Positions 1 to 64,000 of a stretch of 64,000 nucleotides of DNA are shown here, piece by piece. The DNA is taken from the NCBI RefSeq assembly GCF_036711975.1, contig NC_091968.1, forward strand, positions 28,505,001 to 28,569,000. The letters run 5' to 3'. Below the pieces are notes generated by a model. That model worked only from the letters and a program-made list of their open reading frames with translations, made no database searches and was not told the origin of the DNA. Source of the stretch: Onthophagus taurus (lineage: Eukaryota; Arthropoda; Insecta; Coleoptera; Scarabaeidae). Both the position numbers and the translations under genes were made by a program. Position 1 is the first letter of the stretch; the number at the start of each line of letters is the position of its first letter.

Positions 1-2125
1 CGGACCAACCAACCTTGCACCGCGACCCTAAGGATCTATTGTACCCCGATAGATATCGTTATCAAATTTCACCGTGCAGTCCAATGCTTCTTTTGAGGAG
101 ATAAACTGCGACCCAAAAATCGAGAATCTGATACGGTTAACGGCAGGGCAGTGGCATAAAACATGCTCAACCGTCTCTGCTTCCTCCGCACATAGTCGGC
201 ATTCAACATCGTCGGCTAAACCCAACAAGTTGAGGTGTGCTTTTAATCGGCAGTGCCCAGTAAAAACACCCATTAGAACTTTTATGCTACTACGGGCAAG
301 TCCTAAAATATTCCCGAGTTTGACAGTGGCGATGTTAATAAACACCTTAGCATGTCTCATTCCAGGAGAACTGGTCCACAGTAGGCGAAGTCTCTCTTCA
401 GCCCACAGTCCAATCCTATATTTGGCCATCGCAAATGATACACCAACTGCTGGTTCCGGTCCCACAAACGTTTCAGCGCTGCCATCTCGTGCTAGCTTAT
501 CTGCCGCTTCATTGCCAGCAACACCAGAGTGACCCGGGTCCCAAATCAGAGAGACTCTGTTATCACAACTCAGTGTGTTTAATGTTCTCTTACAATCATT
601 AACCAGAGCCGACACCGTTTTCACGGCTTGCAGCGCTTGGAGAGCGGCTTGACTGTCTGAGAAGATTCGTACTGTCATGTTCTTCACCCCTCTTTCAAGA
701 AGGATTTTAGCACCCATGTCAATAGCAAATACTTCCGCCTGGAATACAGTACAGTACGTACCCAGGCTGTAGGCTTGCTTAATTCGAGGTGTCTGGCAGT
801 ATACTCCTGCTCCTACCCCTTCAGGCGTTTTTGATCCATCTGTGTACAAGCAAATGTCTGCCCGAACCAGAGAATTTTCATTTTCGATCCAGGACTGCCG
901 CTCAGGCAGTACAATCTGGTATCGAGCATTAATCACTGATAGTGATACCGCCAAATCTGATGGCATTGATAGCACAGTATCAGTGCTTATAATGTCTTCC
1001 GCAGCCCATTGGTAGGACATGTCGGAACAGTTTTGAGCATATTGCTTAAATCTGTAAATGGTTGTTCTAGCCACTTTCTCTATATGCAAATGCAGAGGAG
1101 ATAGGCCAAGCAGAACCTCCATTGCTAGAGTTGGCGTTGTGCCTATCGCACCAGAGATTGCCAATCCAGCTACTCGTTGAATTCGTGAAAGGTTACTGAT
1201 AGCTGAAGTTTGTCGGTCTTTCCTATACCAGGCTGCTGCTCCGTATGTGATCATAGGTCTAACCACAGTCACATAGAGCCAGTACAGTCTTTCAGGGATA
1301 AGACCCCAATTTTTTCCACAAAGACTGCGACAAGTCCACAAGGATAGTCTAGCTTTGTGCAAAACTCCCTGCAAATGTCCATTCCATGACAGGGTTTTGT
1401 CTAGGATTACTCCTAGATATTTGACTTCCTTTGAGAAAGGAATTTCTTCACCTTGGATAGTTGGGCGGATTAGTCCATCCAACTTTCGCTTCCTGGTGAA
1501 GGGCACAACAATTGTCTTTTGCGGGTTTATTGAGAGGTTCTCTCCCTTACACCAAGCGCAAATGGTATCTAGGGTCACCTGGAGGACTTTAGATATCCTC
1601 GGCAAACAGGTTCCTTTGACCATAACGACAATGTCATCAGCATAAGCTTGTATTTCCACACCAACGGCTTCGACTATCGCAATCAGATCGTCAACTAGGA
1701 GGGACCAAAGCAGGGGAGATAACACCCCTCCCTGCGGGCAGCCACCTCCCGGCCTGAAGCGTATCGTATCACCGTGGAGTGAAGTAGAAACTATTCTACT
1801 ATCTAGCATATCGCGGATCCAACCCGCTGTAGTTGCTTCCACTCCCCCGTCAAGAGCAGCTCTTTCAAGAGATTGTGGTATTGCGTTGTTGAACGCTCCC
1901 TCCATATCCAGAAACGCACAAACCAAGATTTCTTTATCCTGCAGCGTCCTGGATACTCTACCAATTAAGTTGTGTAGAGCCAATTCTGCTGATTTTTCCC
2001 GCTTGATAAGCATACTGGTGGCGACTCAGTGGACCAGATACCAATGGCACCGTACGGATATACCGTTCCAGAACTTTTTCAAGGGTTTTCAGCAGAAATG
2101 ACGTTAGGCTGATGGGTCTGATGCT
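1..2125 (-). mobile_element. LINE copy 1 (I-like, RT plus RNase H), 3' part
   Basis: This is the 3' two thirds of a non-LTR retrotransposon read on the minus strand; its 3' end is cut by the window edge. The open frame from 2013 to 28 shows reverse transcriptase motifs (FLDMEGAFNN, PQGGVLSPLLWSLLVDDL, the catalytic AYADDIVVM), then a ribonuclease H domain (LYTDGSKTPEGVGAGVY, IFSDSQAALQAL, GHSGVAGNEAADKLA) and a Cys/His-rich tail (CRLCAEEAETVEHVLCHC). RNase H after RT points to the I/LOA-type LINEs. Upstream of 2013 the frame shifts by one base in a T run relative to the copy at 13172, and RT-type sequence continues in another frame to about 2113 before homology stops, so the copy is 5' truncated and frameshifted. 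It is a close match to the copy at 13172-15180, which suggests fairly recent activity. Confidence 0.9.
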
Positions 2126-2299
2126 TTAGGTATAATAAGTATATATTTGTAATATGGAATTGAAAATAGAAAAACTATGGTCACAGCAATCAACTAGACA
2201 TTTTGGCAGACAACCCTATTTTTAGTTATAACTTCGTAATGATGTATCCCATAATTTTGATTTTCTAGAACAATAACTAGAACAATGTAGAACAACTCT

Positions 2300-3955
2300 A
2301 GAATAATAATAATAATAATAAATGCTTTTATTGGTGACCCTTAATGTATTACAGAATAAATCAAATTAAATTACCCAAAATAAACTAATCCAAAAACTAC
2401 ATCACATTCAAAATTAAATCGTTCAAATTTAAAACTATTCAAAACTAAACTAAACTAAACTATATAAGTTACAATAAGGGCCCAAATTGTGCGATATCAG
2501 GCGCGGTGCCTGGTTTTCGTATCGAACCACGAGAAAAACAAAAATAAATGCTGAAATGATGATACACTTAATTTTTTAAATACTGATGGAATGTCATTAT
2601 ATACCTGCTGAACCGTATAGGAAAATGATCGCGTATATAGAGTTAACCTATGTTTCGGTATAACAAGAAGTGATTTCCTCCTAATGTTCACATTATGAAC
2701 GTCCGTGCGATGCCTACTTCTGCTATGCAAGTAAGATGGCCTTCCGCTGCAGAGCAGTTTGTGTATTAAACAAGCCGTATGTAGTCGCCTCCTGTTAGCC
2801 ATGTTCAACCAGTTAACCATAGAGAAGGTATGTGAGATCCTATCGTACTTCCTAACCCCATATATGTATCGCAGACATGAGTTTTGAATTAACTGAACTC
2901 TCCTCGATGTTGCTACAGTCAAGCTCACATTAAGCTTCACATAACATCTTTTTTAAAAGCTTTGAGCTTTGCGCTTTGAGTCCTCCCACAGACTTCCTAA
3001 TCAGACCGCTGACGTGAGCATCAAATCGCAGAGCAGGATCAAGCACCACTCCCAGACTCTTAGCCTCAGATCCCATCTGGAGCACTGTACTGTTAATGGA
3101 GATTTTACCATGGAGGTTATTTGCAATAGCCTCTCTCCTGCCACTACGCCCGAACAACAAAATTTGAGATTTGCTAGGATTAAGGTTTAAACAATGCTTA
3201 AGGCCCTATCCGTAATTATACGTAGGTCATCATTGACCATGCCAACCACGCTTGAAATATCGTTGGGACTGAAAGTATGATATATTTGAGAGTCATCTGC
3301 ATATAAATGGTAATTACCAGTTATATTCCGGAAAAGTTGAGATGTATACAGGGTGACATAGAAAAAAGTACATTGCATAGTGCCACACAATAGAGGACAC
3401 TAAAATAAGAAAAAAAGTTCCTATGAACATGGGTCCGCAAGGCCTACGGTTAAAAGATACGGGGTGTTGAATTTAATTTTTTTTGGGGTTTTTTTTTGAA
3501 TATCTTTAGCCAGAGACGCAAAAAATGGATAAAATGTGGTATACAGGGGTTTTTTATCATGCTACATTCAAATATGATCTTAGTTTTGTGATTACTGATG
3601 GATAGCGCTACATACATACAGGGTTCCATCTCTATTGAATCGGTCCTAACTTTTTCTTTTTTGCTATACACTGTATGTCATTTTCGACTGAAAAATTTTT
3701 TATCCATGCATCTGAAAGCCGACAATGCACGCTAATTATTCAAAAAGCGCCAAAGTGACCTTTGCAAAAACAATGATAAATAACAATTGAATAATGTGTC
3801 ATAATTTAGTGTCCTCTATTGTGTGGCACTATGCAATGTACTTTTTTCTAGGTCATCCTGTATATGATAAAAAGAAGCGGTCCATTTATACTCCCCTGAG
3901 GTACTCCCCTAGAAACCCCCAAAGAACCAGAGCAACCTAGATTGTTGTTCTAGAA
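2300..3955 (-). mobile_element. Jockey/CR1-type LINE fragment, split by a MITE
   Basis: A 5'-truncated non-LTR retrotransposon on the minus strand. Reading from high to low coordinates, 3945-3864 encodes the RT motif GVPQGSINGPLLFII. The frame is then broken by an inserted element (3349-3860) and resumes at 3348 with YHLYADDSQIYHTF, which carries the catalytic YADD. After that come KSLGVVLDPALRFDAHVSGL near 3060 and a thumb and C-terminal region (RRVQLIQNSCLRYIYG near 2900). Several frameshifts and stops make it a pseudogene. The 3' end is an AAT/TAA trinucleotide run at about 2303-2321, typical of many LINE tails. A possible target-site duplication (tagaacaact near 2288 and near 3960) is weak, because the flank itself repeats that word. 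Confidence 0.85.
3349..3860. mobile_element. MITE, mariner-like, 512 bp
   Basis: Both ends carry a long imperfect terminal inverted repeat starting CAGGGTGACATAGAAAAAAG on the left and ending ...TTTTTTCTAGGTCATCCTG on the right. More than 55 bases can be paired, including the word agtgccacacaatagagg and its complement. TA dinucleotides flank both ends (3347-3348 and 3861-3862), as expected for Tc1/mariner-type insertion. The interior has no transposase, so this is a non-autonomous copy. It sits inside the RT domain of the surrounding LINE, and the broken RT frame closes up if the element and one TA are left out. Confidence 0.9.
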
Positions 3956-3969
3956 CAATCTAGAACAAC

Positions 3970-5765
3970 TATGAAAAATCAATTTAAAAATCAAAAAATG
4001 GGGGGCCAACTTCCCGCACTCTGATTTATACAATCGTATAGATCTACTCGGGGAATACCTTAAGGAATGACTTAAAAACATGTTGTTATATCCGAAGTCC
4101 GTTTTAACGAGGTTCGTTAGAGGTACGAGATTTGAAGACGATTTGAATATTAAATTTTTATTTTTTGAAATTATAATTGAAAAAGATAACATGATCCAAC
4201 ATGATGATAGTGTTGTAATTGTTAATTGAATCATTGCAATTTGAAAAAGTGGGGTTAAAACAAGAAGGGGAATGAGAGTGTTGTAACGTACGCGTCCAAT
4301 ATCGTCGGTTGATTGTTTGCAGAACGTGGGGGGAGCTCAGTTTCAATTTCGGTCGCGTCATATGGTGGCCCTGGATAAATTTCCGGAACAGGCCGTTGCA
4401 GCCGGGACGTTTACAGTTCTATTTTTTGCCTGTCCCGTACGGCTCATACGCACCGCAACGTAATTGGTTTCGATGGTTTCACGGCGAATGACCCCGAAGC
4501 GAATAATTATCATCATCGGCGCGTTCTGATTATTATGCGATATCCATTTTAGTGCTCCCCTTCGTTCCATGTCTGCTGTTATTGTATTTCGATGTTTGTT
4601 AAATAAATACATATTGGACTGTCATATGTATATTCTAAAAATAACTTTTAATACGATATTGATTTCGTGAGCGAGATGGTGATAGTTAAGAAGATGTCGG
4701 GTTCGTAGACTAAATACAAAGCCAAAGAGCGAATAGTATCATAATTAGATCAAACAAGCGAGTAAACGCAGAACAACGGTTCTCGGGGTTCCCCCGAAAT
4801 ACAAACTGGCTTCCCTTAAGAGTACAAGCATCGCGACTAATTATCAAAGTTTGCGAGCTGCTTAGGGTCTTGCGTAAACCCTAAGGCAAAACTGGGTCCA
4901 TTCGGAAAGATCGTCCACCGCGTACAACTACTACTGTGCACTACTGTGTAGTTAAGCTTGAAAATAAAATATTAGTTGAACCTCATTGGTACGCATTTTT
5001 TGGTGTTTCCTGTGTGATTTTGATCATAAATACACGCGCGTAACAACACGCTGATAAAACACACCACCAACCTCTCTCTATCGCATTGATTTACTGACTC
5101 GTTGCAGTAGGAAAAAAATAGTGGTCGAAATGGTAAAAAATGCAATTTGTAAAGCTATGCCGCAAATCTACTACACTCGAATCGACGGGGAAATATTCAA
5201 ATAATCCGTGGTATTTTCGACTTTTTTCTGACAACTTTTTTTGTTCGTTACCTTTGGATAACTAAACCCTCAAAAATAAAAGATTTAAAGCCGTTGTAGA
5301 TTTAGTTTTTTTTTTAAAGCCCACTAAAATAATTAAGTGGTAGAGTAACATTTATACAAGCCGAAGAAAAGAGGAGAGAGAAGGTTCGCTTATTTAATTA
5401 AAATCTGATAAGGTCCCGGTTTCATCAAGGGAAAGGATGACTTTATCCCTTCGGCAATCCGCAAAAGACGTCTCGAAAGATTATTATCGCCCACGGCCTC
5501 GTTTAATTACTAAAACTCCACTTTGTTGTAAGTAGTTTGGATTTTTTTTTCATTCCTCACCACCAAATATATTACAACAGAGTTTACCAAAGAACAAAAT
5601 CACTTTTAAGTTAAACCTGATGGTACAAACACGGTTTTTATCAGTTTCTAGAAATCTGCTTAAAACAACGAAACCTATTGAGTTTATTTACACATTTCTT
5701 TTGTGTTAAAAAAAGTTACAAACCGGGAAAGCCCAAATCTTTGTTAGACAACGAAACGTTTTAGT
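3970..5765. other. Unique non-coding stretch
   Basis: I see no gene, no clear repeat and no RNA here. About 4240-4560 is noticeably richer in G and C than its surroundings and has CpG-containing words (for example gtacgcgtccaatatcgtcg). It could be a regulatory block or an unrecognised exon. The rest is AT-rich and ordinary. Confidence 0.5.
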
Positions 5766-5769
5766 TTAG

Positions 5770-8480
5770 GCATAATAATTTTCTAGTGATAAAGAGAAAA
5801 TTCCCAAAATGTCGAAATTAAGTACTTTTGGTTTTAAAATCGATCATACCTCAAGAATGAAAGGTGATGACGAAAAGTTTTTTAGGAATAAATTGTTTAT
5901 TATGAACTAAAAAGATATTATTGATAAACAGATTTTGTTTAGATGTAATGATTTTCTAGTGATAAAGAGAAAATCCCCATAATGCCAAAATTGAGTACTT
6001 TTGTTATCAAAATCGATTATTACTCAAAAATTAATTGTGATGAAGATAAGTTTTTTTTGAAATAAATTGTTTATTATGAACTAAAAAGACATCATCCATA
6101 AACAGATTTGGTTTAGGTATAATGATTTTCTAGTGATAAAAAAAAATCACCAAAATGTCAAAATTAAGTACTTTCGGTATTAAAATTGATCATAACTCAA
6201 GGATGAAAGGTGATGGAGAAAAGTTTTTTAGGAGTAAATTGTTTATTATGAACTAAAAAAACATCATCCATAAACAAATTTAGTTTAGGTATAATGATTT
6301 TCTAGTGATAAAGAAAAAATCACCAAAATGTCAAAATTGAGTACTTTCGGTATTAAAATTGATCATAACTCAAGGATGAAAGGTGATGGAGAAAAGTTTT
6401 TTAGGAATAAATTGTTTATTATGAACTAAAAAAACATCATCCATAAATAAATTTAGTTTAGGTAAATTAATTTTCTAGTGATAAAAAAAAATCACCAAAA
6501 TGTCAAAATTAAGTACTTTCGGTATTAAAATTGATCATAACTCAAGGATGAAAGGTGATGGAGAAAAGTTTTTTAGGAATAAATTGTTTATTATGAACTA
6601 AAAAAACATCATCCATAAAGAAATTTAGTTTAGGTATAATGATTTTCTAGTGATAAAGAAAAAATCACCAAAATGTCAAAATTGAGTACTTTCGGTATTA
6701 AAATTGATCATAACTCAAGGATGAAAGGTGATGGAGAAAAGTTTTTTAGGAATAAATTGTTTATTATGAACTAAAAAAACATCATCCATAAACAAATTTA
6801 GTTTAGGTAAATTAATTTTCTAGTGATAAAAAAAAATCACCAAAATGTCAAAATTAAGTACTTTCGGTATTAAAATTGATCATAACTCAAGGATGAAAGG
6901 TGATGGAGAAAAGTTTTTTAGGAATAAATTGTTTATTATGAACTAAAAAAACATCACCCATAAACAAATTTAGTTTAGGTATAATGATTTTCTAGTGATA
7001 AAGAAAAAATCACCAGAATGTCAAAATTGAGTACTTTTGGTATTAAAATTGATCATAACTCAAGGATGAAAGGTGATGGAGAAAAGTTTTTTAGGAATAA
7101 ATTGTTTATTATGAACTAAAAAAACATCACCCATAAACAAATTTAGTTTAGGTATAATGATTTTCTAGTGATAAAGAAAAAATCACCAGAATGTCAAAAT
7201 TGAGTACTTTTGGTATTAAAATAGATCATAACTCAAGGATGAAAGGTGATGGAGAAAAGTTTTTTAGGAATAAATTGTTTATTATGAACAAAAAAAACAT
7301 CATCCATAAACAAATTTAGTTTAGGTATAATGATTTTCTAGTGATAAAGAAAAAATCACCAAAATGTCAAAATTGAGTACTTTTGGTATTAAAATAAATC
7401 ATAACTCAAAAATTAAAGGTGATGGAGAAAAGTTTATTTGAAATAAATTGTTTATTATGAACTAAAAGGACATTACTCATAAACAGATTTGGTTTAGTTA
7501 TAATGATTTTCTAATGATAAAAAGAGAAAATCACCGAAATATCAAAATTGAGTACTTTTGGTATTAAAATTGCTCATAACTCAAGGATGAAAGGTGATGG
7601 AGAAAATTTTTTTAGGAATAAGTTGTTTATTGTCAACTAAGAAGACATCATCCATAAACAAATTTAGTTTAGATGTAATGATTTTCAGGTGATAAAGAGA
7701 AAATCCCCAAAATGTCAAAATTGGCTACTTTTAGTGTTAAAATTGATCATAACTCAAGGATGAAAGGTGATGGAGAAAAGTTTTTTAGGAATAAATTGTT
7801 TATTATGAACTAAAAAAACATCATCCATAAACAAGTTTAGTTTAGGTATAATGATTTTCTAGTGATAAAGAAAAAATCACCAAAATGTCAAAATTGAGTA
7901 CTTTTGGTATTAAAATAGATCATAACTCAAAAATTAAAGGTGATGGAGAAAAGTTTATTTGAAATAAATTGTTTATTATGAACTAAAAAAACATCATCCA
8001 TAAACAAATTTAGTTTAGGTATAATGTTTTTCTTGTGATAAAGAAAAAATCACCAAAATGTCAAAATTGAGTACTTTTGGTATTAAAATAGATCATAACT
8101 CAAAAATTAAAGGTGATGGAGAAAAGTTTATTTGAAATAAATTGTTTATTATGAACTAAAAGGACATTACTCATAAACAGATTTAGTTTAGTTATAATGA
8201 TTTTCTAATGATAAAAAGAGAAAATCACCGAAATATCAAAATTGAGTACTTTTGGTATTAAAATTGCTCATAACTCAAGGATGAAAGGTGATGGAGAAAA
8301 TTTCTTTAGGAATAAGTTGTTTATTGTCAACTAAGAAGACATCATCCATAAACAAATTTAGTTTAGATGTAATGATTTTCAGGTGATAAAGAGAAAATCC
8401 CCAAAATGTCAAAATTGGGTACTTTTGGTGTTAAAATCGATCATAACTCAAAAATGAAAGGTGATGGAGAAAAGATGGAG
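5770..8480. repeat. 173-bp satellite array, about 15.5 units
   Basis: The word ttctagtgat recurs at 5781, 5954, 6128, 6300 and 6473 and onward, giving a unit of 172-174 bp. Each unit also contains tcaaaattgagtactttt, aactcaaggatgaaaggtga and aataaattgtttattatgaa. Units in the middle of the array are nearly identical, while those at the edges are more diverged, the usual sign of unequal exchange. A two-unit block with unusual variants (gctcataactcaagg, then caggtgataaagagaaaatc) occurs near 7500-7720 and again near 8200-8420, a spacing of about 697 bp, or four units. No coding potential is visible. Confidence 0.97.
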
Positions 8481-8698
8481 AAAACCTTGTCGTCAAATAT
8501 CTTTATACCCTATTCATAATGTATACCAAATTTGGTTTTTCTAGCTTAATGTATTACAAAGATATTGAACTTTTTAAAAATTTAAGAGCCAACTTTGAAG
8601 GCCTATAACTCCTGAAGTGTACAACTTAGTATAGAGATCTTAATTTATTGTCCTCTACATGTCCCTGCTCTGTGTCGGTTCTTATGTGAATCACCCTG
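8481..8698. mobile_element. Transposon end adjoining the 173-bp array
   Basis: The last satellite unit runs directly into about 210 bp that end in cttatgtgaatcaccctg followed by TA. That is the outer end of a mariner-like inverted repeat. The same segment, about 75 percent similar by eye, lies in inverted orientation at 43128-43330, where it begins with TA then cagggtgattcacataa. I could not find the matching left terminus before 5770, so either the element lost its left end or the array displaced it. Confidence 0.75.
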
Positions 8699-8700
8699 TA

Positions 8701-10037
8701 TATCATCAATATCATTAATATAAAAAAAATATTGATTAAATAAATTATTTACAAGTTTAGTAACTTGAAGATTAGATTATATTGACCTTTAGATTTTGTG
8801 AAAGAGGGGAAAGTTGAACTCTGAAAGAAAGAAGTAAACGTTAGGGGACAGCAACAGGACAACCAGAACAATGTCTCCTCGAGGGAAAGCTTGTCCATTT
8901 TCCGAGAGCGATCTAGTTGAATTATTTAGAAGCGAAGCCGATCCGACTGGGTAGAAGATGCAGTTCCCGATGCGAAAGATTGGCACTAACAATAATTTAA
9001 CAACGTGACGGCGCCACTGCTTACCACCCTAGACTCTACCATCGAAGAATACGAACATCTTTTACATTATTAACACGGAAAATAAAAATACTAACGCCCG
9101 TCTTCATTAATCGTACCTTTTAAATAAATAAAAACCTATTAGTTTCTTGAAGTTACGATAAGTAAATATATTTGTTAAAAATGGAAAAGATAAAAGGAGG
9201 GTTAATTAATACAGGAACAGTACGATGTTATGCCCTCGGAGTTTCCTAAACAATTTCAGTGGAGCAAACTTAATTTACATAATATAGGAGACTTTGAGCA
9301 GATGCGAGTTGCGTTCAGCGCTGTATCTACACGCAAATTGGCCAATTTCTCTACACTATGGCAACGTTATTACGACGATAAGATCGGACTATCGGCCTTC
9401 ATTCCGCATTATTTAAATTTCGATAAGGCTACGTAACCAAAATCAATTTTCTGCAACCTTTAATGCCATAGTAACAAGCAAAAAAATTTTAAAATACAAT
9501 TTAACTGAAAATTTATCGTCCAAACCAACCGTTTACGAAGTTGCGTCATTATTATGTTCGTCATTACCGTATTAGTTCCACCAGTTACCACTTAGAGGTC
9601 CATTAAAGTGCCTTAAACTCAACGGTATTATAAAGTCTAAACTCCGCGCTTCCAGTTTCACCCTTCTATTAATATCGCTAAAAGCCGTCAAAATGAACCA
9701 ATAGATTTCGAAAAATCCCATCTTATTAAGATATCAAATACAATTTTGAATATCGATTTTCAACGTTGTCGAATAGAATCGCCGTTTAACGTAAACACGT
9801 GATTTAGTAGTTTGATAATTAGACGGCAAATACGATTTTGGGTCGCAATCGGTGTGCGGAATCCGTGCAAACACCATTCGCAAGGACTATTGATAAGCCT
9901 TTGGATATAAATTATAAACGCATACTACTCTATCATCCAATAAACAATCCAATTTCAATATCGATGTGTTTCTGCACCAACACAGAGTTATTCTAGCAGA
10001 TTATATCAAAAGAAACGTTATATAGCTCTTACCTTAT
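8701..10037. other. Unique AT-rich stretch without a recognisable gene
   Basis: Nothing I recognise. A 68-codon open frame at 9230-9436 (+) has a plausible amino acid mix, but no motif, no splice context and no neighbour supporting it, so I do not call it a gene. Confidence 0.4.
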
Positions 10038-12200
10038 TTGTTATAAAATCCAACACAAAATAATATTTATCCGGATTCTTTTTATATCTTTTCTAACCTT
10101 ACTTTTTTGACAACACCAACCAGTTGCTAACAAAGTTTGTATTTTACCAAATCATGGTTACCATGGGAATAGATATAACCTTAAAAATTTATTAATAAAA
10201 TGTAAATCCCATTAAAAAATAACAAATTACCTCTTACCACCTCTATTTTTGGTAAAGATTTAAAATTGATGGTTCAACAAAATTATTAGGTAATCCCTTG
10301 AATCAGAATAGAAATAGTATAGATTAGGATATTATAAGTACACAATAATATTTACCTTTTCAAAGTTCAGTATTTTTTTGTAATTATTCTTTAAAAACTT
10401 TTTTTATGTTCTTCCTAACTTTACTTTTTTTTGACAATTGTGTTGCTTGTATTGTTTGTATTTCAAATAGTGGTTGCCATGGTAGTAGATATAACATAAC
10501 CTTAAAAAAATGTTGTTGAGTGTATTGTCACAGAATATTATTGTATTGTCATGTTATTCTGTGTTATTGTTTATTGTTAAGTGGAATAAAACATTTCCAA
10601 TTACACCAGGTTAGTATAAAATCCTGTGAGAGGTGAAATTTTGAAACTTTGTAATTTTAAAGTTAAATTTCAGTTCTAATTCAATAAAATATTCACTTTC
10701 AGATTGATTCAACGCTACACAAGGTTATTCCAGAGGTAAGTAAAAATATTATTATTTAAATCTTTGTGTATCAATTATTGTTATAAAATCCAACACAAAA
10801 TAATATTTATCCGGATTCTTTTTATATCTTTTCTAACCTTACTTTTTTGACAATTCCAACCAGTTGCTAACAAAGTTTGTATCAAATCATGGTTACCATG
10901 GGAATAGATATAACCTTAAAAATATATTAATAAAATTTAGAAAATCCCATTCAAAAATAACAAATTACCTCTTACCACCTCTATTTTTAGTAAAGCATTA
11001 ATTATTACTTTAATATCTAATGCAAAATCGTCAAAAATTGATGATTCGTCTACTTTATTTCGGAATAACAAAATTATTAGGTAATCCCTTGAATAAGAAT
11101 AGAAATAGTATAGATTTGGATATTATAAGTACACAATAATATTTACCTTTTGAAAGTTCAGCATTTTTTTGTAATTATTCTTTAAAAACTTTTTTTATGT
11201 TCTTCCTAACTTTACTTTTTTGACAATTTCCATGTGTTGTTTGTATTGTTTGTATTTCAAATAGTGGTTGCCATGGTAGTAGATATAACATAACCTTAAA
11301 AAAATGTTGTTGAGTGTATTGTCACAGAATATTATTGTGTTGTCATGTTATTCTGTGTTATTGTTTATTGTTAAGTGGAATAAAACATTTCCAATTACAC
11401 CAGGTTAGTATAAAATCCTGTGAGAGGTGAAACTTTTAAACTTTGTAATTTTAAAGTTAGATTTTAGTTCTAATTCAATAAAATATTCGCTTTCAGATTG
11501 ATTCAACGCTACACAAGGTTATTCCAGAGGTAAGTAAAAATATTATTATTTAAATCTTTGTGTATCAATTATTGTTATAAAATCCAACACAAAATAATAT
11601 TTATCCGGATTCTTTTTATATCTTTTCTAACCTTACTTTTTTGACAATTCCAACCAGTTGCTAACAAAGTTTGTATCAAATCATGGTTACCATGGGAATA
11701 GATATAACCTTAAAAATATATTAATAAAATTTAGAAAATCCCATTAAAAAATAACAAATTACCTCTTACCACCTCTATTTTTAGTAAAGCATTAATTATT
11801 ACTTTAATATCTAACGCAAAATCGTCAAAAATTGATGATTCGTCTACTTTATTTCGGAATAACAAAATTATTAGATAATCCCTCGAATAAGAATAGAAAT
11901 AGTATAGATTTGGATATTATAAGTACACAATAATATTTACCTTTTGAAAGTTCACTATTTTTTGTAAATTATCCTTTAAAAACTTTTTTATGTTCCTACC
12001 TTTACTTTTTTGACAATTTCCATTTGTTGTTGCTTGTATTAATGTTTGTATTTCAAATAGTGGTTGCCATGGTAACCTTAGAAACATAACCTTAAAAAAT
12101 GTTGTTGAGTGTATTGTTTACATTGTTAAGTCTAATAAGATTATTAATAGAGGAAGGATACACAAGGTTATTCCGGAGGTGAGTAAAAATATTATTATTT
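10038..12200. repeat. Three tandem units of a 740-794 bp repeat
   Basis: The word ttgttataaaatccaacac starts units at 10038, 10778 and 11572, so the units are about 740 and 794 bp; the third is shorter and more diverged, ending near 12200. Within each unit there is also a half-length echo: a segment with tggttaccatgggaatagat and a second with tggttgccatggtagtagat. Each unit ends with ctttcag, then attgattcaacgctacacaa and ggttattccagag, then gtaagt. That is a short segment bounded by consensus splice acceptor and donor. No protein-coding frame is visible across the units. Confidence 0.92.
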
Positions 12201-12217
12201 ACCCTTTGTATGAAATA

Positions 12218-12300
12218 TTTTGTAGTGCTAGGTCTAGTGTTAGTTCTAGTTTTACACTATCATTCGAGTTTAGCCATACTGAGAGACGTCAATTTGAAAA
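12218..12300. repeat. Partial copy of the ctagttctag hairpin repeat
   Basis: It carries ctaggtctagtgttagttc, then cgagtttagccatactgaga. These are the building blocks of the hairpin units arrayed at 35119-37688, present here as a single diverged half unit. Confidence 0.75.
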
Positions 12301-13171
12301 CACTCCTCCGAATTAAAAAATAGATGATAATACGTTATAAATGTTCTTTTAGAATGAGAAAAAATTGATTGTATCAGATATTAACAAGTTAATCGGATTT
12401 GCATGATTGAATCTGACATCTCTTAATGAAAAATCTGTTTGATTCCAGTGAATTTTATCAAAACCAGAAGGAAAATCATCAAGTTTGAGTTGGCCCAACC
12501 CAATTCAAGGGATTCTTTCAGCGCCTTTCAAGTTTTTACTATCAGCTAATAATTTGCTGCAATGATAATCACCGTAGATTATCATTTTTGGAAGAAAATA
12601 TCGGCATTAAAGCGAATTGGACCTTTTAGTACAATTAGTTCGGAATATCAATGATTGTTAGTGGTCATTTTGAGGATTCAGATCTTTAATTTCGCCAGTC
12701 GTGGGTATAGATATGGACTTTGGTAGGTTTATTGACTCATTATCTATTGTTACTAGGATATCAATGATGGTGCATGAGTCTCTACATAGTGTTTAGTGTC
12801 CTAGCTTTCCTAACGATTTCTAGTCCAGTAATGTTCATTGAGGTTGGTATCGTTTTAATTAATGATGGTGAGAATGAAGAGAAATGCCTAAATATCTATA
12901 GCACTACTGATATTCTAATAAATACTTCAACAACACAGATAAAAATGGAGCGTTGCATGTCGATACAATAAGGCAGTATTAAGTGATGATCTTCCATAGC
13001 CAAAGGTGTGGGAAATGAGTAGCACTTTGTTAGAGATATTGATCCCATGGTAGTAGAATCAAAAGTAACTTTGATGAGCAGCAGTGAAACTATGTGAAAT
13101 CCCGAAATGGATACAACCACATGCTTCTTGGCTTCGGAGTACATTACATTACATAGAATACATATCGGGTA
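12301..13171. other. Non-coding stretch before LINE copy 2
   Basis: No gene or named repeat is recognised. Short open frames at 12774-12971 (+) and 12896-13144 (-) overlap each other and show no domain. The last 30 bases include tacattacattacatag, which may be the simple-repeat 3' tail of the LINE that starts at about 13172. Confidence 0.4.
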
Positions 13172-15180
13172 GGCGGACCAACCAACCTTGCACCGCGACC
13201 CTAAGGATCTATTGTACCCCGATAGATATCGTTATCAAATTTCACCGTGCAGTCCAATGCTCTTAACGAACATTAATACCTTGCTCGGCGAAAGGTCATT
13301 CAGATCTTTTGAGGAGATAAACTGCGACCCAAAAATCGAGAATCTGATACGGTTAACGGCAGGGCAGTGGCATAAAACATGCTCAACCGTCTCTGCTTCC
13401 TCCGCACATAGTCGGCTAAACCCAACAAGTTGAGGTGTGCTTTTAATCGGCAGTGCCCAGTAAAAACACCCATTAGAACTTTTATGCTACTACGGGCAAG
13501 TCCTAAAATATTCCCGGGTCTCATTCCAGGAGAACTGGTCCACAGTAGGCGAAGTCTCTCTTCAGCCTACAGTCCAATCCTATATTTGGCCATCGCAAAT
13601 AATACACCAACTGCTGGTTCCGGTCCCACAAACGCTTCAGCGCTGCCATCTCGTGCTAGCTTATCTGCCGCTTTATTGCCAGCAACCCCAGAGTGACCCG
13701 GGACCCAGATCAGAAAGACTCTGTTATCACAACTCAGTGTGTTTAATGTTCTCTTACAATCATTAACCAGAGCCGACACCGTTTTCACGGCTTGCAGCGC
13801 CTGGAGAGCGGCTTGACTGTCTGAGAAAATTCGTACTGTCATGTTCTTCACCCCTCTTTCAAGAAGGATTTTAGTACCCATGTCAATAGCAAATACTTCC
13901 GCCTGGAATACAGTACAGTACGTACCCAGGTTGTAGGCTTGCTTAATTCGAGGTGTCTGGCAGTATACTCCTGCTCCTACCCCTTCAGGCGTTTTTGATC
14001 CATCTATGTACAAGCAAATGTCTGCCCGAACCAGAGAATTTTCATTTTCGATCCAGGACTGCCGCTCAGGCAGTACAATCTGGTATCGAGCATTAATCAC
14101 TGATAGTGATACCCCCAAATCTGACGGCATTGATAGCACAGTATCAGTGCTTATAATGTCTTCCGCAGCCCATTGGTAGGACATGTCGGAACAGTTTTGA
14201 GCATATTGCTTAAATCTGTAAATGGTTGTTCTAGCCACTTTCTCTATATGCAAATGCAGAGGAGATAGGCCAAGCAGAACCTCCATTGCTAGAGTTGGCG
14301 TTGTGCCTATCGCACCAGAGATTGCCAATCCAGCTACTCGTTGAATTCGTGAAAGTTTACTGATAACTGAAGTCTGTCGGACTTTCCTATACCAGGCTGC
14401 TGCTCCGTATGTGATCATAGGTCTAACCACAGTCACATAGAGCCAGTACAGTCTTTCAGGGGTAAGACCCCAATTTTTTCCACAAAGACTGCGACAAGTC
14501 CACAAGGATAGTCTAGCTTTGTGCAAAACTCCCTGCAAATGTCCATTCCATGACAGGGTTTTATCTAGGATTACTCCTAGATATTTGACTTCCTTTGAGA
14601 AAGGAATTTCTTCACCTTGGATAGTTGGGCGGATTAGTCCATCCAACTTTCGCTTCCTGGTGAAGGGCACAACAATTGTCTTTTGCGGGTTTATTGAGAG
14701 GTTCTCTCCCTTACACCAAGCGCGAATGGTATCTAGGGTCACCTGGAGGACTTTAGATATCCTCGGCAAACAGGTTCCTTTGACCATAACGACAATGTCA
14801 TCAGCATAAGCTTGTATTTCCGCACCAACGGCTTCGACTATCGCAATCAGATCGTCAACTAGGAGGGACCAAAGCAGGGGAGATAACACCCCTCCCTGCG
14901 GGCAGCCACCTCCCGGCCTGAAGCGTATCGTATCACCGTGGAGTGAAGTAGAAACTATTCTACTATCTAGCATATTGCGGATCCAACCCGCTATAGTAGC
15001 TTCCACTTCCCTGTCAAGAGCAGCTCTTTCAAGAGATTGTGGTATTGCGTTGTTGAACGCTCCCTCTATATCCAGAAACGCACAAACCAAGATTTCTTTA
15101 TCCTGCAGCGTCCTGGATACTCTACCAACTAAGTTGTGTAGAGCCAATTCTGCTGATTTTCCCGCTTGATAAGCATACTT
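13172..15180 (-). mobile_element. LINE copy 2 (I-like, RT plus RNase H), 5' truncated
   Basis: A second copy of the LINE at 1-2125, mostly identical in sequence. The frame from 15183 down to 13567 runs through RT (FLDIEGAFNN, AYADDIVVM) and RNase H (GHSGVAGNKAADKLA). It then meets a TAG at about 13567, where copy 1 has tryptophan (TGG). Further indels follow: a 16-bp gap near 13413, a gap of roughly 35 bp near 13516, and about 40 bp near 13261-13305 that copy 1 lacks. The 5' junction is near 15180, after the residues AYQAGKSAEL and before unrelated sequence. The product is therefore inactive, although the RT core is intact. Confidence 0.93.
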
Positions 15181-16856
15181 CAAATAATCAAGAGTCTCCG
15201 ATTCCTGAATACCTGATTAAGTTGATAGCTAACCCAGCTCCTTATATATTGACTAGGCAGGAGTGGATTCTTAACCATCACATAACACCTCATCAGAATT
15301 TTCTCAACATGAAGATTTCACCAGTTCTTGATTTAAAGACATCAGAAGAGCTCTACTCCAATCCATGTAGTGGATATGATATGTTATAATAAATCAGGTG
15401 TTTTAAGAATCGTCCACTTCAATCTAGCAATCTTATAAGTCCCTTTTGATACTGATAAAAATGCAAAATAAGTGACATAAACCCTAATATTTAATGATAA
15501 TCTCCCCTCCTTATACGAATATTTAGTTACTTTCTGCAAGATAATATGTCTCAATATTTATTTCTTTGTGGTTCATATTTGCTTCTATTCTGTATAAAAT
15601 TTAAATACTTGTCGATAAAGTTGGCAAATTTCCAACAGACCTCCGCGATAAATAACGCAGAAAATCGTAGCAATTATTATTCCGCGTCATCGCTCTAATT
15701 CTTCTCTTCGGCTCCGGCTGGCCCTTTCGGCGCGTTTGCTCGTCCGCGAGATGGAGCCATTGTGAGCGACTGCCGCTTCCTTTGTGTCAAACGGCAATGA
15801 TATATGGTAATTCGCCGTGGAAAGAGGCACGGGCCCATTGCTCTTCCCCCTTTCTCGCCGTTCCACTTTTCCGTAGCTCTCCGTTTTCCATTCGGGCGCC
15901 TCTTCTCGTCGCATACCGAGGAGCGGGGTACGATTAAGGGCTGGACTGGCGGCGCATCAAAGTAACACTTCGTCTCACAAAGAATTCCGGCTCGCGTTTG
16001 AAAGTAAAATGGGCCGCGCGCAATTAGTCCCTTACATCTTCTCGGCGTCTTCACGTGTACGTAAGAAAAGAAAGAAAAAAAAAGGAATGGGAATGGTGAG
16101 GCGATTTTCAGCTTTAAAAAGTGGGTAATCACGGCTTTTCCGAAATATCAACAACCCCGGTCTGGTACTTCTTTACGTGTCGGCAATCTCGAATGGCTGG
16201 CGGGGTAGTAGCAGGTAAGTGGGTCCATTATTCGCAGGGGCGTCCATAATTCACGTCCGCAAGAACAAGTGCGGCCCAGGCAATAATTAACCATAAAATT
16301 TTCACCCAATTACTTCTCCGCTTCGCCGGACGGTAACAGCAGCAGCGGTGTCGACGAGGGAAAACCCTCCCTTTGCACAATGTATCCCAGTTATTGCTAT
16401 CATCATGCATAATGAACGGGGCCCTGCAGTATTCTAATTTCGGACCCCCGAGTATAATGCAATGTGAGAAAGTTACTGCTATGTTCAAGGGGGGTGGATG
16501 TGTGAAACCGAACATCGTCTTCAAGTTCCGTCTACACTTTACACATTAATACACCAAATAATTCTTAACACAATTTTTTTTTATTTTTGTGTGATATTAA
16601 CGATTTTATACACCCCATCATTTTAATTTAAATAAAATTGCTTCGTCTTATTAATTTAAAAGGGATCTCTCAGTTTATCCGACCCTTTAATATCGTCTTA
16701 GAGTCATATAACGTTGCGGGTTGGAACACGATCTGCACGTTCGTGCAGTTATAGTAGAAATTTAACAGATTGCCACCGGTTTGTGTGCGCTGGAGGCGGC
16801 GGGTCGAGAACGAACCATTACCAACTCCCCCAAAGGATACGCCGAGGTGTGATCGA
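15181..16856. other. Unique stretch with a GC-richer block
   Basis: 15181-15640 is AT-rich and shows nothing. About 15650-16530 is richer in GC, with several overlapping open frames on both strands (for example 15695-16132 and 16228-16524, both minus), none with a recognisable domain. Long frames on both strands at once are what elevated GC gives by chance. A regulatory region or unrecognised exon cannot be excluded. 16560-16856 shows no feature. Confidence 0.4.
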
Positions 16857-17098
16857 TGAGGATACAAGAATTATCTTCGCGTGTTCAATTAGTCGAAATA
16901 ACTTCATACCGTTCGGCAGCTACATCCATATCGAACTACTTCCCAAAAACGAATTTTCATCTATATTCACAAGGGAAACTGAAATATTAATTTAAAAAAA
17001 TAAGAAGCCAAAAAAGAGATGAATTGAGAGCTTGAAGTTAGAATGCGATACAGGAATCGTGTGATTTATTTACGACTTTGGCAACATGATGACAGTTG
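16857..17098 (+). repeat. Left member of a 245-bp direct repeat pair
   Basis: The sequence from tgaggatacaagaattatct to gcaacatgatgacagttg is repeated in the same orientation at 20863-21113 (tgaggatataagaataatct ... gcaacatgacagttg). By eye the two are about 85 percent identical with small indels. They bracket a 3.7-kb block of nested transposable elements. Confidence 0.88.
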
Positions 17099-17104
17099 GA
17101 CGAA

Positions 17105-17345
17105 ATTTTGAAAATGCATGATTGTGCTAAATTAAACTAAGGTTGCTTGCGGCCAAGGATAACCATTTGATACAATGTTAGACAACACATTTTGCAGCGT
17201 TTAATTAGACCTTGGCTAAACCCAGAAGGATAAATGTATGAATTTAGCTCCAGCAGACTAAACCAACACATCTACATCCAAACCACCACACTCAATCATG
17301 CCCAACCGAAATCAGCAATTTCATGTCAATGCGAAGAATCATGAT
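17105..17345 (+). repeat. Left end of a dispersed repeat (family X)
   Basis: From about 17118, ctaaattaaactaaggttgc followed by ttgcggcc and later cagcgtttaattagaccttg is repeated at 23318-23430. The next part, atccaaaccaccacactcaa, is repeated at about 25190. Family X appears at least twice in the window, and both copies have been split by later insertions. Confidence 0.7.
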
Positions 17346-18095
17346 GATAACCATTGAGGTCTTATATATAATCTAGAGTGCGTATGCTGTTGTCCCCACC
17401 ACGCCTAAAATGAAGTCAGAAAGGTCGCCGTGTTAGATGTACAAACTTAGCGGGAAATTCGAAATTCTTATATATACTTATGCAAGAATTTACATTAATA
17501 TAAACTGGAAAGACAGAAAATATAATAATTATACGATATTTTAAAAGAACTTAATAATTTTTAGCCATAACCCTTATAATTAACAAAAACTAAGAAGAAA
17601 ATATTTAAAGCAATTCCGATTGATCACGTTAACCTTTGCTTATAAATAATTGTTAGTTTATTTAAAAAAAACTGAACAGTCCTTAATAATAAACTTTACT
17701 TGAACTTCAATTGAAGACCTTGGTGCAAGAAGGGAGTAGCTCCATTTATCAAGAGAAGGAGTTGTCCCCTTCTTATACCGAGGTCTTCAATTGTTAATTC
17801 CAAGTCAAGTAACCAGAAACATTTTATGGACTGTTGTAAATAATCGTCCAACGTATCAAATTATAAAAAACATATGTGAAACGAAAAGAATTCGAAAACT
17901 TTCAACAAAAATCAAATTTTAATAAAAATAACAATATGTTTATGAGAATTGTGAGGTTATAATTGTAGGTACAATAGAGACTTGAAACTATAGCTAAGTT
18001 CAGGTCGGTACATCCAACATGTCTGACTTTCTGATTACCCCCACCACCACCACATACGCTCTCTAGATTATATATAAGACCTCAATGATGATAAC
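17346..18095. mobile_element. Foldback (long inverted repeat) element, about 750 bp
   Basis: The left arm gaggtcttatatataatcta at 17356 pairs with the right arm tagattatatataagacctc at about 18064. Pairing continues inward with gaps (gaagtcagaaagg / tctgactttctg; ttagatgtac / gtacatccaa). The centre holds a second, shorter hairpin at about 17705-17815, where ttcaattgaagaccttggtg pairs with the complement of cgaggtcttcaattg. There is no coding sequence. It interrupts the family X repeat or the upstream part of the Penelope element. Confidence 0.8.
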
Positions 18096-19158
18096 CTCTT
18101 AAAGGGGCAGCTACAAAAGGAAGAAAAATAAGCTCGACATAGTGAGAGGGGAGAAACAAAAGGAAGATCAGAGATAACATAAGCGATAACTCACATATCT
18201 TTCATCTTAGAGTGACTAATTTGTCCAACGTAGTATTTTCTGCTGATGAAGAAGAATTCTTGAATAAAAGACACAAATACGCCCATAAACTAAAACTTAA
18301 ACTACCCTTAACAGCTATAGAATTACAATCCATTTTAGAAGGACACAAAGATAAAGAAAAACTAAGTAAAGATATCCAACAAATTCTTATAAAAGAAGAA
18401 TTAAGAAGGACATTAGACACTTGAAGGTAACGCAAGATACAAAGACCATGCAAGAGAACATAATTCTCAAGCAGATTAAACAGAAGATTAAGGAGAACAA
18501 TATTACAATTACAAACGGAGATAAAAATGCTGGAATTATTATCATATCTAGAGAAGAATACATCAGGAAAACAGAGGAATTTTTAAAAGGAAATAAATTT
18601 ATTAATATCAAGAGGGATCCTACTAAGACATTCCATAGAGAAACAAATACACTGCTTAAAAATTGCGAAGCTACTGTTGATAAACTCACAGGTAACAAAA
18701 GAATAAATATTACAACGAACCCACAATTTCCAAAACTGTACTCGCTGATAAAATTGCATAAGAGGGAATATCCAATTAGACCTACAATTAGTAGCATTAA
18801 TTCCAGCACATATAACCTTTCCAAAAAACTCGTAAACTTCTTGAAAAACTTTATAAATTTTAGGCCAGAACACACTATTAACAATCGTAACCAACTGATT
18901 AACAGGATAGAGAATCTAATTTTGCCCAAACACTATAAAATTCTATTAATATAACTAAAAGAAATACTCCAAAACACTACCATGAAGACCGAAGATATCA
19001 CCAATGTTATGGCCCTATTCAAACAGTGCACACGACAAAACTTCTGCAAAATCAATAACACCATTACGACGGACTGCCTATGGGATCACCATTGATTGTG
19101 AGCGAAGTACTCGCTGATATTTTCCCTTAATAAAATTGAGAAAGAGCAAATAATAAAT

Positions 19159-19171
19159 GACAGAAATCCAT
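19159..19171 (+). repeat. Target-site duplication, left copy
   Basis: The 13 bases gacagaaatccat directly precede the LINE's trinucleotide tail, and recur at 20699-20711 directly after its 5' end. Exact direct repeats of this length are typical of target-primed reverse transcription. Confidence 0.93.
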
Positions 19172-20698
19172 TATTATTATTATTATTGCTGCCGGGCTGA
19201 GGAGGGCGGCCCCTCTCGTTACCGCGACTTATAAGATCTATTGTAACTTTAGCCCTCCAAAGGTTTAGGGCAAATGTAGGTCCTTAATGAACCTTAGTAT
19301 TGTCCTGAGGTCTTGAACCTTTATGTCGGTAGGTAACAGGGGAGTTTTACCGAAGACGTTGTGCCTTAGACGGCCTCTGGCGACGCAATTGCACAGTATA
19401 TGTTCAGCAGTTTCTGACTCGTCGTTGCATAGTCGACAAGTTTGATCCTCAGCTTGTCCAATGTGGAAGAGGTGGTATTTTAGGGGCACATGGCCGGTTA
19501 GGTAGCCTGAGAGCGTTCTTAGATCCCCTTTGCTGAGGCATAAAACCTCTTTGGTTTTGTTTTGCAACGGAGTTATCATATTCTTCGCTTGTCTGTGACC
19601 TGGAAGTTCTTTCCAGCGTAATCTTTGAAGCCTCCCAGTTGTTGATTATTTGTTTTAGGTGGCTTTTTTGTAGTCCACATCCAGGTTGGGGTCCAATGAA
19701 GGGCGTGTTTGCTGCCTCTTTGGCCAGCTTGTCGGCCTTCTCATTGCCCTCAATGTTGCTGTGACCTGGAACCCACCATAGGGTAACATCATTGCCCCCA
19801 GCGAGTTCTCTCAGGTTGTTGGTGCACTCTCTGATCAGTGCGGAGCCACACGTGTAGGCCTGAATTGCCTTTAAGGCGGCCCGACTGTCTGTGAAAATGT
19901 TTATGGATGCACCTTTTTGTCCCTTCTGTAGGTTCAAAGCGGTGCAGAAGTTTATAGCAAGAACTTCTGCTTGGAAAATTGTTAAGTCCGAGCTGAGGGG
20001 CAATTTGATCTTACTGTCTTTGAAGCATCGGTGTACCAGGCTAGGGCTCCTCTTTTTAGTTGAGGCCCTCCTTTCGCCCAATCATCCCTGCTACTAAATA
20101 TGACCTTATACGGTTGGTTGAAATTGTATTCCGTCGGTATAAGGTCCGTTTTAATTTCAATCAGGTGATTTAGACATGGGTCTTTGAGGATCTCGAGGTG
20201 TCCTCTGAGATTACCCTGCATCAACTTGAGTGAAGAAACTGTTTTCAGTGATAAGGCACTTAAGGCTGCCTCCTTTTGTATATATATGTGGAGCGGTGTG
20301 AGACCGAGTAGGGCTTCCAAAGCAGCCGTCGGACAGGATCTCATTGCACCCGTTATGTTAAAACTGGATTTGTGCCAGCTGTTGTTGAGCTGTCTTATGT
20401 TTTGTTTTTGGCCACCAAACCAATGAGGCGTAGGCGACCATGGGTCCGATTATTGCTACGTAGGCCCAATGAGCCATTCGTGGTTTGAGACCCCAGTTCC
20501 TTCCTAGGAGCCTGCGGCAGATCTGGTTTGCCATGGTGGCCTTTTTCCTCACCTTATCTAAGTGTGAGTTCCAGTTTAGTTTACTGTCAAGTATTACCCC
20601 TAGGTATTTAGTTTCTGTTTTGAGGTTAATAGTTCTGCTTTCAATGGAGGGTGCTTTTATTTGTAGCTTCCTTCTCCGAGTGAAAGGGACTATTTAAA
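19172..20698 (-). mobile_element. 5'-truncated I-like LINE inserted in the Penelope element
   Basis: On the minus strand the element begins inside the RT domain (KYLGVILDSKLNWNSHLDKV near 20600) and lacks the YADD block. It continues through the RT thumb, and then a partly deleted RNase H (WYTDASKT, then IFQAEVLAINF, IFTDSRAALKAIQAY, WWVPGHSNIEGNEKADKLAK). It ends with a zinc-finger-like tail (CRLCNDESETAEHILCNC) near 19400. Frames shift at least three times, so it is dead. The 3' end is an ATT/TAA run at 19172-19187. A 13-bp target-site duplication at 19159-19171 and 20699-20711 defines both ends. It is related to the LINE at 1-2125 in domain order but clearly a different family. Confidence 0.93.
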
Positions 20699-20762
20699 GA
20701 CAGAAATCCATACATGAACAACATAATTCTATGGACAAGATATGTGGACGATACCATAATAC

Positions 20763-20862
20763 CCAAACCACATTAAGGGAAGTCCAGTTCGCCCAGACCC
20801 GAACCAGTCAAAAATCAAATAAAAGCTTTTTGGTACAGAAGATTTTTTTGACTTAAATTGCA
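20763..20862 (+). repeat. Right end of dispersed repeat family X
   Basis: The segment cccaaaccacattaagggaa ... gtacagaagatttttttgac is repeated at 25499-25598 and 25891-25990 (cccaaaccacctaagaaaag ... acagaagattctttttgac). It sits immediately before the right 245-bp direct repeat. Confidence 0.8.
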
Positions 20863-21113
20863 TGAGGATATAAGAATAATCTTCGCGTGTTCAATTAGTC
20901 GAAATAACTTGATACCGTTCGAAAGCTACATCCATATCGAACAACTTCTCAAAAACGAATTTTCATCTATATCCACAAGGGAAATTGAAATATTAATTTT
21001 ACAAAATAAAAAGAAACTAAAAAAGAGACGAAACGATTGCTTGAAGTTAGAACGTAATACAGGAATCACAGGAATCGTCTGATTTATTTACGACTCTGGC
21101 AACATGACAGTTG
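20863..21113 (+). repeat. Right member of the 245-bp direct repeat pair
   Basis: See 16857-17098. The copy begins tgaggatataagaataatct and ends aacatgacagttg. Sequence beyond it (21114 onward) resembles the unique, GC-richer flank seen left of the other copy, so the outer flanks may once have been joined. Confidence 0.88.
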
Positions 21114-22178
21114 ACTCGGATATTGCACGTGGGGGAGTGAAAAATTACAGGCGACGTGACGGTTTCGGTTTCTCTTTGGAAACTTAAAAACTTTGTTGGA
21201 GTAAGGAAAACGTTTAATTCCATTTTTACGCATCACTATTTTTTTGTTTACGTTTATTTATCGATTTGTACAAATGGAGGGGACAAAAGCTGCCGGATCA
21301 ATTATTTAAGGCATAAATGCGGCGGAGTTGTACACAAACGTGAATAAATCATGAACGTGAGCGGTGGCCACGCGCGGAAATTCGGAAACTCCCCAAACAA
21401 TACCGAGGCTCCTCTCTTTTTTCCTTTTTTTATTCGTTGTTTTGCACCCCAAAACGATCGATGTTTTCGGCTATGAGGTTTATGATAATTAGGTAATTAT
21501 TGAGTAATGGTGAATACTGATCAGATTCGGGTTTAGTATTCATGAAAACCTGTGTGTGTTTTTTTTTTCATTTTACTTTTTACTGATTGAATATTAATGT
21601 TTCCATTTTATTTAGAATTTATGCACTATTTTTCCATACAGTGTGATACAAACTACGAAATCAAACACCACGCTACGACAAACAAACGGGGTAAATCTAA
21701 ATTAACAGTTACCGCGGCAATCGAATCAGTTACGGTTTAACTGTGGCCAAAGTCGTCGCTGGTGGGCTGTATTTGCTTTCTATCCATCCGCGTGATACAT
21801 TTTATTGAATTACAATATCGCGTGGGTCTCTCACAAATACCACAACCAATCGAAAGGCGATTATTTGATTATCTAGGAGGCGACACGAAAACGTCACCTG
21901 CTGCTTATCGAAAAACTTTAATGAAATTATCGTTTTCTATACATATTATTTTATATTTATTATTTTTCAAATTTGATTATCAAATTTATGTCGTAATATT
22001 ACTTGGAATACTTTTGACATTGGAATAGTTTTTGGAATAGTTCTGGATATATGGTGGGGTTTTGATGCTGATTGTGGATAAAGGTGGATATGGATTATCT
22101 CTTCTTTATCATTTCCCCTAGATGCCATCATAGCGTTGAGGTGTTGTTGGGTTCCTCTATCCATCTTTTAAAACTACT
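21114..22178. other. Unique stretch with no recognised gene
   Basis: About 21120-21460 is slightly GC-richer, with words such as cacgtgggggagtg and ccacgcgcggaaattcgg. The remainder is AT-rich. I see no domain, RNA or repeat. The short frames present are probably chance. Confidence 0.4.
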
Positions 22179-22612
22179 GTGGCGAACATCTGGACGCCAG
22201 AGAACTTTTTAAACCGTTCAAAAAAATCTCTCTCCGGTCATCTGGGCAGGACACCCTTTTGGTCCAGGCAAAGGGTTCCCGGAAAACTTTCACCGGAGAT
22301 ATTACTGGACGCTCTCCGTGGCGAACATCTGGACGCCAGAAAGCGTTCGAAACAATTCAGAAGAACTCTCTCCGTACATCTGGACAGCAGATCCTTTTGG
22401 TCCAGATAAGGACTCGAAGAGAACTTTCACCGGGGATGTTACTGGACTCGGGGATAAAAGGAACCAGGATCGGCCCGGAGAGTTCAGTTACCACCAGTTA
22501 CCATCACTTATCAGTTAGCAGTTCCCATCGGCAGATCAGTCAGCAGTTACCCTTTTCGCGTCCGCACTTACATTATTGTTATTATTGTTGTAAATAAAAT
22601 TTTGTTGTTGAA
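22179..22612 (+). mobile_element. LTR-like block with internal 139-bp duplication (possible solo LTR)
   Basis: The block starts tgtggcgaacatctggacgc and its first 139 bp are repeated from 22320 (ggcgaacatctggacgccag). It then passes through a repetitive cagttaccaccagttaccat region, and reaches gtaaataaaattttgttgtt, which contains AATAAA, near its 3' edge; it ends with gaagaca. TG...CA edges, a late AATAAA and no coding sequence suggest a solo LTR. I found no convincing target-site duplication, so this stays tentative. Confidence 0.4.
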
Positions 22613-22639
22613 GACATTGGTTTTCCTAAAACTTCCTCT

Positions 22640-23290
22640 CGCTACTATCAAACCATTAGCCCCGCACTACGTATGTTTCATGCCATATTCTTCATTTCTT
22701 GCGCACCATCTCCTCCACTCCATTCTCCCATTTTATCCTTGGCCTCCCTCTTCTTCATTTTCCAACTATTTTGGAAATTCTCTCTTCTGCCATTCCGACT
22801 AGGTGTCGAGACCAGCTCAGTTGTTTGTTTCCTATTTCAGTTACTAGCAGTATTTATTCTAAATCGTCTCTTATAGTTTTGTTTCTAATTCGACCCATTT
22901 TGTTTTCATCTGCTGTTATTTATAGAGCTATTATAGGTATACAGCAACAGTCATTATTTTTAATTCTTTAAACAATGGTTTACACCTCTCCATTTGATTT
23001 GCATTCATCAACGCTCTAACTGCTCTTTTTTGTATTATAAATAGTCGTTCAACTCCTGAGAAATTTCCCTAGAACAACACACTATAAGACATGATGCTTT
23101 GGAAATTCGAGTAAATCACCACCATTGCTGTATGTTGATCTGTCAATCTCATCACTGTTCTTAACTGGAAAACTACTGAACTGAGTTTCTTTCCAACTTC
23201 ATGTAGCTGTGCATTCCATTTCAGAGAAGTCTCTACGAGTACTCCCATTTGTTTAGCAGTTGTTGCATCAGTGGATTCATTGATACAATA
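22640..23290 (-). mobile_element. LINE reverse transcriptase C-terminal fragments
   Basis: On the minus strand, 23235-22980 reads as the C-terminal RT region of a jockey/CR1-type LINE: DQHTAMVVIYSNFQSIMSYS, then VLF-stop-GNFSGVERLF, then QKRAVRALMNANQMERCKPL. An in-frame TAG replaces the expected tryptophan, and the frame ends soon after 22940. Nearer 22800-22660 the minus strand shows a second LINE-like tail (LSWSRHLVGMAEERISKIVG and IKWENGVEEMVRKK) in another frame. This looks like two decayed pieces, or one with a frameshift. Neither is functional. Confidence 0.7.
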
Positions 23291-23317
23291 TTGAAGAAGA
23301 CCTACTAAGAAGAGATA

Positions 23318-23466
23318 CTAAATTAAACCAAGATTGCTTGCGGCCGACGTACTACATTTGATACAACATATTGCAGCGTTTAATTAGGCCTTGGCTAAAT
23401 TCAGAAGGATAAATGTATGAATTTAGCTGACAATGACAAAACGACTTACAATGTACACCTTAATTG
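23318..23466 (+). repeat. Family X repeat, left part of second copy
   Basis: The sequence taaattaaaccaagattgct, then cagcgtttaattaggccttg, matches 17118-17240. It is interrupted by the transposon that starts at 23467 and resumes at 25156. Confidence 0.75.
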
Positions 23467-25155
23467 AATCGGTTATTTCGAAAAGGTCACTACTCCAAAA
23501 AAGTAAATTTTACAGGAGAACAAAAAAACGTTTCATTTTGGTATTAGTCAGAATATCGATTTCTTTTCAGAACAACGACCTAAATTACGATAAAAAAATT
23601 TATTAGATAAAAAAAATACTTAATGGTATTTAATAATCCTCTTCTGGCGGTTCATCACTATTAGTAGTAGGCCATAAAATCAGCTCATCATAAAAAAATT
23701 TTTTGTCTTCTGGTACATACTGCACAAGTTTCTTTAGATTGGCACACTTCTTTGGGTCCTTTCTTAGCCTCGCCCTCATGATAAGAGTAAAATTTAGCCT
23801 CTCCTGTTTTTAAGTTATGTATACTGTATTCAAAAACCCATAGTTGTCGATAGTAAAAAATTTTCTGTACAGGTATGTGTGGTATAGGTAAATTTTGCAT
23901 GTAGTCAGTGTGATTCCCAATATTTCCTCTTTCTCTAAAGAGAGCTTCTTGATGTGTTGTAGTTTTTTATAGAATTTCTTAGCCCTGTTTTTGTGAACTA
24001 AGAGTTCTGCTGTAGCAACTCTTTTTGCATTGTCATTGAGAGTTGTACTTTTAACTTTCTGACCAAGTTCTTCACAGGCCGAACATACGTCAACTTGAGG
24101 GCGACCAAAAGTATAAGTAAAATTTTCATGGAAATATTTCAAGTATTTCACTTTTGAGTCAGGAAACTTTTTCATAAACATATTATGCATTTGTTGAACA
24201 TCCAAAGTAGCAGGCAAGTCCTTTTTAATACATTGTTTGAATAATGTACTTCCTTAACATCAAACGATTCTATGTGTTCTTTTATTTGCAAGCATACCTC
24301 ACCTGGTATTAAATTATGTCTAGATTTTACAGATTTACCTCTATTGTCTCTTGGAGTAGTTCCAGAAATTAGTAGATGACATAATCGTCTAACATGCTTT
24401 TCACCAACGCCATATAAACTCAAGAAAGCTTTTTTACATACCTGTTTACGAATTCCATTCAAATAAACATGAAACAGAACATTATTAGGTCTCTCAATAT
24501 GTTTCTTGGCATTTTGAGATTTTCTACTTCTTTTAACAGGTTTTGCTTCTATCAAACTTTGTAAGTAGGAGTCTTGAGAGTTTTTATCATCAAACTGATG
24601 CAAAGATGTTAACAAAGCGATTCTATCTAATTCTAAATAATTTTCACAACATTGTTTACGACAAGTACAGTCGATTCCAGTTTGTCGTGCCATAACCTTT
24701 TTTCCAACATGATTAATATGTGCCTCACCTTTTACTTTAGCTTTCTTAATAACTTCACTTTTATACTCGGAACGGTTAATAATGCCCTTCTTTCTCTTCT
24801 TTTGTTTACTATTTTCAATATTGTCACTATTTTCACTGTCAGAGCTACTCATTTTTATATAAACAATGTAACATAAACTAAAAAATACGATCAACATCAC
24901 AGAAAACTGCATCGATATGGCAGTCAGCTGTTCGGTCGGTACGCGTACATTTGATTAGAAAACGCCACTTGTCCGAAGATGTGGCCTTTTCAAAGTAAAC
25001 AGACAAACAACACCGATATGGATTTTATTAACGAAGAGTGAAGTTTGCGGCGTTTTCGCATGTAACAATGCTTAAAGCATATTTTGAATCAATTTCTGTG
25101 TTTAACTATTTTTGGTAAAAACATGGAGATGTGGCCTTTTCGAAATAACCGATTC
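23467..25155 (-). mobile_element. Cut-and-paste DNA transposon with decayed transposase (Sola-like?)
   Basis: Terminal inverted repeats of about 18-25 bp, gaatcggttatttcgaaaag on the left and its complement on the right, define the ends. AATT lies on both sides (23463-23466 and 25156-25159), consistent with a 4-bp target-site duplication, though AATT is its own complement. A second copy of the end motif (gatgtggccttttcaaagta) lies just inside the right terminus near 24979. The element sits within a family X repeat copy. A 4-bp duplication and the style of the encoded protein suggest a Sola-type element, but I cannot prove the family. Confidence 0.78.
23690..24855 (-). pseudogene. Decayed transposase of the 23467-25155 element
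   Basis: Reading starts at the methionine at 24855 (MSSSDSENSDN), with a lysine-rich N-terminus and a Cys cluster (CTCRKQCCENY). Next come GVGEKHVRRLCHLL and GTTPRDNRGK, which look like DNA-binding and linker segments seen in insect transposase-like proteins. The frame breaks near 24220, then resumes with MHNMFMKKFPDSKV and a VDVCSACEELGQK metal-binding-like motif. It breaks again near 23900, and continues with QNLPIPHIPVQKIFYYRQLW, which resembles the start of the catalytic core. The frame ends at 23690 without the later acidic motifs, so the protein is both frameshifted and truncated. What it is beyond a DDE-type transposase relative is inference. Confidence 0.65.
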
Positions 25156-25497
25156 AATTCTAACTCAAATCAGGTTAAATCCTACTCATCCAAACCACCA
25201 CACTTATATCGTGCCCAACCCAAATCACTTAACTAAAGCTCCTATACCCAAATCAGTATCAATCACCTGATTCACAGCCAAATCAAGTTCAACCTTTGCG
25301 TATACAAAGCAACCTCAATTAATCCATGACCAAATCTAACGCATCCAGACTCAAATCACCTAAGCGCAGCCTAGTTCAACTATAACCAAAGTCGCACACC
25401 ATACAGAATCAATCTGATCCACAATTAAAACAAATCTAACTCTTCTACACCCAAACCAAACCGAACTGATTCACTACTCAACCCAAGCCAGACCAAA
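25156..25497 (+). repeat. Family X repeat, A/C-rich middle part
   Basis: After the transposon the family X sequence resumes (catccaaaccaccacac, as at 17270). For about 400 bp the strand is dominated by A and C with very little G, and the words ccaaatc, cccaaacc and aaccaaa recur irregularly. No coding frame is apparent. Confidence 0.65.
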
Positions 25498-26285
25498 ATA
25501 CCCAAACCACCTAAGAAAAGTCCAGTTCACCCAGACCCAAGCCAGTCAAAAACCAAATAAAAGCTATCTGATACAGAAGATTCTTTTTGACTTACATTGG
25601 ATATAGAGCTAATCCACTGAAGTAGTCTTTATATAGACTTATACTCTGCTACTCGGTGACAATACACCTAGATTTGACTGCATTCTAGCTATAAATTCTG
25701 AGTTCCAAATCACACATATTTTCTCGTAATCTTTTTCACTCTACTTTGCTCTCCCTTTATTTAACTTGGGTTCATATTTTAAAACATGACGTTTCATTAA
25801 ATTGACAGTTAATTTTAACAAATTGTTGTGAAGTTGGTTACAGTTGGTAACATTGAATTTATGTCACATTGAAGTTTAAGCATTAGAATACCCAAACCAC
25901 CTAAGAAAAGTCCAGTTCACCTAGACCCAAGCCAGTCAAAAACCAAATAAAAGCTATCTGATACAGAAGATTCTTTTTGACTTACATTGGATATAGAGCT
26001 AATCCACTGAAGTAGTCTTTATATAGACTTATACTCTGCTACTCGGTGACAATACACCTAGATTTGACTGTATTCTAGCTATTAATTCTGAGCTCCAAAT
26101 CGCATATATTTTCTCATAGTCTTCCTTTTTCACTCTACTTTGCTCTGTCTTTATTTAACTTGGGTTCATATTTTAAAACATGACGTTTCATTAAATTGAC
26201 AGTTAATTTTGACAAATTGTTGTGAAGTTGGTTACAGTTGGTAATATTGAATTTATGTCACATTGAAGTTTAAGCATTAGTTGTA
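25498..26285 (+). repeat. Tandem duplication of about 390 bp
   Basis: The segment atacccaaaccacctaagaa ... gaagtttaagcattag occurs at 25498-25885 and again at 25889-26281, with only scattered differences. Its 3' third (acatgacgtttcattaaatt ... gttgtgaagttggttacagt) is also dispersed at 29740-29840 and 32870-32960. The first 100 bp are the right end of family X. Confidence 0.9.
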
Positions 26286-26345
26286 GTGATAGTGTAAAAC
26301 TAGAACTAACACTAGACCTAGAACTAGAAACTAGTCTAGCTTTTA
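26286..26345. repeat. Partial ctagttctag hairpin repeat
   Basis: It contains gtgtaaaactagaactaaca followed by ctagacctagaactagaa, half of the hairpin unit found in arrays at 35119-37688 and 52680-53410. Confidence 0.75.
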
Positions 26346-26955
26346 TTTTATTTAAAAAGGCACAACTCTTTGGAAAACTCTCCTTTTATTTAACTTGGGT
26401 TTTTATTTTCTGGTTTCATTGTTAGTTAAATCCCTGAATCTTGAATAACCTTGTTTTTTTTATCAAAAAAAATCTTAGAAACATTTCTTTTCAACTCCCT
26501 TAGAAAATTCATTTCTAGAAAAGGTCGAATACAATAAATTCGCGTCCTTACGCGTCAGTTGTTGGGCAGCTGTTGGACCGGAAGTCCGCTCTAGAGGCCG
26601 CAATTCGATTATGCGAGCGAAAGGCCGTCACAAAGTCCAAGTATCAATAGTTTATCGTGGACGGAACAGCCGAGCGTGTCGGACCGGCCGCTTTTTGAAT
26701 AAAACAAATAAGAGAGCACCGGGGCAGCGATTTTACGAGCTTTGCAAGCTCCGGCATCGTCTAGTTTTACCTCATCCCCCCCAGTTTTAACCAGACGGGT
26801 TCGGCCTCGCAACAAAGTGATGGACAAACAGAAAATTATTTACAACTTTTTACTTCCATCGGTTTAACTTTTACGTGGAAGCGATTATTAAACATTTAAA
26901 ATTGACACAACACATTTAAACGTGGAGAAATAAATTTTTAAGTTCGTATCAAACA
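26346..26955. other. Unique stretch; GC-richer block 26530-26830
   Basis: 26530-26830 has higher GC and CpG-containing words (cgcgtccttacgcgtcag, gtcggaccggccgc). No domain or RNA is recognised. A 72-codon minus-strand frame (26609-26827) lies within it without support. Confidence 0.4.
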
Positions 26956-26959
26956 TATT

Positions 26960-27110
26960 ACGGATCTTGGATTCCCCTGTCAAGAGCAGCTCTTTCAAGA
27001 GATTGTGGTATTGCGTTGTTTAACACCTCTTTATCCTGGAGCATCCAAACTGTGCAGAGCCAATTCTGTTGACTTTCCCGTTTGATAAGCGTACTGGTGG
27101 CGATTCAGTG
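26960..27110 (-). mobile_element. Short fragment of the I-like LINE of copies 1 and 2
   Basis: tgtcaagagcagctctttca ... gattgtggtattgcgttgtt matches 1848-1890 of LINE copy 1. After an internal gap, agagccaattctgttgactt ... tactggtggcgattcagtgg matches 1975-2030. This third copy has internal deletions and is older than the two long copies. Confidence 0.85.
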
Positions 27111-28693
27111 GATGTCAATCTGATGGGGCGAAATGCATTATGTTAGGTACAATGTTTGTAGATAGTAATAACCGTTAGAATTTGTATAAATATACATAAT
27201 GGAATATGTGTGGTTAATCAATATATACTTGTTAGCAATAATATTGTTATGAATAAAATATATCATCATTTTAATATAAATTGTCCTCGTTCGCTCAGCG
27301 ACTCGGAAATTGTTCCATGCTATTGACAATTCATAACATTAATTATGTATTTTCCATGGAAAAAATAATCATAATTTATCTACCAATATGTACGCAATTC
27401 CATAAATCTTCATTTAAAGTTTTTCATGAAATTATTATCGCGTGTATGGTGTATTTATACATACATATGTAGAGGTGTTTTTTTAATATTTTTATTTCTT
27501 TTTTTGGACATTTTATGTCGAATAAATTGGCAGAAACAGAGACATGGGTTCCACGGCCTGTTCATAAATTGTTGATCACGGTCCGTAGTCCCGGGGCCAG
27601 CCGAGTATCCTGCAGGATCACCCGCGGGACCAGATGACCGTGCGGGCTGCGCTAAAATATTTACGACCGGCGCGACGGGAATACCACCTCATATCGACTT
27701 CATTAATTAAATTTGGTTTAATGACGATTTACCGGTTTTATTATATCTCCCATCCTACAAACCCACCAACCCTTTGTTGCTCATTCGCACCACCAGAATA
27801 TTTTAAACTCAAAACTTCTCTAATCAAAATTTATAACTGTTATATTTATAACTTTTCTAAATTCCAATTTAAACTATGTAAATCCCATAAATTTTATTTG
27901 AATTTTATGATTAAATTGTTGAAACGTCAAATTTTGAAACGTCAAATTTCAAAACGTCAAATTATAAGATGTCAAATCTAAAATACCAATCTACAAAAAT
28001 ATTTAATTTTAAAAATTTATTTTTTAACGAGGTTTATTAGTAACGCCTCAATTTACTTACACCGTTAAATTGTACGTCGCAAATCCGTTCTGGTTGAGCA
28101 AATTCTAAACGGGAAACGCAATCCGAACGAGTCGAATACAACGGATAACTGACGCATTTTTTTGTGCTTTTTTTAAGGGCATAGTTTTTTTTGGGGGAAA
28201 GCGCGCGATCGTGACGCCCTTTTTGCTCTCGTTCTCTTTTCCATTATAAACGAAAGTCCATTACACATATTACATCAGGCATTAAAGTGCGATGGGCGTC
28301 GGGAAAATCTACAACTTCACTCTGTCAAAACTTTTTAACATCATTCAACTTGTCTATTTTATCAAATTAATTTCTCATATTTTCAAGTTTTAATGCAATT
28401 TTAATAACGTAATGTATTAACAATCTAAAAAACAGTTAAATAAAAAGAAAATCGTATTTTTTTTAACTTATTACCAACCTAAAATCACAACATTGTTTTT
28501 CGACATTTTTAATTAATTTGATTTAATTAATCTTTCCTAATTAATTAATCAAATTTGTATAAATAAATCGATTTAGTTTATTAAAAATTAAATAATATTT
28601 ATAGAAAGAAAAATCAATAACTCCAACTTCACTTTGATGGTTGATAAAGTAGTAAACATAACCTCAACAATTGTATTGGAATGTTTTAAAGAA
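27111..28693. other. Region upstream of PRPF18, no separate gene recognised
   Basis: About 27560-27690 is a short GC-rich block (cggtccgtagtcccggggcc, gcgggctgcgctaaaatatt). Near 27920-27960 there is a small run of aaacgtcaaat words. 28140-28310 is again slightly GC-richer. The 5' untranslated region and promoter of PRPF18 must lie in the last few hundred bases, but I see no unambiguous core promoter element. Confidence 0.4.
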
Positions 28694-31600
28694 ATGGATA
28701 TTTTAAAAGCGGAAATCGCAAAAAAACGTAAATTATTAGAAGAAAAACAACTAATCGTAAGTAACAAAATAACCCCCAAACATGCTAGTTATATACATAA
28801 CCTCATTTTAGGATTCAAATAAAAAATGTTTCAAAAGAGGTGATTTATTAGCAAAAGAAAATGAAGAGTACCAAGACAAATACGGTACAGCCCCCAAAGA
28901 AGAATTAACAACGAAAAAGAAACGTCCTGAAGAAAATTCCTACGAAAACACCCCCGATCATATCCCACCTCGTCACGAAGTCATATCGAAACTTCGAGAT
29001 CGTGGTGAACCAATTTTATTGTTTGGAGAGTCTCAAATCGATTCGTTTAAACGATTAAGACACTGCGAAATATTAGAACCGGAAGTAAACCGAGGATTTA
29101 GAAATGATTTTCAAGAGGCGATGGAAAAAGTTGATCAAGCTTATTTAGATGAGCTCTTAATTTCGAGTGAGGGTAAAAACGAACGTAATAAGGACTCAAA
29201 TGTTGATCAAGAACAAGAAGCGAATTATGAGGATATACAGGAGATGGCTAGGAAGATGGGTTGTGGTAATCGGGACCATGATATGACCGTTATTACAAAA
29301 TTTATTGAGGTATGATTAAATATTATTTTTATCCACTACTACCTTATAAATGAGTTATTTGCGGGTAATAATCAACTTGACAAACTAAATATTTGATTTC
29401 AGAATAATAATTATTTGAAACATCAAAATTTCAAAAAACGTCAATTTAATTTAATTTTTTTAGGACTTTTTAAAGGTTTGACATTAAAAAAACGTAAACA
29501 AATTCCTTTTTTCATATGATTTATGCATAAATTAATTAATTTTTGTGAAAAAAAACATGATCTTTTATTAAGTTCACATTTAATTTTCACAAATTGTTGT
29601 GAAGTTAGTTACAGTTGGTTGAATTTATGTCACATTTCACATTGACGTTTAAACTTTATTCAAAAATTAAAAAAAAAATAAATTTATGGAATCATATTCC
29701 TTTTTTCGTATGATTTAAGCATAAATTAATTATTTTTTGTAAGAAAACATGACGTTTCATTAAATTGACATTTAATTTTGACAAATTGTTGTGAAGTTGG
29801 TAACATTGAATTTATGTCACATTGAAGTTTAAACGTTAGTTCTAGTTTTAATTCCTTTTTTCGTACAGTGATACAATAAAGTCTACATACAGCCCGGGAA
29901 ATGATAATATCTCAGTTGCCGAAATGTAATTCAATGAAATTTTTTAACAAAACATGTAAGAAGTCCATATTATTTCCATATTTTACATAAAAACTATATA
30001 AGCTATTATTAATCAAGGGGAACACAAAACATAATCATATCTTCAACTCAAAAAGGTCTACATACAGTCCTAAAAAAAAAGTATATCAGTGTCCGTTATA
30101 GCTCAATAAAAATACCGGAAGTTGCTTATATCTCGAGTAATATTGGAATTAAACGTATCATGTTTGTGTTGCTCAAAATGACTGAAAACTGCACCAACAT
30201 TGTCTAAAATTGGTTTATAAGGTAGCAAAATTGTTCTAAATGATTAGAAATAAGTTCATAGTCATCTCATGTTGTTCAAAATCATTAAGAACTTGTTGAG
30301 CATAATTTTATACTTGTCTAAATCGTTAACAACTACTTTTAAACAATTCATGTTGCTCTAAATGACTGAAAAGTAGTTGATAATCATTAAAAACTTCTCT
30401 ACATGTATAAGGACTAGTTTATAGCAAGTTTAGGTTGCCCAGAATAACTGAAAACTGCACCAACATTGTCCAAAATTGCTTTATAAGGTAGCAAAATGTT
30501 TCGAACTAGGTTCATAGCTATCTCATATTATTCAAAATCATTGAAAATTGATTGAGCATAATTTTATACTTGTCTAAATGATTAACAACTAGTTTTTAAA
30601 CAATCCATGTTGTTCAAAATGACTGAAAACTAGTTGATAATCATTAAAAACTTCTCTACATGTATAAGGACTAGTTTATAGCAAATTTAGGTTGCCCAGA
30701 ATAACTGTAAACTGCACCAACATTGTCCAAAATTGGTTTATAAGGTAGCAAAATTGTTCAAAATGATTGGAAATAAGTTGATAGCCATCTCATGTTATTC
30801 CAAATCATTGAAAACTGGATGAGCATAATTTTATACTCGTCTAAATGATTAACAACTAGTTTTTAAACAATCCATGTTCCTCAAAATGACTGAAAACTAG
30901 TTGATAATCATTAAAAACTTGTCTAGATGTATAAGGACTAGTTTATAGCAAGTATGGTTGCCCAGAATAACTGAAAACTGCACCAACATTGTCCAAAATT
31001 GCTTTATAAGGTAGCAAAATGTTTCGAACTAGGTTCATAGCTATCTCATGTTATTCAAAATCATTGAAAATTGGTTGAGCAAAATTTTATACTTGTCTAA
31101 ATGATTAACAACTAGTTTTTAAACAATTCATGTTGCTCAAAATGACTGAAAACTAGTTGATAATCATTAAAAACTTCTCTACATGTATAAGGACTAGTTT
31201 ATAGCAAGTTTAGGTTGCCCAGAATAACTGAAAACTGCACCAACATTGTCCAAAATTGCTTTATAAGGCAGCAAAATGTTTCGAACTAGGTTCATAGCTA
31301 TCTCATGTTATTCAAAATCATTGAAAATTGATTGAGCATAATTTTATACTTGTCTAAATGATTAACAACTAGTTTTTAAACAATCCATGTTGCTCAAAAT
31401 GACTGAAAAGTAGTTGATAATCATTAAACACTTCTCTACATGTATAAGGACTAGTTTATAGCAAGTTTAGGTTGCCCAGAATAACTGAAAACTGCACCAA
31501 CATTGTCCAAAATTGCTTTATAAGGCAGCAAAATGTTTCGAACTAGGTTCATAGCTATCTCATGTTATTCAAAATCATTGAAAATTGGTTGAGCATAATT

Positions 31601-34600
31601 TTATACTCGTCTAAATCATTAACAACTAGTTTTTAAACAATTCATGTTGCTCAAAATGACTGAAAACTAGTTGATAATCATTAAAAACTTGTCTACATGT
31701 ATAAGGACTAGTTTATAGCAAGTTTAGGTTGCCCAGAATAACTAAAAACTGCACCAACATTGTCCAAAATTGCTTTATAAGGTAGCAAAATATTTCGAAC
31801 TAGGTTCATAGCTGTCTCATGTTATTCAAAATCATTGAAAATTGGTTGAGCATAATTTTATACTTATCTAAATGATTAACAACTAGTTTTTAAACAATCC
31901 ATGTTGCTCAAAATGACTGAAAACTAGTTGATAATCATTAAAAACTTGTCTATATGTATAAGGACTAGTTTATAGCAAGTTTAGGTTGCCCGGAATAACT
32001 GAAAACTGCACCAACATTGTCCAAAATTGCTTTATAAGGTAGCAAAACGTTTCGAACTAGGTTCATAGCTATCTCATGTTATTCAAAATCGTTGAAAATT
32101 GATTGAGCATAATTTTATACTTGTCTAAATGATTAACAACTAGTTTTTAAACAATCCATGTTGCTCAAAATGACTGAAAACTAGTTGATAATCATTAAAA
32201 ACTTCTCTACATGTATAAGGACTAGTTTATAGCAAGTTTAGGTTGCCCAGAATAACTGAAAACTGCACCAACATTGTCCAAAATTGCTTTATAAGGCAGC
32301 AAAATGTTTCGAACTAGGTTCATAGCTATCTCATGTTATACAAAATCATTGAAAATTGGTTGAGCATAATTTTATACTTGTCTAAATGATTAACAACTAG
32401 TTTTTAAACAATCCATGTTGCTCAAAATGACTGAAAAGTAGTTGATAATCATTAAACACTTGTCTAAATGTATAAGGACTAGTTTATGGCAAGTCCAAGC
32501 TCACCTAGTTTAGCACTAGCACAATCACTAGAGCTAACATAAGACCTAGACCTAGAATAATTCGGGTTTAGCCGTCTTGAGAGACGTGCGACTAAGCCCG
32601 AATGTTTCTAGTTCTAGTTTTGCACTACCATTAGAACTAACACAGACCTAGAACTAGAATAATTCGGGTTTAGCCATATTAATGAGCTTTCATTTCGTAG
32701 CACAAGTCGAACTGTTTCGACTTTGTATTAAAATAATATAGACTTCCAATATCCTTCATTTAAAAAATTCATTGAATTACATTTGAGGAGGTGAGATATT
32801 ATCATTTTCTGGGGTGTATGTAAACTTTATTGTATCACTGTATGATTTAAGCATAAATTAATTAAATTACGTTTCATAAAATTGACATTTAATTTTGACA
32901 AATTGTTGTGAAGTTGGTTACAGTTGGTAACATTAAATTTCTTTCACATTGACGTTTAAACTTTATTCAAAAATTTATTTAAAAATATAAATTTATCTCA
33001 TGATATAAACTTAACCTTAGTGAATAATAGCCCTCATTATATGCTCGTATAATAATATACTATTATTTATTTTAATTTCTGCTGGGTAGTTCGTTAATTT
33101 GGATGGTTTGATGTTGAGTATCATCATAAGCAGGGGGATTTATCGGAACTCTAAATCCGGGATCGAGATTATTATTATATAAAGGAGGTGGTCCATTTGA
33201 ATATGTCTCATTAATTTGTTGACGTTGATTAGTCGTTGGTTGATTCCTCGAGTACGGAGGTGGTGGAGGTAAACCTAACAAAAAAATTATTAATCAAACA
33301 AAATTAATTAATTAGTAATCTAACCTGTTATTGGAGAAATTAAAGGTGGTCTATTTTCCTCTCGTAAACCTCCAGTTACAAAAATCGGAACTGAATAAAT
33401 AACTAAACCTTTTCGTTGAATTTCCTCTGAGAGCCTTTTTGCTTGTACTTTCATATAAATCGACGCTGAAATCATCGCGCCCAAAGTAAAAGGGCCCAAA
33501 ACAATAATACAAATATAATAGGTATCCATGTTCTCAAATTATACTTAGCATTGAATTATTTATCGTCAAGTGAAAAATTTTCAATTGGCCCCTATCAACT
33601 TTATCTTATCACTTCATGGAGAGATAATCAGAACATATCAATAAAAACAAGTAATAAAAAATGAGGTTTTATTGTGCTTATAATTTAAATAGGTTTATCA
33701 CAATACATCTTAAATAGATTAATTTATAATTTCCGATTCAATCAATATCTTTAGAATCTTACATTATTAGGTGTAATTTGTGCACCTAAAAAATTTGTTT
33801 GAGGTTATAATTTTATGAATGTAATAATAATTACCTGGAAGTGTTGTTATTGACGTTGGCCCATCGTTTGGGGGTATCGTCGCTATTATTCTTCCGTTTG
33901 GATTAACGAGGAATCTATAACCTAATTTTTTTTTGTTATTTACGTTGAAATGTTATTTTTTTTTACCTTTATTAACGAAATCTTGCATTTTTCGTCTTCT
34001 CACTTCAAAAATTGTTAACATTACACCCAAAACTAATAATATCGCTATAAAAGGAACCGTCACGGCAACATAGTTACTCGATTCCATTTTATTGGGATAT
34101 GAACTCAAAAAATCTACTTTTTTCTCATCCTTTTAAAGATAACGTCTTATCTTTGTTATCTATCGTCAATTTGATGTGATTTTAACTCCGTCATCATCTT
34201 TTATTATCATTATCATAACTAATATAATAGTTTTTATTTTAACATTAAATTCTTATAGGTTATGTTCACAGCTTAGGTTATGTCTTTATTAACCACCAAC
34301 TTTAAAAAAATTAATTTTTTTTTAATAAAAATTGATATTTAACAAAAATATAAATAAAAATAAAGTTTAAAACGAAGAAAAAGTTGTGTAAATAACAAAA
34401 TTGGATTAAATTTTAATATTAAAAGAATTTACAATTAAATATGCGATTTAAAAATTAATACCAACTTAAAATTAGTAAACATAACCTCAATTTCTTTGAA
34501 ATTATTTTAAAGAAACCAAACAAAGTTAAGTTGTATTAAATTATATTATCATAAAACTTTAAATAAACATAAAACTACAATTATTTCATTTATGTTTTCA

Positions 34601-35081
34601 GTTTATGTTAAAAATGTGGCAAGATCAATTACAAAATCGTCCCCCAGAAGAGAAAATGGGAACAAAAGGAAAATTGGCAGGCGCTATTTACGCTCAAACG
34701 AAAGTCTATTTAAAACCTTTATTAAAAAAATTAAAAACATTTACATTACCCGAAGATATCTCTGACAGTTTAACGGAAATTGTGGAACATTTATTGCACC
34801 GTAACTATTTAAAGGCAAGCGATGCGTATCTTCAAATGGCTATTGGAAATGCTCCTTGGCCAATCGGTGTGACGATGGTGGGTATTCACGCGAGAACAGG
34901 CCGAGAAAAAATCTTTTCAAAGAATGTTGCGCATGTAATGAACGATGAAACGCAAAGAAAATACATTCAAGCTTTAAAAAGGTTAATGACGAAATGCCAG
35001 GAATATTTTCCAACTGATCCATCGAGATGTGTTGAATATAACGCTTTTAATGGACCACAAGTGCCGGGGAAAAGTTCATAG
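28694..35081 (+). CDS. PRPF18: Pre-mRNA-splicing factor 18 (PRP18 homologue), complete
   Basis: Three exons: 28694-28756, 28812-29309 and 34602-35081, all with GT-AG joints, giving about 346 residues (human protein 342). The start [18 protein letters not shown] matches the family N-terminus. Exon 2 carries the PRP4-like motif region [12 protein letters not shown] and ends TKFIE. Exon 3 holds the Prp18 helical domain, including the invariant loop [13 protein letters not shown] and [12 protein letters not shown]. The protein acts in the second catalytic step of splicing with the U5 snRNP and Slu7. Intron 2 is about 5.3 kb, contains a satellite-bearing transposon (29866-32840), and hosts two small genes on the other strand (33072-34087). 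An inserted element begins 38 bp after the stop codon, and no AATAAA lies between. Confidence 0.97.
29480..29865 (+). repeat. Dispersed repeat copies in PRPF18 intron 2
   Basis: The words attccttttttcgtatgatt, taagcataaattaatta, catgacgtttcattaaattg and aattgttgtgaagttggt recur at 29500-29640, 29690-29850 and 32841-32960, and in the 390-bp duplication at 25498. The copy at 29690-29740 is uninterrupted. The copy ending at 29865 is split by the element described next. Confidence 0.8.
29866..32840. mobile_element. TIR element carrying a 257-bp satellite array
   Basis: The left end cagtgatacaataaagtcta and the right end, whose complement reads cagtgatacaataaagttta, form imperfect inverted repeats extending at least 85 bp (both continue through gataatatctca and aatgtaattcaatgaa). 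TA flanks both ends (29864-29865, 32841-32842). Removing the element and one TA rebuilds cttttttcgtatgatttaag, which exists intact at about 29700. There is no transposase. The interior is the 257-bp array plus two partial ctagttctag hairpin repeats (about 32505-32690). It lies in PRPF18 intron 2. Confidence 0.9.
30130..32500 (+). repeat. 257-bp satellite array, about nine units
   Basis: The word gcaccaacattgtc starts at about 30191, 30457, 30714, 30980, 31237, 31494, 31751, 32008 and 32265, giving 257-bp units with two of 266. Other fixed words are ctacatgtataaggactagt, aggttgcccagaataactg and ttaacaactagtttttaaac. Inner units are nearly identical and the first is most diverged. The array sits wholly between the inverted ends of the 29866-32840 element. 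Confidence 0.97.
32841..33071. repeat. Right part of the dispersed repeat split by the satellite element
   Basis: tatgatttaagcataaatta, then aattgttgtgaagttggtta, continue the repeat interrupted at 29865. The last 60 bp contain the 3' end and polyadenylation signal of the minus-strand gene at 33072. Confidence 0.75.
33072..33529 (-). CDS. Small single-pass membrane protein with PY motifs, nested in PRPF18 intron
   Basis: Two exons on the minus strand, 33325-33529 and 33072-33274, joined GT-AG in phase 1, encode 135 residues. Residues 5-27 ([20 protein letters not shown]) form one hydrophobic membrane segment, followed by a basic stretch ([15 protein letters not shown]). The C-terminal half is proline-rich with PPPPPYS, PPPLYN and PPAYDD. 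These are PPxY-type motifs that in other proteins bind WW domains, such as those of Nedd4-family ubiquitin ligases. A polyadenylation signal lies at about 33066-33071. I do not recognise the family. It resembles the next gene (33751-34087) in layout and intron placement. The role is unknown, though the layout suggests a membrane adaptor. Confidence 0.72.
33751..34087 (-). CDS. Small single-pass membrane protein, paralogue-like neighbour
   Basis: Three short exons, 33967-34087, 33835-33921 and 33751-33785, all with GT-AG joints, give about 80 residues. The start is [18 protein letters not shown]. Residues 8-28 are a membrane segment, followed by the basic [10 protein letters not shown]. The middle exon encodes [18 protein letters not shown], and the protein ends TPNNVRF. 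A polyadenylation signal (AATAAA) lies at 33668-33673. The second intron falls after a glycine at residue 70 in phase 1, as the only intron of the neighbouring gene does at residue 69. Shared strand, topology and intron phase suggest a tandem duplication. Unlike its neighbour it has no PPxY motif. No family is recognised; transcript support would be decisive. Confidence 0.6.
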
Positions 35082-35118
35082 ATTAAAATAATTAATTTTG
35101 AAGTTTTTAATGATTATA

Positions 35119-37688
35119 CCAGGAATTTCATTTTACTAGCAATATATGAATGTAGTAACCATAGTTACGAAATTACTTACATTGTCCCACGTAACATGAA
35201 TGTTTCTAGTTCTAGATGTAATGTTAGTTCTAATTTTACACTAACACTGTTACTATGTAGAATAAACACTATACCTAGAACTAGAATCATTTGGGTTTAG
35301 CCACACGTCTCTAAAGACGGCTAAACCCGAATGATTTTAGTTCTAGGTATAGTGTTAGTTCTAGTTTTAGACTAGCACTATTACTATTTAGAACTAACAC
35401 TATACTTAGAACTAGAATCATTTGGGTTTAGCCACACGTCTCTAAAGACGGCTAAACCCGAATGACTCTAGTTTTAGGTATGGTGTTAGTTCTAGTTTCA
35501 CATCAGCACTGTTATTCTGTAGAACTAACACTATACCTAGAACTAGAATTATTTGGGTTTAGCCACACGTCTCTAAAGACGGCTAAACCCAATTGATTCT
35601 AGTTCTAGGTATAGTGTTAGTTCCAGTTTTTTACACTAACACTGTTACTATGTAGAACTAACACTATACCTAGAACTAGAATCATTTGGGTTTAGCCACA
35701 CGTCTCTAAAGACGGCTAAACCCGAATGATTCTAGTTCTTGGTCTAGTGTTAGTTCTAGTTTTAGACTAGCATTATTACTATGTAGAACTAACACTATAC
35801 CTAGAACTAGAATCATTTGGGTTTAGCCACACGTCTCTAAAGACGGCTAAACCCAAATGATTCTAGATCTAGGTACAGTGTTAGTTCTAGTTTCACACTA
35901 GCACTGTTACTATGTAGAACTAACACTATACCTAGAACTAGAATCATTTGGGTTTAGCCACACGTCTTTAAAGACGGCTAAACCCAATTAATTCTAGTTC
36001 TACGTGTAGTGTTAGCTCTAGTTTTTTACACTACCACTGTTACTGTCTAGAATTAACACTATACCTAGAACTAGAATCATTTGGGTTTAGCCACACGTCT
36101 CTGAAGACGGCTAAACCCGATTGATTCTAGTTCTAGGTATAGTGTTAGTTCTAGTTTTTTACACTAGCACTGTTACTGTCTAGAATTAACACTATACCTA
36201 GAACTAGAATCATTTGGGTTTAGCCACACGTCTCTAAAGACGGCTAAACCCGAATGACTCTAGTTTTAGGTATGGTGTTAGTTCTAGTTTCACATCAGCA
36301 CTGTTATTCTGTAGAACTAACACTATACCTAGAACTAGAATTATTTGGGTTTAGCCACACGTCTCTAAAGACGGCTAAACCCAATTGATTCTAGTTCTAG
36401 GTATAGTGTTAGTTCTACATAGTAACAGTGTTAGTGTAAAAAACTAGATGAAAAACTATAGTTCTAGTTTTTTACACTAGCACTGTTACTGTCTAGAATT
36501 AACACTATACCTAGAACTAGAATCATTTGGGTTTAGCCACACGTCTCTAAAGACGGCTAAACCCGAATGACTCTAGTTTTAGGTATGGTGTTAGTTCTAG
36601 TTTCACATCAGCACTGTTATTCTGTAGAACTAACACTATACCTAGAACTAGAATCATTTGGGTTTAGCCACACGTCTCTAAAGACGGCTAAACCCAATTG
36701 ATTCTAGTTCTAGGTTTAGTGTTAACTCTAGTTTTTTACACAAGCACTGTTACTATCTAGAATTAACACTATACCTAGAACTAGAAACATTTGGGTTTAG
36801 CCACACGTCTCTAAAGATGGCTTAACCCGAATGATTCTAGTTCTTGGTCTAGTGTTAGTTCTACTTTTAGTTCAATAAAAATATACTACAATCTACTGCT
36901 GCATAACAATTAAAACTAGAACTATTACTCTGTAGAACTAACACTATACCTAGATCTAGAATCATTTGGATTTAGCCCCACACGTCTCTAAAGACGGCTA
37001 AACCCAAATGATTCTAGTTCTAGGTATAGTGTTAGTTCTACATAGTAACAGTGCTAGTGTGAAACTAGCCACAAGTCTCTAAAGACGGCTAAACCCGAAT
37101 GATTCTAGTTCTTGGTCTAGTGTTAGTTCTATTTTTAGTTCAATAAAAATACACTACAATCTAGCGCTGCATAACTATTAAAACTAGAACTAACACTAGA
37201 CCTAGAACTAGAAAGTTTCGGGTTTTTCGGGTCTGAAGACGCACGGCTAAACCTGAACGTTTCTAGTTTTAGGTCTAGTGTTAGTTCTAGTTTTACACTA
37301 GCACTATTACTATGTAGAACTAACACTATATCTAGAACGTGGGTAAAACATGTTCAGACACATAGCTAAACCCGAAACTCTCTAGTTCTAGGACTAGTGT
37401 TAGTTCTAGTTTTACTTCAATACAAATATGCAACATAGTGCTATTTTATGCAACTAGCGCTACCTACAACGTCTTAAAAGAGGTACTACTAAACGGAATG
37501 TCTCTAATTCTAGGTCTATTGTTAGTTCTAGAGCTAGTATTAGTCTAGTTTTCATCTTGTCACTCATTATATCAAAATTTTACTGTAATGTCAAATTATA
37601 TTAACATATTGCATTTTATGTGGGACAAAGTAACTAGGTTTCTATGGAAATATATTTTTATATATTGCATACTAATTGAAATTCACTG
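35119..37688. mobile_element. TIR element made of about fifteen 131-bp hairpin units
   Basis: The ends are imperfect inverted repeats of about 75 bp (left ccaggaatttcattttacta ... cttacattgtcccacgtaac; right, complemented, cagtgaatttcaattagtat ... ttactttgtcccacataaaa), with TA on each side (35117-35118, 37689-37690). Inside, ccacacgtctctaaagacgg recurs at 35301, 35432, 35563, 35696, 35826 and 35958 and on, a period of 130-133 bp. Each unit is a near-perfect hairpin: tagaactagaatcatttggg ... loop ... then its complement. Toward the right the units degrade. No protein is encoded. The element fills the space between the 3' ends of PRPF18 and P5CR. Confidence 0.88.
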
Positions 37689-37714
37689 TATAAAAGAATT
37701 AAAAAGGATTTTCT

Positions 37715-39356
37715 TTATTTAATTGTCCCTAATTCCGCTGCTCGTTTAGCTGAAGCTTCGACTGCATCCATAATCGCTCCTCTAAAAAAATATTAGATTC
37801 CATTTTAAATATTTTTAAGTAAAAAGTTTTTACGAACCGGACTCCTCCGCGTTCCAAAGCATGCATCCCAGCTATCGTTGAACCCCCAGCGGAACAAACT
37901 TCATCTTTTAAAGCCCCCGTATGTTTACCAGTTTGCAAAACCATTTTTGCAGCCCCCAAAACGGTTTGTGCAGCGAATCTTGTTGCCACTTCTCTGTGAA
38001 TTCCCATTCGAACACCTCCATCAGATAAAGCTTCAATCATTAAATAAACCTTAAAAGAATTGTAATTAAATTTGAGTTTAATTTAATAAAAATTAATTAG
38101 TTACAAAAGCTGGCCCTCCACCGGATAAGGCTCCAACTGCATTAATAATATTTTCAGGAACTTGATCACATAACCCGGAAACTTCTAACATTCTTCTTAC
38201 GATAGCTATATCCTCTTTTTTGACGTTTTTTCCTGGGCAATAAACCGTGCAACCTTCTCCAACCATCATTGGGGTATTTGGCATTATTCGAATTACTCTA
38301 GAACCCGGAAATTTCTCTAACATCTAAAATTAATAAAAAGAAAATTTTAAATTTATATACAGGGTTTCCCAAAAGTAACGGATAAATTCGTTAAAACAAT
38401 TAAAAATAGTTTATGGAAGAGACGGGTCTAAAGATTTAAATTTTTTGCAATTATTGTTTGGTATTGATTTTATTATAGAACTAGTTGTTTTAGATATTTT
38501 AATAAGACAATTTTTGATATCTGAAACAGTTGGTTGCCATGGTTACGCATAGCTAGTGCTATTTTTCTATCTTAAATGAATGGAAAATTATGAAACTTTA
38601 AGTTAATTTTTCTCTAAAATAAAACCAATATTAATATTGACCATACTAGATTCAAAAAGAGTCCTCTTTCATATTCCGTAATAGAAATGGGTCATTGCTA
38701 TTAAAAAAAAAAATCGATGACGTCATTACTCCTTTAAAAATGGCGGAAAAAATTTAAAATCAAAAAATTTAAATCTTTAAATTGTTTAATGAATTTATCC
38801 GTTACTTTTGAGAATCACTGTATATGATATTACCATTTCTAGATTTTTTATGGTAAATCCGGCTAAAATTGATACAAATAATTTATCCTTTATCTTAGGG
38901 CACCTCTCACTTTTGTAAATAGTATCTAAAGCTTCCGTTAAAATGTGCGGTTTGACAGCTAAAAATATAATATCGGTTTTATCGGTTACTTCACTATTGT
39001 CGGTTGTAACATTGGCCCCAAATTTTTTCCATATATCCAAATTTTTTATGTAAGGGCTTGAAACGTAAACTTGGGAATAAGATATTAATCCTTTATCAAC
39101 AATTCCTTTACAAATGGCCTTAGCCATATTCCCATCGCCAATAAATCCAATTAATTTATTAATTTTTTCCAATTTTTCATGTTCATTTTGAAACCAAACA
39201 GCGTTCAAATGAAATTGTCGCATTGATCTGTTTAAATGAAACTGTTTTAAGCTCAAAAACAATCCAACAGCTTGCATAATAATAATACTAATCGATTAAA
39301 ATTATAACTTACTTGAGGACGTTAGGAAGTTGTATTATTCGTTTAAAAACAGTCAT
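37715..39356 (-). CDS. P5CR: Pyrroline-5-carboxylate reductase, complete
   Basis: Catalyses the last step of proline synthesis, NAD(P)H-dependent reduction of pyrroline-5-carboxylate. Minus-strand exons are 38834-39227 (or to 39277), 38105-38323, 37838-38049 and 37715-37781. A likely first exon at 39313-39356 encodes [14 protein letters not shown] and joins in frame at 39227, giving about 311 residues with a basic, mitochondrial-type N-terminus. The alternative is an uninterrupted start at 39277 ([10 protein letters not shown]). The nucleotide-binding motif GFIGDGNMA, then [21 protein letters not shown] and the family signature [18 protein letters not shown] are all present. The donor of exon 3 (CCG/gttcgt) is weak. 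AATAAA overlaps the stop codon. Intron 1 is nearly filled by a MITE (38361-38820). Confidence 0.95.
38361..38820. mobile_element. MITE, 460 bp, inside P5CR intron 1
   Basis: The left end cagggtttcccaaaagtaac pairs with the right end gttacttttgagaatcactg, and pairing continues through ggataaatt / aatttatcc. TA lies at both junctions (38359-38360, 38821-38822). No coding frame is present. The right end lies about 13 bp from the splice donor of the upstream exon on the minus strand, so the insertion almost touches the exon. Confidence 0.9.
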
Positions 39357-40041
39357 TTTGATTGAGGTAGATGATTTCTTTAGATATTAAATGTTTAGAT
39401 GTCTTCGTATGAATGGAAATGTTTAATTCTTGACCTAGAACGATTTACTGTATTGCGCGCGCGCAAATTATGCGAAAATGTCACTTTAAAAATAGTTGGT
39501 GCGGAAATAGTTAATTTTTATTGGTAAATGTGTTGTAACTTTTTGATTGAGTGAATAAAGATTGTTAATAGTTTTTTAAATTAGTTACAAAAATGTTGTT
39601 TTGTGGTTGGAAAATTAAATTAATTAATTAAATAACGCAAAAATTTATTAATTAAAACACGTTTTGGTTTATTTTAATGAAAAAGTTTGATTTAAAAATT
39701 AATTTTCTTTGACTTTTATTGTAAATATGTCGACTTAACCTCTCTTTAATAGATGGCGCTACTTCAAAAATCGATAAATGTGATAATAAATATGTGTATT
39801 TTTTATACATATGTATATTATTAATATATAATAAACGATAAATAAAATTATTTATAATAAAATATAAATCCACGTCCAATAATCTTTTCCTTAATGTTTA
39901 CTAAAAATTAACCTAAAATTTTGCGGAATCTGTTTTACCGGCACCAATTTAATTTCAAATCAATTTTTAAAAAAGTTAATGATTCATTATAACCTTGAAC
40001 CTTACTCATTAAAAAAAACAATTTTTTAATCTTTAAACCGC
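39357..40041. other. Intergenic space between P5CR (5' end) and SOD1 (3' end)
   Basis: The sequence is AT-rich. A SOD1 polyadenylation signal (AATAAA, minus strand) lies at 40042-40047. agatggcgct at 39751-39760 is one of three similar motifs near promoters here. gcgcgcgcaaattatgcgaa near 39457 may belong to the P5CR promoter. The minus frame at 39652-39879 is low-complexity and not supported. Confidence 0.5.
39751..39760 (+). promoter_or_regulatory. AGATGGCGCT motif, site 1
   Basis: agatggcgctact resembles the core of the CTCF-type insulator motif known in flies and vertebrates. It lies about 400 bp upstream of the P5CR start. Identity as a binding site is inference. Confidence 0.35.
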
Positions 40042-40149
40042 TTTATTATAACCACATCCACGTTATTACAAACTCAACAAGTTAAAAATATTCAAAATAA
40101 AAAAAAGGACATAACCTATATCTTCCTTTTAACCGCTTTATGAGAAAAT

Positions 40150-40682
40150 TTAAAGCTTAGCGATTCCAACAACACCACAAGCTAATCTAGCTCCTGCATT
40201 ACCAGTAGTTTTGCTTAGCTCATGGCCCCCAACTCCTAAATCGTCAGGATCGGCATGGACGACCAAAGTACGTCCAATAATATTATTAGCCCCAAACAAT
40301 GAAATCATTTTGTCGGTGATGTTTACTTTGGCCATTCCATCATCGCCAGCTTCGATGTTACCCAAATCACCTACATGGCGATCGGAAGCGTCCGGGGAAC
40401 CATGATCTTTTCCGTAGGGGTTGAAGTGAGCCCCAGCTGAGATGCACCCATTGGTGTTATCCCCGAATTCGTGAATGTGGAAGCCGTGAAGACCTTTTCC
40501 TAAACCGCATACGTCCCCGGTGATTTTCACCGCAGAACTTTCATCCTGTCACGAAAAAGCCGGGATCGATTAATACATAACCTATAATATTTTATAGTAT
40601 TTCAGGAACAAACCTGCTGTTCGAAAAAAAGGGTTCCCTTAACGATTTCGCCGTTTAATACGCAGACTGCTTTTGAGGGCAT
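40150..40682 (-). CDS. SOD1: Cu/Zn superoxide dismutase, cytosolic, complete
   Basis: Converts superoxide to hydrogen peroxide and oxygen. Two exons on the minus strand, 40614-40682 and 40150-40545 with GT-AG joints, encode 154 residues, the normal length. Exon 1 encodes [16 protein letters not shown]. Exon 2 carries the copper ligands in [10 protein letters not shown], the metal-binding loop ([22 protein letters not shown]), [10 protein letters not shown] and the C-terminal signature [16 protein letters not shown]. There is no signal peptide, so the cytosolic form is expected. All metal-binding histidines and the disulfide cysteines appear to be kept. The gene is head to head with exportin-4, whose start lies about 550 bp away. 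Confidence 0.98.
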
Positions 40683-40937
40683 TTTCGGGCTTAGAATTCG
40701 ATTGTAATCGACGTGACTTTGCAAAAGAATTATGCAAAACTAAAGTCCAAGTTAATTGATTAATGTCAAAATAGTTAGAAGAAAAAGACGATAGAGGGCA
40801 TTTGAAAAGGTTGGTTTTAAAAAATAATTGTATTCAAGTAAATTAATAATTAACATTTCCTTTTTTTTTAATTAATATAAAATTATTTTTTTTTAATTAT
40901 TTAAGAAATTAAGTTAAAAATTATATAAAAGAGAAGT

Positions 40938-40947
40938 AGCGCCATCT
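40938..40947 (-). promoter_or_regulatory. AGATGGCGCT motif, site 2
   Basis: agcgccatct, the complement of site 1, lies in the SOD1/exportin-4 intergenic region. A CTCF-type or promoter-motif assignment is inference. Confidence 0.35.
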
Positions 40948-41130
40948 GTTAGCAAAATGAATTAAAAGTTTTATATTTATATTCTTTATAAAATAAACAC
41001 TTTTTCATGAAATAAAATCATTTTAATACAATTTCAATTATTTAAGTTTTTTAATTAATTAATTAATATAAAAACAAATTCTTAAAATTAAATTTTTGAA
41101 TTATATCAAATTATATATAGAGATCATTGT

Positions 41131-41140
41131 AGATGGCGCT
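41131..41140 (+). promoter_or_regulatory. AGATGGCGCT motif, site 3
   Basis: agatggcgctgtt lies 95 bp upstream of the exportin-4 start codon, near the expected transcription start. Confidence 0.35.
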
Positions 41141-41234
41141 GTTAACATTTCTTGCTGTCAGTAAATAAAATAACCTATAAATTCACAAAACAAAGTGCTA
41201 AATTTAATACGAGTTTTATGTGAAGAATGTAAAA

Positions 41235-44200
41235 ATGTCATCGGAGGTGATAAAAGAATTAGAAAATGCTGCAGCGGTGGTAAATGTATGTTCTATTTAA
41301 CTTGGACGATTCATAAAACTTAAGAGAAACCCATTTAATTTTTTTATTATAATTTTTAGGCTCCACCGCATTTAGTAACTGCAGAACAACGTCGAATTGC
41401 GGAAAATGTATTCATGGATTTCCGCCAATCAAAATCGCCCTATGTAATATGTCGAGAGATTTTAGAAAATTCAAAAATTCCTTTTGTTCTCTTCGAAGCT
41501 AGCGAGGTTTTAAAACGGGCTTTAATTCGCGAATGGTCATTTTTACAAGAATCGGACATAATCTCATTGAGACAATACTTAATGCAATACATTATAAGTA
41601 GGGATTTACCAGCTTTCGTTCAAGATAGACTCTTACAAGTTGTTTGTATAATGGTTAAACGAGCTAGCGTGGATGATTTTGGTCAAGAGCGTGGCGTTAT
41701 CCTTTCAGAGGTCGAAAGTTTAATCGTATCTGCTGATCCTTCGAAACGTATTTTAGGTTGCAAATTGATTTTGAATTTAATGCAAGAATACGCGATAACC
41801 GTAAAGTCTTCCGACGTCGGTTTATCTTGGGAAATTCATTTTAAAGTTAAAAAACAATTTGAAGCAACCGATTTAAAACGTATTTTTAAATTTTCAATTC
41901 ATATTTTATCTGAAATTATTCAATCGGATAACTTAAATGATCCACAAATTGTTATTTTAACAAAGTATTTGTTAAGTATTGTTGAAAAAATTCTTTGTTG
42001 GGGTTTTCGATCAAGTCCTCTTCCAAAAAAGATAATTGGAGTTTATGAAACTTTATTTGAATTGGATGAAGCTCCATGTTTACGATTGGGATATGAGTGG
42101 AAAGAGATTATGTTGGCACCTCAACTTTTACCAATTATTTTTCAATTATATTGGAAAGTTCGGGATAATGAAGAGTTGGCGCACCCCGCTTTAACCTCTT
42201 TGGTACAGTTAGCTTCTTTAAACGGAGGAATTTTTAAATCTGAAGAAGATAAAAATAAATATTTGTTAGGTTATATGGAAAATTTTTTGAAATTAATCAG
42301 TAGTACAAGTGTTAAAAACGAAGAAGCTTTGGGTTTAGCAAATTTAATTAAAAAATTGGAAGTTTTTTTTGGAAAAGATATTGTTCAACTTCCAAGAGCA
42401 ATACATGAATCATATTTGGATGATTTAACAAGATTAACTTGCACCTTTTCAGAACGAATGTCAATGGTACTTTATTTATTTGCTTATTTTAAACAAATTA
42501 ATCTTAATTTATTTTTTAGAATACATCAGAATTAGATAAATATTACTCAGAGTCTTTTGATAATATGTTGGAAGCTTGGACTGAAATAATTAAAGATTTT
42601 TCCGATGAAGGTTCAGATTTACTTGTTGTTTGCGCCCGGAGAATATTCGATACTTATTTGCAATGCCATCTAGCGCCTAACGATGGATTTAGAAACCGAA
42701 GTGATAACGAAAACGTTGAAGAAATCGAAGATAACGAGGATAATGACCGAATCAAATTCAAAGATCAATTACAAAGCGTTGGAATGTTGGGGAGACTCGT
42801 TTTAGATCATTCACTTCCACTTTTATATCAGTAAGTTTTATTTTAAATTACGAATATGAATGGTTGCATACCAAGTCGGTAAAGTAGTGTACTACTTTTA
42901 TATAAAATTTTTTTTCCGAACCAAAGAAATTTTAGAAAAATTAAAAATAAACTTATAGCTAATTGAAAAATGTATGTGCAGGTAGATATATATTTTTTAA
43001 ATTAAAATAATTTTTTATACGGCCACAAATTTTTAGGGTAAAATATTTTTTTAAAAAGGCTTAAAATTTAACATTAAAAAATTGACATAGCACTATTTGA
43101 TCAGAATTTCTGAAAATAGCATTGAATATACAGGGTGATTCACATAACAACCGTCACAGAGTAGGGACATTATTTCTATACAAAGTTATACCCTGAGAAG
43201 TTATAGGCCTACAAAGTTAGGTCTTAAATTTTTAAAATATTCAATATTTTCGTAATACATTAAGCTAGAAGGATCAAATTTCGTATACATTATGAGTGTA
43301 CCAAGGTTATTAATTGGTAGCAAGTTGAGAAAATTCCTTTTATTCTCTTCGAAGCTAGCGAGGTTTTAAAAGGGGCTTTAATTGTAGTAACTTGTCATTT
43401 ACATAAATAGTAAGCAACAACTAAAAAATCAAATAACTTTATAACCTATTTGTCAAGTTTGACGTACAATTTCATAGCCGACTACTGAATTTTCGTTGAT
43501 ATTAAGCAAGATTAACGAAATACATGTCTTTAGTTATTTGAGTTTTTCAAGAAAGCAGTCTTTACGTCCATTTGTTCTATAATTAATTTCTCTATAATTA
43601 ACTTCTACAGGGTGACTGGTACATAAACGTGAATATTGAAATACGTTGTTCTAGAGCTCACTTGTAATTGATTAAGCTAAATATGCCTTATAGAAAATGA
43701 ATAATTTAGAAAATATTTCAATTTTTTGCTTTTTGTACAAGTTCAGTATATACTCTTACAAATCTTGAAATTTAGAGAGTAATAATAGTTTCTTTGGTAA
43801 TGTATCGACTTCTCTGGATAGATTACATCCTAATACACATTTAAAGTCAAGAAATACTGTAAATATTTCGATGGTTTAAAAATACAGGAAGTGAAATATT
43901 CGGTTTTTAAGTTAATTTTCAAACAAAGTGTTAATTCATGAGCGTCTATTTCAAAATTTCGATGATACATTCAGCATACAAATTATTGTAAAAACTTCTC
44001 TGTTTTGTTACCCTTCGAATGAGGTATGAAGCATGGCAAAATGTCTTTCCAATTAGTCAATAATAAGATAACAATTGGTGCGAGCACAATTTTGACAACC
44101 TACCCAATGTGAATAAAATTCAAAATCGATTACACCTGCGGTTGAAATTCAATTCATTAATGGTTAACAACCATCGGTTAAACAATTTTTTTACGTTTTG

Positions 44201-47200
44201 GCAGTAAGGCATGGAATTTAGACAGTTTTTTCGTTAATATTGTTTATTTTTATTTGAATAAAATTTTGGTTAAAACGTCATCGTTTACAAATGCTGGGTA
44301 TGCCGACATCCTATTTATTTACGGTTTCCGTGACGGAAACGCATCAGCCGCTCATCGAGAATATCAGCAACGCTATCCAAATCGACGAATTCCTCATATT
44401 AGTGTATTTGACGTCACTTATCGATGTCTAGCTGAGACGGGCAATTTAAGAAATGCCGAACGTGCTGGACTTAATGTGGAAGAAGACATTTTGGAAACAT
44501 TCGAAGAAGCACCCACATCCAGTACAAGAAACGTCGCTGCTAATTTGGGGATATCACAATGGAAAGTCTGGTCAACTCTTCGACAAATGGGCAACCATCC
44601 TTATCATTACACACCTGTCCAGGCACTTGAAGACGGCGATCCTGAACGAAGCATTCAATTTTGCCGGTTTCTTTTACATGCTGACATTCAGGATGAATAT
44701 TTCTTGAGAAGGATTTTATGGACCGACGAATCGAAGTTTAACAGAGAAGGTATAACAAATCTTCATAATTTACATTATTGGACTGACGAAAATCCTCATC
44801 TAACGAAGGAAACGAGCAACCAAAGAAAATTTAGTGTGAATGTTTGGATGGGTCCTCATTTTTTTCCCGATCATTTAAATGGCGCAACGTATGGTGATTT
44901 TTTACATAATAATTTAATAGAAATGCTGGACCGTGTACCTTTAGAAAACAGGAATAACATGGTTTTCCAACATGATGGATGCCCTGCGCACTATTCGCAA
45001 ATTCATTAAATGAATTATTTCCTAACCGCTGGATTGGGAGAGGAGGTCCAATTCCATGGCCTGCAAGGAGTCCTGATTTGACGCCCCTAGATTTTTATGT
45101 ATGGGGCCACATGAAGGAAAGAGTGTATGCAACACAAATCAATACTAGGGATGAATTAATAGAGAGAATCCAAAATGAAGCAAATGTTTTAAGAACTACA
45201 ATTACAAATAAAATAACAAGGTCGGAAATAAGAAAAAGGGCTCGAGTATGTATTAGGAATAGAGGTGCAGTTTTTGAAGCAAACTTGTAATTGGACCCCC
45301 TCTTGTAATAAGGAACCAACTGATAATTTTTACTAATAGGTATGAGTTAAGTATTTATTCAGAATTAAAAAAGGTCGTTTTGCATATTACCAATAAGAAA
45401 CCAACGGTAAGTCGGTTAGAGTTAGAAGTTATGTCACATGATTGTGTTAATTTTTTTTTAATGTTAGTTGCTTAATTTTTTATGGTTGTCTGAATTAACG
45501 TTATGTTTTAGTGCCAATAAGCAACAATAAATAGTAGGTGTAATCGATTTTGACTTTTATTAACCTTAGGTAAGTTGTCAAAATTGTATTCGCGCCACTT
45601 GTTATCTTATTATTGGGTAATTAGAAAGACATTTTGCCATGCTTAATACCTTATTCGAAATGTAAGAAAACAGAGAAGTTTTTACAATAATTGGTACGCT
45701 AAATGTATTATCAAAATTTTGAAATAAACGCTCGTAAATGAACACATTATTTAAAAATTAACTTAAAAATCGAATATTTCACACCCTATATTTTTAAAAC
45801 ATCGAAATATTTATAATGTTTTTCAACTTAAAATGTGTATTAGAGTGTAATCTATCCAGAGAAGTCAATACATTGCCAAAGAAACTATTATTACTCTCTA
45901 AATTTCAAGATTTGTAAGAGTATGTACTGAACTTGTACAAAAAACAAAAAATTGAAATAACTCCTAAACTAATCAGCTTTGCATAAGGCATATTTGGCTT
46001 AATCGATAACAAATGAGCTCTAGAACAACGTATTTCAATATTCACGTTTATGTACCAGTCACCCTGTATAATTAATCTCTTTTACAATTAATCTGTCTTT
46101 ATAAATGTTATTTGACTTTCTTGTATAAACCCATTTAACATCTAAACTTTTTTGTTCTCTGTTTCTTTTTGACCAAAACAATTTCCAAGTTTTGTTTTTC
46201 TTTAAACATTTCATTTGCCTGATTCGACATTTTACTTTCTCTCTTTGATCTTCTCCATTCTTGAGACGTTCTTTGTTCTTGTTTAATTGTTTTATTTTCG
46301 AATTCAATTTCTGTACTTGTATTTCTGAATCACTATCAAATTCATTGTCATTTCTGTTTATATCTAAACCTATGCATTTAACATTTTCCTCCACAACATC
46401 AACATGTCTAGCTACAATGATTCTGTTATTTACTAAAACTCTTTACCCAACCTCAGTATAACCCAGTAAAACTCCCAAATCAACCTTTTTATCCAATTTA
46501 AACCTTCTTAACTGTTCTGGTCTTCGAACAAGAATTCTACTTCCATATAGACGTAAAAATTTAATAGTAGGCTTTCTTCCAAACATTACTTCGTAAGGCG
46601 TTTTCTTTTCTACAGTATTTGCTAATGTTCTATTTTTAAGATATGCAGAGATACGCATACTACCTCTGGCCAAAATTTTCGATCTATTTTTGCTTTTTCT
46701 AATAAAGATGATCTATTATATCTTTCTGCTGTACCATTTAATTCATGTACAGGGTGGTTCAAATTCGATGTCCGAATAGGCTATCTCAGAAACAATAAGA
46801 GTTAGAAAAAAAGTAGCTTATATGTCTCGGTCCCTTTTTTTAAATAAATTCCAATGTCGAAAACCTCAAAGCGCTATCATGTTTTGTTTTTCCCTTAGAG
46901 GTCAAAATTGAAAATATAAAACCAGCAAGTGCAATTATCTTGGTTATTATTATAGGTGGAGTATTATAACTAAGACGTTATATGGACACTTTTTTACAGA
47001 CATTTTGATGACATAGTCAAAAAAATTTTTTAGGTTTTAGATTTTGAGATATTATGACAATTTTCGTTTTTTTAAATGGAAACAACCACTGCTTATTCGC
47101 TTATTAAATTCGTTATTTATTTCTGATTATAAAAATATAGGGTTCGACAGGTTTTTTAGAATAAAGCTAAAAATTAACTTTTTTTTATAAAATTCCGAAA

Positions 47201-50005
47201 TCTAGTGTCGTCGAAGAAATGAAATTTACAGTTTCCTGTAGGTAAAATCTAAAAAGTTAACAATTAAATAAGAAGATAATTTCTGGTATTTAAAAACAAA
47301 TAATTATATTTATTACACCAACTGTTATCCATTATTTTGGATTGGAAATATATATTTTTTTAATTATAATATCGTAATTTACAGGAAACTGTAAATTAAA
47401 TTTTTTTGATTTGACACTAAAATAAAAGTTTATTTATTAAAAATAAATAAAAGTATAACCAATATAGACTACGCTGTCTGCCTCTATTATTACCTTCATT
47501 GGCTGAAATTTCCTAGGTTGTTTTGTTGCTGCAACATTCCACCTCGCTTCCATGAAACTCTGCCTTCACCAACCTGAAGACAATCTTCCCACATTTATAA
47601 CGTACTTCGTGATTCCGTTACTTTGTAATAAAGGCATTTGACTATTGGTCACAATTTGTGGATTCTTCTTCATCTTTTAATTTGAACAAACTTATTTTAC
47701 TTTTTAAATACTCAACGGTCTGATGCTCTCGTTTTAAAACATCAACCAAATCTCCAATATAACTCAATGAATCTCGTAGTGTTTGCAACCTTTTTTCCTT
47801 TTTGCGTTACTTTTGCACCCTCAGCTTTTAATGAATTTACTAGAAAATGTTGAAATATCTTTAAAATCTTTCATTCTCAGTTTTTGCAATTTATTTTTGC
47901 AAATTATCTGTAACGCCAAAAATAACCAAATGCCGCTTCTATTTCGCTCACAAATTCCAGAACTCTATTTTTCTCTTGAAACAGTTTCGTTTCATTTTCA
48001 AATACATAATTATTCTATTTTTACAGATTATTAGAATCTAGAATAACAAAATTAGGATTACATCTACAAACGATGCAATCTCGCCCAATGACAATAAATG
48101 AATCAACAAATTTAGATGATTTATTCGAAGATATCCATTGGATTATTTTAATATCGGGACATGTTTTATGTATGGAATCGGAAGGTGAAACCCCATTAAT
48201 CCCCTCCGAATTAAATAAATTCTCAATAACCGAAAATGAACGGGGAATCACCACCGTTGAAGATACCTTAAAAACGATGGCTTCAATCCATCAAAATTTC
48301 ACAAACGAAGACTTTATTGTACGATGTGACAAAACAATACGGATTTTTTGTAACGTTTTGAGATTGTGTCATATGGAAACGACGGCGGCTGAAGTAAAAT
48401 TGGGGCATTTTATGAGCCCGGAAGTTGGGTGTACTTTAATGTGGTTTTTAAAACGGTTTTGCGTTCACTATTTGATGCCGGTCGAGGGATTTTACGACCA
48501 GATTAGTTCGGTGATTGTTGGGGCTTTGGGACGAGATACGGAAGGTTCTGCTTTCGTCCTAAATTTGGTTCTAACAAAAATTAGGGCTAACATAACCCAT
48601 TTCAATTCCGAGCCGATTTTGTTGCAGGATACTGTTGATTTATTTACGGAAATCGTTGGTGTTCGATTAAAGTAAGTGAAAATATAAAATAAGATAAATT
48701 TATGTAAAATTTATGTTTCTTAGAACAACTGTAGTTGTTAAAAGTGAAGGTTTATGGAATTTATGGGCTGAACAATCTCGTTTAGATCCAGGTTCTTTAC
48801 CAGTAAACATCAGAAGAAATCTTTTACGTGCTTTTGTATTAGCTGGTTGTTCGTTTACGGATAAAAATCATTCGTTGGAGTATTATCAGAGGATTTTATC
48901 GCCGATTCAGCACAGTTTTAAAATGTTGGTTACTCAAGAACGTTTTAACGTGACATATCAAGAGGAGAATGTTCGCGCGGAACTTCTTGACATTTTAGAA
49001 TGTTTTATTGGAACTTGTCGAGCCGCTCAGATGTCAACATCGAAAATTCTTTTTGATTTTTTGTCACCGATTTTAAATGAATTACCTAAAATTGTAACTT
49101 TATATAAAAATTACCAGATCATTGTTCAAGCAGTTTTAGAACTTTTTGGGTACACTGGTAAGTTTATGTTGGTTTATTTGGAATACGAGGAAAGCAAATT
49201 ATTTTATGAGAACGCTTTAAGTGTTGTTCAAGCTTACTCTAACGTAAACTTAAATAAACTAACAACGCAAAGTCAGAGTTTACAAGAAGAAGGAACTCTG
49301 CAAGATTTAGATTTAATTTTAAAATTACTAACTTATGTAGTTTCAAAAGACTGTCTTTGTTGTTATGAGATAAATCCAACTGATGGAACGTATGTTTCCG
49401 CTGTAGATGTAGTTTTGTATGGTTTAAGTTTCATAACTCCATTAATAACAATCGATTTACTCAAACATCCAACGTTATGCGTTCAATATTATAAATTAAT
49501 TGTTTTTACAAATGACATTTATCCCGAAAAAATTTGTTCTACCTCCGAAGATTTTTTCGATAAACTCCTTTTATCTATCGAATTAGGTTTAACACAATTC
49601 GGTTCGGACGTCGTTCATTCGTGTTTCGATTTCTTAGAATCCCTAACAGTTTATTTAATTCGTACAAAACCTCAAGTGCCTCAAATTGTTTATGGAAAAG
49701 TGTCACGTTTCTTAAAAATTTTATTTGACTTAGCTTTAACACAACAATTCAATTCGGACGTTATTCCGAGCGCTAGCACGTGCATTTATTCGTTTATTTG
49801 TTGCTATGAGGGCGAGTACAAGGTATTCGTTAAAAATCTAATCGATTCATGTCTTGATACGTTAGTTGCCGAACGTTTAGCGGTTGCGTTTATGAAATTA
49901 ACGGAAAATCTTCCTTTAAACGGTGAACGAGCGCCGAAATTAAAATTCAGGGATAATTTTGATAAATTTATAACGAATGTTCAAGGTTTTCTTCTTGTTA
50001 AATAG
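41235..50005 (+). CDS. XPO4: Exportin-4, complete
   Basis: A nuclear transport receptor of the importin-beta family that exports eIF5A and Smad3 and can import Sox-type factors in vertebrates. Five exons, 41235-41285, 41360-42466, 42520-42830, 48027-48671 and 48724-50005, all GT-AG and in frame, give about 1131 residues (human 1151). The start is MSSEVIKELENAAAV. Recognisable blocks are FRQSKSPYVICREILENSKI near the N-terminus, DDLFEDIHWIILISGH and GETPLIP in exon 4, VSAVDVVLYGLSFITPL in exon 5, and the C-terminus NVQGFLLVK. The protein is helical-repeat throughout with no catalytic site. Intron 3 (about 5.2 kb) hosts a copia remnant, a mariner element and a partial copy of exon 2. AATAAA follows at 50132. 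Confidence 0.97.
43128..43330. mobile_element. Transposon end in exportin-4 intron 3
   Basis: Starts after TA with cagggtgattcacataacaa and continues with tcttaaatttttaaaatatt and cataatg. It is the inverted counterpart of the terminus at 8481-8698. The other end of the element is not present before the copia remnant, so it is truncated. Confidence 0.75.
43334..43401 (+). pseudogene. Partial copy of exportin-4 exon 2 inside exportin-4 intron 3
   Basis: ttcttcgaagctagcgagg-type sequence: the segment from aaaattccttttattctctt to aaaaggggctttaatt matches 41479-41532 of exon 2 with two differences over about 53 bp (g to a, c to g). A weaker match follows (cttgtcattt / atggtcattt). It is in the same orientation as the gene and abuts the transposon end at 43128-43330. 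It is too short to encode anything. Confidence 0.85.
43608..46066 (+). mobile_element. Mariner-superfamily transposon, 2.46 kb
   Basis: Left end cagggtgactggtacataaa and right end tttatgtaccagtcaccctg form a long inverted repeat. Similarity runs far inside: catcgaaatatttataatgt on the right is the complement of an inner left-arm segment, and gtattagagtgtaatctatc and its counterpart near 43815 also pair. The terminal repeats therefore exceed 300 bp. TA flanks both ends (43606-43607, 46067-46068). The element carries one transposase gene, broken by a frameshift. It lies inside the RT of the copia remnant, which itself lies in exportin-4 intron 3. Confidence 0.93.
44254..45290 (+). pseudogene. 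Mariner-type transposase, frameshifted (DD41D-like)
   Basis: An N-terminal helix-turn-helix region (FRDGNASAAHREYQQRYP, then TSSTRNVAANLGISQWKVWS) is followed by the catalytic core: first aspartate in ILWTDESKF, second in FQHDGCPAHYS, third in PWPARSPDLTPLDFYVWG. In related proteins this core has a long spacing of about 41 residues before the last aspartate, as in the rosa-type mariners. Here the spacing cannot be counted exactly, because a frameshift near 45005 ends the first frame (44254-45009) with a stop and the rest continues in a second frame to 45290. The whole protein would be close to 345 residues. One lesion separates it from an intact frame, so inactivation may be recent. Confidence 0.9.
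46750..47470. mobile_element. Further insertion in the copia remnant, mariner-like left end
   Basis: TA then cagggtggttcaaattcgat begins at 46750, exactly where the copia integrase reading stops. About 720 bp of AT-rich sequence without coding potential follows, until copia gag sequence resumes near 47480. A matching inverted right end was not found, so the element is truncated or diverged. Confidence 0.55.
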
Positions 50006-50455
50006 CATAAAAATATTGGGGAATGTGTTTCTTCCTTAGATTTTATGTGTTATGATAATGATTTTTTCTATATTTTCATTTATCATTATTTGTATTTAAT
50101 TGAAGTTATTATTATAATAAATGTTGTAAATAATAAACTTTTTCAATTTAGAAGTTATGTTGGATATGTCAAATTTTACCTTTACAAAGTAATCCAATTT
50201 AATTCATTTAAAAATCTTTTTTTTTTAATTAAATTCCTTCCAATTATTAACACATTTAATAATTATTACATTTTAAATGAAATAATTTTGTATTATTAAT
50301 ATTTTTTCGTTATTGAGTGAGTGCAATAGAAATAAATCTTATAGTTGTTCTTAACTATCTTATAGGGTAAACTATTTATCATAGAAACATTGATAAAAGT
50401 ATAGGTCTAACACCTCTTGGTGTTTAATTCACAAAAAGTCTTACAGTCCAGCAAA
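50006..50455. other. Exportin-4 3' region and spacer
   Basis: AT-rich; AATAAA at 50116-50121 and 50132-50137 are the likely polyadenylation signals of exportin-4. The 84-codon plus-strand frame at 50045-50299 is low-complexity and probably 3' untranslated sequence. Confidence 0.6.
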
Positions 50456-50459
50456 TTCC

Positions 50460-52650
50460 GTGGAGGAAGATGATCTAGTAGCTAAAGAATCAGATTGGAT
50501 TGGAATAGAAGAAATCAAAGAAAATCTGCTAGCACAAAGATTTAAAGTAGTCGATGTGGTCAATAAAATTAGGAAAGATATAATCACGGACCAACAAAGA
50601 AACTGCCTTAAATCTATTTATGATAAGCTTCCACAATACAGAAGATATAAAGAGAATATTTGGTATTAGACAAATACTAAATGCTGTGGTACAGATAGAC
50701 ACGCTGAGAAGCAATAATTTAATTGAACAAAAATATTGTAAACATGAAACGCGATGCGTCAGATGTGCTGGTAAACATCTTACTATTGAATGCAAAACAA
50801 CTAAAACTGAAAAACCAAAGTGCATAAGTACATAAGATTGATACTTTACTCATTACAAAACCACATCTAACAAAACAACAAACTATTGATATAAAATTTT
50901 ACAAAACATACCACGTCAACCACCTCAGCAATCAAGCAAGAGGTGGAAGCACAATGATTATAAGAAAAATATACACCATGAAGAAGTCCCCCTGCAAAAG
51001 GAGGAAATATAGATATGTGTAGTTGGGGTGAAAATCAATAATCAAAATATAATAGTCGCAGCAGCATATTTTCCGAGGCACAACAACAAGAAAGAAGATT
51101 ATAAAAGCTATTTACACCATCTTGGAAACAAATTTCTTTCTTAATGCAAAAAAAACACAGAATGGGGATCAGAAGTCACAACTACAAAAGGGAACGAACT
51201 AATGAAAATCATTCAAAAGATTGGAGCCAATTATCATTCATCAGGAAACCCAACCTACTGGCCTACTGATGCGGATAAGAGACTTGATTTATTGGCTTTG
51301 TTTATATCAAAGAAATTTTCACCCAATTTTCTGGAAGTGCAAGATAACTACGACCTAATTTCGGATCATACAGCAGTGGTACTGACTTTAAGTGAAAAGA
51401 TTATTGAAAAAGAAAGAAAACCAACCCTGACGAATGGTACAACGGATTGGGAAAGCTTTAGATTGAAACTTGAAGGAAAATGCGGTTGAGCGTTCAACTG
51501 AACACTAAAGAACAACTGGAAGATGAAGTGGAAAACTTTGTATGAGATATTCAGCGTGTAGCATGGAATAACACAAAAGAATTGAAACGTAAAACTGCTG
51601 GCAACAATTACCCTCAAGAAATTAGAAAATTAATTGCAGAACAATTAAAACCAAATATAAAGAAGTTAACCGCCAATAAGGGAAGTGATTATTCATTATG
51701 GAGAGCAACAAGAAAGCTCAAACGTCCTATTACTCAAAATCCACCTCTCAGAACTGATAATAGAACGTGGGCATGAACAAATAAACAAAAAGCAGAAATA
51801 TTTGCAAACCATCTAGGAAAAGCTTTCCAGCCAAATGGTATAAACTCCGATTGTGAAGAGATCAAAGAATGTGTTAATACTAATGAACGTATAAAACATG
51901 TGATGCCAAATGAAGTTGCTAAAGAAATTCGAAGAATATAAGTAAAACAAAGAAAACACCAGGTTTTGACTTGATTATAGGAGAAATCTTAAAAAACCTC
52001 GATAAAGTATGGCATAAAGCCCTAATATATAAAATTAGTAAATTATTGCCAAAACAGTATGTCGAGTTAAATATGAAAACGAATTAACTGATTTAAAAGA
52101 GATAAAAGCTGGTGTTCCACAAGGTAATGTACTTGTGGCCAATTCTGTACCTGCTATACACAAACGATCTGCCAGAGGACAATGTGCCATGTCCATATGT
52201 TGTCCACATGGACGAGAAAATTAAAATTAATGAAGACAAGTCCGTTCATATTAACTTTACAAACAAAAAATTACTTGATTTACTACCAATCACAATTAAT
52301 AATAACATCATTCCATATGCAGACTCAACAAAATATCTCGGTATACATCTAGATACAAAACTCACCTGGGGGTGCGAATAAGAAATATCAATACCCACAT
52401 GGCTGTAGGGGTACAGCTATGGGAATGCGCCAAAAAATGCCATATTGAAACCATACAAAGATTACAAAATAAAATCTTGAGAATGCGCCATGGTATGTTT
52501 GGAACAGAGATATCATTAAGGATCTTGAGATCGTGGATGTATATAGCGAAATAAAGCGGTTTGCACAAAAACATAAATCTAGAGTTGACAACCACGTTAA
52601 TGCTAGTGTCTCTTCTCTTTGAAAATGAAAACCTTCAACAAAAATTAAAG
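50460..52650 (+). mobile_element. Jockey-type LINE remnant, gag to RT, many breaks
   Basis: On the plus strand, 50695-50820 shows a gag zinc-knuckle region (KYCKHETRCVRCAGKHLTIE followed by C). 51200-51480 matches the end of an apurinic endonuclease (RLDLLALFISKKF, YDLISDHTAVVLTL). 51580-51930 is linker and early RT. 52095-52135 has IKAGVPQGNVL. 52310-52375 has ADSTKYLGIHLDTKLTW. A thumb-like piece follows to about 52600. The frame changes many times and the YADD block is not readable. The domain order of gag, endonuclease and RT without RNase H fits a jockey-clade element. Confidence 0.75.
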
Positions 52651-52679
52651 AGAACTAAGCCATTTGATTTTGCCTAGTG

Positions 52680-53415
52680 AGTAAACTAGTGCTAGCCAAA
52701 CTTGCCTAGTGAACTAGAATGTTTCGGGGTTAGCCGTGCGTCTGGTTAGTTCTAGTTTTAATTATAATGCTGCGGTAGACCAAGAACTAGAATCATTCGG
52801 GTTTAGCCGCACGTCTTTAAAGACGGCTAAACACAAATGTTTCTAGTTCTAGGTCTAATGTTAGTTCTAGTGACAGTGCAAGTGTAAAATTAGCACTAAC
52901 ACTATATCTAGAACTAGAATCATTCGGGTTTAGCCGTCTTTAGAGACGTGCCGCTAAACCCAAATGATTCTAGTTCTATGTATAGTGTGAGTTCTACATA
53001 GTAGCAGTGCTAGTTTTATACTTGCACTGTCACTAGAACTAACATTAGACCTAGAACTAGAATCATTCGAGTTTAGCCGTCTTTAGAGACGTGCAGCTAA
53101 ATCCAAATGATTCTAGTTCTATGTATAGTATTAGTTCTACATAGTAATAGTGCTAGTATTAGTTCTAGTTTTAATTATTATGCAGCGCTAGACCAAGAAC
53201 TAGAATCATTCGGGTTTAGCCGCACGTGTCTAAAGACAGCTAAACACAAATGTTTCTAGTTCTAGGTCTAATGTTAGTTCTAATGTCAGTGTAAGTGTAA
53301 AACTAGCACTAACACTATACCTAGAACTAGAATCATTTGGGTTTAGCCGCACGTCTCTAAAGACGACTAAACCCAAATGATTCTAGTGCTAGGTATAGTG
53401 TTAGTGTAGATGGAA
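52680..53415. repeat. Second array of ctagttctag hairpin repeats
   Basis: About five units with gggtttagccgcacgtcttt or gggtttagccgtctttagag, each flanked by tagaactagaatcattcggg and its complement. They are related to the 131-bp units at 35119-37688, but the spacing is less regular (roughly 120-150 bp) and the loop occurs in both orientations. I did not find terminal inverted repeats around this array. Confidence 0.88.
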
Positions 53416-53870
53416 TGGATTAGTGACAAGTTAGTGACATTTTAAGAAGAAATAAAGTTAGGCTTTAATAAATAGAATTTAATATAGATAAACTAATGGT
53501 TCTAGTAGTGATCAATAATGACCAGTTTTCGTGTTAAATAAATTTAAAAAAAAATTAATATTTAAAAAAAAAATTTTTTTGTTAAAAATTAAGTTGGTTA
53601 TCCTGGTACAAATTTTAGGTGAGTTTGTAATTTTAAATATTTCCCTTTTATTATTTATATAATTAACTTAATTTATTTAAAAACAAAAAAAAATCCACAA
53701 ATTTAATCAATAACATTGATTCAAAAAAAGGTTAAATAATTAAAACTAATATTTTTATAATTTTGAGGTTATCTTAGGTTATGTCATAAACGCAAACTTT
53801 TAGATATGATAATTTTAATTTATTGAACAACTTCGAACAATATTAACCGATTAATACATTAAGTAACATT
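53416..53870. other. Spacer and 3' end of cytochrome b5 reductase gene
   Basis: The sequence is AT-rich. AATAAA on the minus strand lies at about 53818-53823, a likely polyadenylation signal for the gene at 53871. Nothing else is recognised. Confidence 0.6.
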
Positions 53871-54955
53871 TCAATAAGCGAAATATAAGTCTTTATCATA
53901 ACCCAATTTATCCAAATTTGGAATACAAGCGTAATTAACCATCGGAGGTGGTCCGCACATTAAAACTAGCGAATCTTTTCCCGGTGGAAAAATGTGTTCT
54001 TTCAACATATTTTCATTAATAAATCCTGAACTGTATTTCCATCCTTCCGGTGGTGTATCTAAAGTGTACCACAACTTAAATTGTTGGGGATATTTTTCGG
54101 CGCATTCTTCCAATTCCTTTCGGACCAAAATATCTTTTTCAGTTTGATTTGCAAAAAGCAAACATAATTCGGTATTATCAGTAGGATCCTTAGCGATATG
54201 TCTAACTAATTGTAGCATTGGTGTAATTCCAGTGCCTCCGGCGATCATGGAAACTTTTTTAACTGTAACAATTTGTGCAGGATCTTTTCGAAGCTTTTTA
54301 ATTGCAAATTGGCCGTTTCCTTGATAATTTAATCGACCGGAAGGACCGCGAAAATCAATCTTATCCCCTAATTTCATTGCTTCTAAATATTGGGTCATTT
54401 TTCCACCATCAGGGAATTTTGGGTGCACATTTTTCATATAAACTTTAATCACTAAATCAACATAACCTTTATCTTCATCAGAACTAACTGGAGTGTATGA
54501 TCTAATTGTGAGTTCATCATTAATTTTTGCTGATAATTGGATGTGTTGTCCGATTGGTAACCCTAAAACATGGTTATTTGATGGTAAACCAAATCGAAAT
54601 CTTCGTGTATCATGACTTATTTCTTCTTTTTCAATTAAAGGTAATTGATATTTATTTTGTGGGTCTTCTAAGGTGATTAATTGATTTCGTTGGGTTTTTT
54701 TGGTGGATTTTGATGATTTTGAAGGTTTTTCTGAGAAATATACTTTATAAATTATCACTGAAATTAATACAACTCCTACTCCAATCACAACAGGTACAAC
54801 CTATAAGGAAATATGTATTTATTAATAACAAATTTATGATGTTAAGTGGTGAATATGTTAGTGAAAGCGTTTTTTAAGGACAAAATCGATTTTTAATGTT
54901 ACATGGATGATTCAACACAAACGAATACCTGATTAGAATCTTCCTGTGAACTCAT
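53871..54955 (-). CDS. NADH-cytochrome b5 reductase, complete
   Basis: Transfers electrons from NADH through FAD to cytochrome b5, for fatty-acid desaturation and other microsomal reactions. Two exons on the minus strand, 54929-54955 (MSSQEDSNQ) and 53871-54800, joined GT-AG in phase 0, give 318 residues; the human CYB5R family is about 300. The N-terminal segment [20 protein letters not shown] is a membrane anchor. The FAD-binding motif [21 protein letters not shown], the NADH-binding [21 protein letters not shown] and [11 protein letters not shown] are all present and spaced as in the family. Membrane anchoring at the ER or outer mitochondrial membrane is expected. The exact paralogue is not assigned. 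Confidence 0.96.
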
Positions 54956-55529
54956 TCTCGAGCCAGAAAAGCGTAAATGCGGGAAACAAGCTGTTGAAAA
55001 TCGCGTTTAGTTAAAAAGCGAGCGTTAGCTATTGAGATTATTGGAGATAATTATCTTGCCGATCCAAGGTTAACAACATATATAATTTCAACTCACCAAT
55101 TGAGTATTACTCGGCATGACGATGATTATTTAGGATTTTTATTTATTTGCGATCACGAACTATTTACTCATCACTTAAAGATTTTTCTTTGGAATATCTT
55201 AACTGTTACGTATTGACCTCCATTCGGGGGCATGAACTTTTTTGAGGGTTAAAAATAAAATCCCTAGATTAAAAATCAATAATTTTTAAATAATTTGTTT
55301 TTAATTATTATTATAATTACATTATTATTAATATTAATAACAAAAGTAAAGGAATTTTTTATGTTAAATTAATTTTTTGGTTACTTTTTAGCTTAAAAAT
55401 AATTAAGTTGGTAATAATGATTGTCAATTGTGACATTTAATTCGAAACTTAATTTTTTTAAACATTTTGAATTATTATAAATAATTATTAAAACTGTTAA
55501 GTTTGAGGTTTAGTGTAAACATTTAAATA
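54956..55529. other. Upstream region of cytochrome b5 reductase and spacer
   Basis: 54956-55200 probably contains the promoter and 5' untranslated region of the minus-strand gene. I see no gene or repeat in the rest. Confidence 0.45.
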
Positions 55530-57028
55530 ACGTGGAGATATCGGAAGATTTTGTAAAATTAAAGAATATAAAAAGAAGAAAGTTTGCTTCAGAACAAAAG
55601 GACAAATATGGAATTTGCAAGAAGAACAATCACGCTGAAAAGGATTGTTCTTTAGAAACGGAAACAAAAACAGCTTTTCTTACAGAAGAAATAAAAATGG
55701 AAAGTATAGCATTCGTAATTGACTCAGGTGTAACAAGTCATATGTCAAACAATGAAGGATTATTTAAGGATTTTGAAAATAAATTGACAGATAGAGTAGC
55801 GAAAACGAATGTAAAGTTCTTATTTGACATTTGATGGAATAATAAATGGCTACAGGACTGAAGAGTTATTCAGTCCTGTAGCAAGTATGAGCTGTATTAG
55901 AGCAATATTAGCAACAGCAGCTGCAGAAGCATGTAAAATAACAAAATTTGATATAATAACTTCATTTTTGTATGGCGAACTGGAAGAAGATATCTACATG
56001 AAGATACCACAGGGATATAGCAATTTAGAAGGACAAGTCTGTAAATTGAAAAAACCAAACATATTTCTTGGACAAAACGTAAAATTAAATGAAGAAGCTT
56101 TATCAAAAGGACAATATAAACCAAGTTATTGAAAAATTTAAAATTGACAACAGTAAAAAACTAAAATACCATTAAGACTAAGGGCCGGTTGTACCACCTC
56201 CCGATAAACTATCTAGCGGATAATTACCATGGTTACAGCGGTTTTAAGCGCTCTCATTGGTTAAGGTCCATTACTACCATCTTTTAGATAAATTTATCTT
56301 ATAGATAAACCCATCTACTAGCCAATCAGAAAGCGTAAAATAGCCGTAACTGTGGTAATAATCCCTTAGATAGCTTAACCAGAAGATGGTAGTAACGACC
56401 CTAAGGTCCACTTTTACCATCCTCTTGATAAACTATCTAGAGGATAGTTGCCATGGTTACCACGGTTTTAAGCGCTCTCATTGGCTAAGAACTGGATTTA
56501 TCTATCGGATAAATTTATCAGGAGGTGGTAAAAGTGGGCCTAAGTGCGCCAATTTATCTATCGGATAAACTTATCGGGAGGTGGTACAACCGGCCCTTAG
56601 TGATGTAAAACGAAGTGATAATTAAGAGATAAATAAAGACTTTCCATATCAAGAAGCAGTAGGCAGTTTACTTAACTAACAAAACCAGACCAGACATAAG
56701 CTTCGCTGTAAATTTTGCTACTGGATATGTTAAAAATACAAAAAGATGTGACGTAACTAATTAATAAGAAATTTAAAACTGCAAGCATTTACAGATGCTG
56801 ACTATGCAAATTGTACAGATACGCGCAATAGCGTTAGTGGTTATGTAATAATGTTAAACGAAGGACCGATCGGTTGGACAACGAGAAAACAGCTAATTGT
56901 TGCGTGATCAACCTCAGAAGCGGAGTATTGCGGCAGCCGAATGCTGTAAGGAGTTACTACATATCAAGAGTTTTATGGAAGAGTTGATTGGTGAAGAATG
57001 TAGGCGACCCCTACATGTTCGTAAAAAA
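55530..57028 (+). mobile_element. Degraded Ty1/copia element, split by MITEs
   Basis: On the plus strand, 55532-55834 encodes a gag zinc knuckle (YGICKKNNHAEKDC) and the protease active site FVIDSGVTSHMS. Integrase is missing. From 55824 the reading is RT (EELFSPVASMSCIRAIL, KFDIITSFLYGELEEDIYMK). The inserted MITE block at 56181-56597 follows, then DFPYQEAVGSLL and TRPDISFAVNFATGYV (56635-56735), and then the RNase H-like end (DADYANCTDTRNSVSGYVIM, STSEAEYC) to about 57020. Frameshifts and a stop in the last part make it inactive. It ends at the pogo-like transposon. Confidence 0.88.
56181..56597. mobile_element. MITE with two related MITEs nested inside
   Basis: The outer ends agggccggttgtaccacctc and its complement (gaggtggtacaaccggccct) are flanked by TA on both sides. 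Within it, 56264-56400 starts aggtccattactaccatc and ends with the near-complement gatggtagtaacgaccct. A further one at 56404-56541 starts aggtccacttttaccatc and ends ggtggtaaaagtgggcct. The left arms of the outer and the last inner element share gataaactatctag, ccatggttacc-type and gttttaagcgctctcattgg, so they belong to one family. No coding sequence is present. Confidence 0.85.
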
Positions 57029-58543
57029 TGGCTGTATTTACTCGAATATAAGGCGAACCCTAGTTTTCCGCACGTCATTTTTACCAAATATCTAAAACGA
57101 CATTGAAAATATGAAAAAGTCGCTGATATAAGCCTTATATACACAAATATATTATACTTACCTTAATGTCATTTACAAATATAATGTATGTGGCATACTA
57201 TTAAGAAATCATAGGTAAGTTTTAGAATATGTACTTTATCAATAAAAGTATTTTCAAATATACTAAATAACAACACATATCTAGTCATCATTCATTTCAC
57301 ATGCGTCATCCACATCACTCTCTTCAGTACTCGATTCATCACTAGTAGCCCTAGTAGCTTGGTCCAAGCCTCTAACATCCACTCACATAGCATTGTAACT
57401 TGTGGTTTTTTATTTTTCCACTGGGAGAAAGTGGATGATCATTTGACTGAAGCCAATTTGAAAACAGTTTCTTTAAGTGATCCTTAAAGGGTTTATTGAC
57501 TACAGCGTCTAAAACCTGGTGAACTCATACCACCAGGAATAATGACTAAATCTGTATTTTACATCTTAATTTCTTCCCGCACTTGTTATGCAAGGTGACC
57601 CCGAAAAGCATCCAATATAAGCATTGCTCTCTCCCCATCATTCCTTTGTTGATTTGCCCAAACACTTCTTATCCAATCTATAACCAGTGCTTGATCCATC
57701 CATCCTTCCTCTTGTACCCTAATTATAATTCCATCTGGAAATTTGTCCCTTGGCATGGTTTTTCTTTTAAGTACCACATAAAGAGGAAGTTTTGTTCCGT
57801 TAGGAAATACTGCTAACTTCCAACATTTGGGCTAATGTTGTACGAGTCGTAAACATAATCCACTCCCTAATCATCATTCTTCTGCACCATCCATAACTTG
57901 CCTTAAATATAGTTTGAGGAATATTTTTGCTTTTAGCTATTTCTTGAGCTTTTAATTGAATTGTTTCTCTTGTTAGTGGAAATCCTTGTCCACGCATTTC
58001 ATTTACAAAATCAACAACAATTTCATCAATTTCTGAAAATCGATTTTTTTTGGATCCTCAAAAGGATTCTCGTGTTGAGTGAGCATTCAAAAGATTTTCT
58101 TTTTTGCAGTCGCCTACGTCTAATATTGTTTTCTGTTGTACTATACTTTTTAGCGGCTGCACAATTGTTTGTTTTTTCTGCTTCACGAATAACCATAATT
58201 TTAAAATTGGCATCATATCTTGTTCAGATATTTTTACCTATTCGCCGTACCCCGTTTTTCAACTCGATCACACATAACTGATGCGGCACTCTCAACAAGT
58301 CTAATCCGTACAAGAGTTTGCTAACGAATAACAAAAGCGCGCCTTATCTACCTAACTTCACATCGGCTGTAAGCATTTAGGGACTTCCCCTATTTACATA
58401 ACTAGCAGGCTGGAAGCGAATGACACTCTTTGAGCCCGCTTACGCTTGCTTCTGCGCTAACACGCCATTTTTAATTTGTTGGTAAAATTCCGAATATAAG
58501 GCGAGTGGTAAAACCTCGCCTTATATTCGGGCAAATACGGTAG
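57029..58543 (-). mobile_element. Pogo/Tigger-like DNA transposon with broken transposase
   Basis: The inverted ends tggctgtatttactcgaata/taaggcg and, at the right, complement taccgtatttgcccgaatat/aaggcg delimit about 1.5 kb. The minus strand encodes pieces of a Tigger/jerky-type transposase: RETIQLKAQEIAKS and FKASYGWCRRMMIRE (CENP-B-like helix-turn-helix, near 57960-57850), then DKFPDGIIIRVQEEGWMDQA and ERAMLILDAFRGHLA with the catalytic aspartate (57760-57590). TDLVIIPGGMSS-like sequence follows in shifted frames near 57550. Frames are broken at least twice. The right end forms a hairpin at 58493-58530, because the end motif is repeated inverted (cgaatataaggcgag ... ctcgccttatattcg). Confidence 0.85.
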
Positions 58544-59353
58544 TTGTTAGAGTTTAAGTTATTGTTTTGTAAAACTTCATTTTTGTTTACTAGGGCGTGT
58601 TAAGTTTGAGTTTTAGTTGTAACAAAACACCACTCAGTTGTTATGTTCTATCAAAGCTACATCCCATTGAAAGCTTAATAATAACCCAACAAAAACAATA
58701 TTGGTAATTATTACATTTATTATTCACACTCCTCGTATATGTATTTTTTTATTTATTTTTACATACATAAAAAAAAATCGCAGTATAAAAAGCTACATTT
58801 ACAATTTTATTGTTAAAATAAAAGAAATACTGTTCTTTTTTTAGCTTATCTTAATAATAAGTACATTGTTGTTACGATTTCAAGTATAAAAAGTACGTTA
58901 CATATTGGATTATTATTATTATATTTTGTAAAAAATATTTTTCCTTTTATCATGAAAATTTATTTGTAGATTAGTGTACTTTTTCACTCGTTGTGGGTTC
59001 GTATCGTCGTAAAATTATACTTAAACCGAATAAATAGAAAAAAAACGAAGAAAATAAAATAGAAATTTGAGCAGATCTTATCTTACAGATATAGTACGAA
59101 CGAAATAATATCACAATAGAAAAGAATATAGAATTAATTAATAGATTACGATTATTATTCGAGAATGTGCGATTACTATTATTATTATTATTACAACTTT
59201 CCTTTAATACTCAATTTATTTTTAATTTAACGCACAAATTTTTTGTGATCAATCAAATTACTCAAAAAAATCCTTCTTATTTAACTTACATCTATTTAGA
59301 TTTAAATAAAATCGATTAAACAATCAAATCAGTCGATCGTATTGCACAATAGG
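58544..59353. other. Probable 3' untranslated region of Van Gogh and spacer
   Basis: AT-rich with several candidate minus-strand AATAAA signals (for example near 58730 and 58805). Which one is used cannot be told. No other gene is seen. Confidence 0.5.
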
Positions 59354-61027
59354 TCATACGGAAGTTTCTGAATTCAATCTCAAAACGAATTTATTACTTT
59401 TCGGATCCATAACCTCTTCGGTTACGTTAAAATGCGGTAATTTTTTAATTGTACACACCAAAGAAACATCGTTTTGTCTTAAATGAAACGTTACGTTATC
59501 TCCGATAGGTCGCGATAATAATTCTTCGCAAATCAACGCCCACGTTTGTACTTCTTTTTGTTCCTTATCGTTTTGAAGAACGGGTTCCGTGATTAAATAG
59601 GGTTCCAAAAACGCTCGCGGGGTCAAATCGTTACTCAAACAATTCGCTAAATGTATTAAAATCGATTCGACCGAGTGTCTCGGTTGTTGGCGAGTCACCC
59701 TTAAATATTTTTGTAAAGCGCGAGCCATCGATGGGAAAATTGCTTGAGCCGCTTCGTGCGGATCCATCGGAATCGCGGGGATTTGATCGTTATGTAATCG
59801 TTTTATGTGAGTAAAAGCTTCTTCCGCGGCTGTTATTAATCGAGCTTTCCGTTTTTTAACCCTCCTCTCATATTCATGCTCCTCGTAAAAACGTTCGTTA
59901 TGAGATGAATCTCTTCTTCGAGCGTGAGCAGCTAACATAGCGCGAGATTGCGATTGTTGCATTGATGTGTTATTAACTCCATCGACTTCATAAAATTTAA
60001 AACTCGATGACGCTTTTTGACGCGATGATTTTGAAACGGGGATTCGCTCAAGATATGGATTATAAATCGGGAATTCCGTGTAATACTTCTCCAACACCCA
60101 AACTGCAGCTCTTTGAATACTAAATTGACCGATTGCGTACGCTTTTGATTCACCATCGGGTGATCGAACGATTTTAATATAATACGACGATTTTAAATGG
60201 CGAATTTCCATTAAAATTACAGATAAATAATGGATAAAAAGTAAAGTATCAGTTAATGTTGAAGCGTATGATACTAAAGCTTTATAATCGACCGATTCTT
60301 CAAGGGTTATTGCTGCTCGAGCTGCTTCTGTTACTTGAACGATATAAAACAACCAATAGGAAAAGGTGCAGATTAAAACGAAGCTTAAAATAGCCGCGCG
60401 AAATAAATAAATTCTCGGTAACGTTTGAGTTGGTTTTCTTAAGAAAACAGCCCAAGCGCCGACTGCTAAAATAACCAATTTAAATGCTAAAGCGATTAAT
60501 TGTCCTTTACATTCCGCTGTACATGCTAATAACTTTTCGGAATTCTGCACTAAACTTGTTGATAAAGCTGGAAAAAATCCTATCTTAGGTAAAACAACCA
60601 TCGCTAAAGGGCTTAAAAACGCGGCTATCGATAAAACATAGGTTAAACAACTTCCCACATATCGTTGACAAATAAAACTTAACCCTGTATCGGGTTCTCC
60701 AGGCCAATTACTCACATCTTCAGTTGATTCTGATTGTTCGGATGTATTTCCGGTAATCGCTGTGGTGTTTTCACCCCAATTATCATCTTGTGGTAAGATT
60801 TGGACTTCAATTACTTCTTGTCCGTCACGATTTTCGGGGGTTAAAGTAACCGCCGTTTGAAATGGGGCCATATCAGATTCGTTTTTGGTACGTTTTGTGC
60901 TTCGGGTACTTCGATGGGAGTGCTGCCTGTAGTTGTTTCGGTGTCCTCGAGACCTTCTCGACCTGGAACTATTCTCCGATTTCACTGATTCCGTCTCCAT
61001 GTCACGGCCTCCGGTCTCGTAACCCAT
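59354..61027 (-). CDS. Vang: Van Gogh / Vang-like planar cell polarity protein, complete
   Basis: A four-pass membrane protein of the core planar cell polarity pathway, partnering with Prickle and opposing Frizzled/Dishevelled. The coding region lies in one exon of 557 codons (fly and vertebrate proteins are 520-585). The N-terminus is Ser/Arg-rich (SRSRRSRGHRNNYRQ), followed by DDNWGENTTAITG, which matches the conserved stretch before the membrane region. Four hydrophobic segments lie at about residues 130-290. Then come FSIQRAAVWVLEKYYTEFPI, RRRDSSHNERFYEEHEYERR, AEEAFTHIKRL and MARALQKYLRVTRQQP. The C-terminus is ETSV, the PDZ-binding tail. Translation may begin at the second methionine (61000, METESVKSE), which fits the family start better than M1. 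Confidence 0.98.
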   Translation of the reverse strand: MGYETGGRDMETESVKSENSSRSRRSRGHRNNYRQHSHRSTRSTKRTKNESDMAPFQTAVTLTPENRDGQEVIEVQILPQDDNWGENTTAITGNTSEQSESTEDVSNWPGEPDTGLSFICQRYVGSCLTYVLSIAAFLSPLAMVVLPKIGFFPALSTSLVQNSEKLLACTAECKGQLIALAFKLVILAVGAWAVFLRKPTQTLPRIYLFRAAILSFVLICTFSYWLFYIVQVTEAARAAITLEESVDYKALVSYASTLTDTLLFIHYLSVILMEIRHLKSSYYIKIVRSPDGESKAYAIGQFSIQRAAVWVLEKYYTEFPIYNPYLERIPVSKSSRQKASSSFKFYEVDGVNNTSMQQSQSRAMLAAHARRRDSSHNERFYEEHEYERRVKKRKARLITAAEEAFTHIKRLHNDQIPAIPMDPHEAAQAIFPSMARALQKYLRVTRQQPRHSVESILIHLANCLSNDLTPRAFLEPYLITEPVLQNDKEQKEVQTWALICEELLSRPIGDNVTFHLRQNDVSLVCTIKKLPHFNVTEEVMDPKSNKFVLRLNSETSV

Positions 61028-61440
61028 AAAAACGTCCGTTTTTCTTCGATTTTAGTGAACAGCATTTAAAGGGATCTTAATAATTTTTGTTGCACCTGCT
61101 ATCTGTCCAAGTTCATTGACATTGAAATTTCTTGTTTCTTATTTCTGACATATTGTAAACACTTTACTAAAGTAGTTTTTATTGTGTTTAAGAATTCTTT
61201 TTGGGTTCTTTTTTAGTTCTGGTTTGTTGATGGATTTTAGGTTCTTTTTACCCGGATTTTTTTAACTTTTAATTTAATCAATCACCTTTTATCACTCATT
61301 TTGGTTGTTGTTTTAACGCAAATATGTTTCTCGTTTATTTAATATTAATGCTTTTATTTAAAAAACTTCAAGAACGGTTTTATGTAAAAGGTTGTGGTTT
61401 GATTTAATTGCTTCTATTACAAGAAGATGGCTGCTACTAC
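61028..61440. other. Upstream region of Van Gogh
   Basis: Contains the 5' untranslated region and probably the promoter of the minus-strand gene, or an intron leading to a distant first exon. No clear motif or open frame. Confidence 0.45.
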
Positions 61441-61449
61441 ATTATTTTC

Positions 61450-63480
61450 TGCTTTTTCTGACATGGTTTAATTAAACCGGGTGAAATTAAACTATTGTAT
61501 ATATTAGATTAAGTTTTTGAGGGGTTTTGAGTGTTATTTTAGTGAAATCGTTGCAATTTTCATTCAAAAATTGTTAAAATTATTGCAAAAAAATGACAAC
61601 AAATGGGTTTTAAGTTTAGCGACATCTTGTAGGAAAAATTTGAAATATATTTCATGAATGGAATTAAATTTATTATTAAAAAAGATGCATAAATCAGATT
61701 TTTTTTTAAATCCTAATCTTTACATGAAAATGATAATAGAAAGTAAGATATTAATTTATTATTAATTATTAGATCTTAAAAAAAAAGTTTTTGCCCCACC
61801 TATTGAGAGAAATTTGAAATATAATAACATAAAATAAAGTTTAATAAGAAACTATTTAGAAATAAAACTATTTATATACATTAGATTGAGTATATGAGGG
61901 GTTTTGAATGTTATTTTATAAAAATCGTTGCACTTTTCAGTCAAAAATTGTTAAAATTATTGCAAAAAAATAACAACAAATGGGTTTTTAGCTTAGCGAC
62001 ATCTTGTAGGAAAAATTTTAAATACATTTAAGAATAGAATTAAATTTATTATTAAAAAAGCATACATCGGATTTTTTTAAAGAATCTTAATCTTTAGATA
62101 AAAATGATAATGCAAAGTAAGATATTAATTTATTATTAATTATTAGATCTTAAAAGAAATGTTTTTGCGCCACCAATTGAGAAAAATTTGAAATAGAATA
62201 AAATAAAATTCAATAAAAAACTATTTAGAAATAAAACTACTTATATATATTAGATTAAGTTTTTGATTGTTATTTTAGTAAAATCGTTGTATTTTTCATT
62301 CGAAAATTATTAAAATGACAATAAATGGGTTTTAAATTTAGCGACATCTTGTAGGAAAAATTTGAATTACATTAATGGATTTAAATTTATTATTAAAAAA
62401 AGTATGAAAAATCAGCTTTATTAAAGATTTATAATCTTTAGATACAAATGATTATAAAAAGTAAGGTATTATAATTTATTATTAATCATTACATCATAAA
62501 AAAAAGGAAAGTTTTTGCGCCATCTATTGAGAAAAATTTGAAATAAGTTTAATGAATGGAATTAAATTTATTTTTAAAAAATATGCATAAATCGGATTTA
62601 TTAAAGAATCTTAATCTTTACATAAAAATGATAATAAAAAGTAAGATATTAATTTATTACTACTATTAATTATTAGATCTTAAAAAAAATAAAGATTTTG
62701 CGCCACCTTTTGAGAAAAATTGGAAATAGAATAAAATAAAATTTAATAAGAAACTATTTAGAAATAAAACTACTTATATATATTAGATTAAGTTTTTGAT
62801 TGTTATTATAGTAAAATCGTTGTAATTTTCATTCAAGAATTGTTAAAATTAAGGCAAAAAAATAACAACAAATATGTTGTAAGCTTTGCGACATCTTGTA
62901 GGAAAAATTTGAAACATTTAATGAATGGATTTAAATTTATTATTAAAAAAATTTATTAAAAATCAGCTTTATTAAAGAATCATTATCTTTAGATACAAAT
63001 GATAATAAAAAGTAAGGTATTATAATTTATTATTAATTATTAGATCATAAAAAAAACAAGTTTTTGCGCCACCTTTTGAGAAAAATTTGAAATAGAATAA
63101 AATAAAATTTAATAAGAAACTATTTAGAAATAAAGCGACTTATATATATCAAGCTTTTGATTGTTATTTTAGTAAAATTGTTGTAATTTTCATTCAAGAA
63201 TTGTTAAAGTTATTGCAAAAACATGACTACAAATTAAGTTTATTAAGTTTAGCGACATCTTGTAGGAAAAATTTTAAATACATATAATGAATAGAATTAT
63301 ATTTATTATTAAACCAATTTATTAAAAATCATCTATATTTAAAGAATCATAATCTTTAAATAAAAATGATAATAGAAAATAAGATATTATAATTTATTAT
63401 TAATTATTAGATTATAAAAAAAAATTTGCGCCACCTATTGAGAAAAATTTGAAATACATTAAAATAATAAATTTAAAAAT
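61450..63480. repeat. Degenerate tandem repeat, about 345-377 bp units
   Basis: The word gcgacatcttgtaggaaaaa occurs at 61619, 61996, 62341, 62888 and 63252. It is preceded each time by gttattttagtaaaatcgtt and cattcaaaaattgttaaaat, and followed by gcgccacctattgagaaaaa-type sequence. Spacings of 377, 345, 547 and 364 suggest five to six units with one partly deleted. It fills nearly all the space between Van Gogh and transaldolase. No protein is encoded. Confidence 0.9.
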
Positions 63481-63629
63481 AAAAGTTAATAAAAATAAAA
63501 AAAAATGATTTATTATTCACGTTATATAATATATTTTTATATCTTTTATTACAAAGAAAACTTAACTGATATTACAAAGTTTTTTTTACTTAAAGAAAAA
63601 ACCTAACCTCAATTTCTACATAACCCAAA

Positions 63630-64000
63630 TTATTTTTTCAACATATTTTTTAAAACGTTCTCTAATTTAACAGCATCAACAGCAAATTTTCTAATCCCAT
63701 CAGATAGCTTATCAGTAGCCATACGATCCTCATTTAACATCCATCTAAATCCGCTTTCATCCAAAACAATCTTTTTCAATTCTTCATTTTTATCATCTTT
63801 ATTTCCAAGTTTTCTTGGAACTGGAGCAGTGGAATTTTCTAATTCGCCCAATAATTTTGGACTTATGGTTAATAAATCACAACCAGCCAAAGCGATAACT
63901 TCACCAATGTTTCTGAAAGAAGCCCCCATAACGACAGTTTTATAACCAAATTGTTTGTAATATTTATAAATTTTTGTAACGGAAATAACCCCAGGATCTT
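63630..64000 (-). CDS. Taldo: Transaldolase, C-terminal part (gene runs off the window)
   Basis: The non-oxidative pentose phosphate enzyme that moves a three-carbon dihydroxyacetone unit from sedoheptulose-7-phosphate to glyceraldehyde-3-phosphate. The minus-strand frame is open from the window edge ([20 protein letters not shown] at 63998) through [52 protein letters not shown] and [14 protein letters not shown] to a stop at 63630. This is about the last 123 residues of a protein near 330. The active-site lysine lies upstream of the window edge and is not seen. AATAAA on the minus strand is at 63509-63514. Confidence 0.97.

Follow-up and report, generated by a model that had tools for sequence, protein, structure and literature searches.

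How does a tandem satellite array come to lie between two transposon ends within an intron? This question is raised by a locus in the beetle Onthophagus taurus, in the 64,000-nucleotide stretch of contig NC_091968.1 that was analysed as a whole (hereafter the window; all positions without a contig name refer to it). The initial annotation had placed the array in an intron of a core splicing factor. This is correct, since the exon upstream of the intron encodes a PRP4-like motif (PF08799, E 8.9e-11) and the exon downstream the Prp18 domain (PF02840, E 3.5e-62). The Prp18 intron is predicted from the sequence to run from a donor GT at 29310 to an acceptor AG ending at 34601 on the plus strand. 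We conclude that the feature is very probably a non-autonomous Tc1-like transposon carrying a satellite array as cargo. Homologous ends, TA flanks, many copies, transposase-bearing relatives, common junctions and varying unit number were all observed directly.

The element is 2975 bp long and occupies positions 29866-32840, which is exactly the annotated interval. Sequence inspection and the end-pairing script placed a target TA on each flank, at 29864-29865 and 32841-32842 (no strand). The left terminal inverted repeat, delimited by repeat analysis and genome search, has an outer part at 29866-29985 on the plus strand, which opens with CAGTGATACAATAAAGTCTACATACA. About 175 bp inward of this outer copy, repeat analysis identified an inner direct repeat, CTCAAAAAGGTCTACATACAGTCCT, at 30047-30071 on the same strand. 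The right terminal inverted repeat (32719-32840, minus strand; repeat analysis and genome search) is without the inner repeat, and the far end of the element is an imperfect inverse of its start. In the repeat analysis the inverted arms at 29861-29980 and 32726-32845 were 120 nt long and 82% complementary. Between the ends, tandem repeat analysis gave an array at 30168-32494 (plus strand) with a period of 257, 9.0 copies and 93% matches, i.e., nine units of 257 or about 267 bp, so that the annotated imperfect inverted repeats and roughly nine 257-bp units were both confirmed. The unit itself is composed of subrepeats of ~82 bp. The right junction of the satellite, GCAAGT followed by CCAAG..CACCTAG, was located at 32489-32509 (plus strand) by array-edge comparison, and it leads into a remnant of a 131-bp palindromic GGGTTTAGCC repeat at 32512-32680 (no strand; repeat analysis).

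There was no stop-to-stop frame of at least 120 aa in 29866-32840, so the element has no coding capacity. A MITE in the strict sense is smaller than about 800 bp, and the window element exceeds this limit. We class it as a non-autonomous Tc1-like (IS630-Tc1-mariner) element, MITE-like in its working and too large for a strict MITE. Helitron and DINE-TR elements with central tandem repeats have neither long inverted repeats nor a target duplication, and this identity was ruled out by the inverted ends and the TA duplication.

The intron also contains an uninterrupted copy of the target repeat, which had been taken for an empty site. This copy lies at 29679-29860 (plus strand; repeat analysis and genome search) and reads ccttttttcgTAtgatttaagcataaattaatt, with its TA at 29709-29710. 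Identical words flank the element on both sides. The local repeat has copies near 29485 and 29679 in addition to the interrupted one. The repeat is dispersed in the genome, with 41 places among the matches listed (best 40 of 586 candidates), including the query itself and its neighbour in the window. In all 41 the alignment begins no later than query position 19 and extends to at least 154, small gaps allowed, and so crosses the insertion point at 31-32. The uninterrupted target copy is thus real, and it is a paralogue from a dispersed repeat rather than an empty allele. What the site looked like before insertion is consequently known through the repeat family.

The ends were then followed through the genome (290.8 Mb, 33 contigs). 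With up to 3 mismatches, a 28-mer of the end occurred 184 times (92 forward and 92 reverse), and 33-mers of the left and right type, whose sets overlap, occurred 63 + 65 and 81 + 85 times, respectively. The controls for all three gave 0, which excludes chance. A search with the left terminal repeat matched in all of the best 40 of 248 candidates. Three genome searches, with 40 candidates scored in each, yielded 80 loci that were merged into 48 stretches, and in these the script recognised 17 complete elements of 769-3159 bp. Sixteen of them, the window element included, have TA on both sides, the exception being C7_22205118 with TA on one side and AA on the other. In another of the 17, C7_19944153, the script paired a 24-nt end fragment beyond the T3 end. 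Seven complete elements (1555-3159 bp) bracket the same 257-bp satellite, as the end search proposed in the initial annotation was meant to reveal, and their flanks are mutually dissimilar. The other 10 carry only the 131-bp palindromic repeat (GGGTTTAGCC...), which is unrelated to the satellite. The inner direct repeat was present in 21 of 27 ends classed as T5 (left) and in 1 of 39 classed as T3 (right). These are the counts from the script, which put several left ends with indels into T3; the sole T3-classed end with the inner repeat is a left end misclassed in this way.

A hand tally of the 35 array loci among the matches listed gave 14 with both ends (two of them truncated elements), 9 with one end, 6 with none in the flanks read and 6 left out (C3 4.80, 22.78, 23.67-23.68, 23.71 and 27.04 Mb; C5 1.03 Mb). 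For 8 of the 9 one-end loci the other side was read over too short a distance, and at the ninth, C1 2.69 Mb, a remnant of 25 nt stands there.

Related ends also occur at three other loci (L084-L086), which are Tc1-like and contain transposase sequence. A TA flanks each end of L084 (1160 bp) and of L086 (1483 bp); in L085 the left end is damaged and a TA follows the right one. Their open fragments matched HTH_Tnp_Tc3_2 in L084 (E 2.6e-19) and DDE_3 in L086 (E 2.6e-9) and L085 (E 1.2e-7), with 34 residues between D and E in L086 (DD34E). The initial annotation had called for an autonomous partner with the same ends. A transposase-bearing lineage with related ends was thus found, with the reading frame broken in all three copies. 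A genome search with the L086 fragment returned 153 matches (best 150 of 3082 candidates). Among the matches listed there was no intact transposase of this lineage: copies of at least 72% identity have frames of at most 225 aa, and open frames of ~345 aa belong to lineages at 48-58% identity to the fragment. Present mobility is therefore doubtful.

Homology of the satellite element to L084-L086 extends over about 200 nt at the left end, inner repeat included, and over ~120 nt at the right end. In Tc1 ends of the IR/DR type, as in Sleeping Beauty, both inverted repeats contain an outer and an inner direct repeat. The satellite family departs from this structure, with the inner repeat at the left ends only. 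Among the relatives, L085 has the inner repeat at both ends, L084 at the left and L086 at the right. This distribution suggests that the satellite family derives from an IR/DR-type element whose right end was reduced.

Classical satellite DNA forms long arrays in heterochromatin. A 26-mer of the 257-bp unit, with up to 3 mismatches, had 263 matches in the 290.8 Mb (control 0), and among the matches listed the arrays were short and dispersed. The array edges were compared in 23 satellite-bearing stretches. After removal of those cut at the respective side, 22 right edges (without L089) and 18 left edges (without C2_1054786, C2_1064330, L088, L090 and L095) were available. A common right junction, with the same stop position in the unit and the same sequence after it, was found in 17 of the 22 arrays. 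Three of these 17 lie within ~53 kb on C2 and may be one duplicated locus; counted as one, they change the ratio to 15/20. The remaining 5 of the 22 lack this junction. The left edges formed two classes, of 7 and of 4 members (one of the 4 alike over the last dozen bases only), and 7 single ones, including that of the window.

The units per copy, proposed for tabulation at the outset, and their divergence, proposed for comparison, could be determined. The right-edge stretches contain 1 to 16 full units. Left ends are 97.0-98.5% and right ends 96.7-97.5% identical among the window element and its two siblings, at C10 4.63 Mb and C11 30.80 Mb, and these three carry 9, 2, and 7 full units, respectively. 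Among 113 units, mean identity was 92.7% within arrays and 89.9% between arrays, and the nearest neighbour of a unit was in its own array in 61 of 113 cases compared with 6.6 expected. Of the 16 stretches having satellite and at least one end, 15 have the array in the same direction relative to the ends; it is inverted in C7_3806245.

The common right junction in 17 of 22 arrays, together with 1 to 16 full units, points to one captured composite that spread by transposition and changed its length later. We infer this as the simplest history. The ends go back to a Tc1-like element of the DD34E type. A transposase from this lineage would bind not only the two outer repeats but also the inner one on the left, excise the element and paste it into a TA, so that mobilisation would occur in trans. 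A composite of the 131-bp and 257-bp repeats was presumably captured once and then spread by transposition, and the array length may have shifted afterwards by unequal exchange or slipped repair of excision gaps. Nothing that was observed pointed to a function of the element for the host.

A wider reading is that the ends are a general carrier of satellites, that each jump resets the array length as the excision gap is repaired with slippage or incompletely, and that some islands lose their ends later. The two unrelated cargos, and a constant right junction with a left edge and unit number that vary nearly from copy to copy, speak for such a carrier with a reset at each jump; we regard it as possible and put it forward tentatively. 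If it were true, cut-and-paste transposition would be a direct route to seed and diversify satellite islands among genes.

The other arrays in the window were also compared. Against the ends of the satellite family they gave no convincing match, the piece at 33549-33613 being weak (E 0.02). When their flanks were compared directly, the matches were short or internal to repeats, except for the arms around a 131-bp array at 35.2-37.6 kb, just behind Prp18. This array lies between inverted arms of ~75 nt with TA on both sides, which delimits a candidate element at 35119-37688. Its arms are equal at 61 of 73 aligned bases, plus gaps, and of 1000 random pairs of 80-nt pieces from the window, one attained their local score of 45 (the arms of the first element score 108). 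Its ends differ from those of the satellite family, and BLAST on the arms gave no alignment among the matches listed. The candidate would fit the idea of a general carrier.

The origin of the satellite can also be sought in the transposon's own interior instead of outside it. Such an origin is reported for Xstir of Xenopus in the excerpted text of PMC12628747, and the construction of the 257-bp unit from ~82 bp subrepeats agrees with it. Against it, neither the satellite nor the 131-bp repeat matched L084-L086 at E 0.1. These three are broken copies, from which interior sequence may have been lost, and we consider an interior origin unlikely. The satellite was most likely taken in and then changed its length inside the element. 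The original proposal that the array behaves as a mobile element or grew inside one is supported, with growth inside being half of the account.

Even less probable is that the 257-bp repeat spreads alone, e.g., as circles, and came to lie between transposon ends by chance. Arrays do exist without ends in the flanks read. Among the matches listed there are six (0.5-2.3 kb read per side), namely at C1 4.42 Mb (1.8 and 2.3 kb), C2 1.013-1.020 Mb (0.5 and 1.3 kb), C10 11.71 Mb (1.0 and 1.3 kb), C7 38.67 Mb (1.1 and 0.8 kb), C3 23.66 Mb (~0.9 kb each) and C5 9.81 Mb (0.9 kb, right side only). The units of the endless arrays L095 and L097/L098 are more diverged, and L095 and L098 share a separate right junction, at satellite position about 187 followed by 'gacgca'. 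The shared junction and diverged units suggest that the satellite may be older than its capture by the transposon. Three endless arrays (C1 4.42, L088 and L090) keep the common right junction and so fit elements whose ends were lost. An independent spread is opposed by the seven complete satellite elements with both ends, by the junction common to most arrays and by the constant orientation relative to the ends. It is refuted for the bracketed arrays themselves and may apply to the history of the repeat before capture.

That the family is driven by a DDE transposon inside a related element at C7 17.77 Mb (L014), whose DDE_3 frame lies between the two ends and reads inward from the left one, can be dismissed as extremely improbable, because this unit is a separate, nested and unrelated insertion with D-81-E spacing and its own end sequences, and a 1283-bp copy of it, with 99.9% identity, is situated on C3 (L082) within an unrelated 121-bp array. 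A more diverged copy stands beside the 131-bp repeat (L083). A DDE_3 search for an autonomous partner revealed none between listed ends among the best 150 of 1708 candidates, compared by eye.

With a non-autonomous Tc1-like carrier as the preferred reading, the family documents satellite dispersal by cut-and-paste with unusual completeness in one genome, which provides ends, TA duplication, uninterrupted target copies, shared junctions, a range of unit numbers and a relative with transposase sequence. This completeness makes it testable, copy by copy, whether satellites among genes originated in place or arrived as cargo.

A literature search with the letters of the element end and the 131-bp repeat gave unrelated results only, and term searches found no report of this family in the titles and abstract starts listed; its absence from the literature is claimed within those searches. 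Satellite-carrying Tc1/mariner elements are a known kind. The initial annotation noted that tandem repeats in MITEs are known in some animals, and Tc1/mariner MITEs with satellite arrays are already described in the excerpted text of PMC12628747. There, miDNA4 of Xenopus (Scalvenzi and Pollet 2014, via PMC12628747) is a Tc1/mariner MITE whose satellite occurs either singly or as an array of varying length; an existing repeat is proposed to have been captured, with the ends lost later. By this description, the family studied here resembles miDNA4 in its Tc1/mariner type, its internal satellite in variable number between the ends, the proposed capture and the end loss. The host is another one, and the transposase-bearing relative, the inner repeat at the left end only and the two cargo repeats may be further points of difference.

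Tetris of Drosophila virilis, a non-autonomous DNA transposon with internal TIR-220 tandem repeats of ~220 bp, is similar in its internal repeats and array length variation, with longer arrays outside the element (PMC4079207, excerpted text). In the same text, Tetris is a foldback element with 8-10-bp target duplications and repeats inside the inverted repeats, is assigned to Mutator by its authors, and is reported with no autonomous copy found. The TCAST transposon-like elements of Tribolium castaneum likewise contain satellite sequence; they are dispersed, lie within or close to genes, and have inverted repeats and a target duplication. As far as the excerpted text of PMC3411249 describes them, they differ by having nearly one monomer and a 121-bp segment, both within the inverted repeats, an ACT duplication, and a group without a multi-unit array. 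TCsat23 of the same species also forms short arrays, mostly of five and eight monomers, in a DNA transposon, Rehavkus-1_TC; this element is 9.5 kb long, belongs to another family and carries the arrays in its inverted termini (PMC10218199, excerpted text). The window family is thus a well-supported further case of a known kind, to which it contributes a relative with transposase sequence, ends that are unequal and a second cargo.

An array of the 131-bp GGGTTTAGCC repeat, the palindromic second cargo of the main-element family, was located between inverted arms directly behind the Prp18 gene (35119-37688). Comparison of the flanks showed that these arms are imperfect and approximately 75 nt long, with TA at both sides. 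The sequence CCAGG... stands at the left end and ...CACTG at the right. This region is a candidate for a second satellite-carrying Tc1-like element, with ends other than those of the main-element family. A second, shorter array of the 131-bp repeat was found at 52776-53405, where the ends of the main-element family were searched for and none matched. Moreover, the window contains a 173-bp tandem array at 5760-8474 (15.7 copies, 91% matches), and flank comparison revealed no inverted flanks around it.

Within the Prp18 intron, a piece at 33549-33613 showed a weak likeness to an end of the main-element family (E 0.02). The minus strand of the same intron carries a proline-rich, exon-like open stretch at ~33085-33280 with an AG just before it; this stretch may be the terminal exon of a different gene.

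On contig C2, two satellite elements (L075 and L076, 1.054-1.068 Mb) lie in opposite orientation with a few kb between them, and a long satellite array is situated nearby at 1.013-1.020 Mb (L088 and L089). The units of this cluster are nearly identical.

The 1283-bp transposon with D-81-E spacing, which is unrelated to the main-element family, was present as near-identical copies in two places (L014, an element on contig C7, with L081; and L082, 1208-2490), and L083 is a further locus. Its sites were within or adjoining tandem or palindromic repeats every time, and such repeats are possibly its preferred targets.

In addition, the frame scan of the window identified two long minus-strand frames, 28-2025 and 13567-15216. 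They are very similar to each other and would fit a non-LTR retrotransposon, as its putative reverse transcriptase and RNase H.
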